Virus record (IMG/VR): IMGVR_UViG_3300043823_000620
Coordinates: 1 to 36,990 of that record
DNA from: a virus
Reading direction: 5' to 3' (one strand)
Length of the DNA: 36,990 nucleotides
Part shown: positions 1 through 36,990 of the stretch, in pieces
Layout of the letters: each line of letters starts with the position of its first letter
How positions within the stretch are numbered: position 1 is the stretch's first letter
Notes under the pieces: generated by a model
The model's input: the letters and a program-made list of their open reading frames with translations, nothing else
What the model was told of the DNA's origin: nothing
Databases searched by the model: none
Position numbers and translations under genes: made by a program

Positions 1-1097
1 CTCGAGGCCGGTGAGTCGGCAGCGGAGCATGAAATTCGCATTGGCGGGGGCTGCGGTATTGTTGCCGCTCCAAATGCCGTAAAGCTGCTGAGAGAGGGTG
101 ATCGAACTGGCGAGTCGCTGCAGCGAGAGTCCGAAACTATGGACGACCAATTCCTCACTGAGGACGATCGGCTGGGTGAAAACAGGCGAGGAGGTATTCC
201 ATGTGACAGTCAGATTGCTCCCCTCAGTGACCGCCCCGACCTCGACGACGAGATTGTAAGCGAGGCGGCAGTTCGATCGGAGGGCCTGCAGGGAGACCCC
301 CCAATCGATTTCGAGGGTGCGACCGACGGCGAACATCTGGGGGTTCACCGGCAGCGACCAGAGGATACGGTCGAAAGTGGCGGGGGTGAGCAGGCTCGGA
401 GCGCGGTGAGGGAGGGAGGAGGAAAGGTACCCGGTGGCCGAAGCGGAGGCCGTACCGGTGTAACCGATGACTTCCGAAACAAGGGAGAAGGGAACGGTGA
501 CCGCGGTCTGACTGTTCGCCGAGGAAGAGGTCGTTCCGACCCCCGCACTCGGGAGCAGATTGGAAACAGCCGTCAAGGTCGTCGAGAAGTTCTGAAGTGT
601 CTGGGCTAACCCCGTCACCTGCGACGGGGAGATCGTCAGGTTCGAGACAAAGGCGCTCGTCGGTCCTGCAGAGGAGATGATCGCCCGGACTCCATTCACC
701 GCGGGGACAGCGGAGAGGACGATGGTCACGACATTCCCCGAGGTGGCGGTCGCCGTGTAGTCGGTGCCATTCACGAGGAAACGGTGCGTCGTGCTGTCCT
801 GCAGGGTGAGGTGGAGATCGGTCGTGCCGAGGTTATGCGTGACTATGAAGCTCGTGGACGTCCCGTCGCCGATCGGCGTGGCGTAATACTGTGACCCCGT
901 GATGACCTGATTCGGGGAAAAGGGGATATAGCTGGAAGGCCCGACCGGAACGGCCCAATTGATCGGCGTGGCAGCCTCCAATCCGCTCCAATTCACCGAC
1001 CGCTGAATGGTCACCTGCTGGCGAAGGAGAGTTACGGTCTGAACGGTGGAATCGGGGTTGAGAAGATCAACCTCGATTTCAAGATAGCAGGTCTTGT
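1..1097. repeat. Left copy of diverged terminal repeat
   Basis: This stretch aligns end to end with 35888-36990. Counting by eye gives about 65 mismatches plus one 6-bp indel near 435; the last 77 bases are identical. Many differences are synonymous and the frame is conserved in both copies. The best reading is an overlap of two strain variants at the ends of a circular assembly. A tandem gene duplication cut by the window cannot be excluded. Confidence 0.85.
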
Positions 1098-2034
1098 CGG
1101 TGTCGTTGGCTCTCAGGAGCTCAAAGACTCCCGGTGTGTCGAGCGAGAGGGAGCAGGTGGGATCTCCCGGAGGGGAAGAGAGGATGACGACTCCAATCAG
1201 AGGCTCCGCCGATCCGATGAAAGCCGCGCCATCAAAGGTGATCTCTGCCACCGAGGTGCGGGGATTGGAAACCGAGACCGTCTGTCCAGTGCCATTCCAG
1301 AGGGCATTCAGGGCGGTAGCGATGTCGCTGGTGCCGCTCTGGTCGCTGAGTGTGGTGGTCTGGGCGCCGTTAAAGGTCAGGGCAAAGGTCCCCTGAAATG
1401 TCGGCGGGATATAGAGATCCTGTACCTCGGGATATCGGAACTGGCCGGAGCTGTCGGTCGAGCCCGCCTGGATGCGGGTGACGGACGGGGCGGGTGCGAC
1501 AATGCTCGCAAAGGTATCGGTGGCCGCGACCGGAGCCTGGACAAGGGTGACCTCATGCTCGATCTGGCTGCCATTCGACGCGGTGCGGATGCGGACGACG
1601 CTCGCAGGATCCAAAGCAACGGCGGAAGCGGTAATCGCATGGGTCGCGCCGTCGGAAAAGGTGATGACGTAGGAGATCCCCTGAAGGGTGACCGAACAGG
1701 TCAGCCCGGAAGGGAGGATCGCATTGATCGCGGTTTGCAGATCCGACGCCGCAATCGCACTCGAAAGAACCGAAGTCGGGCCATGTCCATCGACGGAAAG
1801 TTCCCATGTACCTCCGGTCGGTGCGGTGTCACTGCGACCAATGGCGGCCCGGACGGCTTGGACAGTGGGGTAGAGCTGGGTGGTCGTACCCGCAAAGGTC
1901 TGCGTGAAGCGGACCCCGAAAGAAAGATCCTCACCGGCAGTGAATGTCGGGAAGCTGAAATTCGTGCCGCCCGCCGTGGTGGAGATTTTCCGGGTCTGAA
2001 GGTCGGCGTAAAAAAGGAAGGAGGTAGCGGCCAT
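1..2034 (-). CDS. Large tail fibre / tail-tip protein, 3' end cut by window edge
   Basis: An open minus-strand frame runs from ATG at 2034 off the left edge (678 codons, no stop). The N-terminus contains AGEDLSFGVRF. Two related beta-rich units follow, each with a G-x-L-x-x-x-G strand, an S-D-(L/I)-x-x-A-x-N-A helix and an ITF strand (about residues 80-155 and 220-300). A fibre-type segment with THNLGTTDLHL comes next, then a short helical stretch and a C-terminal beta domain. Such modules are typical of phage adhesins, so I infer a structural virion protein. The frame at position 1 is in phase with the related copy at 35888, whose continuation to 35777 would give a 714-aa protein. The start is preceded by a T-rich, SD-less leader. 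The receptor is unknown. Confidence 0.8.
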   Translation of the reverse strand, partial: MAATSFLFYADLQTRKISTTAGGTNFSFPTFTAGEDLSFGVRFTQTFAGTTTQLYPTVQAVRAAIGRSDTAPTGGTWELSVDGHGPTSVLSSAIAASDLQTAINAILPSGLTCSVTLQGISYVITFSDGATHAITASAVALDPASVVRIRTASNGSQIEHEVTLVQAPVAATDTFASIVAPAPSVTRIQAGSTDSSGQFRYPEVQDLYIPPTFQGTFALTFNGAQTTTLSDQSGTSDIATALNALWNGTGQTVSVSNPRTSVAEITFDGAAFIGSAEPLIGVVILSSPPGDPTCSLSLDTPGVFELLRANDTDKTCYLEIEVDLLNPDSTVQTVTLLRQQVTIQRSVNWSGLEAATPINWAVPVGPSSYIPFSPNQVITGSQYYATPIGDGTSTSFIVTHNLGTTDLHLTLQDSTTHRFLVNGTDYTATATSGNVVTIVLSAVPAVNGVRAIISSAGPTSAFVSNLTISPSQVTGLAQTLQNFSTTLTAVSNLLPSAGVGTTSSSANSQTAVTVPFSLVSEVIGYTGTASASATGYLSSSLPHRAPSLLTPATFDRILWSLPVNPQMFAVGRTLEIDWGVSLQALRSNCRLAYNLVVEVGAVTEGSNLTVTWNTSSPVFTQPIVLSEELVVHSFGLSLQRLASSITLSQQLYGIWSGNNTAAPANANFMLRCRLTGLE

Positions 2035-2108
2035 GGGAAAAAAGACGAAAGGCTAAAAAAGAAATGCTAAAGGACGCGGACCCATACCCACCGATCGGTG
2101 TCAAAGCG

Positions 2109-2312
2109 TCAGGAATAATCCTCAAAATCCTGCGAGGTCAGGGCCTGCGGTGTACCGTAAAACCCCGGATCGAATGCGAGCACGTACCACGGGTAGGACG
2201 GATCGAGGGTCAACTGTGCCGCTGCCGATGCGTTCCCCGCCGCAATGGCGGCATCGCGGGCCACTTTGTTCAGCCCATAGGCCGAATCGATGTTTTGAGC
2301 GGCGACGGTCAT
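2109..2312 (-). CDS. Small protein of tail-tip/fibre operon, unknown
   Basis: 67 aa, start overlapping the stop of the upstream gene by ATGA, which fixes the start at 2312 and implies translational coupling. The first half is Ala-rich helical (residues 10-32), the second half is aromatic/acidic and ends in DFEDYS. No family recognised. Its place between a tail-tip gene and the large fibre gene suggests a small virion or assembly component. Confidence 0.65.
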   Translation of the reverse strand: MTVAAQNIDSAYGLNKVARDAAIAAGNASAAAQLTLDPSYPWYVLAFDPGFYGTPQALTSQDFEDYS

Positions 2313-3298
2313 ATCGTCCAGAATTTGCCCGCCTGACTGACGGAAGCCATCCCCGCGGCCAAGGCATCCGCCGCATCATTGATGCCGCTCAGGATCTGAT
2401 TGGCAATGGTGTCGCCGAGGCCGCCGGCCAATCCCGTGAAAATGGTGATGGGAGCAGGGGGAGAGTTGATATTGACGAGGCTCTGGGAGGCATAACAGAG
2501 GTTGTAAAAACAGGAGTGTTGGACGTACGCGGTGTAATCGGGCGAATCATCGGGGCCGCTCAGGAAATAAACGGTCGAGATGAGGAGGGTGTCCTCGGGG
2601 AGGTCGGTGGAACCGCCCCCGGACAAGGCGTCCACGATGCGCTGGGAGGCGGTCAGAGCTGTCGTCTGGGTAAGGCTTCCGGTCTGAAGGAGGCGGGGCC
2701 GGAGGCCGTATTCCTGAACCGCCGAGGTGTCGAAGACCGGGACATAGGTGGCGACCGAGCCGCTGGTCCCGCTGGCGTCATTGATCTGAATCGATCCGTT
2801 CACCGCAATCCGCGCGATCGAGAGATAGATGTCGCAGCTTTTCAGACGACGCCACCCCGGAGGATTGGTGCCGTAATTGATCGATTCGGTGCTGAGATCG
2901 GAGGTGATCGTTTGGTCTTTGCCCGCGCCGAGCGCGGAAAAATAAGCGGGGATCGGCAGGGAGACGGTCGGGTCGCTCCGATCGACCAACGCGGTCAACT
3001 GCATCGGCAATCCGTCGGTCAACGCATAGACGGAGGAGGTTCCGGTGGTGGCATCCCATGCCGTGAGCGTGGGATCGGTGCCGTTCACGAAGCCGGGTGT
3101 TAGCGTGGCGAGCCAGTTCCCCTTTGCATCCTGCGAAACCAAGGTTCTCCACGGATGATCGAGAGTCTCGCTGAAATCGGAACTGATGGAATACCCCCTC
3201 GAGGTGAAGGAGAGGCGGCAGTTCGCCCCCGGCGAGGGGCGGGCCGCCCGAAGCCGACGCAGAATCCCGTACCAAAGACGGATGGGGAATTTCCTCAT
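2309..3298 (-). CDS. Putative tail-tip / minor tail protein
   Basis: 329 aa, coupled by ATGA overlaps at both ends. The N-terminus is basic, followed by beta-rich sequence and a helical, Ala/Gly-rich C-terminus (about 285-329). Two cysteines sit close together in an HSCFYNLC stretch. I do not recognise the family. Its position four genes after the tape measure gene and before the fibre is where siphophages encode tail-tip or hub components, so the role is inferred from context only. Confidence 0.6.
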   Translation of the reverse strand: MRKFPIRLWYGILRRLRAARPSPGANCRLSFTSRGYSISSDFSETLDHPWRTLVSQDAKGNWLATLTPGFVNGTDPTLTAWDATTGTSSVYALTDGLPMQLTALVDRSDPTVSLPIPAYFSALGAGKDQTITSDLSTESINYGTNPPGWRRLKSCDIYLSIARIAVNGSIQINDASGTSGSVATYVPVFDTSAVQEYGLRPRLLQTGSLTQTTALTASQRIVDALSGGGSTDLPEDTLLISTVYFLSGPDDSPDYTAYVQHSCFYNLCYASQSLVNINSPPAPITIFTGLAGGLGDTIANQILSGINDAADALAAGMASVSQAGKFWTI

Positions 3299-3867
3299 AC
3301 GGCCCAGAAGAAATGCCGACCGATGCCGGTGGCCGGTTTGATCCAGGCGTGGTCGAGATTGTGATAGACGATTTGAAAAAGTGTGGGGGTGGAATCGATG
3401 ATGCGGATCATGGCGAGAGCGATCCTCCCCACGGTGGGGCTGACGGAGGTGATGTTCTCAGATTGCTGCGAGATGGTGGCCTCCGTGATCGTCCCTGTCG
3501 CGTCGGTGGTGACCTCCAAGACGATCCAGGAATCGGATGTCACCTGGACCGTGAGTGTCGGGGCACCTCCCGCGATGCTTTGCCCATCCTTCACCCCGCT
3601 CAAGGGGACTCCTCCGATGGTGGGATCGGTCTGCGAAATCAATCCATCGGAAATGCTGACCGTCTTCCCTGAGAGTGTGCACTGGAAGGGATGGTTCAAA
3701 TCCGTATCAGGAGGGTCGAAGCTGATGATGAAGCTGCCGGGGAGGCGCGTGATGCGGGTATTGGAACCCGGCTGCGGATTCAAGGCCCGTGCGTAGGAGA
3801 CGAGCTTGTTCCAAAGCTCGCGGGTGAATTTGTCCCCCACCGAGACGCTGGGAGGTTCCGGGATCAT
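3295..3867 (-). CDS. Putative tail-tip protein, unknown
   Basis: 190 aa beginning MIPEPPSVSVGDKFTRELWN. The frame stays open further upstream, but ATG at 3867 overlaps the stop of the preceding gene by ATGA, as in the rest of this cluster, so I use that start. The protein is beta-rich with Thr/Ser/Gly-rich strands and ends in an aromatic-basic tail (HFFWAV). The opening resembles short baseplate or fibre-attachment segments of phage proteins, but this is weak. Function inferred from position in the tail-tip operon. Confidence 0.6.
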   Translation of the reverse strand: MIPEPPSVSVGDKFTRELWNKLVSYARALNPQPGSNTRITRLPGSFIISFDPPDTDLNHPFQCTLSGKTVSISDGLISQTDPTIGGVPLSGVKDGQSIAGGAPTLTVQVTSDSWIVLEVTTDATGTITEATISQQSENITSVSPTVGRIALAMIRIIDSTPTLFQIVYHNLDHAWIKPATGIGRHFFWAV

Positions 3868-4538
3868 GAGGAGGGCTTGTAGATGAGGCTGTTCCAGCCT
3901 CCCGGTCCGCTCAGCATCCATTGCTGGCTCACCTCGAAGATTCCCGCCCGTGAGGTGATTTTCGGAGCGAGTCGAAGCCAGTTGCGGGAATCGAGTTCCG
4001 GGATGGCGATCAATTCCCAATCAGGATCATCGATCTGGCCGATATTATCGAAGAGTCCGTCGATCTCCCCGAGGTCGGAAACGGTCTGGTTTTTCCGAAA
4101 GGTGGCCGTCATGGAGAGGAAGCTGGTGACTCCATACATCGGGTTGTCGCCCCCCGCTCCATTGTTGCGGATGGTCTGGATATCGGACGTGAGAGATTGA
4201 TCGGGGACGTTGATGGAGAACTCCTTGACCGATTCGTTGTACCCGTAGAGTTCGGCAATTCCTCCATTGGTCCAGAAATTGGGATGGCTTTGGATCGGCT
4301 CTTCCTTGCAGGAGAAGTCGAGTTCCTCGGTGATCATCCCTTTCGCATCCGTGGAACGGTATTCCCCGATCCAAAATTGACCGCTCTCATCGGCTTGAAA
4401 ACTGGAATCCTCGAACCCCGCCGCATATTTCTCGGCCTCGCTGCCGTCATCGCCGGGAAAAACATAGCGCTGAACCGAGGTGAAGAGTCCCGTGCGGTCC
4501 AAAGTGAAGCTGCCGCCGATGGTTTCAAAAGTAGCCAT
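3864..4538 (-). CDS. Tail-associated protein, paralogue A
   Basis: 224 aa. It shares clear blocks with the next gene upstream (4540-5253): an EELDFSCKEEPIQSHPNF-type block near residues 70-88 and a C-terminal block with LAPKITSR followed by QQWMLSG. The two are tandem paralogues. Their place directly after the tape measure gene is where distal tail or tail-hub proteins are encoded, but no family is recognised. A weak GACAA motif lies just before the start. Confidence 0.65.
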   Translation of the reverse strand: MATFETIGGSFTLDRTGLFTSVQRYVFPGDDGSEAEKYAAGFEDSSFQADESGQFWIGEYRSTDAKGMITEELDFSCKEEPIQSHPNFWTNGGIAELYGYNESVKEFSINVPDQSLTSDIQTIRNNGAGGDNPMYGVTSFLSMTATFRKNQTVSDLGEIDGLFDNIGQIDDPDWELIAIPELDSRNWLRLAPKITSRAGIFEVSQQWMLSGPGGWNSLIYKPSS

Positions 4539-4539
4539 A

Positions 4540-5253
4540 TCAGTTGTCGGAGGTGTCGAGGGCGTTCAGGGCTTCCTGCGAATAGATGGCCTCGATCCAG
4601 CCGGTGCCGAATCCACTAAGCATCCATTCCTGCGTGACGGTGAAGGCATTCCCCCTGGTGGTGATCTTCGGCGCCAGATAGAGCCAAGTGCGCTCATCAT
4701 TGGCGGCTGGGTCAGTCAGGTTCACGAATGGCGGATCCTCGATGAGGGTGCCGATGTTCTGAAAGATTTCCGGTGGAATTTCGGAAAGTGTCTGGGTCTG
4801 CCGATAGACGCACGAGAATGCCAGATAATCGACGGTGCCATAGACGGGGCTGTCGGTGGTGCCGTCGGGCAAGGTTTTGTTAAACTGCTTCTCGGAAGAA
4901 TCCCATCCGTAGGTCTTGATCAAGGTGGCAAAATTCGGATGACTCGAAATCGGGTCTTGCTTCATGGAGAAATCGAGCTCCTCGACCATGCCGATATCAT
5001 TCTCCGGATCGTCGTCGGAGGAATCGACGACCTTTTCATAATTGAAGACGCAAACCCAGTTCCCCGCTTCATCGCCGGTTCCGGTCGCCCCGACAAAGAG
5101 GGCGTCCTGATACGTTTCACCGACTTCATCATAGGCCGCCCCGGTGGCCGCACTGTAGGAACTGAAAAGAAGTCGGCGGGCGATTTTTTCCAAGCCAGTC
5201 CGGTCGATGGATCGCCGCTCACCGATCAGAACCTGTCCGTCAGTAATCGCCAT
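4540..5253 (-). CDS. Tail-associated protein, paralogue B
   Basis: 237 aa, first gene after the tape measure (3-nt gap). It shares the EELDFSMKQDPISSHPNF block and the LAPKITTR ... QEWMLSG block with its neighbour 3864-4538 and has the same overall length, so the pair arose by duplication. Tail-hub or distal-tail function is inferred from position only. The start at 5253 has no Shine-Dalgarno. Confidence 0.65.
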   Translation of the reverse strand: MAITDGQVLIGERRSIDRTGLEKIARRLLFSSYSAATGAAYDEVGETYQDALFVGATGTGDEAGNWVCVFNYEKVVDSSDDDPENDIGMVEELDFSMKQDPISSHPNFATLIKTYGWDSSEKQFNKTLPDGTTDSPVYGTVDYLAFSCVYRQTQTLSEIPPEIFQNIGTLIEDPPFVNLTDPAANDERTWLYLAPKITTRGNAFTVTQEWMLSGFGTGWIEAIYSQEALNALDTSDN

Positions 5254-5256
5254 GGA

Positions 5257-6768
5257 TTAGCTGGAAAAAGCCATGTCCCAACTGTCGCCACCGAAGGAGG
5301 GCATCAGGGGACGCTTCACCGCAGCGTCGGCGATGATTTTTAGGTAATTGGTCTGACGGCGGTTCTCATCGAGGATCGGGTCGCTCTGACCTCCGGCAAA
5401 GCCACCTCCCCCGATGCGCCGGAGGCTATCGGCAAAGCTGTTCTTCCCTTTCCCCAATCCCTCGGCATCCTCGCCGCCACTCAGGTCGATCTGGTATTTT
5501 TTGCGGGATTTTTCCCGTTCTTCGGAGAGTTGCTCCTTGGTGGCATCGGAGGCCGTGAAGGCTCCTTTGAGCGGGGAAACGATATCCTTCAGCGCGTCTC
5601 CAAGAATTCTCCCACCCTGCTTGATATCCTCGGTGGAATCCTTCTGGTTCTCGCGGGTGAGTTGCGTGGCTCCATTCCCCTCGGCCTGCGTTTGCTTCAA
5701 GATCTCGTCGAAGGAGGAAGCTTTGAATCCCTGCATGCCGGTGATCTTATTCAGACCGGGGATCTTGCTCATCCCGGCCATGAGAAGTTCGATCGCGTAT
5801 TGGATCGAGGCCTGAAGATAATCGAGCGGGGTATGGAAAGCGAAAAGGAGGGCCTGACCCAGCTTTTCCACAAGGCCCATCACTACACCGAATAATCCCA
5901 CCACGATGGCGGGAATCGCCGCCACCAATCGGCCAAGCATATCTCCGAGATCCTCGAAGACTTCCTCGAATTGCTTGTCGAAATCGGTCGCTAGGTTTCC
6001 CAACAATGATCCCATCTCCTCCCCGACCGCCGAAAGGTCGAGATGATCCGCGAGATCAAGAAGAGGCTCCATGGCGGCCATCACGGGACCAGCAAGGCCG
6101 ATGAAGTATCCCTGGATCTTGGCCCCGACGTGCTCGAGCTCGTCGTGGGCTTCCTTGAAAAGGTAGGCATTCTCAGCCATCGCCGACGCAGTCTTGGAAA
6201 TGTCCCCGGCATCCTTGAAATCCGGGTTCATGAAGACCTGTAGCAATTCGGAACCTGATTTTCCAAAGATGGCCATGGCGGCCGCCGATCGCTCAAGGGA
6301 ATTCGGGATGGCCGCAATGCTGGCACCGATGTTACGGAAAGCCTGATCGGGTTTTTCCCCAATGAGCTTCTTGGGATCGAGTCCCTGTTTCTTCAACAGG
6401 GGTGCCCCCTCGCCGGTCGTCGCCGCAGCCTCGAGGTATTTGCTCATCTTCCCCAGCGATGGCCCGATCTTCTCGGCCTCGACTCCGCTGTCCTTGAAGA
6501 GGCGACGGAGCATCATGAGCTGATCGACCGCGATGCCGGTGCGGTTGGAAAGATTGACCATGTCGTCGCCCAATTCCACCGCCCCGTGGATCCCCTCCAT
6601 GATCTCGGCCACCGATCCAACGGAAGCGATCACTCCTGCCAGAGGCGCAGCTAGATCGGCAAAGGCTTCCTTGAATCCTTCGGAAACAGCTTCCTTGGCC
6701 CCTTCGAGTTCCTTGTGGAAGCCGGAGGCATCGAGACCCAGTATCCATGTGAGGGAATTACTGCTCAT
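5257..6768 (-). CDS. Tail tape measure protein
   Basis: 503 aa, largely helical, Ala/Leu/Gly-rich. The N-terminal half reads like tape measure proteins (long Ala-rich helices, a NLSNRTGIAVDQLMML segment near 73-90, and a FGKSG segment). A strongly hydrophobic region lies near residues 275-312, as is common in tape measures that insert in the host membrane. The C-terminal third is polar and charged. The start overlaps the previous gene by ATGA. Tape length sets tail length: at the usual 1.5 angstrom per residue this gives a tail of roughly 75 nm, short for a siphovirus. This is an inference. Confidence 0.85.
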   Translation of the reverse strand: MSSNSLTWILGLDASGFHKELEGAKEAVSEGFKEAFADLAAPLAGVIASVGSVAEIMEGIHGAVELGDDMVNLSNRTGIAVDQLMMLRRLFKDSGVEAEKIGPSLGKMSKYLEAAATTGEGAPLLKKQGLDPKKLIGEKPDQAFRNIGASIAAIPNSLERSAAAMAIFGKSGSELLQVFMNPDFKDAGDISKTASAMAENAYLFKEAHDELEHVGAKIQGYFIGLAGPVMAAMEPLLDLADHLDLSAVGEEMGSLLGNLATDFDKQFEEVFEDLGDMLGRLVAAIPAIVVGLFGVVMGLVEKLGQALLFAFHTPLDYLQASIQYAIELLMAGMSKIPGLNKITGMQGFKASSFDEILKQTQAEGNGATQLTRENQKDSTEDIKQGGRILGDALKDIVSPLKGAFTASDATKEQLSEEREKSRKKYQIDLSGGEDAEGLGKGKNSFADSLRRIGGGGFAGGQSDPILDENRRQTNYLKIIADAAVKRPLMPSFGGDSWDMAFSS

Positions 6769-7424
6769 CGGCGGGCAAATCCGGTTTGCCGATGAAGGCG
6801 ATTTTCGTAATTCTCAATCTGGCGTTCGATTTTTCCTTTTTGGACTTTCAACGCAAAGGAGATGCGGCGCTCCATATCCTTGATGTTCCCCGCAAATTTT
6901 GCGGCATTGGTGGATTTGATCTGAACGCCTTTGTCTGTGATTTTCAGATCCACCGATCCGGGGGCGCTGTTGCGCCTCATCCACGCATTCATTGGCACAT
7001 TCCCAAGAGCCTGCGCGGTATGAGCCCAGCCACTGACAAGATAGCCGACGCGTTTTTGCATTTGGGCAATGTAAGATCTCAAAATGGCCGGATTGACCCC
7101 ATAGCGACGGTTTCCCAATCCACGGCCGACGGTTCCGCGGGAATTGCGATACCGTGCGTGAATTGTCGCAGGATCCTCACCATCGGGTCGCCGCACGGGC
7201 TTCATGATGCGCAAAATGTCATTCATGACATGGGCTTCCCCGACTTTCTTGGCGGCGCTTCCAGTCGTTTTGCCATTGCTCGGAGGGGTGATGGAAATGA
7301 CCGTTTTCAGAATGCCTCGTGCCTGTGTTTTCATCACTTCCCCACGGGAACGGCGCGACTGCTTCATCATCCGGTCAACGGCGGCGATGAAGGCGCGGGA
7401 ATCGCTTTTGACGGTGATGCTCAT
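6765..7424 (-). CDS. Basic tail protein between chaperone and tape measure genes
   Basis: 219 aa, strongly basic (many Arg/Lys). The N-terminus (residues 1-45, starting SITVKSDSRAFIAAVDRMM) resembles the start of HK97 gp10-like or minor tail/tail completion proteins, with a helix followed by a TPPSNGKT turn. The C-terminal 60 residues are helical and very basic. ATGA overlaps on both sides. In lambda-like order the tape measure gene directly follows the chaperone, so a gene here is uncommon. Function is uncertain. Confidence 0.6.
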   Translation of the reverse strand: MSITVKSDSRAFIAAVDRMMKQSRRSRGEVMKTQARGILKTVISITPPSNGKTTGSAAKKVGEAHVMNDILRIMKPVRRPDGEDPATIHARYRNSRGTVGRGLGNRRYGVNPAILRSYIAQMQKRVGYLVSGWAHTAQALGNVPMNAWMRRNSAPGSVDLKITDKGVQIKSTNAAKFAGNIKDMERRISFALKVQKGKIERQIENYENRLHRQTGFARR

Positions 7425-7630
7425 TCTTCATCATCCCCTAGGATGTCAAAGCCGGTGAAAGAGACCCGACACTCTCCCAGCTCGGGGGCTTTGCGATCAC
7501 CCGGCGCCACTGTCCAGAGGTCATGGCTGCGCATCGCGGCATGGTAATACTGCAACAATCGCGCAAGGGGAATCTCCCAGAGTAGTGTCTTTTCATGCCA
7601 GCCCGTCTCCTTCGCCAAGGTGAAGATCAT
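7421..7630 (-). CDS. Tail assembly chaperone, frameshift extension (T-like part)
   Basis: 69 aa if started at its own ATG (7630). The frame is open upstream through the end of the preceding gene and lies in the -1 frame relative to it, with a canonical slippery heptamer CCCAAAC at 7657-7663. The sequence (KETGWHEKTLLWEIPLARL..YYHAA) resembles the second part of tail chaperones, where ribosomes shift to make a G-T fusion. Fusion by -1 slippage would give 214 aa (136 + 78). The local ATG may not be used. Confidence 0.65.
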   Translation of the reverse strand: MIFTLAKETGWHEKTLLWEIPLARLLQYYHAAMRSHDLWTVAPGDRKAPELGECRVSFTGFDILGDDEE

Positions 7631-7650
7631 CGAGGCGATCCAAACGGGCT

Positions 7651-8064
7651 CTAGGAGTTTGGGGGTGGGGTCTCCTTGCTGGACCCGCTTCCCGGCTTGC
7701 TCTCCACGGTGACGCTGGCCGCTCCGACTTGCTGGCAGATTTCGGTGATTTTCTCAATCGCCTCTCGAAACACGGAAGGCGAGAGGTTAAAAGCATAGGC
7801 GTCCACGGCCTTGCGGAATGCTTCTTCATTCCCCCCAGCGATCAACACCTCCTCGATCGGCGCGGAATGAATGTAGAGGAAGGCAATCATCTGCCACATC
7901 TGGTCGGCCTCGGAGGCCGCGCCATCGCCCGTGAAAAGCGTCAGGCCTCGTCGCTGACATAGGAGGTAGCTCCCTGCGGAAAAGGGGCGCATCTTGACCC
8001 CTCCCACCTCGGGATCGGGTGCCAGAAAGGCCCCGATTTTCAGATCATCATTCTTTTTTTTCAT
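7651..8064 (-). CDS. Tail assembly chaperone, G-like part
   Basis: 137 aa starting MKKKNDDLKIGAFLAPDP. The frame is open further upstream, but ATG at 8064 lies 4 nt after the preceding stop and is the natural start. It precedes the tape measure module and follows tail-tube-like genes, the position of lambda gene G. It ends in a Ser/Pro-rich tail (GSSKETPPPNS) at TAG 7651-7653. The slippery site CCCAAAC lies just before the stop. Tail chaperones coat the tape measure and are not in the mature virion. Assignment rests on position, size and frameshift signal. Confidence 0.65.
   Translation of the reverse strand: MKKKNDDLKIGAFLAPDPEVGGVKMRPFSAGSYLLCQRRGLTLFTGDGAASEADQMWQMIAFLYIHSAPIEEVLIAGGNEEAFRKAVDAYAFNLSPSVFREAIEKITEICQQVGAASVTVESKPGSGSSKETPPPNS
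7657..7663 (-). other. Candidate -1 ribosomal frameshift site CCCAAAC
   Basis: In the minus strand the zero-frame codons are CCC CCA AAC TCC TAG. C-CCA-AAC fits the XXXYYYZ rule, and both tRNAs re-pair after a one-base backward shift (CCC AAA). The -1 frame is open from here to 7421. This is the location where tail chaperone genes of long-tailed phages classically shift. Confidence 0.65.
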
Positions 8065-8068
8065 AAGT

Positions 8069-8530
8069 TCAGAATTGCTTGAGCAATTTTTCCCCCATCT
8101 CATCGGGGACGAGGCTGCCATCCTCGGCGAGCTTCGTAGTGAGGGTATAGGTGCGCTTCCCGCGCTGAATGCGGATCTGTGGAAGCTGTCCCCGGATCTG
8201 CTCGCGCATCGCGGTGAGGTTCCCCTGGTACGCCTTCATCCATGCAATCGGATGATCGGGATGATCGAAGGCCCACTCCCGATCGCGCCAGCGTCGAAGG
8301 AATTCGGCAGTGCTGATGGTCTCCCCGCCGATCTCAATCGGGATTTCCTTCATGAGCCATGTCACGGAACGCTGTTGCTTCCCTCCCTGCTCGGAAAGTG
8401 TGTGGGTGTAGGCTCCGCAATCGGCGAGCCTCCCCCCTGCGGTCAAGAGCGCGGAAACGGCATGGGTATTTGGGGAACGGAGTGGATTCTCATCGTCCGT
8501 TAAGTAGGAGTAGGTCTCTCCGGCTTTCAT
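8069..8530 (-). CDS. Tail module protein, unknown
   Basis: 153 aa, mixed alpha/beta, with a middle block rich in Trp (residues 58-100, including FLRRWRDREWAF and IAWMKAYQGN) and a basic C-terminal part (IRIQRGKRTYTL). No family recognised. Lies between the tail-tube-like genes and the chaperone, so it is probably a tail assembly factor or minor virion protein. A CTGACA motif sits about 9 nt before the ATG, a weaker form of the box seen at other starts. Confidence 0.55.
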   Translation of the reverse strand: MKAGETYSYLTDDENPLRSPNTHAVSALLTAGGRLADCGAYTHTLSEQGGKQQRSVTWLMKEIPIEIGGETISTAEFLRRWRDREWAFDHPDHPIAWMKAYQGNLTAMREQIRGQLPQIRIQRGKRTYTLTTKLAEDGSLVPDEMGEKLLKQF

Positions 8531-8550
8531 TTCAGAATGTCAGTGGGGAG

Positions 8551-8859
8551 CTACGAAGCCGACGGGTAGGCTTTCCCGCTGACTTTCCATGTCTGGAAGT
8601 CGTCGTTTTTGGCGGCGGCGACGACGGTCTCGATGACGATTTTTCCGCTGAGGCTGCCGAAACTGGTGGAGGTCAGCGTGTAGGGATTGGTTCCGACGCC
8701 CTCCGCAGAGAAATCAACGATGGGGTCAAAGGTCGCCGCCCCGCCGAAGGTGCCGTTGCTGTTTAAATAGGTTTTAGTCTCCAGCTTCTCGGTGACGGTG
8801 GCTTTGGTTGCAGAGGTGTCCGCGGCAAGGGTGACTCCGATGGAAAAGGCTGCGCTCAT
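8551..8859 (-). CDS. Small tail-tube-like protein, copy 1
   Basis: 102 aa, Thr/Ser/Ala/Gly-rich and beta-predicted, with little charge. It is a diverged tandem paralogue of 8872-9177: both begin MSA(A/T)F, have a KTY segment near residue 30, a GxGT block near 55 and end with (K/S)NDDF followed by an aromatic-basic tail. Position just before the chaperone genes and the composition fit a major tail or tail-tube subunit, which is unusually short here. Confidence 0.6.
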   Translation of the reverse strand: MSAAFSIGVTLAADTSATKATVTEKLETKTYLNSNGTFGGAATFDPIVDFSAEGVGTNPYTLTSTSFGSLSGKIVIETVVAAAKNDDFQTWKVSGKAYPSAS

Positions 8860-8871
8860 GGTCGTGTCGGG

Positions 8872-9177
8872 TTAGCTCCAGGCCTGGTATTCGGCCTTGA
8901 ATTTCGGGAAATCGTCGTTGCTATCGTCCTGGGAAAGCGAAATCAGAGTGAGCGTTCCCGCAGTGACCGAGGTGTTTGCCGCCAGCGAGAAACTTGCTGT
9001 TCCGATGCCGGAAACGGAGACTTTGCGCTCGGTCATGGGGACCTGAGCCGCGGCGATCGTAGTGCCAGTCTGGTCGCGGTAGGTTTTGATCTGATGGGAT
9101 GATTCGTCGCTCCATTCGTTGACGACCGATCCAGAAGGTGATGCGGGGGCCGATCCGGCTCCAAAGGTTGCGCTCAT
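8872..9177 (-). CDS. Small tail-tube-like protein, copy 2
   Basis: 101 aa, paralogue of the downstream gene. Beta-rich, with SVSGIGTASFSLAANTSVTAG in the middle and SNDDFPKFK near the end. A TTGACA hexamer lies 13 nt before the ATG. One of the two copies is probably the tail-tube subunit; the other may be a minor or decorating variant. This role is inferred from position and composition. Confidence 0.6.
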   Translation of the reverse strand: MSATFGAGSAPASPSGSVVNEWSDESSHQIKTYRDQTGTTIAAAQVPMTERKVSVSGIGTASFSLAANTSVTAGTLTLISLSQDDSNDDFPKFKAEYQAWS

Positions 9178-9215
9178 GGAAATGCGGATCTGTCAAATCG
9201 CCCGAGGGGGTCAGG

Positions 9216-9617
9216 CTACTCCGAAACTCCAACGAGTGCCTGCACCTCGGCAGTCCACTCGTTCTTGTCGTGGCTTGTCCGTGTGTTCTGGATCCATACC
9301 CCGGCATAGTACGGAGTGCCGGAAGGCCAGTTGGTCGAAAGGTAGGTGTCGTCGAGCGCACCGCGAACGCCATTAAGCGCGGTGGTCATCGTGGAAAGGG
9401 AATCGGCGCCCAGCAGCGCCGGAGCCGTGATGCGAATGGTCACGGTCGCCCGGTAGGAACCGCCCCCGCTATGTTCGATATCGGCGCACGAGACGATGAG
9501 GTTCAACGATTCCGGGGGCATTTCCTCATAATCCGTGCCGAGGTAAATCGTCGTGGAAGGAAATGCCGAGGCAGTAAAGGCCGTGCGGAGGGCGGATTCG
9601 ATGGAAAGGGGGTTCAT
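9216..9617 (-). CDS. Putative tail terminator / neck protein
   Basis: 133 aa. Begins with a helix (SIESALRTAFTAS) and continues with beta strands (YRATVTIRI) and a second helix (TMTTALNGVRGALDD), the alpha/beta pattern of tail terminator and tail completion proteins (lambda gpU-like order). It follows a head-closure-like gene and precedes the tail-tube-like genes. The start overlaps the previous stop as TAATG. Family not confirmed from sequence. Confidence 0.6.
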   Translation of the reverse strand: MNPLSIESALRTAFTASAFPSTTIYLGTDYEEMPPESLNLIVSCADIEHSGGGSYRATVTIRITAPALLGADSLSTMTTALNGVRGALDDTYLSTNWPSGTPYYAGVWIQNTRTSHDKNEWTAEVQALVGVSE

Positions 9618-9943
9618 TATTCTCGGGTTGCTGTGACGAGAACCTCGGCAGCGAGAGGTGATCCCGGCAGGCTGGTCGATGTCTCGACGCGATAGGTGGT
9701 TCCCTCGGCGACCAAGGTGAGCTGCGTCCCGACAGCCGGACGGGAGGCGCGGGTCTGTGGCCAGCGGACTCGGATGGCCTTGTCGGTTTTGAAGCCGCCG
9801 GTTTCCAGATTCATGGTCGGCTGCGGGGTGGAGACGTGCGCCATGAAAGGAGTTCCGGTACCGAGCTGGATGAGGGTGCCAAGGGAATTGGCAATTTCAT
9901 TGGCCGCACGGACTCGGAAAGCGGCGATGGAAGTGCGGTTCAC
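9617..9943 (-). CDS. Putative head-tail connector / head closure protein
   Basis: 108 aa. The N-terminal helix (IAAFRVRAANEIANSL) is followed by beta strands ending LAAEVLVTATRE, a size and layout like lambda FII-type or gp16-type connectors. First gene after the major capsid. The start is GTG at 9943, with TTGACA 13 nt upstream and no Shine-Dalgarno. Confidence 0.55.
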   Translation of the reverse strand: MNRTSIAAFRVRAANEIANSLGTLIQLGTGTPFMAHVSTPQPTMNLETGGFKTDKAIRVRWPQTRASRPAVGTQLTLVAEGTTYRVETSTSLPGSPLAAEVLVTATRE

Positions 9944-9975
9944 AATGCTAACGGGGTGTCAAGCGACCAAGCAGA

Positions 9976-10003
9976 AGGGGCCACCCCTTGCGGAGTGACC
10001 CCT
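9976..10003 (-). terminator. 12-bp stem-loop after the major capsid gene
   Basis: On the minus strand the arms at 10003-9992 and 9987-9976 form a 12-bp stem (two G-U pairs) closed by a GCAA tetraloop, about 25 nt after the capsid stop. There is only a short T-poor tail, so it is not a classic intrinsic terminator. It may attenuate transcription or protect capsid mRNA from 3' exonucleases, raising capsid yield. Confidence 0.55.
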
Positions 10004-10026
10004 CGATGCGGGCTAGGAGGAAACTC

Positions 10027-10941
10027 TTAGCTGTGGGCGTTGATGACGCAGCCCTTGACGGCGTCGCCGACGGCGTAGCCCTCGAGCCATGTGAGGCGGT
10101 TGTTGACAGCGAGGGTGTAGGGATCGACCCACTGGTTCACCATCACACGGAAGCCGGTGATCGGATCTTCGATGTAATCGATGAGTCCAGGGAAGGGAAC
10201 GTTCGGCATGACCTCGGCGGGGTTCTTCGGGGCGCGGGCCACGAAGACCGTGCTCTCGGGATGTCCGGCGAAGCCAACGCCACTCGCTCCGGCGGAGCTG
10301 AAGGAGGGGTACTTGTCGAGCTGGAACCCGGCAACCTCGGGGAGATTGCCCTTGGCGATCGCGTCGCCATTGAGGGGGTTGTTCAGCGCGGCAACGATGA
10401 GCGGATCGCTCAGGAGGGACGCATAGACCGTGCTATTGACGACGGCGAAGCGGTTATCCTGGGGAACGCCGTTGGCATCGAGCGCGGAGAGCAGGGGCAG
10501 CATCAGGCTGGTATAGCTGTAGGTGCTGGCGGGGGTGACGCTCGTCGAGAAGTTCGTGGTCGTCCAGTTGGCGGAGACGGAATCAACGATGTGGTTCGCA
10601 ATCGCGACGGCGATCGGCTCGGCGGACTCCTCGATCAGATCGCGGTCGGTCGCATTGTACTGCGCCGGGGTGAACTGAACGTGGACTTCCTTCTGAGCGG
10701 AGAGGGTCACGGGCACATCGGTGTCGGTGACGTTGCCGGGGCCGGTACCAAATGGGTTGACGGTCTGGACGCTCTTCAGACGCGAGATGACGGTCTGGTT
10801 CAGGAGCGCGTTGTCGACTTTGCCGTCGAGTTCGCGGAAGCCCTTGCTGATCATCTTGAGCAGCGGGCGGTGGGTGAAGGTCAGGGTGAGGGCTCGCTGA
10901 AGGATCAGGGAACCGCTAAGTGTGCCGAGTGAGTTGGACAT
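10027..10941 (-). CDS. Major capsid protein (HK97-fold type)
   Basis: 304 aa. It follows the protease-scaffold gene and precedes connector genes. The N-terminus has a long helix with ELDGKVDNALLNQTVISRLK, the centre has Asn/Thr-rich segments, and the C-terminal third (ESTVFVARAP ... ITGFRVMVNQWVDP ... LEGYAVGDAVKGCV) resembles the closing beta strands and late helices of P22-type or HK97-type coat proteins. The start codon is preceded by a G-free leader about 22 nt long, with TTTGACA further upstream at 10978-10984. No N-terminal delta domain is evident, consistent with scaffolding supplied by the fused protease-scaffold. Confidence 0.75.
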   Translation of the reverse strand: MSNSLGTLSGSLILQRALTLTFTHRPLLKMISKGFRELDGKVDNALLNQTVISRLKSVQTVNPFGTGPGNVTDTDVPVTLSAQKEVHVQFTPAQYNATDRDLIEESAEPIAVAIANHIVDSVSANWTTTNFSTSVTPASTYSYTSLMLPLLSALDANGVPQDNRFAVVNSTVYASLLSDPLIVAALNNPLNGDAIAKGNLPEVAGFQLDKYPSFSSAGASGVGFAGHPESTVFVARAPKNPAEVMPNVPFPGLIDYIEDPITGFRVMVNQWVDPYTLAVNNRLTWLEGYAVGDAVKGCVINAHS

Positions 10942-11001
10942 TTAGGTGGGTAGGGTTGGTGTTCCCTTTTTTCGGCCTGTCAAATCACCGACCCGGATTC
11001 C

Positions 11002-11244
11002 CTAGCCCTGACGCTCCCGGATCATCGCATCCGCAATCATAAACGAAGCTGCAGCGAGCTTCTCAGGATCAACCGGAATCCCCGCGTTCGTCGTGCCCAG
11101 GAATCCCTGCAACGCAGCCGCCGCGAAATGATCCCTCACCGTCAGGCCGGTCGCCGCATAGGTGGTTTCGATGGACCCACCCTCCTTGACGTTCGACTGC
11201 CAGACCAGCGGGTAGGCTGGTCCGGCGTCAGGCTTGAGCGCCAT
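11002..11244 (-). CDS. Small phage protein with LTVRDHFAAAAL motif
   Basis: 80 aa. The segment LTVRDHFAAAALQGFL followed by a helix ending IADAMIRERQG matches a widespread small phage protein pattern (T-x-R-D-x-F/Y-A-A-x-A-x-x-x-L ... A-D-A-M-L-x-x-R), whose function is not established. The start overlaps the stop of the upstream protease-scaffold gene (TGATG). Its place between scaffold and capsid genes is unusual for this family. Confidence 0.65.
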   Translation of the reverse strand: MALKPDAGPAYPLVWQSNVKEGGSIETTYAATGLTVRDHFAAAALQGFLGTTNAGIPVDPEKLAAASFMIADAMIRERQG

Positions 11245-12605
11245 CAGTCAACGAGCTTGCCGAAGTTGGCCGCAAAATAGCGGGCGCGTTCGGAGGGATC
11301 CTTGATCGCGGCGTACTCCCGACGGTAGTCGACGGGACGCTTGATCTCATCGGCAAAGGCCACCTCGGGGACGTTGACCGCGGGGAGGAGGCCCATGCTC
11401 TTCTTGAGCTTTATGTGCAGTTCCGAAAGCGAAGCGATGCGGGCGGCTTCCTCGGCCAGTCGAGCATCACGCTCAACGACGGAGGCTTCGGCGGAGGCGA
11501 GCTTTGCGGAAAGTTCCGTGATCCGGGCTTCCTTCGCAGCCAGTTCCGTCGTGCGGGCCTCGATGTCGGCCTTCAGCGAAATGATCTGGGCCTCGAACTC
11601 ACCCGTGCGGGCGGCAAAGGTAACGACGTCCTCGACGATAGCCTCGAGGGGAGTCGCGGTGATTTCCTGAGAAACTTCCTCCTCGGGGATCACCGCTGGG
11701 GGATCATCGGAAGGAAGTTGCTCATCGGAGGGAATCTGACCGTCATCGGCAGCTGGTTCCTCAACCGTGGTCGGCATGGAATCATTGCCGGGATCAGGGG
11801 CGACATCGACCGGGGTCTCGGGAGCCGGGGTCTGATCCTCGTCGGAAGGAGCGCCATTGTCCGGGGAGGGGGCTGCATCACCGGCGGGAGTCTCGGGAGT
11901 GGCGACAGGATCAGGGGCGAGCTTGGTGTCGTGGTGCTCGTGCCGTTTTTCGTGGAAGAGTCCCGAAGGGTTGGCGGCGGGCATATCGACGATGTCGCAG
12001 GAATAGATCTCCATGCAACGGGCCGCCATGCGGGCCTCGGTGGCAGGCTCTGAGGAGGCCATGATGTCGTCGGGAAGAACCCCGTCATTGGTCGGGGTGA
12101 TGTCGTCCTCGCTTGGAGCAGTGACGGGATTCTCATCTTCGCCCTGATCATCATCATCCTCCTCGCTCTGGGAATCGCTCATCTCATCGCCCTCATCCAA
12201 GGCGACCGGCCATTGCACCTCCTCGGGAGTCCCGCTGAAGGTGATGCTTAGCCCGAAGCTGCCGGGGATCGTCTCGGCCATTTCGAGTATTTTCTCGAAA
12301 TCGTCGTGGCTTTTGATGAGTTGGAGGTCGGCGCGAACCTTGTCACCGTCGAGGCTGAAGTTCTGAAGTGTCCCGACGAGGGCATCGATGCCGGTGCCGT
12401 GATCCATCTTAACCCGCAGCCCATCCTCGTAGGTCTGGGCGCAGGCCATGACCTGAGAGAGGCAGAGGTCATCGATTACCATGTCGTGTCCTTTGGCTTC
12501 CCCCTTGGTAATGACGGATACTCCCTTGAGGATTCCGTTCTTGCGATCAACGCGGGAACCGGTGGCGGCTGAAAAAAGGACAAGGGGGGCGGATGAGGAA
12601 TTCAT
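11244..12605 (-). CDS. Prohead protease fused to scaffold
   Basis: 453 aa. The first 217 residues are a prohead protease: candidate catalytic His69 (KMDHG) and Ser120 (FGLSITF), and the closing block EIYSCDIVDMPAANPSGLF near 199-217, which matches the ending of herpes-fold capsid proteases. An acidic insert (about 137-190, runs of Asp/Glu) splits the protease. Residues 225-320 are Pro/Asp/Glu-rich, and 335-400 form a heptad coiled coil (repeats of ARITELSAKL type), the hallmark of scaffolding. It should direct capsid assembly and then digest the scaffold. TTGACT lies 17 nt before the ATG. Confidence 0.75.
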   Translation of the reverse strand: MNSSSAPLVLFSAATGSRVDRKNGILKGVSVITKGEAKGHDMVIDDLCLSQVMACAQTYEDGLRVKMDHGTGIDALVGTLQNFSLDGDKVRADLQLIKSHDDFEKILEMAETIPGSFGLSITFSGTPEEVQWPVALDEGDEMSDSQSEEDDDDQGEDENPVTAPSEDDITPTNDGVLPDDIMASSEPATEARMAARCMEIYSCDIVDMPAANPSGLFHEKRHEHHDTKLAPDPVATPETPAGDAAPSPDNGAPSDEDQTPAPETPVDVAPDPGNDSMPTTVEEPAADDGQIPSDEQLPSDDPPAVIPEEEVSQEITATPLEAIVEDVVTFAARTGEFEAQIISLKADIEARTTELAAKEARITELSAKLASAEASVVERDARLAEEAARIASLSELHIKLKKSMGLLPAVNVPEVAFADEIKRPVDYRREYAAIKDPSERARYFAANFGKLVD

Positions 12606-12641
12606 GTTGAATGCTCGCGGGAAGTCAAATCGGGCGCGGAG

Positions 12642-12863
12642 TTACTCGGCGGCTTCCTCAGCGGCTTTCCCTTTCTTGATTTTCGCAGCAAGGGTTTTGA
12701 TTTCGCCTTCAACGGCATTCACGACTGACGATTCGACCGATTGGATTTTCTGGATGAGGCTTTCGGCTTTCTTGACGGGGGCCGAGGCATCGACGCGCTG
12801 GATGAGCGCGATGACTTTGCCTTCGGAGTTTTTCACTTCTTCGGTGACGGTATTGGTGGACAT
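12642..12863 (-). CDS. Small Lys/Ala-rich coiled-coil protein
   Basis: 73 aa. After a short head it is helical and charged (KKAESLIQKIQSVESSVVNAV ... ending KGKAAEEAAE). It lies between portal and protease-scaffold genes. No family recognised; a minor head or scaffolding component is possible. The leader 12864-12892 contains no G and repeats CCCATCCAC. Confidence 0.6.
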   Translation of the reverse strand: MSTNTVTEEVKNSEGKVIALIQRVDASAPVKKAESLIQKIQSVESSVVNAVEGEIKTLAAKIKKGKAAEEAAE

Positions 12864-12892
12864 GGTGGATGGGGTGGATGGGGTGTTGTGGG

Positions 12893-14479
12893 TTATTCTA
12901 AAACGGGGGACTGTTCGACATCCGAGGAGGTGTCGTCCTCGGGTTCATCCTCCTGCTGATCGGAAGCGGGAGGAGGAGCCATGTGCGCACCGGGGGCGGG
13001 CGGGATGATGTCGCTGACGGAGATGCCTGCGGCGGCGCATTTCTGCTTCAGCTCGGCGGCCTCCTCGACCATGTCGTCAGTCTCCTTCTCGACGTCGAGT
13101 CCCTGCATGGCGAACCAACGCTTGCGGGAGATCAGTCCGCTGCGGACGAGGTTCATGTAGAGGTTCCCGTCGCGCCCGAGATCCACGGAGGGAGCCTTCG
13201 GCCCGATGAAGGTGACGCGCCACCAATCCTCGCCCGGATGCTCCAAGCGTCCTGCCTCGATTTCCTGCCATATCCAGTAAGTCCAGAAGGGGCGACAGAA
13301 CTGCTCGCGCAGGATCGCCTGGCATTCCTTGAAAAAGTAGTTGGCATCTTCGAGGACGTAGCGGGTATTCGCCCCGCCAGCCTTGGTGATGTCCCAGAGG
13401 AGTTCGGGAGCGATGCCCATACCCCAAGCGATATCGCGGGCGAGGTAGTCGAGGAATTCGCGGAAGTTGTCGTTCTTGGTCTCGTTGCGGAAGGATTTGA
13501 TGTCCTCGCCGGGCTTGAGACGGACGCTGCCGCTGGTGTTGTAAAGGGTATCGACCTGAATGTTTCCGAGGTCGTTCAGGGGTTCGGTGATCCGCTTGCT
13601 TCCGAGGCCGATATTGGTCGATTCGGGCGAGGTGACTACGAAGGCGACCTGGGTGTTCAGCTTGAAACTCGTTTTCGCGTAATAGAGGATCTCGCTAATG
13701 TCCTGAAGGTGGTTCGCCCCCCGTGCCAACCAGCCGGGGCTTCGGAGGTAGCCCCTGCGGTAGAACCGGCGCACCTGATTGAGATCATCAGAGGAGACGA
13801 TGACGCTCTTCTTCGGATCTTCGGCATCGATCACGTTGTAGGCGATCGCCTTCCCGAATTTGTCCGGCAGTACCCCGTCGATCCATCCTTTGCTCTGGGT
13901 GAGGTCGGGCAAGTAGGTGGTGGATCCGACGCACTCGCCCCCGATGAGGCGGAACATTCCGCGCCCGGATTTGGAAAGCATTTTCTGCCAGAAAATGTCG
14001 CCATCGATCGCCACCTGACGAAGGATGAAGGGCTGGGCCTCGAAGAAATTCACCTCGCCTCCGACATCGACGCCGAACGCAGCCGTGCCGCAGGCATCGT
14101 GAAATGCCATCGTTGCTTTCTTGTTCCACTCCCGATTGGAAGTCGCCGCGTGGGGCTTCAGCGGCAGGGAGTAACGGGCGGGGGCGTCCACGGCGCGGGC
14201 CGCAAATCCGACGTTATTGTAGAACCAGCGTGAACGCCGGAGCAGCTCGATGCGGTCATAGGCCGTCAGCTCCTGCTTCGGAGTGACGGTGGGCATGTAG
14301 ATCCAGCTCCGGGCCTCGGGGGTGCGCTGGGTGGCCTCGTAGGCTGCAAAGGCGGTCTCGGAGAGATTTTTGCGGAGCAGCTTCGTCGTGGAAGCGGTCG
14401 GTTTGCGCCCGGCTCCGGCGCGAGCACCTCCCCATGTGGATTTCGAGGAGCGGGAGGAACTTGATTTCGGAGCGGCCAT
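12893..14479 (-). CDS. Portal protein (lambda type)
   Basis: 528 aa from ATG at 14479 (a TTG at 14491 would add four residues). The N-terminus has WGGARAGAGRKP (16-27). The core has typical lambda-family portal features: YDRIELLRRSRWFYNN near the N-terminus, RQVAIDGDIF, a helical wing, and the AWGMGIAPELLWDITKAGG segment. The C-terminus is acidic and Pro-rich. It forms the dodecameric DNA gate at one capsid vertex and binds the terminase. TTGACA lies 17 nt before the ATG. Confidence 0.85.
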   Translation of the reverse strand: MAAPKSSSSRSSKSTWGGARAGAGRKPTASTTKLLRKNLSETAFAAYEATQRTPEARSWIYMPTVTPKQELTAYDRIELLRRSRWFYNNVGFAARAVDAPARYSLPLKPHAATSNREWNKKATMAFHDACGTAAFGVDVGGEVNFFEAQPFILRQVAIDGDIFWQKMLSKSGRGMFRLIGGECVGSTTYLPDLTQSKGWIDGVLPDKFGKAIAYNVIDAEDPKKSVIVSSDDLNQVRRFYRRGYLRSPGWLARGANHLQDISEILYYAKTSFKLNTQVAFVVTSPESTNIGLGSKRITEPLNDLGNIQVDTLYNTSGSVRLKPGEDIKSFRNETKNDNFREFLDYLARDIAWGMGIAPELLWDITKAGGANTRYVLEDANYFFKECQAILREQFCRPFWTYWIWQEIEAGRLEHPGEDWWRVTFIGPKAPSVDLGRDGNLYMNLVRSGLISRKRWFAMQGLDVEKETDDMVEEAAELKQKCAAAGISVSDIIPPAPGAHMAPPPASDQQEDEPEDDTSSDVEQSPVLE

Positions 14480-14491
14480 GATGGAAATCAA

Positions 14492-14678
14492 GCGCGTGTC
14501 AAAAATGGAGCCGCCCAGAGTGTTTCACGACTTCCTGTTTTCTCTGGCCTCCATTGAAGTCGGGAGGTTGGCGCGGGCTTTGCCAAAATGGTCGGACGGG
14601 GTTCAGGTCGCTATCTCGTCCGATTCGCACCATTGGTGACTACCTCGGATTTGATCCCTCAATGCCCCGCCCGTTAAA
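14492..14678. other. Non-coding stretch between gpW-position gene and portal
   Basis: 187 bp with no convincing gene. It has a perfect 7-bp inverted repeat TCGGACG/CGTCCGA (14592-14598, 14617-14623; 18-nt loop) and, nearby, TTGGC/GCCAA arms around 14569-14587. A 44-codon minus frame (14499-14633) exists but looks random. The TTGACA box of the portal gene lies at its left end. The role of the hairpins is unknown. Confidence 0.4.
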
Positions 14679-14984
14679 TCATGTCCGACTGACGACGTTG
14701 CGGTAGTCTCCATAGACCATCGCGTTGCGCCCCGTGGGGGGTAGATCCCCAAGCTCAGCGCGGACGTCCATGACTACCTCAAGATAGAGCCACTTCGGGA
14801 AGGTAACTTCACCGTTGGCAGATCCTCCGTCCGCTGCCGTTCCGGTAATGGTGACTTCCTCGGTGCTGGCAACAAAAATCGCATCCGCGATATCCTGAAG
14901 CTCCGGGAGGCTCTTGTACCGAAGGTAGGACTTAATTCCTGCGACCTTCTGGTGGTCGAATGTTGCATTGGTGGTGGAGGCCAT
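14679..14984 (-). CDS. Small head protein between terminase and portal (gpW position)
   Basis: 101 aa from ATG at 14984. A helical segment (IKSYLRYKSLPELQDIADAIF) is followed by Gly/Thr strands (TITGTAADGG) and an aromatic helix (FPKWLYLEVVMDV). The position matches lambda gene W (head-tail joining), but the sequence is longer and I do not recognise the fold. TTGACT lies 13 nt upstream. An AGGAGG is present but ends only 1 nt before the ATG, too close to serve normally. A TTG at 14996 is a possible alternative start. Confidence 0.65.
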   Translation of the reverse strand: MASTTNATFDHQKVAGIKSYLRYKSLPELQDIADAIFVASTEEVTITGTAADGGSANGEVTFPKWLYLEVVMDVRAELGDLPPTGRNAMVYGDYRNVVSRT

Positions 14985-15004
14985 GCCTCCTGCCAAAAGT
15001 CAAA

Positions 15005-16711
15005 TTACTGCGGCTTCAAAATGTGCCACGCAATATGCGCCAACTTCACCGCATCAGAGTAGTGATCCTGGGCTACGTCCTTCCATACGAAATCTTTCCC
15101 TCCTGCCGTCTTGCGCGGAACGAGTTGTTGACCGGATAACCCGCGCACAAAGTCGTCGCTGACATCTTTCGGAAGGTGCAGAGGAGGCTTGCCGTTCTTC
15201 ATGCGGTCGATGAAAAGCTCCGTTTTTATCGAGTGGTCAACGTAGGTGTAGAGCACGACCCCTCGAAAATCTTCCAAGACGGTTTTGTTGATCCGGCTCC
15301 CGAAAGTCGCAGTAGATCCCTTGCTGGGGTAGTAGAACCTATTGGAGGCTTGGCAAAGCTGGTAAATCCTGAACGTCGCAAAGCCTGAGTCGATCAATCC
15401 GCACTCCGCTTTGACCTCCGCACCGCTGGGTGTCCGATAGACCCTTGAAGGTGGATCTGTCAGCAAATCCTCCGGGGCCAGCACGGTTCCGTAGTCGAGG
15501 ACGTAGCTTTCTCCTGTCTCAGCAAATGCCACGGTTGCCCAATGCTGTTTGTCCTGACCGATGTCCGCGCAGCAAGTCACAAGAGCAGGCTCAATCGGGC
15601 AAGTTCCTCGCGTGTAATCCCCACGGAGTCGCAGGATGCTATCCTGGCCGATAGTCGTCTCCACTTGTTCCCAAGGCATCGCCATCGTCGAGTTCGTGAA
15701 GTCCTGAAGACCGTTGATCGTCTCTTTATCCCGGAGGAACTTCACCGCCAAGGCACCGAACGTACAGGACCGCCATGGCGCATAGAGTGAGTTCAGGTGG
15801 AAGGATCGAAATCCCCTCTGTGCCGCCGGGTTCGTCGCCTCCCATTTTCCCTCATGGAGCATTTCCATCTTTTGTCCATCATTGATCTCACCTTGGCATT
15901 TCTGGCAGACGTATCGCGCCGACTCTTCGACCCTGACCATGTTCCACCTCTCTCCATCTTTCGCCTCCTGATCCCATTTCACCTGTGCCCATAGTAGCTC
16001 AATGCGCTCGGAGCAGTGAGGGCAGGGAAGCATGAACTTCTCCTGTGATCCTTTTTGGTATTCTTGCCAGATAGCCCCGTCCGGCGTGGTCGGGGTGGAT
16101 GTCTTGACCCGGAGCGCACCGACAAACGACTTGGTTCGATTCTCGGCAAGGAAGAGAGCCGAGGTCTCCTGATCCGTCTCTCTCGCAAACTTGTCGACCT
16201 CCTCCATCAAGAGGAGGCCTGCAGGCCGGGAAGCTAGGTTGGCCGGGGAGTTAGAGCCGACAAATGTCAGGGAGCAGCGGTTAAAATGCTGCTCCAGATT
16301 CTTGAACTTGTGCCGATCCTCCGGTTTTTGCTCCGAAAGGGTGGGGGAGTCATCAAAGAGAGGCATCCACCGGGTTTCGGAGAATGACCGCGCCAGACCC
16401 TCCGTCGGCATGACCCAGACAATCGGCTGCGGCTTATTGACGATCCTCCATGCAGTCCCGGCTTGCACCATCGTCGTCTTGCCCGTCTGCGTCCCGAATA
16501 CCAGCACAAGGTCGGTGACATCAATATCCCCGAAGCATTCCAACGGCTCCCGAAGGTAGGGAGTCAGGCGAGTAGAGAAAGCTCCAGGGGATTGCGTCTG
16601 GCGCTCTGAAAGGATGATTTCATCTTCGCACCATTCCACCACCGTCCGGCGATCAATCGGTGAGTAGATGGATCGGAGATGGTCGCGCAGGGCATCGGCG
16701 GCTGGGGTCAT
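15005..16711 (-). CDS. Terminase large subunit (lambda gpA family)
   Basis: 568 aa, normal for the family. Packaging ATPase with Walker A FGTQTGKT (72-79) and Walker B LLLMEEVD (166-173). Between ATPase and nuclease is a zinc-ribbon-like insert with CPHC (230-233) and CQKC (269-272), typical of gpA. The RNase H-like nuclease has Asp383 (CADIGQD), Asp441 (LIDSGF) and Asp553 (HYSDAVKLAH) as candidate metal ligands. The start overlaps the preceding small gene by ATGA. The family suggests cos-type cutting of concatemers. Confidence 0.9.
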   Translation of the reverse strand: MTPAADALRDHLRSIYSPIDRRTVVEWCEDEIILSERQTQSPGAFSTRLTPYLREPLECFGDIDVTDLVLVFGTQTGKTTMVQAGTAWRIVNKPQPIVWVMPTEGLARSFSETRWMPLFDDSPTLSEQKPEDRHKFKNLEQHFNRCSLTFVGSNSPANLASRPAGLLLMEEVDKFARETDQETSALFLAENRTKSFVGALRVKTSTPTTPDGAIWQEYQKGSQEKFMLPCPHCSERIELLWAQVKWDQEAKDGERWNMVRVEESARYVCQKCQGEINDGQKMEMLHEGKWEATNPAAQRGFRSFHLNSLYAPWRSCTFGALAVKFLRDKETINGLQDFTNSTMAMPWEQVETTIGQDSILRLRGDYTRGTCPIEPALVTCCADIGQDKQHWATVAFAETGESYVLDYGTVLAPEDLLTDPPSRVYRTPSGAEVKAECGLIDSGFATFRIYQLCQASNRFYYPSKGSTATFGSRINKTVLEDFRGVVLYTYVDHSIKTELFIDRMKNGKPPLHLPKDVSDDFVRGLSGQQLVPRKTAGGKDFVWKDVAQDHYSDAVKLAHIAWHILKPQ

Positions 16712-16902
16712 GGCTTGACCCGTTCAGCTTTCATTTCGTCAAAGGTTTTCCCAGACTCATGGACGGCTTGCTTGCCGGCCAAGGCTGTTTCTAGGAGTGC
16801 GTAGGCACGCATGGTTGCATCGTGCGGTTACATCGACACCGGGAAATTGGCGGCAATGCCGGCAATGGTTTCAATGGGGATTTCGTCTAGTGGGTTTATC
16901 AT
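16708..16902 (-). pseudogene. Small gene between terminase subunits, split by an in-frame TAA
   Basis: From ATG 16902 the frame reads 24 codons (MINPLDEIPIETIAGIAANF...), then TAA at 16828-16830, and continues in the same frame through PHDATMRAYALLETALAGK to TGA at 16708, which overlaps the terminase ATG. Without the TAA it would be a 64-aa protein. A single change in a Tyr codon (TAC or TAT to TAA) would explain it. The distal half can restart at ATG 16812 (34 aa). It could be a broken gene, two mini-genes, or a readthrough product. Confidence 0.6.
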
Positions 16903-16916
16903 GTGCTTGGGTTGGG

Positions 16917-17366
16917 TTAGATGGATTCTCTGATGTGACTAGAGAGACGGTCACACCACTCTGCTAGGGTTTCTTGAATGGCCCTCTGGGATTGGTTGAA
17001 GAGCCTAGGGGACAATGTCTGTGGCATCGTCTGCAATTGCTGCTGCACAGCACGGTGTGGCCGGCCATACACCTCCATGGCCTCTTCTACAGGGACCAGA
17101 TTTCCCCTGATTACCTCCTGCTGCAGTCGGGCGTTCTCGATCTCGATCTGCAGTCGTTCTGTCTCCTTCAGTAGTTTTGTCAATCGTGCCTGTGCCACCG
17201 TGCCGGTTGGTGCTGGTGTGGTGGCGTCAGCATCGGGTGCATTCTGCTGCTCCCGTAGCATCTGGGCTGCTCTACGCCGGGATATGGCAAACTGCTTTTG
17301 GAGTCGGTCCAGTTGGGGATTCCGTGGCCGGCCCCCACGGTTGGGTGCTTTCTTGGATGTGGTCAT
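16917..17366 (-). CDS. Terminase small subunit (Nu1-like)
   Basis: 149 aa. A basic N-terminus (NRGGRPRNPQLDRLQKQFAISRRRAAQML) looks like a DNA-binding helix-turn-helix. A long helix follows with ARLTKLLKETERLQIEIENARLQ and a GNLVPVEEAMEVY segment, as in Nu1-type small terminases. It recognises the packaging site and recruits the large subunit. It lies directly upstream of the terminase genes and next to the non-coding candidate packaging region. No Shine-Dalgarno; the leader is A/C-rich. Confidence 0.75.
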   Translation of the reverse strand: MTTSKKAPNRGGRPRNPQLDRLQKQFAISRRRAAQMLREQQNAPDADATTPAPTGTVAQARLTKLLKETERLQIEIENARLQQEVIRGNLVPVEEAMEVYGRPHRAVQQQLQTMPQTLSPRLFNQSQRAIQETLAEWCDRLSSHIRESI

Positions 17367-17541
17367 GTGGTTTTAGGTTTTCGGAAACGAGTTGAACGCA
17401 CCTCTCTCAAAAATAATACAAGACGCCCCAACCGCGTCCCGATGCCGGTTTAAAAAGATTCCTTATGGGGGGGGTGGGGTAGGGGACGCGAATATGCTTG
17501 ACATTTTTTCACCTTCATTGTTACCCTGTTGATTCAAGCGC
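17367..17541. other. Non-coding region upstream of terminase: candidate cos/packaging site
   Basis: 175 bp without a gene at the boundary of early and late genes, the usual place of cos beside a Nu1/gpA terminase. It has a plus-strand G-quadruplex motif at 17467-17485 (runs of 8, 4 and 4 G separated by 1 and 2 nt), and a perfect 8-bp inverted repeat CGCGTCCC (17433-17440) / GGGACGCG (17483-17490) whose right arm overlaps the G-tract. A TTGACA occurs on the plus strand near 17499. A late promoter driving the terminase could also lie here, though no strong -10/-35 pair was recognised. The cut site cannot be seen by eye. Confidence 0.5.
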
Positions 17542-17742
17542 TTATTGCTTCGCCTTTAATGCGGTGAAAAGCCTCCACAAGTCGCTGAAGTTTCTTCTGA
17601 GCTTCCTTTGCTCAAAAAAACGATCACAAGCCGCTCCGACCTCGTGAGATAGCTTGTCGTTCATGCGTTCACTGCGCTTGTGGCGTGTGTATGCAATCTC
17701 CTCCTTGGAAATGTGCGTTATTGATCCGTTGCGCTTGATCAT
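17542..17742 (-). CDS. Small basic protein, last gene of early operon
   Basis: 66 aa, basic and helical (KEEIAYTRHKRSERMNDKL ... RNFSDLWRLFTALKAKQ). The start overlaps the preceding stop by ATGA. No family recognised. It is the final gene of the coupled early block before the non-coding region. Confidence 0.6.
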   Translation of the reverse strand: MIKRNGSITHISKEEIAYTRHKRSERMNDKLSHEVGAACDRFFEQRKLRRNFSDLWRLFTALKAKQ

Positions 17743-18161
17743 TGGAGCGCTTGGTAAAGTTCAGCCATTGGCTTCAGAAGTGAAACGGCACGTTTTTTCT
17801 GCTCCGGCGACCATGCTTCAATTTTCGTCCCCATTTTTCGCTTCCAAGTTAGGAACGACGTGTAAGTGCTTTCTAGGGTCACGAGAGCAACTGACTTGTC
17901 GTCTGGGTTGAGTTCTGGCCTTTCCTCTGGTGCTGATAAACCGAGGGACATCTCAAGTTGGACTTCGGTATCGGCAACGAACTCCATGCCGAATCGGTTG
18001 ATTCCTGCATCCCTGGAATGCTTCAGGAGCTTTGTTCCGAGGTATTTAGCTGCAACGCATTTGCTGTGGATTTCTGTCCACTCTGCGGTGGTTAGCTTTG
18101 GATCATCGAGTCTGTTGATAATTTCGGTGATGAGTGGGTTATTGATGGATGATAGTTGCAT
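17739..18161 (-). CDS. Early protein of unknown function
   Basis: 140 aa starting MQLSSINNPLITEIINRLDD. The frame continues upstream, but ATG at 18161 is 4 nt after the previous stop, so the shorter start is used. Predominantly helical, with TTAEWTEIHSKCVAAKYLGT and a second half with EQKKRAVSLLKPM. No domain recognised. The leader carries the AAACCAAATAA junction seen at neighbouring gene ends. Confidence 0.6.
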   Translation of the reverse strand: MQLSSINNPLITEIINRLDDPKLTTAEWTEIHSKCVAAKYLGTKLLKHSRDAGINRFGMEFVADTEVQLEMSLGLSAPEERPELNPDDKSVALVTLESTYTSFLTWKRKMGTKIEAWSPEQKKRAVSLLKPMAELYQALQ

Positions 18162-18165
18162 GGTT

Positions 18166-18474
18166 TTATTTGGTTTCGGGGTTGAGGGTTTCCTCGATCT
18201 CTTCAAGTTCTGCCCACATTTCCGGGGCATCGTGGTAAGCAACCTCGCGTGCAAGCTGAATTGCCCGGCGAAGGTTGGATCGAAGCCTCTCGACCTCGGC
18301 CTCCGCTTTCTGCCGTTCCTCTCGTTCGTGGCAGAGGCGGCTTTGAATCCAATACTCACCTGTGATGTTTAAGTAAGTGCCGCATCCAAACTCCAGTTGA
18401 TGCACATGGTGAATGCGGTCTCTGTCCCCGCAATGTGGGCACTTGTCGGTGGTCGTCGTGTCGTTGGGGTTCAT
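18166..18474 (-). CDS. Small zinc-finger plus coiled-coil protein
   Basis: 102 aa starting MNPNDTTTTDKCPHCGD. A CPHC knuckle (12-15), then CGTY and CHE positions, may bind zinc, followed by a charged coiled coil (REERQKAEAEVERLRSNLR) and an acidic end (EELEEIEETLNPETK). ATGA-coupled to its neighbour. Similar in layout to 20330-20758. The start sequence AATGAACCCCAACGACAC recurs at other early genes. Function unknown. Confidence 0.65.
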   Translation of the reverse strand: MNPNDTTTTDKCPHCGDRDRIHHVHQLEFGCGTYLNITGEYWIQSRLCHEREERQKAEAEVERLRSNLRRAIQLAREVAYHDAPEMWAELEEIEETLNPETK

Positions 18475-18842
18475 TTGTTTAGTAGGTCGTGGTATCGGTT
18501 CATAATCTCTCGGACTTCCTGTTCCGTTGGGTAGTCGCGGCGTGTCCACTCATAAAGTTCTTGGATGATCTCTTGGAGGCAGACGTTTTCGGTATGGAGC
18601 TTATCAATTTCAGCTTGAGCATTTTTGCAGGTTAAAAGATGAGCTTTCCTAGCCTTCTTCCAGCCTTCGTGAAGCCCTTGGATAATGTCTTCTGCTTGTG
18701 CGATCCGATCAGTTGCTCGGTTGAGTTCGCGTTCAAGGTTTCTTGAGCATTTCAATACTGCCTCATAGGAGTATTCCTCATACTTGTCAGAGTTGTGCGC
18801 CTCATCTGTGCGCGGGGTCGGGGTGTCGTTGGGGTTATTCAT
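18471..18842 (-). CDS. Coiled-coil protein with TPRTDE start
   Basis: 123 aa starting MNNPNDTPTPRTDEAHN. ATG at 18842 shares bases with the stop of the upstream gene (ATGAATAA). The TPRTD(A/E) opening is common among small phage proteins of unknown role. The rest is a long coiled coil (LERELNRATDRIAQAEDIIQ ...) ending with a short EVREIMNRYHDLLNK helix. Confidence 0.6.
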   Translation of the reverse strand: MNNPNDTPTPRTDEAHNSDKYEEYSYEAVLKCSRNLERELNRATDRIAQAEDIIQGLHEGWKKARKAHLLTCKNAQAEIDKLHTENVCLQEIIQELYEWTRRDYPTEQEVREIMNRYHDLLNK

Positions 18843-18996
18843 CATCTTTGATTTCTGTTGGGCATTCGTGTATAAGCTCCCACTTAACCATCTCAAGCAC
18901 CCCGAGCGTTTGGGCGATTGTCAGCTTTCCATATCGTGTGCGGATGATGTTGTGGAGATCCTGCTTGAAGTATTCCTGTTCGTCGTTGGGGTTCAT
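18835..18996 (-). CDS. Short early protein (53 aa)
   Basis: 53 aa, starts MNPNDEQEYFKQDLHNIIRT and ends ECPTEIKDDE; helical. It overlaps the next gene by 8 bp and its start shares the AAATGAACCCCAACGA junction. Codon pattern and junction conservation support it as a real gene. No family recognised. Confidence 0.6.
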   Translation of the reverse strand: MNPNDEQEYFKQDLHNIIRTRYGKLTIAQTLGVLEMVKWELIHECPTEIKDDE

Positions 18997-19005
18997 TTGA
19001 TTGAG

Positions 19006-19227
19006 CTAATGAGTGTGGCTGCGGCGAACCATCCCTGCCCATCTTTTGTATAATGGAGTCAGCTTTCCATCCACGCATCCAAAATGAATCGGGCTTCTTC
19101 CTCCATTTGTTTGTAGTGATGCGGCCCGTTTTCCCCGACAAGCGATAGAGCAACAGGTTGATTTTGCTCTCGCTCGTGCGAGGTATTGTTTCCCGCAAAC
19201 AATGCAGTTATTTTGTATCGTCTTCAT
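19006..19227 (-). CDS. Small zinc-finger-like basic protein
   Basis: 73 aa, basic. CIVCGKQY (8-15) followed by STCCSIAC (about 23-30) forms a C-x2-C ... C-x3/4-C pattern, then a basic tail. Phages often carry such short zinc fingers next to HNH or homing-type proteins, but there is no nuclease motif here. Overlaps the previous gene by 20 bp. Confidence 0.6.
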   Translation of the reverse strand: MKTIQNNCIVCGKQYLARARAKSTCCSIACRGKRAASLQTNGGRSPIHFGCVDGKLTPLYKRWAGMVRRSHTH

Positions 19228-19567
19228 TCCAGAGGGATAGTGTTTTAAGGAAAGCCTCGGCTCGTTGTGCGGCGGTTGCGGTGCAAAGTTCGAAATCAGA
19301 GATCCGCCAGTAATCTCTTTTATTGGGCGCGCCGATTACCGATTGCAGCCTGTTTGAATAAACAGATGTTTTACCCAATACCTTCTCCGCCTCGTGCATG
19401 GCGTTGAGGTCGCCGTGGTAGTTTGGGATCGGAACACCACAACGAATTAACGGGTGATTTCCTTGGTAGAATCCAACTCCATCAGCATGAGGCTTCCACC
19501 CACACGCTTCAGCGATGCGGCGGTTGATTTCTTGTGGTGTCATGGTCGTCGTGTTGTTTGGGTTCAT
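19208..19567 (-). CDS. Early protein of unknown function
   Basis: 119 aa starting MNPNNTTTMTPQEINRRIAE. Contains CGWKPHADGVGFYQGNHPL, a WRISDFELCTATAAQRAEAF segment of the type seen in phage hypothetical proteins (substrate unknown), and ends NEDDTK. ATG 19567 overlaps the prior stop by ATGA; the frame upstream of it belongs to the neighbouring gene. Confidence 0.6.
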   Translation of the reverse strand: MNPNNTTTMTPQEINRRIAEACGWKPHADGVGFYQGNHPLIRCGVPIPNYHGDLNAMHEAEKVLGKTSVYSNRLQSVIGAPNKRDYWRISDFELCTATAAQRAEAFLKTLSLWNEDDTK

Positions 19568-19800
19568 TGGCCTTTGTAATAGTGGAGGACTAGGGTAAGT
19601 GCGTTGAGGAGTTCTTTCTCGTCTTCGAGATACCATGATTTGTCCCTGCCCTCTTTGATTTCCTGTGAGTATCGGGCGACCCAAGTGTGACGGTCTTGTA
19701 TGCACCTTTGGAGCGAGATGATAACTAGCTGATCTTCCCAAGGTTTTGATGGGTCAAATACGGCATCGGTTCGTGGTGTCATCGTGTCGTTGTGGTTCAT
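19564..19800 (-). CDS. TPRTDA-type small protein
   Basis: 78 aa starting MNHNDTMTPRTDAVFDPSKP. The TPRTDA opening recurs in the gene at 18471-18842, and the two probably share origin at the N-terminus. The rest is helical with several Trp (WEDQLVIISLQRCIQDRHTW). ATGA-coupled on both sides. Function unknown. Confidence 0.6.
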   Translation of the reverse strand: MNHNDTMTPRTDAVFDPSKPWEDQLVIISLQRCIQDRHTWVARYSQEIKEGRDKSWYLEDEKELLNALTLVLHYYKGQ

Positions 19801-20333
19801 TTGGTTTCTGAGTCGAGATTGATGAAAATCTGAGGGTATCGGCGGAGAAGCTCCGCGTTTTGTACGGCCCCTTCTGCGGCAATTGCTGCGGCACTCCTTG
19901 CAGCGGCACTCCTTGCGGCGGCACTTGCGCCCCATGCGGCGACACTTGCGGCACTCCTTGCGGCGGCACTTGCGCCCCATGCGGCGGCCCATGCGTCATT
20001 TGCGGCGGCACATGCGGCGGCACTTGCGGCTTCCAACTCCTCCCTTGTCGCTTCGCCGTTAGCATATCTCTCTGCGACATCCAGCGCGGCGATCGACCTT
20101 GGATCTTGCATTAGGTGCTGCACTCGACGGGCGCACCAGACTGCGAAAAGTCGCTGGTCACGCTCTGAGGCGACCCCCCCCCGAGAAAATATCCAGATTC
20201 TCCATTCCGGCTTGAGGTCGGTACGAGTCCAGAGTTCGGACATGTTTGTAAGCCCTAGTGAGAAGGCCCATCTCCGTCCCTCGGGGCAGGCGTCAAATTG
20301 GCCGCAGAATTGAGTTATGGTAATGTCGTTCAT
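19797..20333 (-). CDS. Ala-rich repeat protein
   Basis: 178 aa. The N-terminal half has RLFAVWCARRVQHLMQDPRSIAALDVAERYANGEATREEL, a conserved block of a known family of phage/bacterial proteins of unknown function. It is followed by an Ala-rich tract of AAxAA/AWGASAAARSAA repeats (about 105-160) encoded by tandem GC-rich DNA at 19880-20035. A run of eight C at about 20168-20175 codes for Gly residues. Ends FINLDSETK. ATGA-coupled. Confidence 0.65.
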   Translation of the reverse strand: MNDITITQFCGQFDACPEGRRWAFSLGLTNMSELWTRTDLKPEWRIWIFSRGGVASERDQRLFAVWCARRVQHLMQDPRSIAALDVAERYANGEATREELEAASAAACAAANDAWAAAWGASAAARSAASVAAWGASAAARSAAARSAAAIAAEGAVQNAELLRRYPQIFINLDSETK

Positions 20334-20758
20334 TTTGTTTCGGGTAGTGTTGCCTTGATTGCGTTGAGTTGGGCGCGGGAGATGCCCTGAACGGAACGGC
20401 GTCCCAGATCGTCAGGGTTGAGTAATTCGTCGCAAACATCCTCCGCAATCTCTACGGTGCGGCGAAGGTCTTTCTGCGTAGCCTCAAGCGTTGTCTCTGA
20501 CATGGTTGCTCGTTGCTTCCAGCCGGCCAGCAAGCGGTTAAGCTCTGCGACCTCGGCCTTTAACTTATCCATCTCTTCCTTGGCTCCGGCGATAATAGTT
20601 GATTGCGCTATGTTGATTGACTCAAGTCTAGCGACCTCGGACTCTAGTTTTTCCGATCGTTCGTTGGAATGCTTCCACGCGGCCACTAGACAGCAACATT
20701 CGCTGTGTTGATCTGCGAGGCAGTACGGGCATGAGGGGAGCGTTTCGTTGGTGTTCAT
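20330..20758 (-). CDS. Zinc-knuckle and coiled-coil protein
   Basis: 142 aa. CPYC (10-13) and CCC near 25-27 make a possible zinc site, followed by a long coiled coil (EKLESEVARLESINIAQ ... KLKAEVAELNRLLAGW) and a conserved-looking helix near the end (GISRAQLNAIKATLPETK). Same plan as 18166-18474. ATGA-coupled. Function unknown. Confidence 0.6.
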   Translation of the reverse strand: MNTNETLPSCPYCLADQHSECCCLVAAWKHSNERSEKLESEVARLESINIAQSTIIAGAKEEMDKLKAEVAELNRLLAGWKQRATMSETTLEATQKDLRRTVEIAEDVCDELLNPDDLGRRSVQGISRAQLNAIKATLPETK

Positions 20759-21276
20759 TTGGTTCTCGATTTGTTGTAGGCAGCCCTTTTAAGAGCCGTG
20801 AAGGGGTCTGTGGCTCGTTTTTGGAACGTTTGCCGTGATTCGTCCCGCTTTCGGAACTTGGTGATCGTAAACTTGTCTGATCCTTCGGATAGGTAATCGC
20901 TCCATGCGGTCACCCAGTGGGAGATCGAGGCGCGTTCCATGTTAAGCATCCGGGCGATTTCAGCTTGTGAATGAAATCCATTCACCTCATCCAGCCCTCC
21001 GGCACAAGCGAGGCCGTAAATGCTGGCGCGGCTCGGATGTTCCAAAAGCTTACTGATGACACGAACAAAGAGTTCTCGACTATTGCCGGCATGGTTATCG
21101 CGCTCCTGACGGAGCTTGATGATGACACGCCGCGCTACAACGACGGAACACTCAAGCTCTTCAGCAAGAATCTCCTCCTCCGTATCGATTTCTCCGGCGA
21201 TGTCAGGTGTATATGCGCTTTCCAGCACATTATTCACCCATGCACGGTTAGCTGCTTGGGGTGATGCAGAGATCAT
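20755..21276 (-). CDS. Helix-turn-helix DNA-binding protein
   Basis: 173 aa. A helix-turn-helix at about 102-124 (HSQAEIARMLNMERASISHW) fits a sequence-specific DNA binder, and a second helical region at 35-60 (EEILAEELECSVVVARRVI) may be another HTH. The C-terminus is basic (NKSRTK). Embedded in the early operon; it could regulate early genes or act in replication. ATGA overlaps at both ends. Confidence 0.6.
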   Translation of the reverse strand: MISASPQAANRAWVNNVLESAYTPDIAGEIDTEEEILAEELECSVVVARRVIIKLRQERDNHAGNSRELFVRVISKLLEHPSRASIYGLACAGGLDEVNGFHSQAEIARMLNMERASISHWVTAWSDYLSEGSDKFTITKFRKRDESRQTFQKRATDPFTALKRAAYNKSRTK

Positions 21277-21500
21277 GCGTCTTGTGTCGGTTCGCCCGAC
21301 TCGGATTGAGTTGATGTGATGAAAGTCTGAACGAAATCAGCGATCGCCTTTCTGGAATCTTCGACGCCTTGTTCATATCCGCAATCGAATCCAAACTTCC
21401 CGAAATCCTCATGGGTTGGGATGTGAGAGCCGGATTCGCCTCCGAGAAAGCGGATCCCATGTTGCTGCCACCACTGCTGCTTTTTGATAGGGTTAGTCAT
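21273..21500 (-). CDS. Small early protein
   Basis: 75 aa starting MTNPIKKQQWWQQHGIRFLG. The central FGFDCGYEQGVEDSRKAIADF looks like a short helical domain. The start overlaps the replication gene stop by ATGA. No family recognised. Confidence 0.55.
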   Translation of the reverse strand: MTNPIKKQQWWQQHGIRFLGGESGSHIPTHEDFGKFGFDCGYEQGVEDSRKAIADFVQTFITSTQSESGEPTQDA

Positions 21501-22618
21501 AATGCGATTGCTTGGGGTTGGTTTTTGGTTTTTAGGTACTGCTTCTGAACGTGAAGGGGCCACTGGTTGAATGGAACATCCTCCATGCCCTCGTAACCTT
21601 CAGAGGAAAGCCAAGCCCTGGCATCGGTTTCATTCACCAACGGGACTTGTTTCTTTTCCTCCGATTTCGGCTTCGGGGTGTAGGCCGGAGCGTCTTGCCA
21701 GCGTCGTTCTTGCAGCCATACCCAAGGCGAGGGGATGAATTTTCCGTTATCCTGTTTCCACTCCTTTGAGTGTTTAAAAGCCTCCACGGCGTTAAGTAAG
21801 TTAGAAACAGGCGGAAGATTATGCCTAACTTCAGACCATGCCGACTCCGTGCGGTATCGGTTCTTTCTCCGTTCTTCAGGATAGGCGTTCCAAAACTCCT
21901 CAAACCCATCCACCCATGATTTTTCTTTTATAGTATTCTCTGTCTCTGTCTCTGTCTCTGTCTCTTCTCTACTCTCCTCTACTCTGTCTCTCCGAGGGGT
22001 TTCAATATCAGCTACTGGTACAAGTTGCTCCGCCTGCGCAGGAATCGGCTCCGCCTGCGCAGGAATCGGCTCCGCCTGCGCAGCATGCAACCTTGCCCTC
22101 TTGCTTCTATTGCATGGGCGGCAAAGAAGCTGAATGTTATCAATTCCAGATTCTCCACCTTTTGAAACAGGTATTATGTGATCAAATTCTATGCTTTCAA
22201 AAGCTCCACATTTTATGCAAATACCTCGATCTCGAAGCCAGACGTCTCTTTTTACCTTGTCTGATATATGCCTTGACCCATAACCATTGTTCTTGGCTAT
22301 ATCTTTGGCTTTGGCTGTTGTTGTTAGATTTACTGATTCGCAAGCATCTCCTGTCTCAAGCCAATGGTTCAGCTTCAAAAGCGATGTAGAGACAACATCT
22401 TCTGAAACTCTTAACCTGAACGAAATCGTCTTAATTTCTGGAAGATTTCCTTCATTTTCACTGGCCAGAAGCCAAAGCATCACAAGCATCTTTGCAGCCT
22501 CTGGTTCGAGGGAATGCCACTCGTGATCGTCTAGCAGGTCCCGATAAAGTTTGATCCATGGTGGACGCCTGTCCTTGAAGTGCTGGTGGCGTGACCAGTT
22601 CTTGATTCGGTAATTCAT
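21497..22618 (-). CDS. Replication organiser-like protein with HNH nuclease domain
   Basis: 373 aa from ATG 22618 (ATGA-coupled). Residues 1-90 (RIKNWSRHQHFKDRRPPWIKL ... RLRVSEDVV) match the winged-helix N-terminus of phage replication-initiation/organiser proteins. Residues 124-175 are an HNH domain: Cys134/Cys137, Asp146-His147, Asn161, Cys166/Cys169. A repetitive linker follows (AQAEPIP repeats 180-197, ET dipeptides 218-227). Residues 238-308 (FEEFWNAYPEERRKNR ... FIPSPWVWLQERRWQD) match the C-terminal block of such proteins, usually thought to load helicase. The HNH stretch is AT-richer than its flanks, suggesting insertion. Confidence 0.7.
   Translation of the reverse strand: MNYRIKNWSRHQHFKDRRPPWIKLYRDLLDDHEWHSLEPEAAKMLVMLWLLASENEGNLPEIKTISFRLRVSEDVVSTSLLKLNHWLETGDACESVNLTTTAKAKDIAKNNGYGSRHISDKVKRDVWLRDRGICIKCGAFESIEFDHIIPVSKGGESGIDNIQLLCRPCNRSKRARLHAAQAEPIPAQAEPIPAQAEQLVPVADIETPRRDRVEESREETETETETENTIKEKSWVDGFEEFWNAYPEERRKNRYRTESAWSEVRHNLPPVSNLLNAVEAFKHSKEWKQDNGKFIPSPWVWLQERRWQDAPAYTPKPKSEEKKQVPLVNETDARAWLSSEGYEGMEDVPFNQWPLHVQKQYLKTKNQPQAIAL
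21937..21960. repeat. Hexanucleotide repeat (TCTCTG)4
   Basis: Four perfect copies inside the replication gene, encoding alternating Glu-Thr on the minus strand. The length is a multiple of three, so copy changes alter only the linker. Likely a slippage-prone linker region. Confidence 0.7.
22028..22083. repeat. 21-bp tandem repeat encoding AQAEPIP
   Basis: Two full copies and a 14-bp partial copy of a 21-bp unit. Encodes a Pro/Glu linker between the HNH and the C-terminal domain of the replication protein. Confidence 0.75.
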
Positions 22619-22944
22619 GCGGCGCGGCGATGCCATTGTCCGGTCGTGCGCTGAAGGCGTTCCAGCATCCGCTTGATCTGCGAATCATACCGACCCCGCC
22701 ATTCCCCGAATTCCTCCGGGGTCAGGCGTGAAGTCAGTTTGTAGCCGGAATCCGTTCCGATGATACGACCATCGGAGGCCTCGGCCAGCTTGCGGATATA
22801 TCGGTCATCCATGTCGAGGATGGCCGCGATGCGCTTGGCCGTCATCCATGAGGACGCCACGCGAAGCATCTCCTCAAGACGGGAGAGATCCTGTTCGATA
22901 TTGCGCTGCTTGGCCTTGAAAAGACCCATCTGGACGGCGATCAT
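22615..22944 (-). CDS. Small helix-turn-helix protein
   Basis: 109 aa with an HTH-like segment at about 34-56 (MTAKRIAAILDMDDRYIRKL), a strand-turn after it, and a basic C-terminus (QRTTGQWHRRAA). Coupled by ATGA to the replication protein downstream. It could be a small DNA-binding replication accessory or regulator. Confidence 0.6.
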   Translation of the reverse strand: MIAVQMGLFKAKQRNIEQDLSRLEEMLRVASSWMTAKRIAAILDMDDRYIRKLAEASDGRIIGTDSGYKLTSRLTPEEFGEWRGRYDSQIKRMLERLQRTTGQWHRRAA

Positions 22945-23222
22945 GCAAACTCCTTTCGCGATTCATGTTCACGATGGAACTGCTCTAGTTCTCGCTCCAG
23001 TTGTGCTATCCGGTTTCGTTGCCTACTGATCTCGTTGTGGAAAAAGTTCAGCACTTCTTTTTGCCTTTGAATCAGTGCCTCTTCTTTGGTTTTGAACCAT
23101 GAGGATTCAGAGTGGCGGCCTTTAAGTTCCTGTTTCTTTTCCCACTCCATGATGTCGTCCTGAATCTCGGCATGGCGTTGTTCCGGCGACTGACCGCCGC
23201 ATATCACGTGAACGACTCTCAT
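22941..23222 (-). CDS. Coiled-coil protein upstream of HTH protein
   Basis: 93 aa, almost wholly helical. A charged coiled coil spans about 45-90 (IQRQKEVLNFFHNEISRQ ... LERELEQFHREHE). ATGA overlaps both ends. No domain recognised. Confidence 0.6.
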   Translation of the reverse strand: MRVVHVICGGQSPEQRHAEIQDDIMEWEKKQELKGRHSESSWFKTKEEALIQRQKEVLNFFHNEISRQRNRIAQLERELEQFHREHESRKEFA

Positions 23223-24037
23223 GCGGCCTCCTTTCCGGCGATTTCATCCCACTTGGTGACGAGTCGCTTGATGACGTTTTTGGGTAGGTCTGCAACGTAT
23301 TCGGCGTTGCCCTTATTCGCTCCCTTTCGGTTGACGAATCCAATAACAACCGCCTCAGGAATGCCATCGGCGTCCATGAGCTTAAAGAGCCTCTCAAGAT
23401 CCGAGTTCGGAGTTTCATCGCAAGTCACATCCACCTTGACGGGGGCGGGGAGTGCCGGTGATGCTTCCGACTTCGTGGCTTCAACCTCGACCGCTGCCTC
23501 GATTACCTTTTCCTCACTTCTCACGGCGCGGAAGGGTGACGGGGTAGATGGGCGAGGGGATTCAGGTGCGAAGTCTGCAACCTCTTCAGGCGTATAAACT
23601 CCGCTTGTCACGGCAGGGAAAACGGCTCGGACGCCCTCGCTGATGCACCTTGCGGTCAGCATCTGCCGCGGGTATTTCAGCCACTGGTTTGCATAGATTC
23701 CGGCGCGCTTGGCGTCGTCGATGCTCCATGTCACTTGGAGACTCCCTCCCTGCGGGTGGCTGAATGTGCCGGAGACTCGCGTGTCGCTTCGTTCCTTCCA
23801 TTCTACCGATCCGCCGGCAGCTTGGAATCGTGCAAGGATCGCGTCTGCTCTGAGGGCCGGCCTTCCGTTGATGATATGGTACTCCTTCGCCGCCGATGCC
23901 GGGTGGCGTCCCTCGGACTGCGAGACCAAGAACAGGGCCAGAGCCTGCTCTGGTGTCTTAAGCCCGAAAAGACCCGACTTGGCGATAGCTCCGGCCATGC
24001 GCTCCATATCGGTGAGCGGGATGATTGCGTTGCTCAT
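23219..24037 (-). CDS. RecT-like single-strand annealing protein
   Basis: 272 aa. The first 150 residues have the pattern of RecT-family annealing proteins: a helical start, SQSEGRHPASAAKEYHIING, GRPALRADAILARF, strand pairs, then WSIDDAKRAGI and KYPRQMLTARCISEGVRAVFP. The variable C-terminus includes an acidic/Pro linker and a helical end. It is flanked by an SSB-like gene and a PD-(D/E)XK nuclease, which together make a recombination module. It is the only gene with a well-spaced AGGAGG before ATG 24037. Confidence 0.7.
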   Translation of the reverse strand: MSNAIIPLTDMERMAGAIAKSGLFGLKTPEQALALFLVSQSEGRHPASAAKEYHIINGRPALRADAILARFQAAGGSVEWKERSDTRVSGTFSHPQGGSLQVTWSIDDAKRAGIYANQWLKYPRQMLTARCISEGVRAVFPAVTSGVYTPEEVADFAPESPRPSTPSPFRAVRSEEKVIEAAVEVEATKSEASPALPAPVKVDVTCDETPNSDLERLFKLMDADGIPEAVVIGFVNRKGANKGNAEYVADLPKNVIKRLVTKWDEIAGKEAA

Positions 24038-24062
24038 AGTTTCCTCCTAGTGCTTCGCTTGG

Positions 24063-24341
24063 TTAGAACGGCAGATCGTCGTCTGCGTCAGTTTCCGGCT
24101 GGAAGGCATTTGCCTTGGACGTGTTGTGGGCGGCTTGAGTGGCCGTCTGCTGTTGCTGGACTTCCTTGGGCTGAAGTTTCAGCGAAAGGTATTTTCCTCC
24201 GGTGTCACGATCCTCGTTGATCCATGCGGAAACCCAATATTCCTGTCCTTCCTCCATCGTGACCTTGCCCCGGTAATCCGGGCGCGTTTCGACTCCTTGC
24301 TTGTCATTCTTGCGAATGCTTCCTGTCAGTGGCTTTGCCAT
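24063..24341 (-). CDS. SSB-like single-stranded DNA-binding protein
   Basis: 92 aa. Beta-rich core (TMEEGQEYWVSAWINEDR ... YLSLKLQPKE) of OB-fold type, then a Gln/Ala-rich linker and an acidic tip DADDDLPF, the interaction tail typical of SSB proteins. Shorter than bacterial SSB. Between nuclease and annealing genes. SD-less A-rich leader. Confidence 0.65.
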   Translation of the reverse strand: MAKPLTGSIRKNDKQGVETRPDYRGKVTMEEGQEYWVSAWINEDRDTGGKYLSLKLQPKEVQQQQTATQAAHNTSKANAFQPETDADDDLPF

Positions 24342-24360
24342 TTGTTTTTGTTAGTTGTGC

Positions 24361-24714
24361 CTAAGCCTCAACGGCCTCGGCGGTTTTGATTGAGGCGACC
24401 AGATCGGAACGCCGCAAAATGTCTAAAAAGTGATTGGCGGGGATGATGCAGATCCACGGGCGACCATTCCGCTTATGAGCCACCACGGGGATCTTTGATC
24501 CGGCGTCATTGCTGGCCTGAACAAGCCATCCGTAGGGGTTTCCAGATTCAACACGCTTGACCTCCCAATGGACGGTGGGAAGGGACGGACAAACGACATC
24601 GGGAGATTCGCTTCCTCCGCAAAATTGCTGGCCGCGCCGAGCAGGGAATCCGGCCTCACGAAGTTGATCGCGCCAGTCGCGCTCTCCTCGGGCTCCCTTG
24701 GATCGGCGATTCAT
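24361..24714 (-). CDS. PD-(D/E)XK endonuclease, Holliday-junction-resolvase-like
   Basis: 117 aa from ATG 24714, coupled by ATGA to the preceding mini-gene. Catalytic pattern: Glu11 (RGERDW), Asp39 (SPDV), Glu51-x-Lys53 (HWEVKRVE). The size and the N-terminal RRSKGARGERDW motif fit small resolvase-like nucleases of phages, which clear junctions before packaging. No separate Holliday resolvase was found. Confidence 0.75.
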   Translation of the reverse strand: MNRRSKGARGERDWRDQLREAGFPARRGQQFCGGSESPDVVCPSLPTVHWEVKRVESGNPYGWLVQASNDAGSKIPVVAHKRNGRPWICIIPANHFLDILRRSDLVASIKTAEAVEA

Positions 24715-24800
24715 CGTCCACCTCCTCTCTTGCAAACTTCCATCCAGAGGATGATTGCCGTCACCCCAATCAATGCGGAATAGAACGGTCCGACATTCAT
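24711..24800 (-). CDS. 29-aa membrane peptide
   Basis: Starts MNVGPFYSALIGVTAIILW, a single hydrophobic helix, and ends in a short basic tail. It overlaps both neighbours by ATGA, which argues for translation. Function unknown. Confidence 0.5.
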   Translation of the reverse strand: MNVGPFYSALIGVTAIILWMEVCKRGGGR

Positions 24801-24994
24801 GGGGCCACCTCCTCCCATTCCCGCTTTGAAATCACCGTCGAGCGATAGCGAGGCCCATCGGCAGGGATATGACGGCGAGGGGAATACCCTGTCACCCGCT
24901 TATAGGCCACCCATGCACGAACCAGAACCTCCGCAGCCTCGCGGTAAAAAATTGCCAGAATCACCGCAACCGTGCCAAAAATCAGGGCTATCAT
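24797..24994 (-). CDS. Small membrane protein
   Basis: 65 aa, one membrane helix (2-17) followed by a basic cytoplasmic-type region (RRHIPADGPRYRS). ATGA-coupled to the neighbours. Function unknown. Confidence 0.6.
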   Translation of the reverse strand: MIALIFGTVAVILAIFYREAAEVLVRAWVAYKRVTGYSPRRHIPADGPRYRSTVISKREWEEVAP

Positions 24995-25146
24995 GACTGC
25001 CCCCCCTCATTCTCAATCAGCACCATTTCTAGCACTCTGCGAATGAATGCACTTACTGGCAGCTTGGCATTTTGGGCATGCTCCTTGATGGTTTTTGCTA
25101 GTGTCTCACCGCACTTGAAATTGATGAGGATTTTTGATTCTGGCAT
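24991..25146 (-). CDS. Small RHH (CopG/Arc-like) regulator
   Basis: 51 aa. A short strand (KILINFKC) followed by two helices (ETLAKTIKEHAQNAK and VSAFIRRVLEMVL) matches a ribbon-helix-helix fold. First gene of the early operon, downstream of a 153-bp non-coding region with a dyad. The leader before ATG 25146 has no G in its last 20 nt. Likely an early regulator, possibly autoregulatory. Confidence 0.6.
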   Translation of the reverse strand: MPESKILINFKCGETLAKTIKEHAQNAKLPVSAFIRRVLEMVLIENEGGQS

Positions 25147-25251
25147 TGTATTGGTGGTTATTGGGTTATCTCAATTATTCATGACATATATTACAGTGAT
25201 CGTTATCAGATGTTTTTCCTGAAAACGTCCTCCGTATTCATGACGGGGAAG

Positions 25252-25272
25252 ATCTAATCAGAATGACTAGAT
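25252..25272. promoter_or_regulatory. Candidate operator dyad upstream of early operon
   Basis: Arms ATCTAATCA and TGACTAGAT (one mismatch), 3-nt spacer GAA. It lies in the 25147-25299 non-coding region, which also has a direct repeat TATTCATGAC at 25176 and 25235. An early promoter is expected here, but I could not define a strong -35/-10. Confidence 0.4.
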
Positions 25273-25299
25273 TCTCGTAAAGAAAATAATTACATTTTT

Positions 25300-25761
25300 T
25301 TACGGATTCCGTAAGTGCCAATCATATAGCAACTTACGGACGAACTTTCCGCGAGGAACATCACCCCTGAGCCGATCAAAAAGCTCCCAATCGGTTGCAT
25401 TCAAGCAAAGCGATCGGCTTTCTTGGGTGCGTCCTTTACCCTTTCCTGCCGGCCTTCCGGCTCCTGGCCTCATTCCACCTTTTGGCTTTCGATAAAGACG
25501 CAGCCACATAGCGATACCGTTTACAAGGTAGGGCGCGCCATATTCTTGCCCTTCAATCATTCTAACCCTTCTCCAAATCTTTTCCCCGTCTGGATCTATT
25601 TCCCCCGGAGTAGGCTTGCCATCAACCTCTACGGTCTTTAGGGCTTTGAGGTGAATCTTGTTTTCTTGCCTTGCAGTAATCCGAAAAAATTTACGGTCAT
25701 TAGGGTTTTTTCCTGTCTGAACATAGACGGTTGCTCCCCTTAAATATCTGAGAGAGTTCAT
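25300..25761 (-). CDS. Regulator with AT-hook-like linker and RHH-type C-terminus
   Basis: 153 aa. The N-terminal half is unknown (VYVQTGKNP, REN-like strands). A linker GGMRPGAGRPAGKGKG (95-110) resembles an AT-hook. The C-terminal 40 residues (RSLCLNATDWELFDRL ... FVRKLLYDWHL) have the strand-helix-helix pattern of RHH proteins. It precedes the early operon and is probably a transcription regulator. Confidence 0.6.
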   Translation of the reverse strand: MNSLRYLRGATVYVQTGKNPNDRKFFRITARQENKIHLKALKTVEVDGKPTPGEIDPDGEKIWRRVRMIEGQEYGAPYLVNGIAMWLRLYRKPKGGMRPGAGRPAGKGKGRTQESRSLCLNATDWELFDRLRGDVPRGKFVRKLLYDWHLRNP

Positions 25762-25792
25762 GTTTCAACCTAACCCCGTATTGAAAAAAGTA

Positions 25793-25813
25793 AATAGGGG
25801 CAATGCCTCTATT
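25793..25813. promoter_or_regulatory. Candidate operator dyad upstream of regulator gene
   Basis: Arms AATAGGGGC and GCCTCTATT (one mismatch), 3-nt spacer AAT, 32-52 nt upstream of the start at 25761, with ATTGAAAA direct repeats flanking it. Same geometry (9-3-9) as 25252-25272. Likely operator or promoter region of the regulator. Confidence 0.4.
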
Positions 25814-25913
25814 GAAAACCGTTAATAACCGCACTACAAGTGATTGTTGTTTAAGGTGTTGCTTTTTTGAAAATCAAAACTCCACCCTGTGCCAGCGGTC
25901 GCGTCAGAGGAGG

Positions 25914-26051
25914 TCACTGAGTCGGTTGGCTGGCGCCCTCCCCCACATATTCCAAGGCCTCGTTGAGGCAAAAATCGGCATAAGGCAGATTGTCGTAATC
26001 CATGCGCTGCCGGATATAATTGATCGCGGCGTCTTTGCATTCATCGGTCAT
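25914..26051 (-). CDS. Small protein downstream of endolysin
   Basis: 45 aa starting MTDECKDAAINYIRQRMDYD, helical and acidic. ATGA-coupled to 26048-26260. No family recognised. The 152 bp from here to 25761 (25762-25913) hold no gene, only the dyad at 25793-25813. Confidence 0.55.
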   Translation of the reverse strand: MTDECKDAAINYIRQRMDYDNLPYADFCLNEALEYVGEGASQPTQ

Positions 26052-26260
26052 ACGTCACACGATGCTTTTGGAAAAAATGCATCCTGCCACGTTTCTTGCC
26101 GTTCATGGCCACGGCTTTCATCCATGACACATGGACAGACGCAATAATTTTCAGAAAGACATTCTGCCTCGGCTTTTTCTATGGTTGAGAAAACCCCTTG
26201 AACTTCGGGGGTGTCATCACCTTCCCGCCATTGAAAAACAATGAAAACAGTGGCACTCAT
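26048..26260 (-). CDS. Small protein with GVFSTIEKAE motif
   Basis: 70 aa. The VFIVFQW strand, EVQGVFSTIEKAEAE and C-V-C-P-C cluster resemble small phage/bacterial proteins with a GVFST-x-EKA motif whose function is unknown. ATGA overlaps both neighbours. Confidence 0.6.
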   Translation of the reverse strand: MSATVFIVFQWREGDDTPEVQGVFSTIEKAEAECLSENYCVCPCVMDESRGHERQETWQDAFFPKASCDV

Positions 26261-26817
26261 GCCAGCAGGGCCTTGGCTGCATCCACGCGGTTCAGCCAGC
26301 CAGCCATGAACTTGGATTGAGCGGTATCATTCTGGACGATGATCTGGTAGCGGGCCTTGCACTTGGCGAGGAAAGCCATTCCGAGTCCCACGGTGTCGGG
26401 GCATTGATAGGCGGCTTGCAGGGTTTCGTTCCCGAGATCGCCATCCACGGCCAGGCGATTGCCGTAGTCGTTGAGGGCGAACTGAAGCTGCCGGACTGCC
26501 GTGTGAATCCCGATATTCACCCCCTCGAAAAAGAGCACCTCCTGAATCAGCAAGGGAAGTCCGTTGAGGGGCGTCCAGTAATTGTCGAAATAGCACCCAG
26601 CGACATTGTGCGATGTCGGGTTCTCCGGGAGATGGTCATCACGGAGTGTCAGACCGGCGAAAGTTGCCCCGCCGTGATCGTCCTGGACATTTTCCCACTC
26701 GATCTGTCCGTCATGGCCAATAACACATTCCCAATCGAGAACGAGCGAGAGTGCTTTGCGGAATCCTGCGGGGAAATTGCAGACAAGGGCTGCGGTGAGG
26801 ATGTCGGATTTAGTCAT
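26257..26817 (-). CDS. Endolysin, probable N-acetylmuramidase (GH108-like)
   Basis: 186 aa. The helix ending LSLVLDWE (candidate catalytic Glu30), then HGGATFAGLTL (near 50-58), match the N-terminal domain of GH108 muramidases (E ... GG.T..G.T). A C-terminal segment NRLAVDGDLGNETLQAAY resembles the peptidoglycan-binding part of the family. It sits directly after a holin-like gene (ATGA overlap). It should degrade the peptidoglycan sugar backbone at lysis. No signal peptide is seen, so it needs the holin. Confidence 0.7.
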   Translation of the reverse strand: MTKSDILTAALVCNFPAGFRKALSLVLDWECVIGHDGQIEWENVQDDHGGATFAGLTLRDDHLPENPTSHNVAGCYFDNYWTPLNGLPLLIQEVLFFEGVNIGIHTAVRQLQFALNDYGNRLAVDGDLGNETLQAAYQCPDTVGLGMAFLAKCKARYQIIVQNDTAQSKFMAGWLNRVDAAKALLA

Positions 26818-27101
26818 GACGTTGGAAGCTGGGAGCTAGGAGATTGGGGAGACTCCCCCCAGATGCGTTGAGCGACCTTGCCTGCGCCGGAAGCGACAAA
26901 GACATCGCGCAGGGCGTCGCTGAGGTTGCGGGGTAGGTCATAGTCCCCACCGTGTTTGTGGCTCCAAAGCGAGTAGGACAGGGCAACGAGGAAAACGGCG
27001 CAAGTCGTGATGCCGACAATGAAGAAGATGAGTCTCGCCATGCTGTCGGCCGTCCCCTCGGAAAGCACGGATCGGAAATAGGAGAGGAACCTCTCTATCA
27101 T
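26814..27101 (-). CDS. Holin-like membrane protein
   Basis: 95 aa from ATG 27101. One clear membrane helix at about 22-45 (ARLIFFIVGITTCAVFLVAL), a soluble C-terminal half, and an ATGA overlap with the endolysin start. A one-pass holin or antiholin is plausible; neither is proven. The frame upstream of 27101 belongs to the neighbouring gene. Confidence 0.55.
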   Translation of the reverse strand: MIERFLSYFRSVLSEGTADSMARLIFFIVGITTCAVFLVALSYSLWSHKHGGDYDLPRNLSDALRDVFVASGAGKVAQRIWGESPQSPSSQLPTS

Positions 27102-27562
27102 GGCAGGAATGCAGCCAAAGAATGAAGAGCGAGCCGACCAAGCCCATAGGCCGTCAGTCCCACGGTCAGATAGCAGAGAGCGGCTGCAACGAGGTTCCAC
27201 GGATCGGGGAAATCACGCATCACCGGCCCCGCGAAAAAGGTTCCGACATAGAGGGCCATGACCAAGGCAAATGCAATGACCACGACATCGCGTTCCTTGG
27301 CATTCTCGTGGGCCTGTTCGGCCATGAGTTGCGCTTCTTTCTGAGCCGCGAGAAGCTCCGAGTGCTGGGTTTCGAACTGCGACTGCAGCTTGGTCAGATC
27401 GGCTTCGGCTGCGGCGACCTGTTCCTCCGAGTCGTGAACCAGAGCGCGGAGATGCTCGATGGTCTCGATGATCGCTTGCCGGGAGATCTCCTCGGCATGG
27501 GCAGATCCGAACGGAATGCACCCCGAGAAAGCCAGAGTCAGAAGTAGGAAGAGGCGTCTCAT
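27098..27562 (-). CDS. Membrane protein with signal peptide and coiled coil
   Basis: 154 aa. Signal peptide (1-23, ending SAHA), a charged coiled coil (about 28-90) and two membrane helices (93-112, 122-145). It overlaps the holin-like gene by ATGA. A possible lysis-complex component (spanin-like or holin-like), but the topology is not typical. Confidence 0.55.
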   Translation of the reverse strand: MRRLFLLLTLAFSGCIPFGSAHAEEISRQAIIETIEHLRALVHDSEEQVAAAEADLTKLQSQFETQHSELLAAQKEAQLMAEQAHENAKERDVVVIAFALVMALYVGTFFAGPVMRDFPDPWNLVAAALCYLTVGLTAYGLGRLALHSLAAFLP

Positions 27563-27563
27563 T

Positions 27564-27749
27564 TTAGTGGGAGCGAAGGTACTCCTCGATCACGACCGCC
27601 TTCCCATCGGCGCGGGAGAGATCACTCTGGACGTGGGAAATGTGACCAGAGAGGTCGGAGGTCTCAGTGCCGGGAATCGGGCGATGAGCGCAGGCGGAGA
27701 GGAAAAGAAGAAAGCTAAAAGCTAAAAGTTGAAAAAAAATCGACCGCAT
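27564..27749 (-). CDS. Small lipoprotein (o-spanin candidate)
   Basis: 61 aa. Signal sequence MRSIFFQLLAFSFLLFLSAC with a lipobox LSAC (Cys20), then a short polar tail. It precedes the lysis genes. Small lipoproteins here are often outer-membrane spanins. TTGACA lies 14 nt before the ATG. Confidence 0.6.
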   Translation of the reverse strand: MRSIFFQLLAFSFLLFLSACAHRPIPGTETSDLSGHISHVQSDLSRADGKAVVIEEYLRSH

Positions 27750-27934
27750 ACCCTAGGAACTCGTGTCAATTAAGACCTTGGGAACGGGCGCGAAAGACTG
27801 CCGACAATTCAACCCCTATAAAAACTTTTCCTTTTTGTGTTGACAATATGGGCGGACGGGGCGATGTTCTCCCCAGAAAGTAAAACTACTCTCTGCCGCC
27901 GGGGGCCACCCGGAACAACGAACACAACGATACA
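27750..27934. promoter_or_regulatory. Divergent control region between lysis operon and rightward island
   Basis: 185 bp with no gene. On the plus strand, TTGACA at 27840-27845 is followed 17 nt later by GATGTT, a poor -10. The overlapping TTGTCAA on the minus strand could serve the lysis operon. A 5-bp hairpin CCGGG/CCCGG (27899-27913) lies 22 nt before ATG 27935. The leader just before that ATG is A/C-rich. Confidence 0.4.
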
Positions 27935-28456
27935 ATGAAAAGCATATATTCCATCGCCTCAGAAAAAGAGATATCCCTTATCAAGGGATACGGCATCTCG
28001 GAGTCAGACCTAACTAGCCCTCACCAGTCTGTCAGGGAGCTAGAGGGAGAAACGGAGATAGTCCTTGGGTCGGGAGCCCGCGTTACGCTTTACGATGCTG
28101 TTGAGCCGTTAGTAGAGCCCGCAGGGACTTGGGGGGATAAAACCAAAGCCGCGAACTTTATCTCGCTCTCGACGTTCCTCGCGGCAAACCGAAACTACCA
28201 AGTCCTCACCGCAACCATGGGCACCAATGGCAACGGCGGGATGCTGGCCGACGCCGCCGACCTTAAAGAGGGAGGGATTGACGGTTACGAGCCTGTCACG
28301 TTTACCGCCGAGGAGTTTGCCAAGCATTGCCGCGACGCAGGCACCGAGGGCGCCGGGGAGGCGAAGGATTACCTAGCCTACGATCGGCGCGAGACAGACC
28401 GAGATGGATATTACACAGGACTTGTCTCGAGGATTTACGTTGACCTGATCGCGTGA
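27935..28456 (+). CDS. Acidic protein of rightward island, unknown
   Basis: 173 aa, acidic, rich in Glu/Asp/Gly/Ala. Starts MKSIYSIASEKEISLIKGYG; the middle has NFISLSTFLAANRNYQVLTA and the end has YDRRETDRDGYYTG. No signal peptide or membrane helix. With the RHH gene after it, it makes a two-gene unit on the opposite strand from all other genes. Moron, anti-defence or regulatory roles are possible; none is shown. Confidence 0.55.
   Translation: MKSIYSIASEKEISLIKGYGISESDLTSPHQSVRELEGETEIVLGSGARVTLYDAVEPLVEPAGTWGDKTKAANFISLSTFLAANRNYQVLTATMGTNGNGGMLADAADLKEGGIDGYEPVTFTAEEFAKHCRDAGTEGAGEAKDYLAYDRRETDRDGYYTGLVSRIYVDLIA
27972..27990. repeat. Perfect inverted repeat inside rightward gene
   Basis: TATCCCTT-ATC-AAGGGATA: 8-bp perfect arms, 3-nt spacer, about codons 13-19 of the 27935 gene. 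It could be an operator for the RHH protein encoded next or an RNA hairpin near the start. Confidence 0.5.
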
Positions 28457-28635
28457 TGGCTACGACTGCCACCAAACCAGGCCGCCCCCCGAAATCGGGG
28501 GGTGAGCCAGCCAGCAGTCACCTTCACATGAGAATCAGGCGTGACCAAAAAGCCGCCTATGTCCGTGCGGCGGTCGCAGAAAAAAAGAAGCTCTCCGAGT
28601 GGGTCTGCGAGACTCTCGACAAGGCGTCAAAATAA
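28456..28635 (+). CDS. Small RHH-like DNA-binding protein
   Basis: 59 aa, basic. PGRPPKSGG (AT-hook-like) followed by HLHMRIRRDQKAAYVRAAVAEKKKLSEWV, the strand-helix-helix layout of RHH or DUF1778-type antitoxins. ATG at 28456 overlaps the preceding stop (TGATG). Probably autoregulates the two-gene unit, like Aca or antitoxin proteins. Confidence 0.6.
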   Translation: MATTATKPGRPPKSGGEPASSHLHMRIRRDQKAAYVRAAVAEKKKLSEWVCETLDKASK

Positions 28636-28657
28636 TCTCCGCGTCTCCCTCGAGGCT

Positions 28658-28894
28658 CTACCGATCCGGGTGGTGGATATCCATCCTTAGTGAGGCCACT
28701 TCGGCTGTCAGGTCATCAAGGCGCTGGGTTTTTTGACCCGCGACAAAAATACTGACCACGATTTGCAGGAAAAAACCGAGAGCCACGGTTTTGAGTAAAA
28801 GCCCGTTGCGCTCGGCGACTTTGCCGCGCTCCTCGGTAACCGCTTTCAGGGCGGCGATATCGGCGCGGAGAATTGTGATCTGATCTTCGCTCAT
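28658..28894 (-). CDS. Small coiled-coil membrane protein (XhlA-like)
   Basis: 78 aa. N-terminal coiled coil (ITILRADIAALKAVTEER), one membrane helix (33-52), and a C-terminal helix (RLDDLTAEVASLRM). This plan is like phage XhlA-type accessory membrane proteins. It follows the fibre genes and converges with the rightward island 22 bp away. Confidence 0.55.
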   Translation of the reverse strand: MSEDQITILRADIAALKAVTEERGKVAERNGLLLKTVALGFFLQIVVSIFVAGQKTQRLDDLTAEVASLRMDIHHPDR

Positions 28895-28901
28895 GGGGTG
28901 G

Positions 28902-30800
28902 TTACACCAGCGGAATCACCGCGTTGGTGATGTCGGAGGATTTGAGGGTGCTGGCTCCGTAGGTGGAGAGAGCTGAGGCGACAGCACTCTGGACTTGGGA
29001 ACTGGTGAGTGTGCTCGATCCATAGGTGGCGAGTTCCGAGGCGACTGCCGAGATGATGGCCGCGCTGGTGAGGGTCGATACTCCATAGGCCGCGAGCGCG
29101 GCGGCGACGGAAGACTGCACCTGTGCCGTGGTGACGGTGGAGAGCGATGCGGCTGCCGTGGTGACATCGGTGGTCTTCGCAGCCCCGTAGGCGGTCAATC
29201 CGGTGGTATCGCCAGCGGGGGCGGGAGATGCCGGGAGGTTGTTGGTTTTAGCAAGGATGGCGGTGACGTTGCTGTCGGAGTTGGTCGCCACTTGAAAACC
29301 GAATGCAGAGAGGGTGCGAGTTGCCGCGCCCCAGATCGCGGTGACGAGGCCATTGAGGGTGTCGAGGTAGCCAGCGCGTGTGGTCGTGTATCCCTGGGAG
29401 GTGAGCGCGGATTGCAGGGCGGTCTGCGATCCCGATGCCGCAAGTGCGGTGGCAAAGGCGGCGGAGGTTAGGACTGCGGTACCAGTCGTCGGGTTGCTGT
29501 AGGTATTTCCGGGGGAATCGACCGACACCCCATAGGCCACCGAGGCGGCCGACGGGACGACGCACGTTCCCGTGGCACTGCTGGGTCCGTAGGTGACGCC
29601 ATTGCGCACATCTTGTGCATTGGGAAGGGCAAATCCTACATAGCTCGTATCGTACCATGTCCACATGGTGGAGCTACCATTGAGCGATTGGGAGATGTAG
29701 CTGCCAGTGAGGCCGGAGCCGGTGTTCCATTTCACCACAGCAACCGCTGAATACCCATTCGCAGCACCGATGTAGGTGTTGCAGTTAATGGTTACGGACG
29801 CGCCAACTTGTGAGGAGTAGATGGTGCACCCATAGTTGGTGGCCGTCAGCGTGCAACCCGTCACGGTCACGGTGCATGCGGCACTAATGTTCAAAGCGTG
29901 CTGACCATTGCCTGCTGATCCGCCGGAGAGCGTGGACGAACTGATGGAGAGCGTGCAAACATTGGACAAGGTGATGGCTCCCGCGGCGATGGAATTTCCG
30001 CCCGTAATAGTGCAACTGGTGAGAGTAATCGTTCCTCCCGTTGCGGAGGTGCCAATGGCTGCACCAGCCGCACCCGCTGTGAGCGAACAACCCGTGGCGG
30101 TGATGGTCCCTGTAGAGGCATTAACGACGCTGTAGGCACCCCCGGTCGAATTGCCGACAATCGTCGAGGAGGAGGCAAATGAAAGCGTCCCCGTGGAGGA
30201 GTTGGAAAATGCAGGGGATTGGGAGGCAGTCCCTCCCACAATCGTGGCCCCGGAGGAGACCGTGAGCGTTCCAGCGGTGCCTTGGTACGTCACCCCATTC
30301 GCGGAAGCCGACGCTCCCCCATAATAATAACTCCCCGAGAGGGTGAAGTTGCTTGTGCCGCCGATGGTCAGGCACGTCGTCGTACCGGCGCGGATGTCGG
30401 CAGCGATGGAGTTTAGAGTGCTGCTGCTCGTGACCTGAAAGCCACCTCCTGCCGCCCCTGATCCCGCTGCCGCCGTGGTGAGGGTGGCGAGAGCGGTGGC
30501 GACTCCCGTGCCTGTTCCCGCTCCGGTGGCTTGGAAAACGGTGCCGAGGGTACTGGCGGCCGCTCCGATGCCTGTCCATGTAGTCGTGCCGACGGTGGTG
30601 ATCTTGTACCAGCAACCCGTTACAAATGACCCTGCCGAGACGCTCGGGTTATTGGCGCCGCCAATCGTCACGCTGGTGTCGATGGTGACGGTGTAGCCAT
30701 TGGCAACGACGGTATCGCCGTTGCCCGGAATGGACGATGTTCCGTTCCACGTCGAGGTGGCAGACCAGTTCCCAGATGCGACAGCGTAGCGAAGGGCCAT
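28902..30800 (-). CDS. Tail fibre with beta-helix and coiled-coil repeats
   Basis: 632 aa. The N-terminus (ASGNWSATSTWNGTSSIPGNGD) is of the fibre-attachment type; a KITTVGTTTWTGIG ... ATGAGTGTG block is a motif common in phage tail proteins. The middle has right-handed beta-helix-like repeats with Cys and TIT/TLT strands. The C-terminus has 21-residue units such as TLTSSQVQSAVASALSTYGAS, probably a trimeric coiled-coil stalk. Likely a receptor-binding or depolymerase-like fibre. Confidence 0.7.
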   Translation of the reverse strand: MALRYAVASGNWSATSTWNGTSSIPGNGDTVVANGYTVTIDTSVTIGGANNPSVSAGSFVTGCWYKITTVGTTTWTGIGAAASTLGTVFQATGAGTGTGVATALATLTTAAAGSGAAGGGFQVTSSSTLNSIAADIRAGTTTCLTIGGTSNFTLSGSYYYGGASASANGVTYQGTAGTLTVSSGATIVGGTASQSPAFSNSSTGTLSFASSSTIVGNSTGGAYSVVNASTGTITATGCSLTAGAAGAAIGTSATGGTITLTSCTITGGNSIAAGAITLSNVCTLSISSSTLSGGSAGNGQHALNISAACTVTVTGCTLTATNYGCTIYSSQVGASVTINCNTYIGAANGYSAVAVVKWNTGSGLTGSYISQSLNGSSTMWTWYDTSYVGFALPNAQDVRNGVTYGPSSATGTCVVPSAASVAYGVSVDSPGNTYSNPTTGTAVLTSAAFATALAASGSQTALQSALTSQGYTTTRAGYLDTLNGLVTAIWGAATRTLSAFGFQVATNSDSNVTAILAKTNNLPASPAPAGDTTGLTAYGAAKTTDVTTAAASLSTVTTAQVQSSVAAALAAYGVSTLTSAAIISAVASELATYGSSTLTSSQVQSAVASALSTYGASTLKSSDITNAVIPLV

Positions 30801-30820
30801 AGTGAGATAGGAGCTGGGGG

Positions 30821-31012
30821 TTAGATACCCTTGGCGGAACGGTAGGCGGCGATGGCGGCCTCCACCGCCGAGAAGAATGCGGTCTCATCCGCCCCGCCTG
30901 TGACGGAGGCAATCGGGAGGCTGACGGTATTGCCGCCATCTGGGGTGACGGTGAGGACTGCCGTGGTGCTGGCGGGGGTGACGCTGAATGCGAGTGATAT
31001 CGAGTCGTTCAT
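30821..31012 (-). CDS. Small beta-rich protein of fibre operon
   Basis: 63 aa: two beta strands (ISLAFSVTP, AVLTVTP) and a short C-terminal helix (FFSAVEAAIAAYRSA). No family recognised. The leader 31013-31038 is G-free. Confidence 0.5.
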   Translation of the reverse strand: MNDSISLAFSVTPASTTAVLTVTPDGGNTVSLPIASVTGGADETAFFSAVEAAIAAYRSAKGI

Positions 31013-31038
31013 GTGAGTTGGTGGGTTATGGGGTTAGA

Positions 31039-32277
31039 TTAACTGAGGACTTTGGAAACTAGGGTGCTTCCTGAGTAGGTGAAAGTCTGGGTGTGGAGGG
31101 TATTGCCGCTGCCGTCCTGGAGCACCTTGGAAGTCAACTGGCCTGAGGTGTAATTGTAGGTGACGGTGTTAACGGTCGAGCCGGATGCCCCGCCGCTTTT
31201 CAGGGTCATGAGGGTGAGGACGCCGGAGGTGAACGTGGGGACGGATGTGTCGAAGGTGGAAACCGAAAACCCTTGGAAAATTTGCTTGGCCGGAGTGTAA
31301 GCCGCGAATGCCGAAGAGACGGCCGAACTGATTGCGGCCGTAACCTGTGAGGCCGTCTGATAACCGTAGGCGGTAATCTGGGATGCGACTGCGCTGGTTG
31401 TCGTATAGACGGAGGAGAGGCCAGCAATCGCAGACGATAGGGCAGATGTCGTGGCGTATCCTGCGAGCGTCGAAGCCAGCGCGGAGACCGCCCTCGCGGC
31501 GGTGAAGTACAAATTCACCGATCCCTCGGTGACGGAATCGGTCGAGCCAGGCGATGGGGAAATCTCGACATAGGCCGAACCTGACCAGCGGAAGATTTTC
31601 CGAGTGTCATCGGTGACGTAGATGACTCCGGAGGCTCCCGTCGTGGGGAGTGCCGACTGCGTGGCGACCTCCTCGACGAGATCGACATAGGAGGGCAACT
31701 GAGCGGCAGGAATGCGGGAGTCACTGCCGAGGGTGGCGACTCCGTTAGCCGCGCCCATCTGGGTCAGAGGGATCGAGGCCGCTGCAGCGGCTGCGGCAGA
31801 TCCGGCTGCGTCGAAGTCGGAGGCTGCGTGAGTCGAGGCAGTTCCGAGTCCGAGGGCTGAAATGGCAGAGGAAAGTGCCGAGGAGATCGCAGAAGTCACC
31901 CATGATTGGGTGGCGTAGGTGGTCAGAGCGGATGAAATCGCTGAACTGATCGCCGAGGAAACCTGAGCTGCCGTCTGGTAAACGCTGGCGAGTCCAGCAA
32001 GAGCCGAAGCGAGTGCCGAGGAAGCGGCACTCTCGGAGGCACTTTGCGCGGCGGCGGCAGCTCCGGCAGCATCGAAGTCACTAGCCGCATGGGTCGAGGC
32101 CGATCCGAGCGATGCCGGATTAACAGGGGTGTAGCCGAGGGCGGCGGTGATGTCGTCACCACTCACCGTGAGTGAGGCATCTTCGCCGCGCTCCCCCTGA
32201 ACGCCGAGCTGAACGGTCGTTGGGAAGAGTACCGGAGGGACGACGGTCGTCTCAAAAACGATGGTGTCGGTGGCCAT
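31039..32277 (-). CDS. Tail fibre, coiled-coil rich
   Basis: 412 aa. Fibre marks: LGYTPVNPASLG near the N-terminus, two STHAASDFDAAG copies, and VTEGSVNLYFTAARA. Ser/Ala-rich helical segments (VSSAISSAISSAL, VTSAISSALSSA) are trimer-stalk-like. A KIFRWSGSAYVEISPSP segment is common in phage fibres. The C-terminus is beta-rich with Gly/Thr. Receptor unknown. Confidence 0.7.
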   Translation of the reverse strand: MATDTIVFETTVVPPVLFPTTVQLGVQGERGEDASLTVSGDDITAALGYTPVNPASLGSASTHAASDFDAAGAAAAAQSASESAASSALASALAGLASVYQTAAQVSSAISSAISSALTTYATQSWVTSAISSALSSAISALGLGTASTHAASDFDAAGSAAAAAAASIPLTQMGAANGVATLGSDSRIPAAQLPSYVDLVEEVATQSALPTTGASGVIYVTDDTRKIFRWSGSAYVEISPSPGSTDSVTEGSVNLYFTAARAVSALASTLAGYATTSALSSAIAGLSSVYTTTSAVASQITAYGYQTASQVTAAISSAVSSAFAAYTPAKQIFQGFSVSTFDTSVPTFTSGVLTLMTLKSGGASGSTVNTVTYNYTSGQLTSKVLQDGSGNTLHTQTFTYSGSTLVSKVLS

Positions 32278-32280
32278 AAA

Positions 32281-32658
32281 TCAGGCGGTGACGACGGCAG
32301 GACCGTAGGCACGGGGCTCGACAGTGCCATCGGCTCGGGTTAGCAGCGCCTTGACCCAGAAGGTGGTTCCCTCGGGGGTATGGGGCAGCGCGGCGGTTTG
32401 ATCCGGAGTGAGGGTGCAGAGAATGGGATCCCCCTCGGCCGTCGGGAGAGTGACGGTGAAAGCGATGATCGCCACATTGCACGCCGCATCTCGGAAGAGT
32501 GTGGCACTCAGGGAACATCCTGTCAGCGGCCAGACAAGGGTCGCCGTGGTGGCAGGCGCGACGATCTCGCTCGGGATGAGGCCGAACGCATAGGAGGCCC
32601 CTCGAACGATGGAGTAATCACCTGTCAGCGAAAAAGCGGGAGAAGCGTCGCAGGCCAT
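32281..32658 (-). CDS. Small beta protein of fibre operon
   Basis: 125 aa, beta-rich (DYSIVRGASYAFGLIPS, TFWVKALLTRADGTVEP). Adjacent to fibre genes, so a virion component or an adaptor is likely. TTGACA lies 16 nt before the ATG. Four bases separate its stop from 32277 of the next gene downstream. Confidence 0.55.
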   Translation of the reverse strand: MACDASPAFSLTGDYSIVRGASYAFGLIPSEIVAPATTATLVWPLTGCSLSATLFRDAACNVAIIAFTVTLPTAEGDPILCTLTPDQTAALPHTPEGTTFWVKALLTRADGTVEPRAYGPAVVTA

Positions 32659-32692
32659 GATAATGATCCACCTGTGTCAAAAAGGCCTCAGC

Positions 32693-35600
32693 TCACCCGA
32701 ACAACGGGGTCACGAGGGCAGAGATCGGTCTCACCACATCCACCTCGAAGGTGGCCGAGGTCGCACTGACGGTGGCCGGGCCGATGCTGTAGGGATTGGG
32801 CATGGTCCATTTGATCTCCCCGAGGAGCTTGACGGTCGTGCCAGAGGAGGTCTCGTTGGCATCGAGGAGGGCGGAGATCGCAGAGGAATCCATGGAGACG
32901 TAAATGAGTTGGAAATCTTCCCCAGACGGCTGGGTGAAGGTCGAGGTCGAGGCAATGATGGTATCGGCATCAAATTGCCGCAGGGTCATACCGAGGGAGG
33001 AGAACTGCAGTCCCTTGATGACGGGGGTCTGCACTCCTCCGACGAGTCCGCTGAAGAAGAGGCGGATCATGAGGTCGTCGCCTTCCTTCACGAGCAAGGG
33101 GGATCCCGTGACGGCGCGGGTGACGAAATCGACCGTCAGCGAGGCACTCGGCGTCAGGGTGCTGTTCGCCTGGATGACGGTGATGGTTCCGGTGACTTCC
33201 GGGGCGGCGGTGAAGGCGCTGTTCCCCGCCTGATCGGCAGCGATGACGATCTGGCCGAGCCCGGTCATGGTCAGATAATTTCCATTCAGCGTGCCGGGAC
33301 CGCTCACTATACTGAGAGTCACCGGGAGGCCCGAGGTGGCAGCGGGAGGGGTGAGCAAATAGGGAGTCGCGCTGTAGGAAAGGCTCGTCGCTGGGATGGG
33401 AGCGATCACCTGAGAACCCTGCGCCACGGTGATCGAGACGGTCTGCTGCGGAGCGGCAAGGAAATTGCTGCCGCCGGGTTGATTCGCGGCGAGGGTGAGG
33501 GTTCCGACGGATGTCGGGGTGATTTTATTCCCCGAAATCGTTGCAGTGCCGCTCAACGCGGTGAGGATGACCGGCAGGCCTGATGAGGCGGTCGGGAGGG
33601 TGATCGTAAAGGGAACCCCCGCGACCTGATTGCCAATGCTCCCGAATGCGGAAATCGTCTGGGTCTGAATTCCCGCCGTGACGGAGACATCAACCTCCGC
33701 AGCCGCAGCATAGAGGAAATTCCCCGCCTGATTCGCAGCGAGCACGATGGTTCCGGCGCCGGTCGGCGTGACGGTCGTGCCGCTGATGGTGGCGGGGCCG
33801 CTTTTTACAGTAACCGTCACCGGGAGGCCGCTCGAGGAGGTTGGCGCGGTGATCGTGAAGGGATTGGTCGTGCCGCCGGGGCCAGCAGGAGCGGGGAAGG
33901 TGATGGTCTGCGCGACATCCCCCACCTGAAAGCTGGTCGTGACCTGAGTGGCCGCCAGGAAGCTGCTATTCCCCGCCTGGTTCGCCGCCAGCACGACGGT
34001 TCCATAGGTACTGCCGAGGGTGAGGGTGTTCCCACTGATGGTGGCGGGGCCACTCACGACGCTGAGGGTCACCGGGAGTCCGCTCGAGGAGAGAGGCGGG
34101 ACGACTGTGAGCGAGGTCGAGGGAAGTTGGTTCGGAATGGCTCCGAAAGCCGCAATCGTCTGGGTCTGCGGGTAGCCGACATAGGAGATGCCTCCTGAAA
34201 CCGACAACCATGCGGGCTGAGGATTTAGGCATGGGTAATTGACAATCAGTGCACCCTGAATTGTTTCAGTCCAAGATGCAGGACTGTTAAAGTAACACCC
34301 GTTGAAAAGATACGCGTTGGATTTAAGATCGAAAGCTGTTGCCGTAATATCTATAGAAAAACGATTGGCATAGGATGTAAAAAGCCCAAAATATGCCGAC
34401 CCGTATTGTAAAGTACCTGCGAGGGTGAGTTCAGCATCGAAATAAACGGTCGAACTGGTTCCAGGCAATGAAGGCGCAGGGACGCTATGAGCGGAGTCGA
34501 GCCACCAGTTCCCCAAGGTGGAGGGATTTTTATCCCCGACCGCGTTGTTGTAATAGAACGAATTGGTCAGGACGAGGGTGCCCGAGATGGTCGCCGGGGT
34601 ATAGTTCGGATTCGTGATGGTGGCGACGACTGCGTAGCTCGCCGCCGTGGAGGGGACGGCCGTGCTCCCATTGTAAGTGATCGAATAGGCGAGACCCGAG
34701 GGGTTCGTCGTGACGGAAGCATTGACCGGGTTCCCAGTCACCGGCTGAAGCAGATTGGACAAGGAGATCGTCGCGGATGCCTGGTAAATGGCAATCGTGG
34801 CGCTGGCCGAGAGAGGAACCACCGGCGTGTCGGTCTGGGGAGCGAAAATTCCGGTGCTGAACAGGCCTCCACTGGTTGCGATGATGTCGGCATGGGCTGC
34901 GGTCCAGACCATGTAGTAGTTCCCCGCATTCACCGGGACCGAGGTGGTGATATTGCTGGCACTGGTCAGTGTCCAATATCCCCCTCCAGAGATTTTTGTA
35001 TAAACCGCAGAAATGGGACTGGTGGAGTAACCGACCTGAGTGGTCCAGTTGGAATCCGGGCTTGTCGGATTCGGGAGGGTGATTGAGACGGCGGTGCCGT
35101 CGTAGACCTTGCTGATGTTGGCAGCCAGGTTGATCACGGTCTGCTGGAGGACGGGAATCGATGTCGTTAAGGTAGGCGCAGCGGCATAGGTCGAATTCCC
35201 GGCCTGATCGGCATTCAGGACAATGGTCCCCGTGGCGGTGGGGGTGATGGTGTAGCTGCCGGCGGAATTGCTGGCGATCGTCGCAGGTCCGGAACCAATG
35301 GAAAAAGTGACCGGAAGCCCCGAAGTGGACGCCGGAGGTGTCAGGGTAAACGGGGATCCGTTGTACGCTGCCGGAACCGAAAAACCATAGATCAGCTGAT
35401 TCGGACTGGTCGGCACGGTGGTGCCGGAGGTGAGCGTCACCGAATAGGCATTACTCGAAGCAATCGAGGAAGCGGCATACCAGACAAGTCCCGCCGATGA
35501 GGAGGAAGCAATGCCGGTGAAATAAGCTGCTAAAGCAGGAGGGGTGGGAGTTGTAACTGAAATGAGAATTGCCGAATTCGGGTTCAGCGTCAGAGAGAGC

Positions 35601-35770
35601 GGGAAATCTCCGACATTTGTATGAATCGCGCCGTTGACGAGGACGGCAATGCCCCCCCCAAATTGCGATTCAGAAATCGCAATGGTGGCCGGAGTTGAGA
35701 GGGTATTAACGATGACCCCCAATGCCTCGTCGCCGAGGCCGGAATATGAAAGCTGCTGGGAAAAACTCAT
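32693..35770 (-). CDS. Large Ig-like/MBG-type adhesin-fibre protein
   Basis: 1025 aa. At least five copies of an Ig-like unit with the signature (S)SGLPVTxxxxSGPATI...GTIVLAANQAGNSxxxAA (about 113-205 and again between about 545 and 900), an MBG-type unit (AANISKVYDGT) near 205-400, and a C-terminal domain with GDDLMIRLFFSG and DADTIIASTSTF. Such repeats are known as long, stalk-forming surface modules. It is probably a side-tail fibre or adhesin that extends from the tail. The first 100 residues are unlike the repeats and may bind the virion. Confidence 0.75.
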   Translation of the reverse strand: MSFSQQLSYSGLGDEALGVIVNTLSTPATIAISESQFGGGIAVLVNGAIHTNVGDFPLSLTLNPNSAILISVTTPTPPALAAYFTGIASSSSAGLVWYAASSIASSNAYSVTLTSGTTVPTSPNQLIYGFSVPAAYNGSPFTLTPPASTSGLPVTFSIGSGPATIASNSAGSYTITPTATGTIVLNADQAGNSTYAAAPTLTTSIPVLQQTVINLAANISKVYDGTAVSITLPNPTSPDSNWTTQVGYSTSPISAVYTKISGGGYWTLTSASNITTSVPVNAGNYYMVWTAAHADIIATSGGLFSTGIFAPQTDTPVVPLSASATIAIYQASATISLSNLLQPVTGNPVNASVTTNPSGLAYSITYNGSTAVPSTAASYAVVATITNPNYTPATISGTLVLTNSFYYNNAVGDKNPSTLGNWWLDSAHSVPAPSLPGTSSTVYFDAELTLAGTLQYGSAYFGLFTSYANRFSIDITATAFDLKSNAYLFNGCYFNSPASWTETIQGALIVNYPCLNPQPAWLSVSGGISYVGYPQTQTIAAFGAIPNQLPSTSLTVVPPLSSSGLPVTLSVVSGPATISGNTLTLGSTYGTVVLAANQAGNSSFLAATQVTTSFQVGDVAQTITFPAPAGPGGTTNPFTITAPTSSSGLPVTVTVKSGPATISGTTVTPTGAGTIVLAANQAGNFLYAAAAEVDVSVTAGIQTQTISAFGSIGNQVAGVPFTITLPTASSGLPVILTALSGTATISGNKITPTSVGTLTLAANQPGGSNFLAAPQQTVSITVAQGSQVIAPIPATSLSYSATPYLLTPPAATSGLPVTLSIVSGPGTLNGNYLTMTGLGQIVIAADQAGNSAFTAAPEVTGTITVIQANSTLTPSASLTVDFVTRAVTGSPLLVKEGDDLMIRLFFSGLVGGVQTPVIKGLQFSSLGMTLRQFDADTIIASTSTFTQPSGEDFQLIYVSMDSSAISALLDANETSSGTTVKLLGEIKWTMPNPYSIGPATVSATSATFEVDVVRPISALVTPLFG

Positions 35771-35776
35771 GGTATG

Positions 35777-36990
35777 TTAGGAAGAAATGGAGGCCTGCGC
35801 CACGGTGACGTTCGGGTTGGTTGTACTCGGAACGAGCGCATAGCTGATCCATGCTCGCGGATCGGGCTGGATCGCGCTCGCCTCGGTCTCGAGGCCGGTG
35901 AGGCGGCAGCGGAGCATGAAATTTGCACTGGCGGGAGCGGCAGTATTGTTGCCGCTCCAAATGCCGTAAAGCTGCTGAGAGAGGGTGATCGAACTGGCGA
36001 GTCGCTGCAGCGAGAGTCCGAAACTATGGACGACCAATTCCTCGCTCAGGACGATCGGCTGGGTGAAGACTGGCGAGGAGGTATTCCAAGCGACGGTCAG
36101 GTTGCTCCCCTCAGTGACCGCCCCGACCTCGACGACGAGATTGTAAGCGAGGCGGCAGTTCGCACGGAGTGCCTGCAGGGAGACTCCCCAATCGACTTCG
36201 AGGGTGCGACCGACGGCGAACATCTGGGGGTTCACCGGCAGCGACCAGAGGATACGGTCGAAGGTGGCGGGGGTGAGCAGGCTCGGAGCGCGGTGAGGGA
36301 GGGATGAGGAAAGGTATCCGGTACCGGTAGCCGCTGCGGAGGCCGTGCCGGTATAACCGATGACTTCCGAGACAAGGGAGAATGGAACGGTAACGGCGGT
36401 CGTACTGTTCGCCGAGGAAGAGGTCGTTCCGACACCCGCGCTCGGGAGCAGATTGGAAACAGCCGTCAAGGTCGTCGAGAAGTTCTGCAGTGTCTGGGCC
36501 AACCCCGTCACCTGCGACGGGGAGATCGTCAGATTGGAGACAAAAGCGCTGGTCGGTCCCGCCGTCGAGATGATCGCCCGGACTCCATTCACCGCGGGGA
36601 CAGCGGAGAGGACGATGGTCACGACACTCCCCGAGGTGGCGGTCGCCGTGTAGTCGGTGCCGTTCACCAGGAAGCGGTGTGTCGTGCTGTCCTGCAGGGT
36701 GAGGTGGAGATCGGTCGTGCCGAGGTTATGAGTGATCACGAAGCTCGAGGCGGTCCCATCGCCGATCGGCGTGGCGTAATACTGGGATCCGGTGATGACC
36801 TGATTCGGGGAAAAAGGGAGATAGCTGGAAGGCCCGACCGGAACGGCCCAGTTGATCGGGGTAGCAGCCTCCAATCCGCTCCAATTCACCGACCGCTGAA
36901 TGGTCACCTGCTGGCGAAGGAGAGTTACGGTCTGAACGGTGGAATCGGGGTTGAGAAGATCAACCTCGATTTCAAGATAGCAGGTCTTGT
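35777..36990 (-). CDS. Fibre protein, second copy (5' end cut by window)
   Basis: 404 codons and two bases, ending TAA at 35777. It aligns over its whole available length with the 1-2034 gene and supplies that gene's missing last 36 residues (ending TVAQASISS). Amino-acid differences are few, mostly conservative, with two extra residues (TG) from the 6-bp indel. Only 6 nt separate its stop from the 1025-aa gene start, as expected if this is the normal gene order. Confidence 0.8.
   Translation of the reverse strand, partial: KTCYLEIEVDLLNPDSTVQTVTLLRQQVTIQRSVNWSGLEAATPINWAVPVGPSSYLPFSPNQVITGSQYYATPIGDGTASSFVITHNLGTTDLHLTLQDSTTHRFLVNGTDYTATATSGSVVTIVLSAVPAVNGVRAIISTAGPTSAFVSNLTISPSQVTGLAQTLQNFSTTLTAVSNLLPSAGVGTTSSSANSTTAVTVPFSLVSEVIGYTGTASAAATGTGYLSSSLPHRAPSLLTPATFDRILWSLPVNPQMFAVGRTLEVDWGVSLQALRANCRLAYNLVVEVGAVTEGSNLTVAWNTSSPVFTQPIVLSEELVVHSFGLSLQRLASSITLSQQLYGIWSGNNTAAPASANFMLRCRLTGLETEASAIQPDPRAWISYALVPSTTNPNVTVAQASISS
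35888..36990. repeat. Right copy of diverged terminal repeat
   Basis: Partner of 1-1097 (see there). The copies begin and end together at the window edges, which suggests overlap of a circular molecule rather than internal duplication. Confidence 0.85.

Follow-up and report, generated by a model that had tools for sequence, protein, structure and literature searches.

We have found in viral DNA (IMG/VR record IMGVR_UViG_3300043823_000620; the whole stretch of 36,990 nt is hereafter called the window) a block of eight small genes (18166..20758, minus strand) that is probably an acquired array of modular genes, recombined at two in-frame seams by what is likely an annealing recombinase. On sequence evidence, the repeated junctions of this block are true seams of gene shuffling. 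The array genes are two-part and are shuffled as halves as well as whole, a feature absent from the first-pass annotation of this DNA. The seams themselves, the shuffled gene order, the reassortment of heads and tails, the exact footprints, and the presence of the block here versus its absence in relatives are all shown by sequence comparison.

The gene block and its start leaders

All features described below lie on the minus strand. The block is inserted between two backbone genes that are adjacent in relatives. The upstream flanking gene, G173 (20755..21276; 173 aa), has homologs in 90 fetched loci, the best in L225 (62%), and ends SRTK at the left seam GAGAACCAAATGAACACCAACGA (20742..20772), a stop/start overlap of the form ATGA. 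The downstream flanking gene, ADTE (17739..18161; 140 aa), has homologs in 91 fetched loci (alignment A1) and was found in one Verrucomicrobia MAG; a scan with the single protein gave no matches, and the scan by its alignment succeeded. The block's end at 18166 is GAAACCAAATAA, and the right seam CCCCGAAACCAAATAAAACCATGCAACTA (18150..18186) includes AACCATGCAACTA, which is present too at the uninterrupted site of L010.

The first block gene (MNTNETLPSCPYC...LPETK; 20330..20758) has a CxxC head and a coiled coil in which the mid-gene linker described below occurs twice in degenerate form (20638, 20554), with partial homologs in L103 and L129. It is followed by an Ala-rich repeat-domain gene that begins MNDITITQF and ends DSETK (19797..20333; phrog_18326, E=1e-22, low complexity), by a gene with the leader MNHNDT before MTPRTDAV and the ending YKGQ (19564..19800), and by a gene (19208..19567) whose leader MNPNNTTT stands ahead of a family usually starting at the inner ATG (MTPQEINRRIAEACGW), as in 73 of 80 homologs. 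An HNH/zinc-binding-like ORF without leader (19006..19227; phrog_1271, E=0.0036, weak) occupies the place of the front of a membrane gene in L103, the exact tail of which is present as a 34-nt footprint, CGCCGCAGCCACACTCATTAGCTCAATCAAATGA (18993..19026), with unrelated DNA on both sides. The next gene (18835..18996) opens with MNPND and EQEYFKQDL, and its homologs in L192, L193 and L196 have other leaders. Gene 18471..18842 combines the leader MNNPND and a PRTDE head with a tail module of wide distribution (residues 37-123), which was found in 17 viral loci at 57-81% identity with many different heads. The last gene (18166..18474) has the leader MNPNDTTTT, a CPHCG head, an exact mid-gene linker and the ending NPETK; it has a homolog in L198 (51%) and an exact 29-nt match to L103 over leader and head.

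The first-pass annotation held that seven starts between 18474 and 20758 share a leader. All seven proved to be real minus-strand ORF starts, and their similarity is far above chance. The consensus AAATGAACCCCAACGAC, allowing up to three mismatches, matched at five positions (18460, 18982, 19553, 19786 and 20744), every one a minus-strand gene start; 0.16 matches were expected in shuffles, and none of 100 shuffles reached five. Averaged over pairs, the leader score was 10.06 for the seven starts; seven genes drawn at random from the rest of the window gave 0.2 (sd 0.67, max 1.99). The leader CAAATGAACCCCAACGACACG (18458..18478) is found again at 18996, 19567, 19800 and 20758, with partial copies at 18842 and 20333. 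The claim of a shared start sequence is confirmed, with corrections: the start at 20333 has ATGAACGAC alone in common, and that at 18842 has the leader with an additional codon (ATGAATAACCCCAACGAC) and overlaps its neighbouring gene by 8 nt, not 4. Exact GAAACCAAATGAAC is a single copy at 19802, the remaining junctions being variants, and the longest exact identity between any two window junctions is 18 nt. The (E)TK gene endings also claimed were seen at some junctions (ETK at 20330, 19797 and 18166, TK at 20755 and 19208) but are replaced by GQ, DE or NK elsewhere. The protein bodies mostly differ, as had been said, apart from weak similarity between genes 18166 and 20330 (E=0.003) and between genes 18471 and 19564 (E=0.001). 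In its ATGA overlaps and shared leaders the block matches the lambdoid ninR-type pattern, in which small genes overlap and their borders are conserved in sequence.

The leader is common to the whole phage pool and is not particular to the window genome. Leaders were more alike in genes with homologous bodies (8.02) than in genes that share a genome but are unrelated (6.25), and the leader therefore travels partly with its gene. Homogenisation of leaders per genome was considered and rejected, the within-genome excess being weak (5.69 within versus 5.29 between, P about 0.05 (0.048)). The exact 17-mer junction was likewise discarded as a marker; its nine viral matches were scattered single starts on unrelated contigs.

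Judged by composition and predicted folding, the leader also resembles a site of translation initiation that lacks a Shine-Dalgarno (SD) sequence. Leaders are A/C-rich and T-poor, their minimum free energy is -0.33 versus -7.87 kcal/mol for other window genes, an SD-like motif occurs at 0.14 of block starts, all 7 starts have A as the base following ATG, and the repeat is situated mainly downstream of the ATG. ACA/ACAA motifs boost initiation and can act without SD (PMC3879156). Such features would be expected if overlapped ATGA genes lacking SD had converged on AC-rich unstructured starts, the junction similarity being a translation element alone. We consider this unlikely, however, as control genes of the same SD-poor phages are without the leader (score 0.38-0.68 versus 5.3-10), and convergence leaves the mid-gene DNA linker, the exact footprints of 29-38 nt and the reassortment unexplained.

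A mid-gene linker and the reassortment of heads and tails

A second seam lies inside genes. Its core, GAGGTCGNNAGGCT, encodes EVxRL and has 54 copies in 43.4 kb of arrays, versus none in 125.9 kb outside arrays and none in 881 kb of relatives (~1 Mb of controls). The sole exact copy in the window is GAGGTCGAGAGGCT (EVERL; 18284..18297). The linker core was used by 54 of the 71 EVxRL peptides, compared with 1.7 expected by codon resampling (max 7), and one DNA core underlies two peptides, EVERL and EVARL. Observed codon identity was 0.57 for DTPRTDA (0.33 expected), 0.78 for EAEVERL (0.35 expected) and 0.87 for NEVARLR (0.32 expected), versus 0.375 (0.35 expected) for the control coiled-coil QLEREL. 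The EAEVERL value was first measured on loci partly fetched by that DNA, and the conservation holds when the measurement is repeated without those.

Under ordinary mosaicism, random illegitimate recombination would be followed by selection for breaks at gene or domain borders, with the seams playing no part. Phage genomes are known to be mosaic, and selection alone predicts breaks at gene borders. This explanation is nevertheless quite unlikely, given that the shared sequence extends over the gene border into the following leader, that its synonymous sites are conserved, and that such seams are absent from other regions of the same contigs. The leader and EVxRL could instead be kept for protein function, for example as a common docking or oligomerisation motif. 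Both seams are in frame, and EVxRL falls within a predicted long helix (residues 39-82 of gene 18166); structure prediction of this protein without an alignment gave a helix and a disordered front, nothing more. Conservation of synonymous positions and the single DNA core beneath EVERL and EVARL argue against a purely protein-level constraint, which we regard as highly improbable.

Gene pairs with similar heads also had similar tails in only 6 of 85 cases in arrays versus 39 of 44 among ordinary genes, pairs with similar tails also had similar heads in 6 of 100 versus 39 of 50 controls, and one common tail was found behind no fewer than 14 different heads. Descent of the array from a single small gene by tandem duplication and divergence with the ends conserved, to which the two weakly similar gene pairs of the block and the doubled tail module of some phages (L181, L184 and L185 among them) might point, is largely refuted and very doubtful indeed, since most bodies are mutually unrelated yet have homologs in other phages, and heads and tails are not co-inherited.

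Gain, loss and sharing of modules among phages

In the comparison of relatives that the first-pass annotation had proposed, whole genes were gained, lost or reordered with junctions intact. The block is missing from 84 relative loci that have both flanking genes; these are adjacent there, their matched segments lying a median of 111 nt apart (max 213), and in two of the 84 loci TerL is 77-79% identical in amino acids to that of the window phage. The closest relative, L225, has an array beside the same two flanking genes in a different place (after the second flanking gene) and with other genes. Gene order varies and the block comes or goes as a whole, contrary to the refuting case named in the first-pass annotation, in which content and order are constant and codon bias explains the junctions. 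L192 and L193 are the nearest approach to a before/after pair of an exchange.

Phages without detectable terminase relationship to this one carry genes of the window block too, differently ordered and with different partners. The TerL homolog is absent from 15 array records in which modules are still 78-87% identical in DNA over >200 nt. Exact seam matches of 34, 32, 29 and 38 nt span gene starts or tails amid unrelated surrounding DNA, and half-junctions take different partners, being re-paired between the window and L103. The fraction of match ends that fell no more than 25 nt from a start was 0.211 versus a null of 0.130 (max of 1000 = 0.180), and that at the mid-gene linker was 0.15 versus 0.077; breakpoints are thus enriched at shared linkers over random placement, with moderate effect. 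Neighbours were retained in 12 of 100 array cases (12%) versus 42 of 120 in the backbone (35%; p=7e-5). Taken as a reading of sequence comparisons, exchange of cassettes at short linkers is well supported by the shared seams, reassortment and low neighbour conservation, and block gain and loss, reordered genes, re-paired half-junctions and match ends at seams agree with it.

Block DNA had no match among 50,697 cultured-phage records. Two block proteins (genes 18471 and 19208) had no protein match in those 50,697 phage records, so no lambdoid nin homology was found there, and gene 18471 had no match in 84,980 host species genomes. The selective reason for the shuffling is a matter of inference, and an anti-host use of the small proteins, suggested in the first-pass annotation, is not supported: searches of the window proteins against Pfam, PHROGs and PADLOC gave no convincing match to a known inhibitor, and one L103 array gene came near Lar (PF14354) at 26.0 bits, below the cut-off of 28.6.

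Proposed mechanism and comparison with known systems

We propose that the array was drawn from a cassette pool common to many uncultured, mostly freshwater-type (lake) phages. In each gene the start would overlap the preceding stop as ATGA and lead into an AC-rich leader, and many genes would have the mid-gene seam, read as EVxRL in a coiled coil. Recombination at the start seam would swap whole genes and recombination at the mid-gene seam would swap gene halves; because both seams are near-identical and always in frame, such swaps would spare the reading frame and the operon. The leader would supply an unstructured start site without SD, so that a swapped-in body could be translated at once.

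Exchange is probably carried out by an annealing recombinase of phage type that acts on short homologies, RecT-like here and ERF or other types elsewhere. The candidate in the window is a RecT-like ssDNA annealing protein (23219..24037; phrog_561, E=4e-29) encoded 2.5 kb from the block, near genes for a single-strand DNA binding protein (24063..24341; phrog_7364, E=6e-10) and a RusA-like Holliday junction resolvase (24361..24735; phrog_244, E=1.5e-20). Of 12 array records with a length of 31 kb or more, 8 have RecT-like, ERF or AAA_24 genes. Annealing types occur in 5 of 5 array-less relatives checked; being as common there, an annealing recombinase was rejected as a marker of arrays. Among recombinases of integron or shufflon type, serine resolvase was found in none of 19 records, and a single one of 16 array records had a tyrosine integrase. 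The efficient pairing length of Red-beta is 23-27 bp (PMC3945230), longer than the maximum junction identity in the window, and present copies may therefore be decayed or may use shorter homology.

More tentatively, the arrays may represent dedicated combinatorial assembly, in which unrelated phages trade protein halves at the start leader and GAGGTCGNNAGGCT and selection acts on seam DNA beyond the peptide, a reading that may be likened to antigen-variation or polymorphic-toxin loci. Fast building of phage accessory genes is usually ascribed to random recombination and selection. Here the seams are legible in DNA, conserved at synonymous sites and cross phages without detectable terminase relationship, which makes linker-guided assembly directly testable. 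With the seams as a sequence tag, arrays of this kind can be sought in metagenomes, and they draw attention to small phage proteins, so far unstudied, that are repeatedly reshuffled.

The 'interlinked genes' of lambda ninR and the boundary sequences of lambdoid phages were reportedly described by Kroger and Hobom in 1982 and by Clark et al. in 2001, and the ninR border sequences are said to have been proposed to promote modular exchange. Like ninR, the block has small non-structural genes, stop/start overlaps, short similar border sequences and recombination genes nearby. Unlike ninR, the arrays add an intragenic seam giving combinatorial head/tail genes, and their pool spans phages without shared terminase; lambdoid homology was not found for the block DNA or the two proteins searched. 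Cluster K mycobacteriophages have short repeats (SAS/ESAS) where many of their small genes start (PMC3203893); as here, the genes belong to different families, and the repeats recur both inside one genome and among relatives. The SAS (GGGATAGGAGCCC) lies directly upstream of the start codon and the ESAS adds inverted repeats (PMC3203893), whereas the window repeat enters the coding sequence and has no SD. Rad52-like phage recombinases perform relaxed homologous recombination, a tested mechanism for mosaic exchange of short or diverged sequences (PMC2327257, PMC3945230). The window has a RecT-like gene, but those studies (PMC2327257, PMC3945230) concern general mosaicism, whereas the arrays have dedicated seams. 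In T4, accessory genes are amplified or deleted at microhomologies of 6-10 bp, and counter-defence genes vary in copy number or vanish via short repeats under selection, much as in the arrays (PMC9391042). The T4 microhomologies are incidental and different for each event (PMC9391042), whereas the seams of the window are conserved and in frame.

Placement of the small-gene block among related phages

In the window, eight small minus-strand ORFs lie between two flanking genes on the same strand, G173 (173 aa; 20755-21276) and ADTE (140 aa; 17739-18161). Homologs of both flanks were fetched from IMG/VR, and in the 84 loci having both, some of which share a contig, G173 and ADTE are adjacent, the matched segments being separated by 213 nt or less. 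Many of these uninterrupted loci have the G173 stop codon inside the ADTE start, ATGCAACTAA. The window block is bounded by GAGAACCAAATGA on the left and GAAACCAAATAA on the right, and directly after its right edge comes AACCATGCAACTA, the same as at the uninterrupted site in the viral locus L010. Compared with its kin, the window carries the block as an insertion. Because the large terminases of two relatives lacking such a run of modular small genes (an array) share 77% and 79% protein identity with that of the window, the difference in array presence is fairly recent. In the closest relative by flanking genes, L225 (62% and 52% identical), G173 and ADTE are adjacent, and an array with gene content other than the window's lies ~0.2 kb past ADTE. 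Given the 84 uninterrupted loci and L225, arrays are thus present or absent, and differently placed, around the same backbone genes, which bears out the gain, loss or reordering among relatives that the first-pass annotation had linked to cassette exchange.

An ADTE homolog occurs in a Verrucomicrobiota MAG contig and the best terminase match is to an Akkermansia phage (36%), from which the host is probably a member of the Verrucomicrobiota. Elsewhere in the window, a replication-type protein (21497-22636, minus strand) carries an HNH domain between its N-terminal (phrog_26426) and C-terminal (phrog_9474) replication portions, as if inserted, and three 21-nt tandem repeats (22027-22089) coding for an AEPIPAQ-like unit. 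A 1025-aa protein (32693-35770, minus strand) with an MBG domain (PF18887, E=1.9e-17) is possibly a tail or adhesion protein.

Shared seams at gene starts and within genes

The seven starts at 18474, 18842, 18996, 19567, 19800, 20333 and 20758 are real small-ORF starts (ATGAA...), mostly with an ATGA stop/start overlap, and the junction similarity reported for them holds, with a mean leader score of 10.06 vs 0.2 (sd 0.67) for other window genes. The eighth ORF (19006-19227, minus strand) has no leader. Allowing up to three mismatches, the leader consensus AAATGAACCCCAACGAC has five matches in the window, all of them at block starts, vs 0.16 expected. The (E)TK endings ascribed to the upstream genes are found in some block genes and missing from the rest. 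One block gene, g19797, contains an alanine-rich stretch (19860-20035) made of 21/24-nt tandem repeats.

The window and another array locus, L103, share a 34-nt exact match that spans a membrane-gene tail and the ATGA; the DNA flanking it on either side is unrelated. L103 has the membrane gene whole, and in the window an HNH-like ORF stands in place of the front of that gene. In L103, a relative of window gene g20330 has its end (...LPETK) joined straight to MTPQEIN, and the counterparts of these halves sit in two different window junctions. The longest such seams are 29-38 nt between phages and up to 18 nt within the window. Homogenisation of leaders within a genome failed as a general rule. 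Across 22 array regions, the fraction of shared-segment ends lying no more than 25 nt from a gene start was 0.211 vs 0.130 under random placement (0.180 at most in 1000 draws); for ends close to a mid-gene motif, the corresponding fractions were 0.15 and 0.077. This test alone is not decisive, because selection partly predicts match ends at gene borders.

The mid-gene motif has a 14-nt core, GAGGTCGNNAGGCT, read EV(E/A)RL, with 54 copies in 43.4 kb of arrays, all in frame on the coding strand. The remaining 125.9 kb of array contigs and 881 kb from array-less relatives contain no copy, and 627 kb of other loci contain one. Peptide plus array-gene codon usage would yield 1.7 copies (maximum 7 in 2000 simulations). 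Codon identity between loci, excluding those fetched by the seam DNA itself, was 0.78 for EAEVERL (~0.35 expected) and 0.87 for NEVARLR (~0.32 expected), intermediate for the start motif DTPRTDA (0.57 vs 0.33), and at expectation for the control coiled-coil peptide QLEREL in the same set (0.375 vs 0.35). Identity between loci is near background ~25 nt to either side of the seam. Searching viral contigs for an exact 20-mer of the seam gave 55 stretches, many of which lie in same-type arrays. Of the window genes, g18166 has an exact core (18297) and g20330 two degenerate copies (20638, 20554).

Reassortment and the wider array pool

Array genes were cut at the mid-gene seam, and ordinary genes of the same contigs were cut in half as controls. 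Where heads were similar, tails were also similar in 6/85 array pairs vs 39/44 control pairs; where tails were similar, heads were too in 6/100 vs 39/50. At similar protein identity, gene neighbours were conserved in 12/100 cases in arrays vs 42/120 in backbone (p = 7e-5); leaving out two near-duplicate loci gives 4.6% vs 36%. Loci L192 and L193 are 99.6% identical across 2 kb of array, yet the block that stands before this stretch in one locus comes after it in the other. The data are fragments from metagenomes, and genes in other phages were called mechanically. Because kinship between loci makes formal significance too high, the comparisons drew their controls from the same contigs whenever this could be done. 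They establish that seams are shared, that gene order is shuffled and halves are reassorted, that exact footprints exist, and that the block is present in the window and absent from relatives.

A search with g18471 found 17 loci with its tail (57-81% protein identity) and many different heads; side by side, a single tail (GWKKARKAH...RRDYPTE...) is preceded by at least 14 different heads, and the tail-module DNA is 78-87% identical over more than 200 nt. For g19208, 160 relatives were confirmed on viral contigs and 80 kept; as 73 of these have an ATG at the inner start (MTPQEIN...), the MNPNNTTT of g19208 is an added front. L103, among the few relatives with the same kind of front, has a matching type of array, with MNDTTT and MTPNTTT as leaders, CPHCG heads, coiled coils and ETK ends; this array resumes at the opposite end of its contig. 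In another phage group (L107, L108, L117, L119, L121, L145, L148, L151), the g19208 homolog is immediately preceded by a nearly identical context, GAAAAAACAATAAAATATGATT, possibly a repeat of promoter-like or start-associated kind. At L182:6462-7094, the array leader MNPDTTK stands in front of an RNA ligase domain (PF09414, E=1.2e-13), so an enzyme of known family was taken into the L182 array. No relative of the window terminase was detectable in the 15 array records searched, and searches of 50,697 phage records with the block DNA, g18471 or g19208 brought up nothing similar.

Proposed roles of the seams in translation and recombination

The leaders are A/C-rich, without SD and almost free of folding (mean -0.33 vs -7.87 kcal/mol for other window genes); ACA-type motifs are known enhancers of initiation (PMC3879156). 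A seam doubling as a start signal would make any swapped-in body expressible, and roles in recombination and in translation start can hold together.

A RecT-like annealing protein, an SSB and a RusA-like resolvase are encoded 2.5-4 kb upstream of the block. Of 12 larger array records, 8 encode a RecT-like, ERF or AAA_24 protein. Annealing proteins are also found in array-less relatives, so their presence in array phages proves nothing. The phrog_561 RecT-like type of the window (23219-24037, minus strand) occurs in array phages L181, L182, L188 and L196, whereas three array-less relatives with similar flanking genes have a Bet-type recombinase; this contrast is suggestive, and the window's recombination gene may thus have been replaced too. 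The records searched yielded no serine resolvase and hardly any tyrosine integrase. We propose that exchange at the seams would be carried out by a phage annealing recombinase. Among known systems, the efficient pairing length of Red-beta is 23-27 bp (PMC3945230), and 6-10 bp suffice for recombination in T4 (PMC9391042).
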